Shown here one piece after another: positions 1 to 24,948 of a DNA stretch of 24,948 bases. The stretch is taken from IMG/VR virus record IMGVR_UViG_3300014903_000016, positions 1 to 24,948 of that record. One strand, written 5' to 3'. A model generated the notes under the pieces. That model was not told the origin of the DNA and did no database searches. It was given only the letters and a program-made list of their open reading frames with translations. Made by a program: the position numbers and the translations under genes. Source of the DNA: a virus. Numbering within the stretch: position 1 is the stretch's first letter; each line of letters starts with the position of its first letter.

Positions 1-1248
1 AATAAAGGCGTTGCCGTTCAGTTTCAGATCGTCGGCTTCGAAAACCGTGATGGGATCGCCGACCTGAAACAGGTAATCGAAAACTATAACTGTTTTTGTT
101 AGGTTGTCGCTGACCGCCATGACAAACGTGTCGGTCGGATTTTTCACTGTAACGAGGATACTCTCTCCGCCGTCCGTGATGGTCAGATAAGCGAGATCTT
201 TTATGATTTCGTTTTCCAGGAGCTTTTCATGGAGGATTGCGGCGATTTCGCTTTGAGTTGGAGAAACCAGCACGGTAATGGGAGTATTGAGAAGATTTTC
301 ACCGGCCAGCACTTCATAGGAAACGTTTTTCTCTTTGCCTACGAGCCGGAAAGAATTGGAATCTTCCGGATCGTCGATCGCTCCCATTTTCTGTTGCAGC
401 ACTACATCGGCGTTAACCGCTATTTTCAGCGCGTCTTTAACATCCTCTTCCGTATCGGTTGGCACGGTGGCGACATAGACGATCGTCGTTCCGGCGATCG
501 TCAGACGATAGGTGAATGAGTCCACGGCTCTGAGTACCGTGATTTTATTTATCTGGGCGTCGTAGTTCTCGGCGGTGGTGTATTCGACCACCTCTCCGTC
601 CACATCGATGTCGTAGGTGAATGCCTCCACTACGGCGTCCACCGCGACCTTCTCGGTTTGGGGACCGTTGGCGACTACGACTTCGCAGACTCCGTCAGTA
701 GTGGTCATAGTCAGGTCAGCAGGCGGGAACTGATAGCCCGGCTGATTATTATAAAAAATCACTGTGCGATCGTATCCCAGGCCATTCAGCACTGCGGCTA
801 TGGATTGATCTGAGGAAGTGCCGACGTCCTGTTCGTATGTGCCGAAAAACAGCATTTTATTGCGGCGCGATTCTATCCAGGCGGCGGCTCCCAGCACATC
901 GTTCAGGCCTCTTAATCCTACCAGCGCGTACCAGTTCTGATCATCGTTCTCTATCACGTCCAGGGCGTCGGCGACGTTCTGATCCGGATCGCGGCGGCCG
1001 ACCTTGAAAATTTCGACTGAGGGATTCTGTTGAAAAATGGCGGTCGCCACCTTGTAGGTTTTGGACGTCGAGGAAAAATCACTGTCGATTTCTCCCCTGG
1101 CGTAGCTTTTTGTATTTTGGCCGTCTTCCCAGTTCAGAACATCGTCGGCGGTCACATCGGCCAGAAACAGAGCTATGTTGAAAGTCGTCGCTTCTGCTGC
1201 GGGACTAGCTATCAGTACGTTAAATTTTACAAAATCTCTAACTTCCAT
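1..1248 (-). CDS. Tail sheath-like protein (DUF3383-type), partial at its C-terminus
   Basis: An uninterrupted minus-strand frame starts at the ATG at 1248 (preceded by AGGA) and leaves the window after 416 codons without a stop, so the C-terminus is missing. The N-terminal third contains VEIFKVGRRDP, then NWYALVGLRGLNDVLGAAAW and KMLFFGTYEQD, the arrangement seen in DUF3383 proteins, which are sheath-like subunits of contractile tails. The middle consists of beta-rich repeats (VDAVVEAFTYDIDVDGE, then a second copy resembling VDSFTYRLTIAGT), as in sheath insertion domains. Position at the distal end of the head/neck gene run agrees with a tail sheath. The family is recognised by eye; the contractile-tail assignment is inference from it. 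Confidence 0.75.
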   Translation of the reverse strand, partial: MEVRDFVKFNVLIASPAAEATTFNIALFLADVTADDVLNWEDGQNTKSYARGEIDSDFSSTSKTYKVATAIFQQNPSVEIFKVGRRDPDQNVADALDVIENDDQNWYALVGLRGLNDVLGAAAWIESRRNKMLFFGTYEQDVGTSSDQSIAAVLNGLGYDRTVIFYNNQPGYQFPPADLTMTTTDGVCEVVVANGPQTEKVAVDAVVEAFTYDIDVDGEVVEYTTAENYDAQINKITVLRAVDSFTYRLTIAGTTIVYVATVPTDTEEDVKDALKIAVNADVVLQQKMGAIDDPEDSNSFRLVGKEKNVSYEVLAGENLLNTPITVLVSPTQSEIAAILHEKLLENEIIKDLAYLTITDGGESILVTVKNPTDTFVMAVSDNLTKTVIVFDYLFQVGDPITVFEADDLKLNGNAFI

Positions 1249-1266
1249 TTTTATTCCTATAAATGA

Positions 1267-1632
1267 TTATTCAGCCAACGGAGCCAGCCAATTTTCGTTA
1301 AAATCATCCTCTGTGTAATCGTGCATATTGATCAGCCAATCAGGATTATCGGGTTTTTTCATCCACCAGCGTGTATCCTCGTGAATCTGCAAAGGCGCGG
1401 CGTAGGCGATTGTGAACCCCTGTTCGACAATCAACTCCTTAATTTTCCCCGCGACTCTGCACGACTTTTTTTGATCGTCGGTCAGCGCGTTGAATTCCAA
1501 CGTCGTTATGGAATTTCCGTTATATCTGATTGTCTCGATCTGAGTCTGTGAAATACCCTCCAGCGCATGTAACCAAACGACGTCTTGATTATCATTAGCT
1601 GTTGTCTCGTCGGCAAATATCAAGCATCTCAT
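1267..1632 (-). CDS. Hypothetical phage protein, 121 aa
   Basis: I do not recognise this protein. The start is taken as the ATG at 1632, which overlaps the TGA of the upstream gene as ATGA (1629-1632). A longer reading from an ATG at 1704 would overlap the LamG-like gene by 76 nt and is unlikely. The product begins MRCLIFADETTAND and is acidic, without a signal peptide or membrane segment. A Trp-rich stretch near the end (DTRWWMKKPDNPDWL) is the most distinctive part. It lies between a surface-type protein and the tail sheath, so it may be a small tail or adsorption component, but nothing in the sequence shows this directly. Confidence 0.7.
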   Translation of the reverse strand: MRCLIFADETTANDNQDVVWLHALEGISQTQIETIRYNGNSITTLEFNALTDDQKKSCRVAGKIKELIVEQGFTIAYAAPLQIHEDTRWWMKKPDNPDWLINMHDYTEDDFNENWLAPLAE

Positions 1633-2327
1633 GACGTCGCGTGGTAATTTTGAAGATATTGTTCTTTGCGGTCTATAATGTGATCCGGCAAGATTTCCTC
1701 CCATATAAGCAATTCCGGAAAACGCCCCTTTAGCGGAAAACTTGTCGTGATAATTCCAACTGAAAAAAGACCGCCGGGACCGCTCGGAGTATAATCCAGG
1801 CCGGACGCCGTAACAATTCGATTAACTCTGACAAAACTCGTTGCTGATCCCAGTTTCAGAACGATTGTGGCCAGAAACGGCGTGTCTATTGGTATAGTAC
1901 CGACGAAAAGAAATTTTACTCCGTCATATACCGTCAGATTATTCGCAAAAGAAGAGATTTCCCAAAGAGTCGTACCTGATCTTTGACCGCAAAAACCTTC
2001 TGTAGAACCGCCAAAACCGTGTTCGGCGACAAACATAATCGTGTATTCTGTTCCAGTCGGAAACGCCTGATAAGGTCCAATCAGACCTTCCGCGACGCCG
2101 CTGAAAATTGGAGTGCGGCGACCGTTCAGATAAGCGTTCCAGGTCGGCTGTTTCGCTATTACAGGTTCCGCGATCGTCAGTCCGTTGCCGGAGGCGTCGT
2201 TTATCTGTGAAATTTTATACGGAGCGATCGGGTCTTCAACCACTTTATCGGCAGCGCGTCCCAGCATCCAGTATTTAGGAGGATAGCCGTCGTTCATGGG
2301 TTCGGGAATTTCTGAAGCTATATACAT
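1629..2327 (-). CDS. Concanavalin A-like/LamG-fold structural protein
   Basis: This 232-aa protein is rich in predicted beta strands and ends with GRFPELLIWEEILPDHIID followed by RKEQYLQNYHA. That is the usual close of LamG/concanavalin A-like jelly-roll domains: a strand with an E-hhhW/Y pattern, then a helix ending in a YL...Y motif. About residues 45-230 would form the jelly roll. Such domains bind carbohydrate or act as capsid or tail decoration and receptor-binding modules. The gene starts at an ATG sharing one base with the upstream stop (TAATG, 2325-2329), which implies translational coupling to the neck/fibre gene. The specific ligand is unknown; the fold is inferred from the C-terminal motif alone. 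Confidence 0.6.
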   Translation of the reverse strand: MYIASEIPEPMNDGYPPKYWMLGRAADKVVEDPIAPYKISQINDASGNGLTIAEPVIAKQPTWNAYLNGRRTPIFSGVAEGLIGPYQAFPTGTEYTIMFVAEHGFGGSTEGFCGQRSGTTLWEISSFANNLTVYDGVKFLFVGTIPIDTPFLATIVLKLGSATSFVRVNRIVTASGLDYTPSGPGGLFSVGIITTSFPLKGRFPELLIWEEILPDHIIDRKEQYLQNYHATS

Positions 2328-3556
2328 TATACTGCCGATTTAACGCCTCCGAGATATAGATAACGATTCGGTCCGAGTCGTTTCATCTGAACGATTGTAT
2401 TTTTAGTTCCGGAAATTTTAAACGGATTATCGCCAGGCGGCGTTCCGACCGGACCTTCGAAAGTTACCAGTGTTCCTTTATCAATCTTCACCTCTCCCGT
2501 TCCTTCACGGTAATAGGTCCATTCGTCGTCATCCGCGAAAGTGAATCCGCCATCGCCGTCGTTTTCGTATATGAGCGTCACATCAACCGCGCCGTTCTGA
2601 ACTCTAACGAATTTATTAGCGTCCGTTTCCAATAAATTTCCAGAAGTGGTTTTAATAACTGACACGGAAGGGCCACCGCCTCCACCACCGCCCGAAAACA
2701 AGAGTTCCGCCCAATCGGCCATGGACGTGTTATCGCCGTTTCTGGCAACATAAGTTTTTGTTTCGTCTGTCCGCAAGCATAAATCACCCTGCTTGACTTC
2801 AAGAGCAAGCTGCTCGACTTCGCTTGCGGCGGAGAAGACTTCCGGGAGCAGAGCCTGATCTTCGAGAATCTTTCCTTCGCTGTCCAGAGCGGCATAGTCC
2901 GCGCTGAGATCGACTACTCCTGTTTTTTCGTCAACTGATTTTACGTAAGTCACGCTTAATGTCACCTCTGTTGGAGAGCACTCCGGATCAACGTTATCCG
3001 GACATAAAAAATGAGAAACGGATTTAATGTTTTCGACTGATTCTATTTCGTGCTGGTCTTCCGCAGTTTGCTGGACGTAGCCGAAGGCAATTTCAACCTC
3101 TTGTCTTCTGAGCCAGCCGTCTTCGTATTGTTCGTCTCGTTTTCGGATTGGTCCGTGCAGTTGCAGCGAAAGTCCGCCGGCGGACAAAAACGCTATTGAT
3201 CCTTCCGGGTCATAGAGTCTGCCGACCAGTCCGTTAACATAATATTCAGCGTCTACGTAGTCTTCCGGATCGACGTCCGAGTAATCGCCTCGGTCTCTTG
3301 TGACGAAAATTATATCGACTCGGACCTGTTTGGAAACGTAGGTGACTGATTTCAGATCACCGTCTATTTCCTCTGAAACTCTGATTGGTCTATGGATGCT
3401 GCGTTCGCCGATTTTATTCAGAAAGGCGGCCGGATAGTCTAATTTTCCCCATTCCTCTATTCCGCCTATATTATCGACTGGCACTTCGCTGAGAGCGGCC
3501 ACCCAGTTGGCGATCGTCTCTTTTTTATTCTCGAAACTGACAAGAATTTCACTCAA
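2327..3556 (-). CDS. Neck terminator-like domain fused to a fibre-like C-terminus
   Basis: The 409-aa protein appears to have three parts. Residues 1-165 resemble the LIC_12616/gp12-like neck or tail-terminator family: an N-terminal helix with IANWVAAL, a central strand pair around VRVDIIFVTRDRGDY, and a closing EVEIAFGYVQ. Residues 225-287 carry a pattern common in tail-fibre proteins: EVKQGDLCLRTDETKTYV, then NTSMADWAELL. A run of seven glycines (289-295) links this to a beta-rich C-terminal part (297-409) with NKFVRVQNGAVDVTLI, resembling small fibre/tip domains. A neck protein would normally end near residue 165, so the extra 240 residues are unusual. The gene overlaps the upstream stop by 4 nt (3553-3556). 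Confidence 0.6.
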   Translation of the reverse strand: MSEILVSFENKKETIANWVAALSEVPVDNIGGIEEWGKLDYPAAFLNKIGERSIHRPIRVSEEIDGDLKSVTYVSKQVRVDIIFVTRDRGDYSDVDPEDYVDAEYYVNGLVGRLYDPEGSIAFLSAGGLSLQLHGPIRKRDEQYEDGWLRRQEVEIAFGYVQQTAEDQHEIESVENIKSVSHFLCPDNVDPECSPTEVTLSVTYVKSVDEKTGVVDLSADYAALDSEGKILEDQALLPEVFSAASEVEQLALEVKQGDLCLRTDETKTYVARNGDNTSMADWAELLFSGGGGGGGPSVSVIKTTSGNLLETDANKFVRVQNGAVDVTLIYENDGDGGFTFADDDEWTYYREGTGEVKIDKGTLVTFEGPVGTPPGDNPFKISGTKNTIVQMKRLGPNRYLYLGGVKSAV

Positions 3557-3909
3557 TTAGCCTCCACTCCCCAGGCTTTGAAATAGCGCGGATCTCTGGC
3601 CGGCCTTCGGACCGATCTGCGAATGATGAATTTTTTGTCCTGATCCATCAGTTCCAGCTTCTGACCTTTTTCAAGCTGCTGTTCGACGTTATAAATCACC
3701 GCCCATTGGGTTACTTTTTCGCCTTCCTCGGCAAAATTCATTTCGCCTTCTTTGAAAACGACATAGACGTTTATCGGCTGCGATTCCGTAACATAAGAGT
3801 TACGCCAGCCTTTTTTGACCTGAGTCCCCGATACTCTATTGTACAAAGCAGCTGGTTTCGCCCGGCGTCTAATGGCTTCGGCCTGTCCTCTTCCGCTTGG
3901 ATCATGCAT
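3553..3909 (-). CDS. Putative head-closure/minor head-tail protein, 118 aa
   Basis: A small, basic protein (many Arg/Lys at both ends) with a beta-rich core: PINVYVVFKEGEMNFAEEGE, then WAVIYNVEQQLEKGQKLELM. The size, the core and the position between a tail-completion-like gene and a neck-terminator-like gene fit a head-closure (stopper) protein of the small beta-barrel type. I recognise no diagnostic motif, so the role rests on gene order. The ATG at 3909 overlaps the preceding gene by 8 nt. The stop overlaps the next start as an ATGA-type 4-nt overlap, so it belongs to the coupled late operon. Confidence 0.55.
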   Translation of the reverse strand: MHDPSGRGQAEAIRRRAKPAALYNRVSGTQVKKGWRNSYVTESQPINVYVVFKEGEMNFAEEGEKVTQWAVIYNVEQQLEKGQKLELMDQDKKFIIRRSVRRPARDPRYFKAWGVEAN

Positions 3910-4276
3910 CGGTTTTCACTATGATTGACATTGCGAGTTGCGGCGGAGGATCGGTCTGATCGCGCATGGCCTGTTGAATCTCGGCTCCGAGAACTTTGAG
4001 TTCGTCGGTTATGTCCACGCCGTCCAGAAGAACTTTCTTGGCTATATTTATGAGCTGACTTTTGATTTCGGCTTCTCTGTTGTCTACCGTAGTTCTCAGG
4101 AGCAAGTCGGCCGTTTGCGGACGAAATTTCTGTAAGGTTCCGTAGCGAAATTGTTTTTTTGGAGAGTCCTCGACTATCCCAACCAGCACCTGCGAGACGT
4201 GGGGTAAGGATTGGAGCTTCGAAAGGAAAGCTTTCATTCCAGTGTCCTTGTCGATTACTTTTCCGTTTTCGGCCAT
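3902..4276 (-). CDS. Tail-completion/HK97 gp10-like morphogenesis protein
   Basis: The 124-aa product has an N-terminal helix (MKAFLSKLQSL), a strand with VLVGIVEDS, then the stretch LLLRTTVDNREAEIKSQL leading into a long helix with KKVLLDGVDITDELKVLG. This order (short strand, L-R-x-T/P-x-D, long amphipathic helix, closing helix with EIQQAMRD) is the pattern of phage virion-morphogenesis and HK97 gp10-like tail-completion proteins, which sit at the head-tail joint. No good Shine-Dalgarno precedes the ATG at 4276. A palindrome lies in the 77-nt gap upstream. Function is inferred from the pattern and from the neighbours. Confidence 0.55.
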   Translation of the reverse strand: MAENGKVIDKDTGMKAFLSKLQSLPHVSQVLVGIVEDSPKKQFRYGTLQKFRPQTADLLLRTTVDNREAEIKSQLINIAKKVLLDGVDITDELKVLGAEIQQAMRDQTDPPPQLAMSIIVKTDA

Positions 4277-4317
4277 AATTTAAACAATTATAAAACATCA
4301 TGATAGCGATTAATAAC

Positions 4318-4340
4318 AGGGCGCGAAGCATCGCGTCCCT
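4318..4340. repeat. Imperfect GC-rich palindrome between late genes
   Basis: The segment AGGGCGCGAAGCATCGCG plus TCCCT folds into a stem of about nine base pairs with one bulged base and a 4-nt loop. It stands in an AT-rich 77-nt gap, the largest gap between adjacent late genes in this part of the operon. It is not followed by a T-run in the transcribed (minus) direction, so it is not a classical terminator. It resembles the short GTAGGGACGCGA-type palindromes dispersed in many bacterial genomes (REP-like). It could also be an mRNA-processing or stability element. Confidence 0.4.
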
Positions 4341-4353
4341 ACAAAATATTAAT

Positions 4354-4566
4354 TCAGATCACATTATGAAAAAGCGCGGCTCTGACGGCGCAGTCTTTTG
4401 CTTCCAGCAGCTTGCGCAGAGCGGTTGTTCTTTCGGGATTGCGCGGTAGTTCGTTAACCAGCTCGTAAGCTAAGGAATAAAAACGTTTGCTGATTTCCTG
4501 CAAATCTTCGGGCAGATGGACATATTCAAAAAATTGCAGCAAATATTCATATTTTTCGTCAGGCAT
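4354..4566 (-). CDS. Acb2/Tad1-hairpin-like small protein (putative anti-CBASS)
   Basis: This 70-aa protein matches by eye the short helical-hairpin family that includes Acb2. Acb2 is a phage protein that binds and sequesters the cyclic nucleotide signals of CBASS. Features seen: an aromatic N-terminal stretch (F12, F13, Y15), a first helix EDLQEISKRFYSLAYELV with K27, a turn LPRNPERTTA, and a second helix ALRKLLEAKDCAVRAAL matching the family pattern T/S-x-AL-x-K/x-L-x-EA-x-x-x-x-x-A-A. Length agrees with the 60-95 aa typical of the family. The start shares a base with the upstream stop (TAATG). The biochemical role is inferred; related small proteins in phage head operons have mostly not been tested. 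Confidence 0.6.
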   Translation of the reverse strand: MPDEKYEYLLQFFEYVHLPEDLQEISKRFYSLAYELVNELPRNPERTTALRKLLEAKDCAVRAALFHNVI

Positions 4567-5264
4567 TAGTAAAGTCCTCCATAGACTCGATATTTAACGA
4601 TGCGGGTTCTTCTGATTTGCAGAAATCTGGCTCCCATGATCGTCAGAAGGTCTTCCTGCCCCGCTTTCGGATTATTTCTCGGCATGGTCCAGGAAGTCGA
4701 TTCTCCTTCGAAAGATTCACTTGAGACATTGCCCTGTCCGGCGGCCGGCACTAATGTTTGAAGCGCGAAGTGAGCGGCCAGATATTTCTGAGCGTCGCGG
4801 AGTCTGTCTCCGTATATCTGTTCCTTGCATCGTCTGCCGGTTTCCAGAAGAATTTCCGATCTCAATCCGTATATTGATGATCTGTCGGAATCAATCGTAA
4901 GATTCGCCCCTACCGAGACGGTATTTTCAAGCAGCTCCAGCTCGGTTTTATCGTAAATGACTATAGTGTCGTCAAAATCAGACTGAATCTCAAAATCGAA
5001 TTTATAGAAAATCAGGCGTTGGCTTTTCAGATCGTCTATCCAGGCGATGGCCACGTCGGCGTTGGATTCGCCCGCTTGTCTTGTATACGTGTACAATTCC
5101 GCGTTCAGCGTCATCTCGTATACAAAGCCCTCGGCGGCGTCTCCTATGATGATCTCGGCCAGAATATCAAGCGAGAATACCTGAAGATCGGCGTTGTAGT
5201 AGCGACCTGCGGCCAGAACGTCTTTCCAGGTCGCCGCTATTTTGAGACCATCTATTTCTTTCAT
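4566..5264 (-). CDS. Head-tail connector protein with DUF4054-like C-terminus
   Basis: Residues ~145-215 contain YGDRLRDAQKYLAAHFALQT followed by AGQGNVSSESFEGESTSW. This is the hallmark of DUF4054 head-tail adaptor proteins: a long helix with AHxLAL, then a glycine-rich loop and an S-S-E-S...G-x-x-S strand. They assemble as a ring below the portal. The first ~140 residues are an added beta-rich region (for example FVYEMTLNAELYTYTRQ) not usual for the family, which is normally about 120-150 aa. The stop shares one base with the start of the Acb2-like gene. The connector role is well supported by family and position; the N-terminal extension has no assigned function. Confidence 0.65.
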   Translation of the reverse strand: MKEIDGLKIAATWKDVLAAGRYYNADLQVFSLDILAEIIIGDAAEGFVYEMTLNAELYTYTRQAGESNADVAIAWIDDLKSQRLIFYKFDFEIQSDFDDTIVIYDKTELELLENTVSVGANLTIDSDRSSIYGLRSEILLETGRRCKEQIYGDRLRDAQKYLAAHFALQTLVPAAGQGNVSSESFEGESTSWTMPRNNPKAGQEDLLTIMGARFLQIRRTRIVKYRVYGGLY

Positions 5265-5270
5265 ATCCGT

Positions 5271-5990
5271 TTACTTCTGAGCTTTCTTAAGAGCCTGCTT
5301 GAATTTCTTTTCCGCCTCTCCGGACGCTTTTTCAATATTCTCCGTAAAATCATTCTCGGCGGTGACTTGAGCTTCCAGAATGCTCTTTTCGAAATCCTGT
5401 TTCTGAGTCTCGATCGCGGCGGACATATCGTTGTTGAATGTACTGATATTGTCTGTAATAGCCAATTTAATGGACGCGGCAGCTTGCGTTTTCAGATCAG
5501 TCAAAAGCTGCTCTGATAAAAGTTTGATTTTGTTTTCAAAATCAATCAATGGATCGGCGGATAATTGCACTGACAAAATCTTCGCCTTTTCCTGAAAATC
5601 ATTCAGAGCTTTGGAAAGAGACTCAGCAACGGATTTATCAAACTGAGCTACAAACACGGAAATATCAAGCATGGCGGGGGACATGACAGGAGCGTCGGCA
5701 GCGGGAGCGCGTCTATTTATTGCCGGAAACATTGAACTGACCGCGTTTCCGGCTCGTTTCAGCAAAGATTCCCGCTGTTCCTTCTCCTTTTCGCTCTCCG
5801 GACGTTTTTCGTCTTTGACTTTAAAAGTTTTCTCTTTTAAATAATGCTGAAAACCCGGAGAATTTTCTGTGAGAAAATCCAGATCATCGCTCGTTATCCA
5901 GTTGTCTCCTTCCGTCACCTGCACAACGCCAGTGGGTATGAAAAAATCGCGTTGAATTTTTTTTCTATTGGTAACTAAAATTTTTTCCAT
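5271..5990 (-). CDS. Coiled-coil-rich hypothetical structural protein
   Basis: The 239-aa protein lies directly after the major capsid gene. Residues 1-55 form a compact N-terminal region (RRDFF-like IQRDFFIPTGVVQVTEGD, then LDFLTENSPGFQHYL), weakly like the N-terminal domain of some Mu-like virion proteins. A charged linker and a Pro/Ala-rich segment (RRAPAADAPVMSPAM) follow. From about residue 108 to the end it is long alpha-helical heptad-like sequence ending in KKFKQALKKAQK. Such a layout fits a fibrous virion or assembly protein. I do not recognise a defined family. The ATG at 5990 has only an A-rich leader and no clear ribosome-binding site. Confidence 0.6.
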   Translation of the reverse strand: MEKILVTNRKKIQRDFFIPTGVVQVTEGDNWITSDDLDFLTENSPGFQHYLKEKTFKVKDEKRPESEKEKEQRESLLKRAGNAVSSMFPAINRRAPAADAPVMSPAMLDISVFVAQFDKSVAESLSKALNDFQEKAKILSVQLSADPLIDFENKIKLLSEQLLTDLKTQAAASIKLAITDNISTFNNDMSAAIETQKQDFEKSILEAQVTAENDFTENIEKASGEAEKKFKQALKKAQK

Positions 5991-6026
5991 TTTTTTAATG
6001 AATAATGACTGACGGTTTTTGCGTTT

Positions 6027-7211
6027 TTAAAAAGAGGTGAAGCGGCGGACGGCCTGTTTGCGTCGGATTTTCATTCCGCTAATTTTAAAATATCCGAAAA
6101 ATTTAATAACGGTTCCGACGAACTGAGGCGGAAGCCAGGTCAAAGGAACTGTATTGTCCACTTCCAGAACGTCATCGTCATTTTCCCATGCGATTCCCAT
6201 CTCAACGCCTCCGGGACCAGCGCCAGCCAGTTCGACCATGGGAGTAATTCTTTCTAAACCGTATGTTTTCGTTTGTCCTAATAGCCATTCCAGCAATGAA
6301 ATGGGATGCGGAGCCACGGCTGAATCTATCCAGTTGAAACGCAAAAAATTATAACGATTAAAAGAGATACCTATATCGGTAGGAGAATGATGCCCGAAAG
6401 TTTGTTCGTTAATCAAACCAATCAGGTTTTCTCCAAAGTCTACATTCAAAATCGCCTCCGGAGATTTATTCAACCAGAGTTTAGCGGCCGCCGATGCTCC
6501 AGCCACTTCCGCCTCAACTATTTGGGGATGGGTAATGAACCCGTTGATATTGTCTTCGGGAGAACCGACCACCACGATATCGTGCATGGTTTGTTCCGAG
6601 CCAACTTGAGCCGCGCGAATCTTGCGTGACTCGATTGGTCTGCCGGTTTTGGCCGCTTTCAGGAGGTCTTCAATCGTCACCTCGAATTCCACGTCTTTCT
6701 TAACGATCGGCACGGAGTCTTTTTTCTCCGTGACATCGTATTTGGCGTGAGTGTTGGTCGCGTCTCCGGACGTGTCGGAAACTCCGATCAGCTCTTCCAT
6801 CGTATAGCTGGACGTGGTGTCGGCCGGATCGCCCTGCGTTTTGACGGGAAACAGGTCTCTGAAGTTCGTCTTCTTATATTTGAACTCGTAGAACCGAGGG
6901 TCAAAAAACTCGAATTGTCCCATGGGACCGGCGGCGTAGGCGGTGTCGGCGGCTACGTTGCCTGGCTGATCCAAAAACGAATGTTCATGTTTATCGGCGG
7001 CGGTCAACCCGAGCTGCGCCAATTCTACCGGAGTTTTCTGTTCCACTCCCGTAGCGGCCATTTCAAGACTTTTTAATGCGCCGAGAATAGCTTGTACCTG
7101 CTCTGGCTTTTTCTGATCAAAACCTAATTGACGCGCAAAATTGGCGTCATTAGCCAGAAGCATCAGCGTGCTATAGGCAACTCCTTCTCCTAATATATCT
7201 GGTAAAGGCAT
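6027..7211 (-). CDS. Major capsid protein (DUF2184-type, HK97 fold)
   Basis: The 394-aa protein has the features of DUF2184 major capsid proteins. An N-terminal helical region is followed by RFYEFKYKKTNFRDLFPVKT and by the E-loop-like strands SSYTMEELIGVSD and IVKKDVEFEVTIEDLLKA. A P-domain-like part contains RKIRAAQVGSEQTMHDIVVV. The C-terminal VPLTWLPPQFVGTVIKFFGY matches the conserved LPPQ strand of this family. It would form the HK97-fold shell. A good Shine-Dalgarno (TTAGGAG) precedes the ATG at 7211. Its position after the protease/scaffold and cement genes is the usual one. Confidence 0.85.
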   Translation of the reverse strand: MPLPDILGEGVAYSTLMLLANDANFARQLGFDQKKPEQVQAILGALKSLEMAATGVEQKTPVELAQLGLTAADKHEHSFLDQPGNVAADTAYAAGPMGQFEFFDPRFYEFKYKKTNFRDLFPVKTQGDPADTTSSYTMEELIGVSDTSGDATNTHAKYDVTEKKDSVPIVKKDVEFEVTIEDLLKAAKTGRPIESRKIRAAQVGSEQTMHDIVVVGSPEDNINGFITHPQIVEAEVAGASAAAKLWLNKSPEAILNVDFGENLIGLINEQTFGHHSPTDIGISFNRYNFLRFNWIDSAVAPHPISLLEWLLGQTKTYGLERITPMVELAGAGPGGVEMGIAWENDDDVLEVDNTVPLTWLPPQFVGTVIKFFGYFKISGMKIRRKQAVRRFTSF

Positions 7212-7219
7212 TTGGACTC

Positions 7220-7726
7220 CTAACCTAAAATGTTAAATTCAACAACGGCTGGTTCTCCGCTGACGTCATTGCCTCGAAAAACTGCGGCGACTGATGAAAT
7301 ATCAACGGCGTCACTGCCGTCAATCGTATTTCTGAACGTGCCGGCTAAATTCCCGCCGCTGGTGGTATGCTGCCAGAAAATCGGTCCGCCCCGGACGAGA
7401 AGAGAAGACGTCGCCACCCAGATCGGTCCTTTTCGCACTACGTCCATTGCGTTATTATATTCATAATCGTAGACCGGATCATCCTGCGACAGATGTTTGC
7501 GCTCAATATTGGGATTGCGTCTGGTTACTCCGCGCAGAGCTGCCGCAGTTACCGCGCCGCTAGGCAATTCCGCTTGCGTTTCGCCTGTTCCGGCCGCTAC
7601 TCCGTAGCCGAATGGACATTCGCCGCTTTCCAAAGTCAGCCGCTCTATCTGATGCGGCCAACTTCCAAATAACAACCCGGCAATCGCCTTTCTGATTTCC
7701 GGGGTAAAACTATCTTGACCTGACAT
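7220..7726 (-). CDS. Capsid cement/decoration protein
   Basis: The 168-aa sequence has the pattern of phage structural cement proteins (gp24-like family): CPFGYGVAAGTGETQAEL early, ALRGVTRRNPN in the middle, then YNNAMDVVRKGPIWVATSS and the glycine-rich SGGNLAGTFRNTIDG. It is beta-rich throughout with no signal peptide. Such proteins bind the outside of the HK97-fold shell and stabilise it. The position between protease/scaffold and major capsid genes supports this. A strong ribosome-binding site (AGAGGTAGGAA) lies just upstream of the ATG at 7726, as expected for a protein needed in many copies. Confidence 0.75.
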   Translation of the reverse strand: MSGQDSFTPEIRKAIAGLLFGSWPHQIERLTLESGECPFGYGVAAGTGETQAELPSGAVTAAALRGVTRRNPNIERKHLSQDDPVYDYEYNNAMDVVRKGPIWVATSSLLVRGGPIFWQHTTSGGNLAGTFRNTIDGSDAVDISSVAAVFRGNDVSGEPAVVEFNILG

Positions 7727-7740
7727 TTCCTACCTCTTGA

Positions 7741-8325
7741 TTATCTGCGAAGTTCTTCCAGGGATCTCACTCCCCGAACTTGAACGGGTTTAAGGGGAAT
7801 ATGAGTACCCTGCTTTCCGTCCAGGGCCTGTTGGGTATTATGCATTTCCTTATGAAAAGAAATGTTCTCTTTGAAAGCGATATAGGCAGCATCCACGGCT
7901 GTTTTATCCTTTAAATGATCTCGATTCTGAAGATCCTTATGGGCTTGCGGCAGCATTTTTGCCAAAATTTTAGTCTTGATTACATGACTGTCAGTATCGG
8001 TTTTGCAGTCCAGTCCGACGTTCAGCGCCACTTCGCGGCTTTCGACGAGGTCCGACACCATAGCGCTCAAATCTTCTGCCTTAATCATCGAATCCTGAGC
8101 GGTCTGGATTTGTTTCAGACTTTCCTTAGAGGCGTCGTTGGAGGCTTGCAGCGTGATGTTTTTGGTTTGTAGCCTGTTAATTTCGCCTATCAACTTTTCT
8201 TCTCTGCCGGACATAGCGTCGACAGCCGTCTGAGAAATTTCGGAATCATAGAAAATCGAAACTTTTGAGAGCAACTGATCATTGCCGATTTTTAATTCCG
8301 GCAATTCGCGTTCTTTGTTAGCCAT
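7741..8325 (-). CDS. Nested capsid scaffold protein from an internal start
   Basis: An ATG at 8325, in frame with the DUF2213 gene, would give a 194-aa protein beginning MANKERELPELKIGN. It is preceded by AAAGGAGAAGG, the best Shine-Dalgarno in this part of the operon, with a spacing of 7-11 nt. The start falls just after the end of the DUF2213 domain, so the nested product would be the helical C-terminal half. Lambda-like phages make the scaffold from an internal start within the protease gene in the same way (C and Nu3). The start site is seen in the sequence; production of the shorter protein is inferred. Confidence 0.6.
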   Translation of the reverse strand: MANKERELPELKIGNDQLLSKVSIFYDSEISQTAVDAMSGREEKLIGEINRLQTKNITLQASNDASKESLKQIQTAQDSMIKAEDLSAMVSDLVESREVALNVGLDCKTDTDSHVIKTKILAKMLPQAHKDLQNRDHLKDKTAVDAAYIAFKENISFHKEMHNTQQALDGKQGTHIPLKPVQVRGVRSLEELRR

Positions 8326-8868
8326 TTTTTTTCCTTCTCCTTTATGGTCTAGTTCAAATTTCACATCCGAGCCTGCCCGGCCTACAGGCACGGCGGCTAC
8401 ATGATTATAACCTATCCAGGTCACTGTAACGTCAAATTTTCCATGCTCGTTTTTGCCAAATTTCCCGTCATCTTCGTATGGATAACCGGCACTCGCCTCG
8501 GTTAAAAGTCGCCGCGTAATATCATTAATCAGTCCTTTATCAGTAATTACGCAGTTGGAGTTGATATATGTGCCGTCAAAATTGGAATCTTTTTCAATGA
8601 AACCTTTTCTGACTCTGCTGACATTATCGGCGTTAACCTCTTTTTCTTCCGGATGCAGTCTCGTAATCGAGGCATAAGCGAGAGAATCAACCGCGTTTTT
8701 CAGGGTTTCCGGAGGAAAATAGCGACGTTGTCCGCCAGATTCCGAATATGTCATAATTCCGACTTTCGCGACTTTCAAAGGCAGATGCAGATCACCGGTG
8801 CGAGGATCAATCGAAGCTTTTTGAGCATCTATCGCGAAAGAATCATATGCTATTTTCCGTTTAGACAT
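7741..8868 (-). CDS. DUF2213 prohead protease-scaffold fusion
   Basis: Residues 1-175 match DUF2213: an N-terminal VAKVGIMTYSESGGQRRYFP, then TRLHPEEKEVNADNVSRV, TEASAGYPYED, and the conserved WIGYNHVAAVPVGRAGSDVK (I-x-x-NHVA-x-V-x-x-GRAG). This family occurs in capsid-maturation proteases. The remaining ~195 residues are largely helical (LIGEINRLQTKNITLQASND) and look like a capsid scaffold. An in-frame ATG at residue 182 with its own strong ribosome-binding site suggests that the scaffold is also made alone (see the nested entry). The gene overlaps the upstream membrane-protein stop as TGATG (8866-8870) and is probably coupled to it. The family match is strong; proteolytic activity is inferred. 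Confidence 0.75.
   Translation of the reverse strand: MSKRKIAYDSFAIDAQKASIDPRTGDLHLPLKVAKVGIMTYSESGGQRRYFPPETLKNAVDSLAYASITRLHPEEKEVNADNVSRVRKGFIEKDSNFDGTYINSNCVITDKGLINDITRRLLTEASAGYPYEDDGKFGKNEHGKFDVTVTWIGYNHVAAVPVGRAGSDVKFELDHKGEGKKMANKERELPELKIGNDQLLSKVSIFYDSEISQTAVDAMSGREEKLIGEINRLQTKNITLQASNDASKESLKQIQTAQDSMIKAEDLSAMVSDLVESREVALNVGLDCKTDTDSHVIKTKILAKMLPQAHKDLQNRDHLKDKTAVDAAYIAFKENISFHKEMHNTQQALDGKQGTHIPLKPVQVRGVRSLEELRR
8333..8343 (-). promoter_or_regulatory. Internal Shine-Dalgarno for the nested scaffold
   Basis: AAAGGAGAAGG on the minus strand lies within the DUF2213 coding sequence, followed after seven A residues by an in-frame ATG at 8325. It codes for Lys-Gly-Glu-Gly-Lys-Lys in the long product, a low-complexity linker. 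A ribosome-binding site can therefore be kept there at little cost to the protease domain. Confidence 0.6.
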
Positions 8869-9248
8869 CAGAACAGCCTCCTGATAAAAATCGCGGCTCC
8901 GGAGACAGCGGCCTCGATAGAATGCCAGAACTCTCCCATCAGTAACGATCCTCCCCAGAGAGTTATTACCCAGAGCGTAATCGAAGCCGTTATGGCCATG
9001 ATTTTGAATCTGAAAATTGGTTTATGGGCTATCGCGTAGGCCCCGGCCAGCAGCAGAACAACGCCGAGAACCGCTTTCCAGTGGCGGATAAGAGCTATTT
9101 TAAAACCAAGATCGGCTATGTCCCCGATAATTCCAGCCGCCGCGATCGGCGGAAAGGCCACCAGCATCATAACGAACATGGAGATTGTCATCGGCAGCAG
9201 CATAAACGCGATCCAATGCAGCGTATTTCCTGAAGAATTATTTTCCAT
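8868..9248 (-). CDS. Small membrane protein with about three TM segments
   Basis: The 126-aa product has three hydrophobic stretches: about residues 10-40 (IAFMLLPMTISMFVMMLVAF and beyond), 56-75 (WKAVLGVVLLLAGAYAIAH) and 80-105 (IMAITASITLWVITLWGGS). It ends with the basic tail IFIRRLF. It is too short for a transporter. Size and topology would fit a holin or another phage inner-membrane protein, but no lysis gene lies beside it and I recognise no holin family. It sits between a membrane-anchored protein and the prohead protease, an unusual place. A ribosome-binding site (AGAGAAG) precedes the ATG; the stop overlaps the next start. Confidence 0.65.
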   Translation of the reverse strand: MENNSSGNTLHWIAFMLLPMTISMFVMMLVAFPPIAAAGIIGDIADLGFKIALIRHWKAVLGVVLLLAGAYAIAHKPIFRFKIMAITASITLWVITLWGGSLLMGEFWHSIEAAVSGAAIFIRRLF

Positions 9249-9265
9249 TGCTTCTCTTGTAAAAA

Positions 9266-9335
9266 CGCGCCTGACAGTGATATTTACTAAATTGTTATAT
9301 AAATATAAGCTTTCGCGTTGAATATAACAGGCGCG
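9266..9335. repeat. 8-bp perfect inverted repeat in a late-operon gap
   Basis: CGCGCCTG at 9266-9273 and CAGGCGCG at 9328-9335 form a perfect GC-rich inverted repeat. The 54-nt spacer is very AT-rich (TTATATAAATATAAGC). It occupies the 94-nt gap between two membrane-protein genes. The AT-rich spacer contains promoter-like TATATT/TATAAC hexamers on the minus strand, so an internal promoter or a stability hairpin is possible. There is no T-run typical of a terminator. Confidence 0.35.
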
Positions 9336-9342
9336 ATAAAAA

Positions 9343-10428
9343 TTATTTCAGCATCGGAAGTTTACGAACACAGCGATAATTCGCATGTTCGTTTTCATCC
9401 AGATAGAAAACAGTCTGACCGTTGTCGTGTTCAATCTCGGCCTCAAGAGGCAATCTTAATTCATTTTTAACGCCAACCAGCAGCCGAATTTTGAACTCTT
9501 CATCGGTCAGACCGGCTTTATCGACACTGTAATTCTCGGCCATATCCAGCAGGGAATCGGCCGAACCGTTATTGATAGCCTGAACCGCCGCCTCGTAGGT
9601 TTGCGCGTTGATAGGCATAATCCAGAGCATGTAATCGTCCGAGATGACGCCTTTCGGATGATAAATCCATTCGGCGAAGGCGAAATTCATCTGATCGGTC
9701 AGACTGTTCTCTTTCATCATCAGATAAAAATCCTTCAAGGTCGGCAGCTCCCCGCCGATCTCGTTGGCGCAGTGATCTTGGGCGTCATCCAGCTCGCTGG
9801 CGATATAAAAATCCTTGCTGATGAGAAGTCTGTAGGACTCGTCCTCTTCGGAGACGCTTGTCATCAGATAGGCGTCCTGAAGTTTTTTGCCGGTTCTGGT
9901 GTAGAACACCTGGGCCTCGGATCCCTTGAAAAATGGGTCCGTGTCGTCGAGTCCGGTGATGTCTTTAATCTTGTAGACCGCGTCAGAGACCATATCCATC
10001 GTGTTGAGCCATTTCAGATAGCGTTTATGGATCGTGACTCCGCTTAACTCTAAGACGATCAGCAGCACGAACAACATGCCGGACACCATCAGAGAACGCA
10101 TCATAAAAGTCTTCCAGCTGAAAGTCGTCCAGAAGCCCCGGCCGGGAATCAGGTTCAGCCAGAAGGTGAACGTAAATAGTTTCAGAAAGCCCGTGAAGAA
10201 ATTCAGAAACGCCCATCTTCCGGTCGCGGACATGGTGATGTTGACGGTTTCTCCCGCGCAGCCGGCGTCAAACATCAGATCGTACTGATTATTGCCGGTT
10301 TTTACCGCAGTCGGATTTTTCAGATTACGGGGATTGGTAATCGTCACTACGGGGGCGTCTCCTAAATTTTTGCCGACCAGCACGCTCAGTTTCAGGTTAG
10401 GCGGCACTTTTAAACCTATAAAATCCAT
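9343..10428 (-). CDS. Membrane-anchored protein with FGE/C-type-lectin-like C-terminus
   Basis: The start is taken as the ATG at 10428, preceded by AGAGGT. An in-frame ATG at 10512 would overlap the terminase gene by 61 nt. The 361-aa product has a hydrophobic aromatic region (about 72-95) and a clear membrane segment (about 111-131, SLMVSGMLFVLLIVLELSG). A C-terminal domain (about 200-361) carries signatures of the formylglycine-generating-enzyme/C-type-lectin fold: an AQDHCANEIGGELPTLKDF stretch (A-x-x-x-C...G-x-x-LPT), FAEW, and a terminal YRCVRK close (F/Y-RCVR). Catalytic cysteines of true FGE enzymes are not evident, so a binding module is more likely. It may act at the cell envelope, for instance in exclusion or adsorption, but this is inference. 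Confidence 0.6.
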   Translation of the reverse strand: MDFIGLKVPPNLKLSVLVGKNLGDAPVVTITNPRNLKNPTAVKTGNNQYDLMFDAGCAGETVNITMSATGRWAFLNFFTGFLKLFTFTFWLNLIPGRGFWTTFSWKTFMMRSLMVSGMLFVLLIVLELSGVTIHKRYLKWLNTMDMVSDAVYKIKDITGLDDTDPFFKGSEAQVFYTRTGKKLQDAYLMTSVSEEDESYRLLISKDFYIASELDDAQDHCANEIGGELPTLKDFYLMMKENSLTDQMNFAFAEWIYHPKGVISDDYMLWIMPINAQTYEAAVQAINNGSADSLLDMAENYSVDKAGLTDEEFKIRLLVGVKNELRLPLEAEIEHDNGQTVFYLDENEHANYRCVRKLPMLK

Positions 10429-10451
10429 ATTTACCTCTTTATTTTTTCTTG

Positions 10452-11846
10452 CTAAACGCGTTTGGCGGCCATGCGGCTCACTATTGAACGCCGTGATTGG
10501 AGCATTTTCCATGCGCCGGCCACGGCGTGAATTTCGGCTTCTCGTTTATCCCGACCGGAGCCGGTATAATTTCGACAAGCCTCAAGGAATTTCTGAGTCT
10601 GTTCGTTTTCAACTAATAAAATTTTCCCCGCCTCCGCGTCCGGAGTCCAGGCGATCGGATTTTGCTCATCGCATTTTTTCAGACGATATCTTTTATCTTT
10701 GCAATCCATTATCTGCCTGAATAAATCGGCCCGTTTTCCTCTGACTTCCGGCACTCCGACCACATTTCCTTTCTCGGCGATTCCGGTTTTTTTCAAACGA
10801 GACAGGCAGGAGGGCCAGTCGTCATCAAAATATTCCAGATCACTGACGATATATTTTCCTCCGGGAGTTTTTCCCATCAGGCAGGTCGCGCTGTTTTCGT
10901 CGATTGACGCCTTAGCCAGCTCTCCGAAGCGGTAAAAGCGGGATTTTTTCATATCGGAGGGGACATCGGCTTGAGAGATTTTTTTAAACCATTTCGGTTT
11001 AATCTTCATGCCTTCGGCATTGACGGGAGTTTGCTGATAAACCGCGTTAAAGCCGGCTTCTCCCGTTTCCAGACGCACTCCCAGAAGATCTTTAGCGCTA
11101 TGTTTATAAGGCCAGAGGGGATCGCCGACATTGCGGGGATCGGCCGGATGTTTGACGGCCATGGCTTCCTTTGTCATCAGCGCGGGAAAGCTGATAATCT
11201 CGTAATGACGGGCCTTATCCGGATATGTTTCCATGAGTTTTTTAGCTCTGCCTATAACGTCATCGGTATGCCATCTTTTAAAAAACAACAAAGCGCGGCC
11301 AGTCGGAGACAAACGAGAAAGAGCCACTTTAGCAAACCATCGCCATGCCGAATCGCGGATTATCGGACTCATGGCCTCTTCGTCGTTTTTGAATAGATCG
11401 TCGCAGATGAGAAAATCCTGAGGAGTTCCATCAAGGGGACCGCCTCTGCCTGTTGCCGTGTATTTGCCTCCGAGAGTGGTTTTCCATTGATAGCTCGAAC
11501 GCTGGGAAGGGGGAACGGTGAGTTCGTCGAATTCTTCCATGTATCGCTCGCCGCGCATGATATCCTTAGACTCGCTGCTCATCTGATAGGCAAGGGCGTC
11601 TCCGTAGGTAGTGTACGCCATTCTGGCGGTTGGGTATTCGGATAGAATATAAGGAGCGATGAGAATCGCGCCGACTGTTGATTTCCCGTACTGAGGCGGA
11701 ACCTCTATAATCATATTGCGAATTTCGCCATGTACCCATTGCCACAATTTATACGTCATTAAATTGTGATACCAGGTGACCATGTATTCGCCCGGAAAAT
11801 GTCGCTGAACAAATTCCAGATATGGATTAGTGTCGGGAATCATCAT
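10452..11846 (-). CDS. Terminase large subunit (TerL)
   Basis: This 464-aa protein is the DNA-packaging motor. The ATPase domain shows Walker A VPPQYGKST (49-57), Walker B LICDD (146-150) in the context GGPLDGTPQDFLICDDLFKN, and a coupling segment with LLFFKRWHTDDVIGR. The second half should be the RNase H-like nuclease. Its usual first motif (W-D-L-A) appears as FGELAKASIDENSA, and the last motif (D-x-x-D-A) as EIHAVAGAWKML, so acidic residues differ from the usual pattern. The length is normal for a TerL with both domains. No small terminase gene was recognised nearby. The start is ATGATG at 11846 with a weak ribosome-binding site. Confidence 0.9.
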   Translation of the reverse strand: MMIPDTNPYLEFVQRHFPGEYMVTWYHNLMTYKLWQWVHGEIRNMIIEVPPQYGKSTVGAILIAPYILSEYPTARMAYTTYGDALAYQMSSESKDIMRGERYMEEFDELTVPPSQRSSYQWKTTLGGKYTATGRGGPLDGTPQDFLICDDLFKNDEEAMSPIIRDSAWRWFAKVALSRLSPTGRALLFFKRWHTDDVIGRAKKLMETYPDKARHYEIISFPALMTKEAMAVKHPADPRNVGDPLWPYKHSAKDLLGVRLETGEAGFNAVYQQTPVNAEGMKIKPKWFKKISQADVPSDMKKSRFYRFGELAKASIDENSATCLMGKTPGGKYIVSDLEYFDDDWPSCLSRLKKTGIAEKGNVVGVPEVRGKRADLFRQIMDCKDKRYRLKKCDEQNPIAWTPDAEAGKILLVENEQTQKFLEACRNYTGSGRDKREAEIHAVAGAWKMLQSRRSIVSRMAAKRV

Positions 11847-11853
11847 AACAAAC

Positions 11854-12708
11854 TCACAGTAAGCCTAAAGGTCTGAGCATCCATTGCACATAGATAACTA
11901 CCTGAGCACTGCCCATGTTCATATATTCCAGATAATCGTCTGTGTCGTTTCTGGCGTTGACATAGCGAACGTTTCCGCCAATCAAGGCGTCATCCCATCG
12001 CCACTGTAGGAACATGTCGAACAGCATAGAGGTATTATCCTCGTAGCTTTTATTGCTTTCCCCGGAGGAATCCTTATACTCCGCTTCGACTCCTACATGT
12101 CCGAGACCGAGGCGTAGCCCCAAGGCCCAGCGAGGAGAAAGATTAGCGTTAACGCTGACGTAGGGAAGATAGGAGGTATATTTCAGTCTGTCGATCGCGC
12201 CGGGATTGCCCATATTGTGAGAGTCCCCGCTGGCGTCGGTGTATTGGATACTTTTAAAATCTCTTCCGCCTTTTTTCGCCCATTCCTGATAGAGAAAACC
12301 GACTGCGAAACTCTTGTTCAGATAGTATTCCCAGGCCGCTCCGTTGAACATTAATTTTTCGGGCATACCGGGATCGTCGAACTGATAGGCTCCCGGAATA
12401 ACGTAGGGAGCCAGCTCGATACGGACTTGGTGTCTGGTGATAATATCTGAGACGGCGGACTGATTCTGATTTGTTTCTTTGTTGGAGGAGGTAAGCGGAT
12501 TTTGAAAGACGTTGATGTTGTTTTCTCCTGATCCGGGGCCGCTGTTGGTTTTGGGAAGCGGATTGTCGGATTTTGCCTTGCAGGTTTCCCAGGTGTCACT
12601 GGTGTTAACAATTGGAACGCTGCCAATACAACCGGCGAAAGAGGAGGCGGGGCAAACGAGTAACAAAATTATAAGGAATAAAAAAAGAGAAAAAACAGAA
12701 TTTTTCAT
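11854..12708 (-). CDS. Secreted outer-membrane beta-barrel-like protein
   Basis: The 284-aa product starts with a clear signal peptide: MKNS, a hydrophobic core FLFLIILLLVCP, then ASSFAGC. Cleavage could be by signal peptidase I after SFA, or by signal peptidase II at a lipobox-like FAGC. A disordered Asn/Ser/Gly-rich linker (about 45-90) follows. The rest is alternating amphipathic strands typical of small outer-membrane barrels (ALGLRLGLGHVGVEAEYKD, then MLFDMFLQWRWDDALIGGNV), ending in YVQWMLRPLGLL. It lies between portal and terminase, has a good ribosome-binding site (GAGGGAAC) and would be expressed late. Phage outer-membrane proteins such as lambda Lom alter the host surface; a role of that kind is inferred. 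Confidence 0.65.
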   Translation of the reverse strand: MKNSVFSLFLFLIILLLVCPASSFAGCIGSVPIVNTSDTWETCKAKSDNPLPKTNSGPGSGENNINVFQNPLTSSNKETNQNQSAVSDIITRHQVRIELAPYVIPGAYQFDDPGMPEKLMFNGAAWEYYLNKSFAVGFLYQEWAKKGGRDFKSIQYTDASGDSHNMGNPGAIDRLKYTSYLPYVSVNANLSPRWALGLRLGLGHVGVEAEYKDSSGESNKSYEDNTSMLFDMFLQWRWDDALIGGNVRYVNARNDTDDYLEYMNMGSAQVVIYVQWMLRPLGLL

Positions 12709-12752
12709 GTTCCCTCGCCGATTATATTGTTGAGGATGGAGAAAATTAAAAA

Positions 12753-12896
12753 TTAATTTAACACGTTATCTTTTGGAATATTGAATTCAGAATCGCCTTG
12801 CGCTAATTTATTCAACTCTTGTCTGTGATATGAAATAGTTTCCTCATGCAAATCTTTAAAAAAATCTTCATCCTTATAGTAACGATTTTCTTTAAT
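12753..12896 (-). other. In-frame 47-codon extension downstream of the portal stop
   Basis: After the portal TAA (12899-12897) the same reading frame stays open for 47 codons to a second TAA (12755-12753). The encoded sequence (IKENRYYKDEDFFKDLHEET then ISYHRQELNKLAQGDSEF and on) is hydrophilic and looks like genuine protein. There is no in-frame ATG or GTG and no clear ribosome-binding site; the first codon is ATT. It may be the former C-terminus of the portal cut off by a nonsense change, a readthrough extension, or a small gene using an unusual start. Confidence 0.45.
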
Positions 12897-14213
12897 TTAA
12901 GTTTCCGTTCCATTTACTTTTCCACTTTTCATTATCTCGTTTTCCAGTTCGATCTTTTCCGCCTCGGCGTTAGTTTTTCTGATGGTTGCGACTTCCTGTT
13001 CTCCTTTTTCTCTAACTTGAGGCCAGTTAAGGGTCAAATCTTCGAAATTGGTTCCCGTGATCGCGCAGGCGATTTTCATGTCGTCTTCTATTGCCGGCTG
13101 GGCTTTTTCTCGCTGAAAGGTTTCAACCTGATCGTCCCAGTTGCCGCGATCGTATTTTCCTGAACTTGAGCCAAGAGTCCCAGTCATATGTCCGAAAAGT
13201 TTTGATTTCGGCATCTGAGCGGCAGCCGAGACCGCATCCATCAAAAGGCCTACGCTATCGGGCAAGCCTGTGATTGGAGTCGAAATTTTCTTAAGGTCTT
13301 CATCCTTGCCGATCACCGATGTTTTGTGAACATTGCTCTGAGCGTTGGCCATGCGGACTCTGTAGGCCAGTTCCTCTTCGTTTTCTTCGAGAAGGTCTTC
13401 CATGTCCTCGACCTGAAAGACTTTGATTACGAAATCCTGAATAGTGCCGGACAAGCTCTGAATACTTGAACCATAGGCTTTCATCTCCTCATTAACGATT
13501 TCCAAGACGCTGTCTCCGGAACCCCAGTTCTGGATTCTCAAATGGTTCGGGAGGTAGAGTCCATCCATCCAGGTCAGACGCTCATGATGCACCTGATAGG
13601 TAGGAATCGGCACATTGTAGGCGATGTCAGTTACTTGGTAGATCCAGGGTTTTTTGAATGTTTTAAGCTCATAAGGATCGGCATAGAAAACGGTCGGTCT
13701 GGCGTAAAATCTGCCTATAACGTCTACTTGCTCTATGTCTTTAACCATACGCCAGTTGACGGGCATGCCGCTGGGAAGTCCGTCGTCTATAGAATTGATT
13801 TTCGACGCTCCGCCGTACTGCCTGGCTTGATATCCCAGGTATTTTACATAAAGTTCGGTTTTCCATTTTTTCAGCAATTTCGTAACTGCTTCGGCTCCGG
13901 ATTCGTTTTTTTCGCTGGTAATCATAAAGCCGCGTTGCAGTGCGGCGTTGGGCAGTTCCTGAACTATTCTGCGGGCCAGCCAGTTTTTATAGAGAGCGTC
14001 GAGTTCATGAAGCGAAAGAGAGCGATTCCACTGGAAAAAAGTTGCGGCTACCGGATCGACGCCTTCAGCGCCGTAACCGCTGACTGGATTTTCCCATCTG
14101 TCCAGGGCTACGCGCATCCGTTTCTTTTTTACAGCAGGGACGGCATGACGGAGAGACCGCCCCTGCTCTCCCGTTATTAAATTTTCCTGCCAGTCTAAAA
14201 TTTTTGCCGCCAT
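12897..14213 (-). CDS. Portal protein (DUF1073 family)
   Basis: The 438-aa protein matches DUF1073 portal proteins: the early NWLARRIVQELPNAALQRGF, the central VIGRFYARPTVFYADPYE with YQVHHERLTWMDGLYLP, and the C-terminal AAQMPKSKLFGHMTGTLGSS followed by GKYDRGNWDDQV. The family forms the dodecameric DNA gate of the capsid. The start is taken as the ATG at 14213; an in-frame TTG at 14219 is possible. No normal ribosome-binding site is visible because the leader is the T-run of a terminator hairpin; a CAGGG inside the hairpin might serve. Databases sometimes label this family anti-CBASS Acb1; nothing here supports a nuclease. The frame remains open after the stop. Confidence 0.85.
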   Translation of the reverse strand: MAAKILDWQENLITGEQGRSLRHAVPAVKKKRMRVALDRWENPVSGYGAEGVDPVAATFFQWNRSLSLHELDALYKNWLARRIVQELPNAALQRGFMITSEKNESGAEAVTKLLKKWKTELYVKYLGYQARQYGGASKINSIDDGLPSGMPVNWRMVKDIEQVDVIGRFYARPTVFYADPYELKTFKKPWIYQVTDIAYNVPIPTYQVHHERLTWMDGLYLPNHLRIQNWGSGDSVLEIVNEEMKAYGSSIQSLSGTIQDFVIKVFQVEDMEDLLEENEEELAYRVRMANAQSNVHKTSVIGKDEDLKKISTPITGLPDSVGLLMDAVSAAAQMPKSKLFGHMTGTLGSSSGKYDRGNWDDQVETFQREKAQPAIEDDMKIACAITGTNFEDLTLNWPQVREKGEQEVATIRKTNAEAEKIELENEIMKSGKVNGTET

Positions 14214-14217
14214 AAAC

Positions 14218-14266
14218 AAAAAAAGCCCTGAAGCCAGCGGTCGTCAAACCGCTCGTCTCAGAGCTT
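14218..14266 (-). terminator. Rho-independent terminator in the late-operon leader
   Basis: On the minus strand AAGCTCTGA (14266-14258) can pair with TCAGGGCTT (14231-14223), with one G-T wobble. Inside it, after a 4x4 internal loop, AGCGGT pairs with ACCGCT around the loop TTGACG. Seven T residues follow at once (14224-14218). The T-run ends 4 nt before the portal ATG, so the hairpin lies between the probable late promoter and the first structural gene. It would stop minus-strand transcription unless antiterminated. Confidence 0.75.
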
Positions 14267-14308
14267 CACCTCGTCAGAGAATAAATTTTTAAATTGCACT
14301 TTCATTAA

Positions 14309-14337
14309 ACCATATCTTGCTCTATCGCAAATTGCAA
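14309..14337 (-). promoter_or_regulatory. Candidate late promoter
   Basis: On the minus strand TTGCAA (14337-14332) is separated by 17 nt from TATGGT (14314-14309), each matching four of six sigma70 consensus positions. The box lies in the palindrome ATTGCAAT, and AAATTGCA occurs again nearby (14291-14298), so a regulator may bind here. It would start transcription just upstream of the leader terminator and the portal gene. Alternative pairs of hexamers exist in this AT-rich region. Confidence 0.4.
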
Positions 14338-14366
14338 TAGAAAAAAACGTATTACGGGAAAAGTCA

Positions 14367-14411
14367 TTGAAAAAAAAACACATTGACTATAATTTCCTTT
14401 TGCGCTAACGT
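14367..14411 (+). promoter_or_regulatory. Candidate early promoter for the replication operon
   Basis: Two overlapping solutions are visible. TTGAAA (14367-14372) with a perfect TATAAT (14388-14393) has a short 15-nt spacer; TTGACT (14383-14388) with TAACGT (14406-14411) has 17 nt. Either would give a leader of about 70-85 nt before the first plus-strand gene. With the late promoter candidate on the other strand this makes 14267-14484 a divergent control region; nothing coding was seen in it. Confidence 0.45.
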
Positions 14412-14484
14412 GAAAAATAACAAAACGATTAAATAAATTTTATTGATTTCGGAATAGCGGAATAATTTACAAAAAAAAATCACA

Positions 14485-14718
14485 ATGGATTTGATAGGTA
14501 GTGAGAAAGCGGGAAAAATACTCGGATATACCAGCTCGAATATCAGGGTATTATGTTCTGACGAGGACACAAGGGAGAAACTAGGCGCGACTAAGATAGG
14601 CAAGCATTGGATATTGGACAAAGCCAAGGTGCTGCAATACGCTGCGGAAATGGAGCGAAAAAGGAAAGCGAAGAAGAAGAAGAAGAAGAAGAAGAAATGC
14701 GAGATGCTTTTGAATTAG
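14485..14718 (+). CDS. Small HTH (excisionase/MerR-like) protein with polylysine tail
   Basis: The 77-aa product begins MDLIGSEKAGKILGYTSSNI and continues to ATKIGKHWILDKAKVLQYA. This is the layout of helix-turn-helix excisionase/HTH_17 proteins: recruiting helices, a turn, and the closing G-x-x-W-x-h-x-x-x-x-h wing. It is the first gene after the early promoter and probably binds the control region. The C-terminus is highly basic: KRKAKKKKKKKKKCEMLLN, encoded by eight AAG codons and one AAA in a row (14671-14697), a slippage-prone repeat. No Shine-Dalgarno precedes the ATG. Whether it acts as an excisionase, a transcription regulator or a replication initiator cannot be told; no integrase is present in the window. 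Confidence 0.65.
   Translation: MDLIGSEKAGKILGYTSSNIRVLCSDEDTREKLGATKIGKHWILDKAKVLQYAAEMERKRKAKKKKKKKKKCEMLLN
14671..14697 (+). repeat. (AAG)8 trinucleotide microsatellite
   Basis: Eight tandem AAG triplets followed by AAA encode nine consecutive lysines near the end of the small HTH protein. Slippage by whole units would change the charge of the tail without a frameshift. Confidence 0.9.
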
Positions 14719-14725
14719 CCTAAAA

Positions 14726-14766
14726 ATCAGGTGAGGATTGTTTTTGAGCCTCAATCCTCGCCTGAT
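14726..14766. terminator. Strong 15-bp hairpin, terminator-like on the minus strand
   Basis: ATCAGGTGAGGATTG (14726-14740) pairs with CAATCCTCGCCTGAT (14752-14766) over 15 bp with one G-T wobble and an 11-nt loop. Read on the minus strand it is followed by TTTTT (14725-14721), so it would terminate leftward transcripts. Read on the plus strand there is no T-run. There it may act as a 3'-end stabiliser for the HTH gene or a control element in the leader of the primase gene, which starts 38 nt further on without a Shine-Dalgarno. Confidence 0.55.
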
Positions 14767-14803
14767 AACACAGATCACCGCAGTCAAGCGATAAAAATTT
14801 ATA

Positions 14804-16999
14804 ATGACATTATATAGTCAGGATAGCAACCCCGAAAGCGGGCAGGAACGCTTTAATTTCCTGCTCTCGAAGCTCAAAAACATCAGCGTCAACGGTCAAA
14901 GCGCCAAGGCGAGTTGTCCAGTGCATAGAGATCAAACCCCTTCTCTTGAAGTCACTCTTCAGTCCGACGAAAAAATCAGCGTCAAATGTCATGTCGGATG
15001 CGATTACAGGGACATTCTCGACTCTATTGATATCAAGCCCGCGTTTCTATATCCTCCCTCCCGCCAGCGAGCAAGCAAACAAGGCACTCAAGACCCCTCC
15101 AAAAAACGCATAGTCCATATATATCAGTATAGAAAACTAAATGGCCATCCGGCGTATCAAGCGGTAAGATTCGAGCCGAAGGATTTTCGGATGCGGCAGG
15201 ACGAAAAAGTCTGGTCGATGAAAGACGTGAGCATGGTCCCTTATAATCTGCCGGAGGTCAGCAAAGCGATCGGCAAAGAGCGGGTTATTTTATTCGTAGA
15301 GGGAGAGAAGGACGCGGACAACGGCATGCAGTTGGGATTTACCACCACTACTGTAGCCGGCGGAAATGGGAAGTGGCGGGATGAGTACGCGGAATATTTT
15401 CAGGACGCCGATCTGGTGTTTCTGCCTGATAACGATGCTCCGAGAATTTCCGGAGCTTTAAAAATCGCAAAAAAGCTCCGCAACATTGCCAGAAGGATAA
15501 GAATTCTGGCTCTGCCTGTAGGACTCAAGGGAGATATCTCGGACTGGATCAAAGCCGGCGGAGACAGGCGAAAACTGAGCGAGCTGATTTTTCTTGAGGG
15601 AGTTTTTCTGGATGAGGCTCTGAAAGTGCATCAGCTCAATCGAAGACACGCGGTGATCATGGTACAGGGCAAGCTGGCGGTGATGAACGAGGAGTTAAAC
15701 CCCACTTTCGGACGCAATGAAATTACGCTCTCGACTGATAAACATTTTGAAGGGAGGTACAGAAATAAACAGGCATTAAGAACCTTCTGGAAAAAAGACA
15801 CGGTAATGGAGCAAAAAGAAAAAAACAGATTAATAATGAATTTAGAAAAAGCGGGGAGAAAAATTCCTAAAGAATTGCGGTCGGCTTATAGCCAGAAAAC
15901 ACTCAAAATAGAAGCTGGTAAAATGTGGTCGGAATCGCCTCAGAGACGGCAATATAACGGTTTTTTCTTTGATCCGTCGGGGCCTCCGGAGCAAAATCAT
16001 CATTACAATTTGTGGCGGGGATTCAACGTGAAAGCCAAGAAGGGCGATTGTCATCTTTATTACAAGCATATTTCGGAAGTGATCGCCAAAGATTACGGCG
16101 AAATCTACGAGTATCTAATTGACTGGATGGCTGACGCGGTGCAGAACAGGAGTCAACGTCCGGGCGTAACATTAGTGTTACGCGGAGGACAGGGAACCGG
16201 GAAGGGAACTATGGTTAATATTTTTGGTAAACTTTTCGGACAACATTTTCTGCCGGTTTCGGATGCGAAACACATCGTTGGAGCGTTTAACTCGCACCAG
16301 AAAGACTGTTTGGTTATGTTTGCCGACGAAGCTTTCTACGCCGGAGACAAAAAACACGAGTCTATTCTGAAAAACATCATTACTGAAAAAACCAGAGCTA
16401 TAGAGTTCAAGGGCAAGGACGTTCAGATACTGCCAAACTACACGCGCCTAATCATGGCGTCCAATCAGCATTGGGTTGCGCCGCTGGCCATGGATGACAG
16501 GCGATTTTTCATCATAGACATCAGCAATCTGAGGGCCAAGGACAGGAAATATTTCCGCGATATCTACAATCAGATGGAGAACCAAGGAGGCTACGAGGCT
16601 CTGTTGTATGATCTCCTGCATAGAGACATCAGCAAGGTGGACATCCGCGATTATCCGAAAACACAGGCCATTCTGGACAACAAGCTGGAATCCTTAGACT
16701 CCATAGGGCAATGGGTATTCGAAAATCTGGTGACTGGCCGACTTTATAGCATGCACATAGAAAGCAGCATTTCCGGAATGTATGAAGAGTATAAGGAAAA
16801 CTGTTCTTTCAGACCGTCATCGTATAATTATTGGACAAGGGAGATGCGGAGATATTTTCCGCATCTACAGACCAGACAGGTCGCTCATGAAAGCCGACGT
16901 TATTATGACATGGACTCTATCGACCGATTGAGGACGGAGTTTGAAGCCAGGCTGGGAGCCAAGGTCAACTGGGACGATGAGGATTATCAGGGGTATTAA
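14804..16999 (+). CDS. Primase-helicase (CHC2-like zinc, TOPRIM, SF3/DUF5906)
   Basis: The 731-aa protein is a replicative primase-helicase. A zinc-binding module shows C38-P-x-H41 and C62-x-x-x-C66. The TOPRIM domain (about 155-250) shows VILFVEGEKDADNGM (catalytic Glu) and DLVFLPDNDAP, the acidic D-x-D. The C-terminal half is an SF3/DUF5906-type helicase: Walker A LRGGQGTGKGT (about 458-468), Walker B-like LVMFADEAFYAG (about 501-512), sensor MASNQHW and DDRRFFIID. Such proteins make primers and unwind phage DNA at the fork. It heads a coupled operon: its TAA abuts the next ATG. No Shine-Dalgarno is visible before its own ATG, only an A/T-rich leader below a strong hairpin. Confidence 0.85.
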   Translation: MTLYSQDSNPESGQERFNFLLSKLKNISVNGQSAKASCPVHRDQTPSLEVTLQSDEKISVKCHVGCDYRDILDSIDIKPAFLYPPSRQRASKQGTQDPSKKRIVHIYQYRKLNGHPAYQAVRFEPKDFRMRQDEKVWSMKDVSMVPYNLPEVSKAIGKERVILFVEGEKDADNGMQLGFTTTTVAGGNGKWRDEYAEYFQDADLVFLPDNDAPRISGALKIAKKLRNIARRIRILALPVGLKGDISDWIKAGGDRRKLSELIFLEGVFLDEALKVHQLNRRHAVIMVQGKLAVMNEELNPTFGRNEITLSTDKHFEGRYRNKQALRTFWKKDTVMEQKEKNRLIMNLEKAGRKIPKELRSAYSQKTLKIEAGKMWSESPQRRQYNGFFFDPSGPPEQNHHYNLWRGFNVKAKKGDCHLYYKHISEVIAKDYGEIYEYLIDWMADAVQNRSQRPGVTLVLRGGQGTGKGTMVNIFGKLFGQHFLPVSDAKHIVGAFNSHQKDCLVMFADEAFYAGDKKHESILKNIITEKTRAIEFKGKDVQILPNYTRLIMASNQHWVAPLAMDDRRFFIIDISNLRAKDRKYFRDIYNQMENQGGYEALLYDLLHRDISKVDIRDYPKTQAILDNKLESLDSIGQWVFENLVTGRLYSMHIESSISGMYEEYKENCSFRPSSYNYWTREMRRYFPHLQTRQVAHESRRYYDMDSIDRLRTEFEARLGAKVNWDDEDYQGY

Positions 17000-17671
17000 A
17001 TGATCATAAAACCGCAATCATTGGAACATGACGATCTAATAAATATAGAAGTCTCCGATGATGAAATAGAATGCCACACTGCCGCGTATAATGAGGCATT
17101 CTATCAGATAATAAAAAATTACGATTTCAAGTGGTCCGGATTGCTCAGAAAATGGATAAAAAAAGTTGTTCTAGAAAACATACAAAATAGGACTGCGGAA
17201 ATAGGCTATATTCTGCTGCTGGAAGGCTTTGTCGTTTCAATAAACGATCAGGAGATAGCTCGAAAAATACAGACGAATGACTTTCAATATGAGCCAACAA
17301 GGGTAATAGACGTCTGTTCATTTGCGGGTTATGAAAACTATCTGACGGTGTCATGGAAAAGAGAGGACTTGTATTCATGCGTTCGGCATAATCTTTATGG
17401 CAGCAAATATATTAAAAAACATAAAGCAATAGTGGTTCCTCTCTATTTTTATGAAGAGATATATGACGTTGCTGATGATTACGGATTCCTGATCACCGAG
17501 GCGGCTAGAGCCAAGATAGAAGAGGGTAGAAAAAACGTCATGACGCTCTTCAATCTCGAAGCTCCCGTAAAAAAAAACAAAACTGTCTTCCACGCCCCGA
17601 AAAAATTGGAACCCAAGCGAAGCGCTATTCATGATAACCTTAAAGACCAGCCCATATCAGCATCAATCTGA
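17000..17671 (+). CDS. HARP-like accessory protein of the SNF2 helicase (putative)
   Basis: The 223-aa product begins directly after the primase stop, with AGGGG as ribosome-binding site, and overlaps the SNF2 gene by 41 nt. The piece YDFKWSGLLRKWIKKV resembles the F-x-W/Y-x-x-x-x-x-x-W hallmark of HARP-type and related substrate-recognition modules next to SNF2 motors. A second part, IVVPLYFYEEIYDVADDYGF, then LITEAARAKI, resembles the closing helix pair of such modules. The C-terminal 40 residues are basic and probably disordered. In many phages this region is fused to the helicase; here it would be a separate subunit. The domain match is weak and by eye, and the function is inferred mainly from the overlap. 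Confidence 0.45.
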   Translation: MIIKPQSLEHDDLINIEVSDDEIECHTAAYNEAFYQIIKNYDFKWSGLLRKWIKKVVLENIQNRTAEIGYILLLEGFVVSINDQEIARKIQTNDFQYEPTRVIDVCSFAGYENYLTVSWKREDLYSCVRHNLYGSKYIKKHKAIVVPLYFYEEIYDVADDYGFLITEAARAKIEEGRKNVMTLFNLEAPVKKNKTVFHAPKKLEPKRSAIHDNLKDQPISASI

Positions 17672-19019
17672 CGCGGTAAAAAAACTGTTGCCAAGCAAAG
17701 TCGGAGCTTTATTCATGGAAATGGGGACCGGCAAAAGCAGAACCGCTATGGAATTGATCGCTCTGAGGCAAAAAAAAATATCAAACATAATCTGGTTTTG
17801 TCCTTTCTCTATAAAATGGGCCTTGGCCGAAGAACTTCAGAAACATATTGCCGACCAGCCCGATTTGATACATGTTTTCAGCGATAAGACGAAGTTGAGC
17901 GACATACCCATTGAAAAACTGCATATTGTGGGAATAGAGTCCGTCAGCAGTAGTCCCAACGTTGTCTTCTGTCTGCATAAAATTATCAGCGAAAACAGCT
18001 ATATTGTGGTTGACGAATCTTTTTACATCAAAAATCCGTCAGCCAAGCGCACTATCTGGATCAGCGAGCTGACCAAAAATTGTCGCTATAAGTTGATTTT
18101 AACGGGAACTCCCATAGCTCATAGCGTTATTGATCTTTATGCTCAGATAAAGTTTTTGTCCCGAAAAATATTCGGATACAGCTCCTATTACGCATTTTCG
18201 AAAAATCATGTCGAGATAATAGAAGAGGACTGGGGATACTCGAAAGAAGCCCGCAACACTGAATATTTAGCGGCCAGACTTGAACCGTATGTCTATCAGA
18301 TTACCAAGGAAGAATGTCTCGATCTGCCGGACAAGGTCTATCAGCCGCATTATTTCGATATGAGCTTCGAGCAAAGAGAAGGTTATAATCTCGCTAAAGA
18401 CGAGCTTCTGTTCAATCTGGATGTGGATGACTTCGATTATAAAAGCATATTGCAGCTCTTTACCGTGCTACAGCAGATAGTCTGCGGCTTCCGGTATCAT
18501 AAAGAGAAGGTGGAAACTTTCGAGAATAACCGTCTCAAGGTTCTTATTGACGTGCTCAATTACATTCCGGAAGATAAGAAAATCATCATTTTCTGCAAAT
18601 ACCGCTATGACATTCAAGCAATATCCGAAGCGTTAAGCGAAGAAAAAATATCGCTCTATCATGGCGGCCTGAAAGAAAAACCCAGAAAACGGGAGTTGAA
18701 AACTTTCAGAAGCGAAAGTCGAATTTTCCTGAGCACTATCGGGACTGGCGGTCATGGCCTGACTCTAAACGAAGCTCCATATACTATTTTTTATAACAAC
18801 ACTTTCAAATACACGGACCGCGTTCAGGCGGAAGATCGCAATCATCGTATCGGACAGGAGGTCTCTCCGAATTATATAGACATAATCTGCAATGACAGTA
18901 TCGATAAAAAAATAGAGAGATCGTTTGAGCTGAAAAGCGATGTAGTCAATTTGTTCAAAAAACAGGTTAAGCAAGCCGACGATATTGAAAAACGCGAATC
19001 CATGCTGGAGACTCTATGA
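17631..19019 (+). CDS. SNF2-type superfamily 2 helicase/translocase
   Basis: The 462-aa protein has the full set of SF2/SNF2 motifs: Q-motif-like SPYQHQSDAV, Walker A MEMGTGKSRTA (GTGKS at 32-36), motif II VVDESFYIKN (D128, E129), motif III LILTGTP. In the second RecA-like lobe are IIFCKYRYD, HGGLKEKPRKRE, motif V FLSTIGTGGHGLTLNEA and motif VI DRVQAEDRNHRIGQ. It is a compact SNF2 motor that would translocate on DNA or displace proteins, at phage replication forks or on modified/recombining DNA. Motif II is DESF rather than DEAH. The start overlaps the HARP-like gene and the stop overlaps the DUF3440 start by 4 nt. Confidence 0.85.
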   Translation: MITLKTSPYQHQSDAVKKLLPSKVGALFMEMGTGKSRTAMELIALRQKKISNIIWFCPFSIKWALAEELQKHIADQPDLIHVFSDKTKLSDIPIEKLHIVGIESVSSSPNVVFCLHKIISENSYIVVDESFYIKNPSAKRTIWISELTKNCRYKLILTGTPIAHSVIDLYAQIKFLSRKIFGYSSYYAFSKNHVEIIEEDWGYSKEARNTEYLAARLEPYVYQITKEECLDLPDKVYQPHYFDMSFEQREGYNLAKDELLFNLDVDDFDYKSILQLFTVLQQIVCGFRYHKEKVETFENNRLKVLIDVLNYIPEDKKIIIFCKYRYDIQAISEALSEEKISLYHGGLKEKPRKRELKTFRSESRIFLSTIGTGGHGLTLNEAPYTIFYNNTFKYTDRVQAEDRNHRIGQEVSPNYIDIICNDSIDKKIERSFELKSDVVNLFKKQVKQADDIEKRESMLETL

Positions 19020-20305
19020 GTAAAAAATATTTGGATATGAACGTCTACGAGGCCGCACTGCAAAGATTGAATTATATCTATGATGAATTTTCGGAGGATG
19101 AAATCTGGCTGGCTCTCAGCGGCGGCAAGGATAGTTCACTCTGCTTTTACCTGATGAAGGAAGTCGCGCTGGCTAAAGGAATCAAGACGATCAATATTAT
19201 GATTATCGATTTGGAAGGACATTACAAACTCCATAGCGATTTCCTTGAAGAGCTGATAGCCGACGATGAAATTCAGGTGAACGGCTACTGGATATGTCTG
19301 CCGTTTAATTTGTCTAACGCATCCTCCTTTCATATGCCGAAATGGCTATGCTGGGAAGCCGAGAAGAAGGATAAGTGGGTTAGGCCAATGCCTGACAACA
19401 GACTGGTCGTAAACGAGCTAAACAACCCGTTTGGAGAGTATTTTCGGAAGGGAATGGAGTTCGAGGAGTTTATTATTCAGTTTCCCCGGTATTTAGTGGA
19501 GCAAAAAGGGCTTGGCAAAGTGGCGCAGGTGATAGGAATCAGAACGCAGGAGAGCTATAATCGTTATCTAAAAATGAAAGTTCGGGCCCACAGAGAGTTT
19601 TATAATGGCATTCAATGGATATTGAAGCAGAAAATCACCGGATACGACACCTATAGCGTCCATCCGATCTACGATTGGGACATCAAGGATGTCTGGAAAT
19701 ATTCTTCAACCGTTCCCTATAACAAAGTTTATGATAAAATGTACCTGGCCGGGTATCCGTTGAACTCTATGAGAATATGTCAGCCTTACGGAGAAGAGCA
19801 AAGGGACAACATTGATCTGTTCTGCAAGATAGAGCCTGAGACCTGGGCCAGAATAGTCGAGAGAGTAGGCGGAGTAAATTTCGCCAAGCTCTATAAGGGG
19901 AAAAACATCATTAAGGGAAGGATTAAAAAACCGGAAAATACGACATGGGAGAACTGGTCGCGGCTCATATTGACGACTATGCCTCCGTTTTTGAGAGATC
20001 ACTATCTGAGAAGAATCAACGTGTTTTTGAGGTGGTGGCGAAAAAGGATTCATGACGATATTCCGCATGTTTACGCGAAAGAATATCATGAGAATGAAGC
20101 GTTTGATGAAGAAGGTCTCTATGTCGTGAAAATTCACGATGAGCATCCGATGGATACCGCCGCTAAGAAACGAAAGCCCTCCTGGAGGAGAATAGCGAAA
20201 GTTCTGCTTAAGGGAGATTATTTATGCAAAAACTTAAAATTCGCGGCTAATCAGCAGGAGTATGAAAAACTTGAAGCTTTAAAGGAGAGATATGCTAATT
20301 TGTGA
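19016..20305 (+). CDS. DUF3440 PAPS-reductase-like ATPase (IbrA-like)
   Basis: The 429-aa product has the PP-loop SGGKDSS (35-41) after an EIWLALSGG strand, as in PAPS reductases and N-type ATP pyrophosphatases, and the DUF3440 features IGIRTQESYNRY, HPIYDWDIKDVW, YPLNSMRICQPYGEEQRDN and the C-terminal WRRIAKVLLKGDYLCKNLKF. The family (IbrA type) is found with ParB-like IbrB proteins on phages and mobile elements. Its substrate is not settled. PP-loop enzymes adenylate a substrate, and in DNA phosphorothioation relatives activate sulfur transfer. A good ribosome-binding site (CTGGAGACTCT) and the 4-nt overlap with the SNF2 gene imply joint expression. The family assignment is firm; the reaction is unknown. 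Confidence 0.8.
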   Translation: MSKKYLDMNVYEAALQRLNYIYDEFSEDEIWLALSGGKDSSLCFYLMKEVALAKGIKTINIMIIDLEGHYKLHSDFLEELIADDEIQVNGYWICLPFNLSNASSFHMPKWLCWEAEKKDKWVRPMPDNRLVVNELNNPFGEYFRKGMEFEEFIIQFPRYLVEQKGLGKVAQVIGIRTQESYNRYLKMKVRAHREFYNGIQWILKQKITGYDTYSVHPIYDWDIKDVWKYSSTVPYNKVYDKMYLAGYPLNSMRICQPYGEEQRDNIDLFCKIEPETWARIVERVGGVNFAKLYKGKNIIKGRIKKPENTTWENWSRLILTTMPPFLRDHYLRRINVFLRWWRKRIHDDIPHVYAKEYHENEAFDEEGLYVVKIHDEHPMDTAAKKRKPSWRRIAKVLLKGDYLCKNLKFAANQQEYEKLEALKERYANL

Positions 20306-20852
20306 TACTGTCAAACAGGTGTTTGATAAAATGAAGCATGGTTATGATTTGTCTGAAGAGGAAAAGCGGTTGGCGTTTCCATGTCTATTCGCCGAACTGG
20401 TCCTGCTTGAGAAGGTCCAGTTAAATGACTACAATCCAAACGCGGTGGCTCCCCCGGAGATGCGTCTGTTGAAAAAGTCTATTGAGGAAGACGGCTACAC
20501 GCAGCCTATAGTCACTATCTATGACACTGAAAACGACAAATATATAGTTGTGGATGGAGCGCACAGGTATAAGAACGCGGTAAAATTCAAATTGAGTCAT
20601 GTGCCAGTCACAGTGATCAATAAGGAAATTAAGGATCGTATGGCGTCCACTATCCGCCATAATAGAGCCAGGGGAGAGCATAAAGTCACCCAAATGAGCA
20701 ATATCGTTGCGGAGCTGGTTTTGTTGGGGTGGGACAATCTAAAAATCAGCCGGCATCTAGGGATGGAGGCTGACGAAGTTTTGAGGTTGAAGCAGAATAC
20801 CGGCCTGCCGGAAATATTCAAAAATCATGAATATTCCAGGGCTTGGGAATAG
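20292..20852 (+). CDS. ParB-like nuclease-fold protein (IbrB-like)
   Basis: The 186-aa protein has a ParB/Srx fold core: KKSIEEDGYTQPIVTIYD, then YIVVDGAHRYKNAV with the conserved D-G-x-H-R (88-92), and VPVTVINKE. After the core comes RHNRARGEHKVTQMSNIV and a helix-turn-helix-like segment LGWDNLKISRHLGMEADEV. This IbrB-type arrangement occurs beside DUF3440 proteins. ParB folds bind or cut DNA, or bind CTP or ATP; which applies here is unknown. The start, preceded by AAAGGAGAG, overlaps the DUF3440 gene by 14 nt, so the two are coupled. It is the last gene of the plus-strand operon. Confidence 0.8.
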   Translation: MLICDTVKQVFDKMKHGYDLSEEEKRLAFPCLFAELVLLEKVQLNDYNPNAVAPPEMRLLKKSIEEDGYTQPIVTIYDTENDKYIVVDGAHRYKNAVKFKLSHVPVTVINKEIKDRMASTIRHNRARGEHKVTQMSNIVAELVLLGWDNLKISRHLGMEADEVLRLKQNTGLPEIFKNHEYSRAWE

Positions 20853-20877
20853 AAGGTTTCGCCGCCGCGAAACCTTC
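20852..20877. terminator. Perfect 10-bp hairpin at the operon end
   Basis: GAAGGTTTCG and CGAAACCTTC form a perfect 10-bp stem with a 6-nt GC loop. It begins on the last base of the ParB-like stop codon, between convergent genes. A T-run is absent on both sides, so it is either an inefficient bidirectional terminator or a stabiliser of mRNA 3' ends. Confidence 0.5.
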
Positions 20878-20882
20878 AGTCA

Positions 20883-21299
20883 TTATGCGGGAGTATACGT
20901 CATTAATGTGTAGCGACCTCTTTCTCCCGTTTTTACAAAGCCGCGCTTTGATAAAACGCCTACTGAGTCAGGAGAAGCCACAACTTTCATCACTTTCTTT
21001 TGCCGCTTCAGATACTTCATACGCGCCGACATCAATTTATTATACAGTTTTAGATGTCTGTGTTCAGGCAGAACATACGCATGCTTCAGAGTAATAATTT
21101 TTTTGATTTCAGCCGCGCAAAATCCCATCACTTCATCATCTGAATTTTTAGCTATCCACCAAGTGTAACTATCATCGCTGGACATGCAGTCCCCCAGCTC
21201 CGCTCTGATTTTTTTAGACGCGAAAAACTCTCCCATATAGGAAAAAAACAAACGTTTATCATCCGCGTGAGACATTTTGACTATTTCTATGTTTTTCAT
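20883..21299 (-). CDS. GNAT-family N-acetyltransferase
   Basis: The start is placed at the ATG at 21299, which has GGAG six bases upstream; an in-frame ATG at 21311 has none. The 138-aa product shows the GNAT order: strand pair YTWWIAKNSDDEVMGFCAAE, strand LKHAYVLPEHRH, and the acetyl-CoA-binding turn and helix LKLYNKLMSARMKYLKRQKK (R/Q-x-x-x-x-L-x pattern). It then has VMKVVASPDSVGVLSKRGFV, where the L-x-x-x-G-F is typical of the fold end. It would transfer an acetyl group to an unknown small molecule or protein. It is the last gene of the leftward regulatory operon and faces the ParB-like gene. Confidence 0.7.
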   Translation of the reverse strand: MKNIEIVKMSHADDKRLFFSYMGEFFASKKIRAELGDCMSSDDSYTWWIAKNSDDEVMGFCAAEIKKIITLKHAYVLPEHRHLKLYNKLMSARMKYLKRQKKVMKVVASPDSVGVLSKRGFVKTGERGRYTLMTYTPA

Positions 21300-21305
21300 T
21301 GCTAT

Positions 21306-21309
21306 CTCC
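21306..21309 (-). promoter_or_regulatory. Shine-Dalgarno fixing the GNAT start
   Basis: GGAG on the minus strand is six bases from the ATG at 21299 and lies inside the possible longer reading from 21311. This makes the shorter start more likely. Confidence 0.6.
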
Positions 21310-21314
21310 ATTTA

Positions 21315-22019
21315 TTAATTTCTAGGAATCAAACCTATCCAGAATCTACCGCAAGACCCCGTGTCGCTATTCACAAGCGTTTCCAATTGAGCGCAGAACG
21401 GACCGGCGAATGGTTTGCTGTGAGCATCTTGCCATGCGCAAGTGACGCAATGATTTTCGGCGTTTTCGTCCTCTATGTAATCGCTGTTTCGCATATTCTT
21501 CAGATACCCCAACCATTCATTTATCTGACTCTCCAAGCTGTGTATTGTACCGCGAATACGGTCTGGATTTCGCGCTATTCCGCATTCCTCGCATGGCTCC
21601 GGATATATTGAGTCAGGGCGTTCGCGATCTAGCCCAGCCTGAAATTTCTCGCAAAAATCTTCAGCCATTTTATCAGCCAGTCCCAGGTAATAATCATCGT
21701 CATGCCGCAGGTATTTGCACAGTTCCCCTTTAGGTCTCCATTGTTCCTTCATTTTTTTTAGTTTCTTTTTCGCGGCCTTTTCTTCGCGCTTCGATTCATA
21801 TTCGTCGTTACTCATATCCTTCGTCCATTCGTCGCATTGTTCAAGCCATCTGAAATGATCCTCCACGCTCACCGCGTCGCCGCATCCAGTAGAGGTCAGC
21901 AATTCTCCGTTCTGATCAACAGGTTTGAAATTCAGTTCCTCGCTTTTTTCCAGAAGTTCTTTTTGATCAGCTAAGTCCTTTTTCAAACCAGCAATTTTTT
22001 CCGTCATTTTTTCAATCAT
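21315..22019 (-). CDS. Hypothetical Cys-rich protein with N-terminal coiled coil
   Basis: The 234-aa product begins with a coiled coil (MTEKIAGLKKDLADQKELL, residues 5-28). A second charged helix follows (KREEKAAKKKLKKMKEQW), then two cysteine groups: CEECG near residue 141, and near the C-terminus CVTCAW, C and SCGRFW in the spacing C-x2-C-x12-C-x12-C. The last group ends with G-R-F-W, like small four-cysteine metal-binding modules of bacteria and phages (C-x2-C ... C ... C-x-x-W). Metal binding is likely but the partner is unknown. The ATG at 22019 has a strong ribosome-binding site (TTAGGAGAAAACG). I recognise no family. Confidence 0.65.
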   Translation of the reverse strand: MIEKMTEKIAGLKKDLADQKELLEKSEELNFKPVDQNGELLTSTGCGDAVSVEDHFRWLEQCDEWTKDMSNDEYESKREEKAAKKKLKKMKEQWRPKGELCKYLRHDDDYYLGLADKMAEDFCEKFQAGLDRERPDSIYPEPCEECGIARNPDRIRGTIHSLESQINEWLGYLKNMRNSDYIEDENAENHCVTCAWQDAHSKPFAGPFCAQLETLVNSDTGSCGRFWIGLIPRN

Positions 22020-22028
22020 CGTTTTCTC

Positions 22029-22274
22029 CTAATCGGTTATATTTACGTTTTTATAAAGAAGCGAGTGGTATTTTTCAATCACTCTCTTAACGCCATCCTC
22101 ACCAAGTTCATCGAAGCATAAGCTAATCAGAATATAGGCTATATGATAACTGCGGCGACCTTCGCCTCGATTCCATTTCATGACCGCGTCCCTGGTCGCT
22201 CCAAGGAAATCGGCTAGTTTCCGGTAACTTTTCAGTCCCAGATGTTCTTGGATATTATCCAGATACTTCTTCAT
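22029..22274 (-). CDS. Cro/CI-like helix-turn-helix regulator
   Basis: The 81-aa protein contains SYRKLADFLGATRDAVMKW, followed by NRGEGRRSYHIAYIL, the standard XRE-type helix-turn-helix: first helix, A-x-x-L/F-G turn, recognition helix with W. There is no additional domain. It is small, like Cro or short CI-type repressors. It overlaps the preceding 91-aa gene by 20 nt and so is transcribed from the promoter with twin 18-bp repeats upstream (22572-22626). It is the natural candidate to bind these repeats, giving autoregulation, but this link is inferred. Confidence 0.75.
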   Translation of the reverse strand: MKKYLDNIQEHLGLKSYRKLADFLGATRDAVMKWNRGEGRRSYHIAYILISLCFDELGEDGVKRVIEKYHSLLYKNVNITD

Positions 22275-22530
22275 CCTGTTCTGTTTTCTCCTTGCTGAAT
22301 TCTTTAATAAAATATTTAAACCAGTGATCTCTGGAATAGTGCGGGTTCATTTCCCGCCGCACATGGAGAAGGCCGAGGAACTTTCTTTTCCTTTCGTCCT
22401 GCATATTCATAAGTTTATATATATAGTCCCTTGATCGTCTTAAGCTTCGAACGCATCCATAAAAATACATATCGGCGGCTTCCGCTTTAGCTCTTCCAAA
22501 CACGTCTGATTTCGATCTTACAATTTCCAT
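22255..22530 (-). CDS. Hypothetical basic protein, 91 aa
   Basis: I do not recognise this protein. It is helical and basic (VRSLRRSRDYIYKLM, then ERKRKFLGLLHVRREMN), with aromatic residues near the C-terminus (HYSRDHWFKYFIKEF). It is the first gene of the leftward operon: a near-consensus promoter ends about 42 nt upstream, and the ATG at 22530 has a perfect ribosome-binding site (AAAGGAGAG). Size, charge and position next to a Cro-like protein suggest a regulator or DNA-binding accessory protein, but no motif shows this. Confidence 0.65.
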   Translation of the reverse strand: MEIVRSKSDVFGRAKAEAADMYFYGCVRSLRRSRDYIYKLMNMQDERKRKFLGLLHVRREMNPHYSRDHWFKYFIKEFSKEKTEQDEEVSG

Positions 22531-22571
22531 TTTCTCTCCTTTGATTTTAATTTCGTGACTCGTTATATATA

Positions 22572-22600
22572 ATAGTATTTTTTCTATACCGTTATGTCAA
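22572..22600 (-). promoter_or_regulatory. Strong sigma70-type promoter of the leftward operon
   Basis: On the minus strand TTGACA (22600-22595, six of six) is separated by exactly 17 nt from TACTAT (22577-22572, five of six). This is the best promoter match found in the window. It would give a leader of about 35 nt before the ATG at 22530. Confidence 0.8.
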
Positions 22601-22626
22601 GAGGAAAAAGTATTTTTTTTATACCG
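22574..22626. repeat. Twin 18-bp operator-like direct repeats
   Basis: AGTATTTTTTCTATACCG (22574-22591) and AGTATTTTTTTTATACCG (22609-22626) differ at one base and start 35 bp apart. One lies over the -10 box and spacer, the other directly upstream of the -35 box. Each has inverted GTAT/ATAC ends, as expected for a dimeric repressor site. The likely ligand is the Cro/CI-like protein of the operon. Confidence 0.75.
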
Positions 22627-22697
22627 AAACCGAATTTTTTATTAAAGGCGCAAAAAATCAAAAAAAGAACTCTGCCGACTTAGGAGGTTACTCGGTC

Positions 22698-22760
22698 TCA
22701 AAAAAGGCTTCCTACCCTCGAAAAAAGGCCTCCTACCCTTTGAAAAAGGCCTCCTACTCC
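22698..22760 (+). repeat. Three 21-bp iteron-like tandem repeats
   Basis: The unit is TCGAAAAAAGGCCTCCTACCC with few changes. The GG of successive units falls at 22706, 22727 and 22748, an exact 21-bp period (two helical turns). A shortened fourth copy (TGAAAAGGAG, 22761) and an inverted CCTCCTA (22681-22687) flank the array. Such in-phase repeats next to an AT-rich tract are typical of initiator-binding sites. Confidence 0.75.
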
Positions 22761-22762
22761 TG

Positions 22763-22780
22763 AAAAGGAGCGTCCTTTTT
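22763..22780. terminator. Possible small bidirectional terminator
   Basis: AAAAGGA and TCCTTTT form a 7-bp stem with the triloop GCG, bounded by a T-run on each strand. It directly follows the 21-bp repeats. The stem is short and AU-rich, so termination would be weak. Confidence 0.3.
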
Positions 22781-23197
22781 GGGTATAGTAACAAGAGTTG
22801 TCTTTTCAGATAGTTAATCTATTTTGACTTAATTTTTGTATTATTTTTTGTACTCTTTATAATCTTTTTACTTTTTTTAAGTGTTTTTAGTGTTTGAGAT
22901 GGTGGGTTTATAAGTCATTGTTTTTTATACAACAAAGCATCTAAGCAGCATTCACACCTAAAATACCAAGAAAAAAAAATCATTTTAAAAACGAGATTAA
23001 AAAGTGAATTTTTTTTATATTTATAAGTGGAAAGGCAGGAGTGAAAGCTGCGAATACTGCTATATAGATGTAATTATTAAGCATTTATAAAGCACCTCGA
23101 ACACAGCAAAACACCGTTTTTATTTTTTAGATAAAAATGGCGCTGCAAAGAAGGAAGGAGACTCTGCCGGAAGATAAGGAATAAAGCGGTATTTTTT

Positions 23198-23695
23198 CTA
23201 GGATGTTTGCTGGAGGATGGTTCGTTTGATTTTTTCAGGATCGGGAAGGCCGTTAATGACCAAGGGGATTTTGATCCAGCTTTTTTTGTAGATAGCTATC
23301 CAGCCGGACCGCATGAGGATTTTTTGAGGGAGACTGGCTCCGTATCGAATTTTTTCTATGTTTGCTATTTCGATGCGTTTCTCGGTGATTTGTCTATATA
23401 TTACTGCCTTGTTTGTGATAATGAGCTTGGGAGCTGGAAGTTTTATGAGCAGCCAGACGATGAAAAGAATTATGCCAAGCCCGTAAACAAAGATGAGGCC
23501 GCAGAAAATCAGGAACCACAAAGGGGCTGCGGCCATCATCGTATATTTGTACTCGGCTATTATGACCTCTGAATTATCGTTGCAGGATGCCGCATTCAAA
23601 GAAATGTTTTCTGAGACTGTAAACCCACAGTTCTGGCATGTTTGTGCCTGTGATGACATTTCCTGCTTGCATTCTGGACAATTAATCAAAGCCAT
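23198..23695 (-). CDS. Zinc-ribbon, two-TM, bPH2-like membrane protein
   Basis: The 165-aa product begins with a zinc ribbon (C6-P-x-C9 and C20-x-x-C23-G). A pair of membrane segments follows (about 52-87: PLWFLIFCGLIFVYGLGI, then ILFIVWLLIKLP). It ends with a domain of about 65 residues like the bacterial PH domain bPH2/YdbS: LIITNKAVIYRQITEKRIE, IANIEKIRYG and GWIAIYKKS. Such proteins are common in bacterial chromosomes and some prophages; their role is mostly unknown, perhaps in membrane-stress or defence contexts. The surrounding DNA is more AT-rich than the phage genes. The ATG at 23695 has only an A-rich leader. Confidence 0.65.
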   Translation of the reverse strand: MALINCPECKQEMSSQAQTCQNCGFTVSENISLNAASCNDNSEVIIAEYKYTMMAAAPLWFLIFCGLIFVYGLGIILFIVWLLIKLPAPKLIITNKAVIYRQITEKRIEIANIEKIRYGASLPQKILMRSGWIAIYKKSWIKIPLVINGLPDPEKIKRTILQQTS

Positions 23696-23711
23696 TTTTA
23701 TTTATTGAAAA

Positions 23712-24665
23712 TTATTTATCTGATCCCAGGTCAATATTGAAATTAATTTTTCCCAGGCTTCCGATATGTTTTTCTATCACTTTACCCACAATCCCTAAGC
23801 CAATGCTAGACAATTTCTCCAAAAGCACTTGGTCTATTGCCATTTTTACGCGATCGGGAATTTGTTTTTCTATCTTAGATATATGTTTTTTTAATAAGCT
23901 GATTTCCTTTTCCAAAGATTTTATTTTATTCAGTTGATTTTTTGTTGTTACATCAACTTCATGAGGATGTTTTGCCGGTGCCGCTTTTTTTTCCAACGAT
24001 TCTAAATCCAAATTTTCAGCATTATCATTGGTCACAGGTAATGCATTTTGCCGCATATCGATTTCTGAATTATCTATTTTTTCAACAGCATCACACACTA
24101 ATTGTGCATCATTATAATGCATAATTTCTATCCCGCGATATTCATTAATTGCCTCAAAAACTCTCTGCCTAAAGTCACGAATCACGGCAATCTCTATTCC
24201 AGAAAAATGTTTTCGAAGGGATAATTCGGTAGCGGATGGATTTTTTAATATGTAAAAAAAGAAGTCATTTAATTTTTTCTCGTTAACGGGCCAGTCGTCG
24301 TTGTTTAATAAAAATAAATATGAAAGTTCTCCGTGTAAAAAATCTGCGACCTCCTTTCTGTATCCTCTAAGAGTCACTTCTTTTAAGGATGTGAATTGTT
24401 TGTACAATGACTTGTTATCACTTGCATAATTTTCCAAAATCCATTGCTTTACTCCCTCGCGTTGTTTTACGGGCCTTGCCGTAGCGATATCGTCTTTTTT
24501 TGACTTATCATTCTCATCGCCACCGTCAAGCAAATCATTGCGGTATTTTTTAATATGATAATTCAGTACATTTTTTTCAGTATTAGGAAAATTTTGATAA
24601 GCATCTCCTATACTCTGACATTCATCGCCACATAAAAAAGATTTAATTTTTTCATCAGGCAGCAT
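23712..24665 (-). CDS. Hypothetical protein with three helical repeats and coiled coil
   Basis: The start is placed at the ATG at 24665, six bases after AAGGAG; longer readings would add a hydrophobic stretch encoded by AT-rich leader DNA. The 317-aa product has three degenerate repeats in its N-terminal half: IGDAYQNFPNTEKNVLNYHI, SLYKQFTSLKEVTLRGYRKE and ELSLRKHFSGIEIAVIRDFR, sharing Y/L-x-x-F-...-h-x-x-Y/F-R/K. They resemble small DNA-binding helical units. A Pro/Ala/charged linker follows, then a coiled coil (LNKIKSLEKEISLLKKHISK) and a final GKVIEKHIGSLGKI segment. I recognise no family. Codon use is AT-rich, unlike the phage operons, which suggests separate origin. Confidence 0.6.
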   Translation of the reverse strand: MLPDEKIKSFLCGDECQSIGDAYQNFPNTEKNVLNYHIKKYRNDLLDGGDENDKSKKDDIATARPVKQREGVKQWILENYASDNKSLYKQFTSLKEVTLRGYRKEVADFLHGELSYLFLLNNDDWPVNEKKLNDFFFYILKNPSATELSLRKHFSGIEIAVIRDFRQRVFEAINEYRGIEIMHYNDAQLVCDAVEKIDNSEIDMRQNALPVTNDNAENLDLESLEKKAAPAKHPHEVDVTTKNQLNKIKSLEKEISLLKKHISKIEKQIPDRVKMAIDQVLLEKLSSIGLGIVGKVIEKHIGSLGKINFNIDLGSDK

Positions 24666-24671
24666 AATCAT

Positions 24672-24677
24672 CTCCTT
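24672..24677 (-). promoter_or_regulatory. Shine-Dalgarno fixing the start at 24665
   Basis: AAGGAG on the minus strand, six bases before the ATG at 24665. Another in-frame ATG at 24671 abuts the AAGGAG directly and is too close to use it; the ATG at 24755 has no such site. Confidence 0.65.
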
Positions 24678-24786
24678 AAAAAAAACAAAACACAAAAATA
24701 CGTTAAAAAAAACAATAACTATAAATGTAAAACAACAATTCATAATAATCAACAAAAAAAAACAATTATTTTTTACAACATGAAAG

Positions 24787-24873
24787 TGTTAATAAAAAAT
24801 ACATACACTGTGATTTAAAAAAGAGCTTCTTAGTGAAAAACATATAAAAATACAAAACACCTGTTAATAAAAA
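24787..24873 (+). repeat. Direct repeats TGTTAATAAAAA in AT-rich end region
   Basis: TGTTAATAAAAA occurs at 24787-24798 and 24862-24873, 75 bp apart, within the very AT-rich 283 nt upstream of the last gene. Related A-runs with GTT...AAC ends (GTTAAAAAAAAC) occur at about 24703 and 24905. They may be regulator sites for the leftward gene or simply low complexity; no gene is seen from 24666 to the window end. Confidence 0.35.
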
Positions 24874-24948
24874 TTACAAAAATCAACCGACAATATATGT
24901 GTTGTTAAAAAAAAACACACACAAGTATTTGCTGTTACAATTTTTAAC

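Follow-up and report, generated by a model that had tools for sequence, protein, structure and literature searches.

Does the small protein encoded among the head-tail genes of this virus belong to the Acb2/Tad1 hairpin proteins, and would it hold its ligand as characterized Acb2 proteins do? The question was raised by a preliminary description, made from the sequence, in which the 70-aa protein was taken for an Acb2-like anti-CBASS protein. The window analyzed here is the whole of an IMG/VR virus record (IMGVR_UViG_3300014903_000016; 24,948 bases), and the relatives of the 70-aa protein are referred to as the window family.

The gene, its surroundings and its relatives

The features at the locus are compiled in Table 1. 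The proposed 70-aa reading frame was confirmed on the minus strand together with its overlapping start: the TAA stop of the upstream gene and the ATG overlap by one nucleotide (the common A) in TAATG, and the reverse strand reads GGAGG-ACTTTACTA-ATG at this site. Residues F12, F13, Y15 and K27 as well as ALRKLLEAKDCAVRAAL are present exactly as had been claimed. Because a GGAGG precedes an ATG that overlaps the upstream stop codon, the gene is likely translated together with the connector operon, which would make the protein a late one. A search for a promoter of its own yielded consensus-level sites only (25 versus 16.5 +/- 4.0 in shuffled sequences), none of which was used further, and the RNA fold of the stretch 3' of the gene was not unusual (z -1.36). 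Directly after the gene (4319-4342, minus strand) lies the GC-rich palindrome GTAGGGACGCGATGCTTCGCGCCC, which occurs as a single copy in the window and is presumably similar to bacterial REP-like repeats.

Table 1. Features at the locus of the 70-aa protein (positions in the window)
Feature	Position	Strand	Evidence and remarks
Acb2/Tad1-hairpin-like protein, 70 aa	4354..4566	minus	ATG start; ORF, family, profile and model evidence
Shine-Dalgarno-like GGAGG	4576..4580	minus	Sequence; 9 nt ahead of the ATG, in the terminal part of the 232-aa gene
Upstream gene, 232 aa, head-tail connector-like	4566..5264	minus	DUF4054 / phrog_302, weak match under the cut-off
Downstream gene, 124 aa, tail completion / Neck1-like	3902..4276	minus	phrog_222, E 1.5e-4

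The head and packaging genes near the 70-aa gene encode a major capsid protein (PF09950), a cement protein (PF22758), a DUF2213 protease, a terminase and a portal protein (PF06381). The two flanking genes match connector families weakly, DUF4054 with an E value of 0.027 and Neck1 with the value given in Table 1. A sister phage contig, L339, encodes a major capsid protein 79% identical to that of the window and carries a relative of the 70-aa gene at the same position (tblastn, 63% identity over 60 residues), where the flanking neighbors are 80% and 70% identical to their window counterparts. Between genes of the sister phage, two open reading frames (L339:9787-10020 and 12416-12565) have translations (FPRKRESK and VIPANAGIQ) that we take to resemble dispersed bacterial repeats. 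On the plus strand of the window, positions 14804-20852 encode a DUF5906 primase-like protein (14804-16999), an SNF2-type helicase (17631-19019) and a PAPS-reductase/DUF3440 protein (19016-20305), the gene of which overlaps that of a ParB_N protein (20292-20852). The last two form a pair that we assume to be similar to IbrA/IbrB.

Relatives of the 70-aa protein were found by tblastn in 331 of 50,697 phage records and in 395 of 406 pattern-matched IMG/VR stretches, so the gene is real and did not arise by chance. The best 80 of the 395 were carried forward. Another 37 loci, collected with two motif patterns only, lie on genome contigs labeled as bacteria of many phyla. The 70-aa protein is a clear member of PHROG 1761 (4e-27) and PHROG 5120 (1e-21), neither of which carries a functional assignment. 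Fourteen of the 15 named phage records that were opened call the gene product a "hypothetical protein" and one calls it plainly "gp67", and when the 70-aa protein was searched directly against Pfam, NCBIfam and PADLOC, nothing exceeded a cut-off. Pfam, PHROGs and the phage records examined leave the family without a name. Two matches below cut-off, Occludin_ELL in Pfam (E 0.075) and Dps in NCBIfam, were rejected as generic helix similarity; the former is probably the source of the label "occludin homology domain protein" in Acinetobacter phage Ab1656-2. In Erwinia phage SNUABM_3 (L345:1728-2180) the hairpin forms the C terminus of a 150-aa protein, which has an N-terminal P-loop-like stretch, GAVGSGKS, and no Pfam match over the cut-off, and in Gordonia phage Soos (L085:3557-4195) it forms the C terminus of a 212-aa protein.

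Relationship to the Acb2/Tad1 hairpin superfamily

The curated cut-off of the Pfam family Acb2_Tad1_hairpin (PF24729) is 27 bits. T4 Vs.4 reached 71 bits with this profile and gp102 of mycobacteriophage BigBubba, a strong PF24729 member that is termed a CBASS antagonist in the text cited (PMC11953737), reached 59 bits. When the window record was searched with the same profile, the 70-aa protein was not matched even at an E value of 10. The direct profile match by which the preliminary description had proposed to judge the assignment therefore fails for the window protein, and only the more sensitive comparison of profile with profile succeeds. Among eight members of the window family that were scanned, the best, AGM16 gp27, scored 16.4 bits (E 0.011) and the martha gene VPCG_00024 gave an E value of 0.057, both below threshold; in a separate scan of nine members, none was matched at an E value of 10. 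PHROG 1454 was common to all three, BigBubba gp102 matching it with 8e-30, the window protein with 3e-4 and T4 Vs.4 with 7e-4. In a PHROG 1454 search of 50 records, a match was obtained for 37 of the 38 that had been chosen for a window-family match and for none of the 12 chosen for a PaP2-type Acb2.

The alignment of the window family (68 rows) was compared by hhalign with that of the PF24729 family of BigBubba gp102, hereafter the bridge family. The score was 29.4-29.7 (probability 80.2, E 1.4e-5). Two hundred column shuffles did not exceed 18.7, the reversed alignment gave 9.6, and 19 unrelated phage families scored at most 16.0 against the window family; these controls are what remained of 22 phage ORF clusters from the fetched loci after three related families had been excluded. 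An alignment of characterized Acb2 proteins scored 25.4 and 24.6 against the bridge family in two runs (range 24-26). Because the window family scored 29.4-29.7 in the same comparison, it appears by this measure to be at least as close to the bridge family as characterized Acb2 is. Direct comparison of the window family with 70 sequences of the Vs.4/PaP2 type (68 plus two queries) gave a score of 15.0 with a probability of 1.7%, while 60 shuffles reached 18.1; in the opposite direction the score was 11.6. Among the 22 ORF clusters, the Vs.4 cluster scored 16.0 against the window family, no more than unrelated families. At an E value of 0.01 or better, the window-family members retrieved with the bridge profile as a single HMM came from Acinetobacter phage Aclw_8 and from two of the genome loci.

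One phage contig, L007, encodes a PF24729 protein (33.6 bits; 4680-4937) and, about 0.85 kb apart, a window-family protein (5791-6189). Because both hairpin types occur on this contig, they may have separate jobs. As an alternative bridge, the PF24729 protein of L007 recovered its own contig alone, plus four phage records. On another contig that has a window-family gene, L203 (G048:C1:26109-26204), a partial PF24729 match to positions 1-32 (19 bits, under the cut-off) sits inside an open frame of 693 codons.

The AlphaFold2 model of the 70-aa protein, built with 68 sequences, had a pLDDT of 91.3 and a pTM of 0.78. It consists of a short helix (residues 8-13) and two long antiparallel helices (20-39 and 44-67), just as the Acb2 protomer is described as one short and two long helices (PMC12043709). 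The model of the bridge family has two helices, 13-36 and 41-63, joined by the same four-residue turn. In a Foldseek search of BFVD, a set of predicted viral structures, the window model found its own relatives first. Beyond these, the matches that carry a name were mainly Acb2/Tad1 hairpins, which accounted for 13 of rows 7-50 and reached a probability of 1.00 and an E value of 0.031 at best. For the bridge model, 18 of the first 21 rows were named Acb2/Tad1 hairpins, and ranks 28 and 37 were window-family entries that had also been top matches of the window model. The best solved structure for the bridge model was T4 Vs.4 (7uq2; Z 7.4, rmsd 3.5, 63 aligned), closely followed by 8h2x and 8h2j; Z values in this range are also reached by unrelated bundles. 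Searches of the PDB with the window model, a small helical protein, by Foldseek and VIA-align returned designed or unrelated bundles as the best matches, and Acb2 was not among the matches listed. A PDB sequence search with the 70-aa protein alone yielded mainly designed helical repeats and no Acb2. A solved Acb2 homolog, homolog 43 (9ptq), belongs near the bridge family and not near the window family, since it matched BigBubba gp102 with an E value of 1.1e-5 and the window protein with an E value of 1.1, behind unrelated chains. That it was solved means that others are already sampling Acb2 diversity; no paper describing it was found in the literature searched, which covered few subscription papers.

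Homology of the window family to the Acb2/Tad1 hairpin superfamily is well supported and, in our judgment, very likely. The profile comparison with the bridge family, the two sub-threshold PF24729 matches, the predicted fold and the Foldseek results all bear out the Acb2-type hairpin that had been proposed for the 70-aa protein. The comparisons and models thus give good support to the view that the window family is a divergent branch of this superfamily in the wider sense, hitherto without a name. In the same literature, with its few subscription papers, no paper joining the window family to Acb2 was found.

Candidate pocket and possible functions

The Vs.4 hexamer requires L29, A66, A73 and A77, the protein holds cGAMP through Y8, H11, K23, R79 and F82, and the exchange S74N impairs binding (PMC10097602). 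Helix 2 of Vs.4 aligns with that of the window protein without gaps, such that A66, A73, A77 and R79 correspond to A49, A56, A60 and R62, S74 to K57 and F82 to L65; a Phe or Tyr at position 66 is off by one residue. The hexamer residue L29 aligns with L32. The position of K23, which is basic in Acb2 and was aligned via the bridge family, where it is an invariant Arg, is S26 in the window protein. Mapped by eye, Y15 and H17 are plausible equivalents of Y8 and H11.

Conservation was counted over 110 members of the window family. F13 and H17 occur in all 110 and S26 is Ser in 105. Position 49 is Ala, Gly or Cys in 107 members, A56 is Ala in 105 and C59 is conserved in 105, while K57, D58 and R62 are found in all 108 members ungapped there (two gaps among 110); counts at positions 54-63 are partly built in, the member scans having used patterns that include LLEAKDCA or AKDCAVRA. 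In 15 named-phage members obtained by tblastn without patterns, the inspected alignment showed K57 in 14 (absent from JA11) and D58 and R62 in 14 each (V13 has neither). K27, singled out in the preliminary description, is Lys in 48 and Arg in 18 of the 110 members and did not prove to be a conserved feature; it is S26 that aligns with K23 of Vs.4. As judged from these alignments, the candidate pocket of the window family differs from that of known Acb2 in that K23 is replaced by S26 and S74 by K57, and in that D58 is added.

We lean, with moderate confidence, toward the 70-aa protein being a sponge of the Acb2 type that has diverged and whose candidate ligand pocket is altered, a reading in which the fold is well supported and the function is inferred from homology and conservation. 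Most likely, the protomers would pack into an Acb2-like oligomer via the small residues A49, A56 and A60 of helix 2 together with L32, the oligomer would hold a nucleotide-type immune signal between its subunits, and the sequestered signal would be kept from its effector. Because S26, K57 and D58 alter the pocket, the ligand is probably bound differently from cGAMP in T4 Acb2 and may be a different signal; the pocket changes thus fit a divergent sponge with another ligand, which the preliminary description had offered as an alternative. One reason for which Acb2-type proteins may change ligand is that T4 Acb2 triggers the Panoptes defence, so that nucleotide removal is not always the phage's gain (PMC12657218). 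Counted against a sponge are the simplicity of the hairpin fold, the loss of the pocket lysine and the replacement of the stacking F82 by L65. More tentatively, PHROG 1761 and PHROG 5120 could be a separate, widespread sponge branch with a pocket rebuilt from Ser, Lys, Asp and Arg for a signal not bound by known Acb2 or Tad1, possibly that of an undescribed signaling defence; we regard this as possible but rather doubtful. If the family were a sponge, many phages would possess a counter-defence so far unrecognized, and the identity of the ligand would indicate against which signal it was selected. The size of 60-70 aa and the conserved pocket-side residues make the idea directly testable.

A homologous hairpin might instead have lost nucleotide binding and serve virion assembly or another protein contact. 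Loss of the pocket lysine would agree with this, as does the gene's place between head and connector genes in the window and the sister phage. Location was followed over 118 loci (the window, 80 viral and 37 genome loci), of which 11 escaped the motif search and two were without flank; 105 had neighbors on both sides, as defined by crude ORF calls, with a few near-identical contigs among them. In a survey of 120 neighbor proteins from 69 loci, picked according to their strand, size and distance, the 25 PHROG families met most often comprised 17 head, packaging or tail families, next to three DNA polymerase families, one methyltransferase, one ParB and three nameless ones, but head genes are the best-annotated PHROGs and bias such a survey toward themselves. 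The gene has no fixed neighbor, the neighbor cluster shared by most loci occurring in nine of the 105. Five of the 15 named phages (Aclw_8, Soos, martha 12B12, Gustav and AGM16) carry the gene amid or close to genes for structure, packaging or lysis, and two (JA11 and SNUABM_5) slightly ahead of baseplate genes. The remaining eight (Cp1R7A-A1, Phayonce, Nigel, AD45-P1, phiAS5, SNUABM_3, 1244 and V13) have it at a distance from annotated structural genes, with examples next to a DNA methyltransferase, close to thyX and within a replication arm. The head-tail location put forward at the outset thus holds for the window and the sister phage but not family-wide, and because it varies so widely it says little about function. 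Because gene order around the family is unfixed, an accessory gene suits the data better than a fixed virion part. With the pocket-side K57, D58 and R62 ranking among the most conserved residues as well, we consider such a non-binding hairpin unlikely.

It is more doubtful still that the protein has the ordinary function, binding 3'3'-cGAMP and cyclic trinucleotides like T4 and PaP2 Acb2 with the help of compensating pocket residues. The equivalent of R79 (R62), the aromatic residue 15, His17 and the hexamer residues are retained, but the equivalent of K23 is Ser in nearly the whole family, that of F82 is Leu, Ile or Val in nearly all members, and Acb2 has 4-5 more residues between the aromatic residue and helix 1. 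An unrelated hairpin that arose by convergence, for instance an inhibitor of a host protein, is hardly probable: the fold is simple, the direct Vs.4/PaP2 comparison was not significant and the top solved-structure matches were designed or unrelated bundles, but the bridge-family score lies far above shuffles and above 19 unrelated real families, the same four-residue turn joins the long helices, the A-x6-A-x3-A spacing equals that of Vs.4, and PHROG 1454 and the sub-threshold PF24729 matches provide bridges.

Comparison with known systems

Of the known systems, PHROG 1761 and PHROG 5120 show no difference from the window protein, which falls within them. The BigBubba gp102 type (PF24729, PHROG 1454; solved relative 9ptq) shares with the window family a short N-terminal segment resembling F-x-Y/H-H-x-P, two long helices joined via an LPxx turn, and the pattern E-(K/R)..A..KL.EA...A. 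It differs in having AMFWANAAIAR where the window family has AKDCAVRA and Arg at the pocket position where the window family has Ser, and it exceeds the Pfam cut-off that the window protein misses. T4 Acb2 and PaP2 Acb2 share with the window protein the hexamer alanines and the ligand arginine (R79, corresponding to R62), and T4 Acb2 also shares the helix 2 motif KLxEAxxxAxRA. Unlike the 70-aa protein, the T4 and PaP2 proteins (Vs.4, 7uq2; p26, 8h2j) are 88-94 aa long with a longer turn, have Lys at the position of S26 and, in T4, Phe82 for stacking, and belong to PHROG 717. The hairpin part of Tad1 is in the same Pfam domain as Acb2 (PF24729) by Pfam's definition; as described, Tad1 is set apart by an N-terminal beta-sheet domain (PMC12043709), which is absent from the window protein.

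Follow-up and report, generated by a model that had tools for sequence, protein, structure and literature searches.

A conserved phage cassette links a candidate HARP-like protein and an SNF2 motor to a DUF3440/ParB-type pair

Do the genes that overlap behind a phage primase belong to one system, and if so, on what would that system act? The question is raised by a 24.9-kb virus record from a tailed phage, whose terminase, portal, protease and capsid genes lie on the minus strand; this whole stretch of 24,948 nucleotides is referred to as the window. The first-pass annotation had described four overlapping genes directly behind the primase, and open reading frames (ORFs), called mechanically here as in all other loci, bear this out. 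The genes, hereafter H, S, D, P and the neighbouring G, are as follows.

14804 to 16999, plus strand: primase/helicase (DUF5906, primase-type; DUF5906 1.9e-22, PHROG primases 7.8e-44), a neighbour and not a conserved part
17000 to 17671, plus strand: H, 223 aa, with two predicted HARP/XPB-DRD-like units and a disordered tail (from predicted fold and homologues)
17627 to 17647, plus strand: C-terminal tail of H, I210-D216, IHDNLKD, spanning the start of S; a possible docking peptide
17631 to 19019, plus strand: S, SNF2-family ATPase of 462 aa (Pfam SNF2-rel_dom 2.9e-20, Helicase_C 1.5e-14, PHROG 62 9e-98)
19016 to 20305, plus strand: D, DUF3440 (IbrA-like) protein of 429 aa (DUF3440 2.3e-29, PAPS_reduct 3.7e-9, PHROG 2302 4.4e-78)
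20292 to 20852, plus strand: P, ParB/Srx-type (IbrB-like) protein of 186 aa (ParB_N 6e-8, above the Pfam cut-off; PHROG 2159 2.5e-61)
20883 to 21311, minus strand: G, GNAT-fold protein of 142 aa, convergent to P (Acetyltransf_10 4.7e-8)

The overlaps are 41 nt for H/S, 4 nt for S/D and 14 nt for D/P, the ATG of H is the base right after the primase stop codon, and the start codons of S and D are backed by homologues. Elsewhere in the window, in the terminase-portal interval, the minus strand (11854-12708) encodes a 284-aa protein with a signal peptide-like start and without a PHROG match.

Whether the four genes co-occur in other genomes had been singled out in the first-pass annotation as a test of its proposal, by a neighbourhood survey. 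Using searches made with SNF2 alone and counting D as linked when it lay within 3 kb of S, we found D beside S in 60 of 60 close SNF2 relatives versus 1 of 100 distant ones. In IMG/VR, the window SNF2 retrieved 7 loci at 44-50% identity, every one with H, S, D and P all present, and 73 at about 31-35%, in all of which D, P, H and G were absent. When the SNF2 alignment was scanned against 84,980 bacterial and archaeal species genomes, many of them metagenome-assembled, 53 close loci were followed by a drop; these scans rely on short conserved peptides and the counts are those of loci retrieved. D was adjacent in all 53, P in 48, H in 43 and GNAT in 26, and the five loci without P break off at the end of a contig, close to or within D. 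Among distant genomic SNF2 loci, D was beside S in one of 27. H-S-D-P(-G) is a real conserved cassette, far from chance. The SNF2, HARP-like and GNAT partners expected around the DUF3440/ParB pair recur together in other genomes, and the GNAT gene, first noticed as a convergent neighbour and matching Pfam GNAT, belongs to the set. The link to the primase holds for this window and not as part of the system: primase homologues occur in few loci elsewhere and are seldom adjacent, and we rejected the gene as a cassette member.

According to record titles, cassette hosts include Bacillota, Pseudomonadota, Desulfobacterota, Nitrospirota, Chloroflexota, Acidobacteriota, Bacteroidota, Synergistota and cyanobacteria. 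The median gap of both H/S and S/D is -4 nt across loci, and integrase or terminase genes are close to several of them. The only hit of a plasmid scan is a mobilizable Paenibacillus larvae plasmid that carries all of H-S-D-G-P; it was found afterwards and played no part in model building. The cassette thus occurs in phages, prophages and one mobilizable plasmid. No description of such a set was found in the open-licence papers searched, an absence that is not proof of novelty.

Pairwise protein distances, determined for up to 67 cassettes, were correlated for H and S (r 0.59) and for D and P (r 0.69) and only weakly for S-D (0.22), S-P (0.19) and H-D (0.26); all values exceeded permutation, and shared ancestry inflates every one of them. 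Because H-S and D-P co-vary, and weakly across pairs, the comparison indicates that the cassette is made of two modules, H+S and D+P. Behind one motor, the D-P pair seems to be exchangeable as a unit, as a given H-S type repeatedly has different D-P subtypes as partners. In a second subtype, D is shorter (about 370 aa) and, in 10 loci, a gene of ~290 aa separates S and D; this uncharacterised gene (for example, L172 11407-12282 and L207 2645-3526) was seen in the short-D subtype only. In seven loci of this subtype (L096, L172, L206, L207, L216, L217 and L219), a DPPW-type N6/N4 DNA methylase gene is found directly 3′ of P.

The modular pattern would also be expected if the role of H-S were to remodel phage replication forks or to act as an annealing helicase, with D-P(-G) as a separate pair of accessory or regulatory function that lies next to it since both are early. 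D-P is common without S, and many phages have related SNF2 genes without D. We nevertheless regard this explanation as rather doubtful, since D adjoins every close SNF2, the same H-S type meets varied D-P subtypes again and again, and GNAT forms one protein with S in Selenomonas (L218) and with D in Aneurinibacillus (L203). These two natural fusions, the H-H-S fusion of an Anaerolineae genome (L179), where H is duplicated and joined to S in the only case of its kind, and the complete plasmid copy support one machine. In another locus (L189), S carries at its front a protein resembling one of the replacements found in the H slot. The strongest fact against a single machine is that D-P occurs mostly without H-S: among 80 D-anchored IMG/VR loci, the H-type set was present in 9 and absent from 71. 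In E. coli K-12, the D-P pair is ybdNM, adjoining a citrate regulator (PMC9068703). D-P is therefore not dependent on the motor. In several cultured phages, D-P comes together with related SNF2 genes; the motor is an addition for one setting, or else other motors serve D-P elsewhere. Cultured phages of laboratory hosts with D-P include Mycobacterium phage Gaia (M. smegmatis mc2 155), Escherichia phage PhiR5_2 (E. coli K-12) and Streptococcus thermophilus phages CHPC1230 and CHPC1062. It also counts against one machine that shared expression timing alone may keep genes together near a phage replication module.

The assignment of S as an SNF2 motor was confirmed: it combines an N-terminal SNF2 with a C-terminal helicase domain, its motifs are intact, and the GTGK Walker A, the DES-type motif II and the EDRNHRIGQ motif VI are invariant or nearly so in the SNF2 alignment. 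The H protein is more elusive, with no match in Pfam, PHROG, NCBIfam or PADLOC models. Since H diverges fast, the window H as query found no homologue in viral contigs and phages, and its homologues, at least 55 of them immediately 5′ of the SNF2 gene, were reached solely via SNF2 and DUF3440 neighbourhoods. The AlphaFold2 model of H (pLDDT 87) has two successive beta-beta-alpha-beta-beta-alpha units at approximately residues 12-84 and 100-170, and each half independently aligns best with the XPB DRD (Z 5.6-5.8, rmsd 2.0-2.3 Å over 54-57 residues), where Z below 8 can reflect a common arrangement. HARP and the XPB DRD are reportedly homologous, as Mason et al. are said to have concluded in 2014. 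Foldseek gave no significant match for the H model. No member of the H alignment matched PF07443 (HARP) in the Pfam scan, nor was a match found in 8 cassette-carrying genomes; the missing Pfam HARP match and a modest Z near 5.7 count against the HARP part of our model. Sequence profile comparison gave no significant internal repeat in H, so that the tandem-unit reading comes from structure. Altogether, the predicted fold makes the earlier HARP-like label plausible and is suggestive of two tandem HARP/XPB-DRD-like units.

A HARP domain consists of a five-stranded sheet and two helices, and SMARCAL1 has two of them and T4 UvsW one (PMC4666394). Two HARP domains fused onto other SNF2 proteins confer annealing-helicase activity (PMC4035279). 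The cassette resembles SMARCAL1/HARP and T4 UvsW in having HARP-type units, here predicted, ahead of a superfamily-2 motor, and the H-H-S fusion adds to the likeness; unlike SMARCAL1, which is one chain, H and S are separate in the window and in most genomes. Two candidates from Microcystis phage Mwe-JY13 were rejected: its post-primase gene has no similarity to H, and its helicase falls outside the close SNF2 relatives. Longer H proteins have an extra N-terminal region matching PHROG 16123 (for example, L078 7323-8612), in which the pattern LxGTEKQIAWAETIR...WWIDNR has a weak likeness to anti-CRISPR AcrIF23 (profile E 0.012). In a 176-kb gut phage (L265 5953-6964), an H homologue has none of S, D and P nearby in the 13 kb examined, and H may act alone too.

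The tail of H is a short acidic peptide, [IV]xx[DE][LF]x[DE], as in ILDDLKD and VADEFRD, with IHDNLKD in the window. The strict pattern, which was defined after looking and is shared by H proteins of common ancestry, was found in 46 of 55 H proteins compared with 2-3% of other ORFs. The independent support for the tail is therefore its recurrence on unrelated proteins: where the cassette is without H, 7 of the 10 unrelated small proteins filling the H slot also have it, including those of Lactobacillus, Streptococcus, Fusobacterium and Flavobacterium phages. Before distant SNF2s, the pattern was found in one of 10 genes. We considered the tail as a by-product of a ribosome-binding site and rejected this, as it is also kept in loci with H and S separated by hundreds of bases. 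It is probably a docking tail for S.

For D, the PP-loop S-x-GKDS is present in 146 of 146 sequences, and D65, E67, R176, E179, D220, R253 and R283 are conserved in at least 97% of them. The family is found in 215 phage records at E 1e-5. The AlphaFold model (pLDDT 87) gave the best Z with FAD synthase (16.5), followed by CysD (14.4) and APS/PAPS reductases (about 14), in a ranking that covers the PP-loop families present in the fold lists. D might be a true PAPS reductase or sulfur transferase, serving auxiliary sulfur metabolism or phosphorothioation; it has the PAPS_reduct match and weak DndC matches, and phage PAPS-reductase-like genes have been annotated as sulfur auxiliary metabolism (PMC10434257). 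However, the reductase catalytic motif [EQ]CG[LIM]H is found in none of the 146 D proteins and no cysteine column is conserved above about 75%, whereas DndC requires cysteines for its 4Fe-4S cluster (PMC11662687, PMC10853773). A metal site made of the four common cysteines (94, 112, 255 and 404) was also rejected, because these are lost independently and are not essential. The missing motif and cysteines argue against reduction and DndC-type sulfur transfer; a sulfur role is strongly disfavoured, to the point of being very improbable, and the sulfur-type reading in the first-pass annotation has to be given up. The label 'PAPS reductase' is misleading, and conservation together with the predicted fold argues for a PP-loop ATP-pyrophosphatase-fold enzyme of the adenylyl transfer or activation type. 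Like DNA phosphorothioation by DndC and DndB, the cassette has a PP-loop enzyme with a ParB-superfamily partner, but D is without the DndC cysteines and no DndA, DndD or DndE was among the six proteins scanned with PADLOC.

In P, the motifs DG[FA]HR and IRHNRARG are kept nearly without exception, and D88, G89, H91, R92, N124, G128 and H130 are invariant in 94 homologues. Its best PDB match is the SbnI serine kinase (8e-4), and it also matches PHROG 498, annotated as DNA methyltransferase. At the position of the catalytic Cys of sulfiredoxin (GCHR), P has F or A and no Cys, and DG[FA]HR stands in place of the GERR motif of partition ParB; there is no ParA in the cassette. D and P form the IbrA/IbrB pair that had been recognised at the outset, with DUF3440 and an adjoining ParB-like P in nearly every locus. 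D and P share both families and adjacency with IbrA/IbrB, of which ybdN-ybdM of E. coli K-12 is an example; the difference is that D-P is here joined to a HARP-like protein, an SNF2 motor and a GNAT.

IbrA and IbrB were first reported and annotated as co-activators of prophage gene expression, and the K-12 homologue YbdM is a predicted transcription factor (PMC9068703). D-P could accordingly be a transcription co-activator pair, with the motor opening promoters or remodelling the nucleoid. We consider this improbable, because the invariant ATP-pyrophosphatase loop and adenylyltransferase-like fold of D are hard to square with a pure regulator, and the reported activation was possibly indirect.

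Among loci with D and P, the GNAT gene is in the order D-G-P in 31 and G-D-P in 6, and the window is the only locus where it is inverted after P. Active acetyl transfer is not assured, because many copies, the window copy included, have a degenerate acetyl-CoA loop. Elsewhere, the slot beside P is filled by GNAT or an unknown alpha-helical domain. An ectoine-synthase-like cupin is fused to P in Mycobacterium phage Gaia (L010 7311-8207), and an annotated ectoine-synthase/ParB-type gene adjoins P in Pseudoalteromonas phage XCL1123 (L007 8311-8700); these cupins suggest ectoine-like chemistry. Long P proteins (L026 472-1596, L044 171-1298 and L053 8884-9987) have a conserved C-terminal domain of ~150 aa, WECYPAGFY...CEHYLTNEKMNRIAWLGQA, which has no Pfam match and is a separate gene in Microcystis phage Mwe-JY13.

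In Fusobacterium phage phiFN37 (L006 6421-13477), a D-P-SNF2 set lies ~1.4 kb from a ParB, queuine tRNA-ribosyltransferase and queuosine-transporter set, giving two ParB-plus-enzyme pairs in one phage. An action on DNA is suggested by the motor, the replication-region setting, the methylase neighbours and the ParB and TGT-type pair of phiFN37. Taken together, they are most simply read as a modifier driven by ATP and working with a DNA motor. The cassette resembles the Dpd 7-deazaguanine system and phage TGT and ParB-like pairs in combining a base-modifying-type enzyme with a ParB-like protein; the Dpd system includes the SNF2-type helicase DpdE, and phiFN37 has both kinds of pair in close proximity. 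The difference is that D is a PP-loop enzyme and not a transglycosylase, and the cassette is without 7-deazaguanine genes.

We therefore favour, tentatively and at somewhat less than an even chance, one DNA-acting machine in which the H+S motor serves D+P(-G). H+S would be a two-subunit motor, consisting of a tandem HARP/DRD-like junction-binding protein and an SNF2 dsDNA translocase, that works like the one-chain HARP-HARP-SNF2 of SMARCAL1 or like phage T4 UvsW, with H probably docking on S via its acidic C-terminal tail. D+P would be an ATP-consuming adenylyl-transfer-type PP-loop enzyme and its DGxHR ParB/Srx partner, often with a GNAT-fold helper. In the physical complex that we infer, the motor would bring D-P(-G) to replicating or branched phage DNA, P would recognise DNA or nucleotide, and D would activate the target with AMP, leading to the addition of a non-sulfur group that may protect phage DNA. 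The more specific proposal, that D-P(-G) installs a novel non-sulfur DNA modification via adenylate activation, perhaps with acylation by the GNAT, and that the split HARP-SNF2 motor carries the enzymes to phage DNA that is replicating or branched, is possible, if on the doubtful side.

Alternatively, the cassette could be an anti-defence or inter-phage conflict system, in which the motor and the ParB-like protein would process DNA of the host or of a competitor, while D-P alters or uses up a nucleotide. S resembles the helicases ZorD (Zorya), DpdE (Dpd) and those of DISARM in the PADLOC scan, mobile-element ParB/Srx domains can be NTPases and nicking nucleases (PMC5512222), and the set is carried by mobile elements as listed above. 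This is unlikely, as the SNF2 resemblance is generic, the cassette is without a recognisable nuclease, and D and P fit no defence model well.

DUF3440/ParB pairs are widespread in phages and bacteria, and the usual, putative labels for them are PAPS reductase or co-activator. The tie of one branch to a HARP-SNF2 motor and a GNAT suggests DNA as the place of action, and sulfur chemistry is no longer the default reading for these pairs. H-S is a candidate prokaryotic two-subunit counterpart of SMARCAL1 and a possible model for how HARP modules make a translocase an annealing helicase. If the reading as a novel modification is true, the cassette would be an undescribed DNA hypermodification machine and would answer what the role of IbrA/IbrB is.
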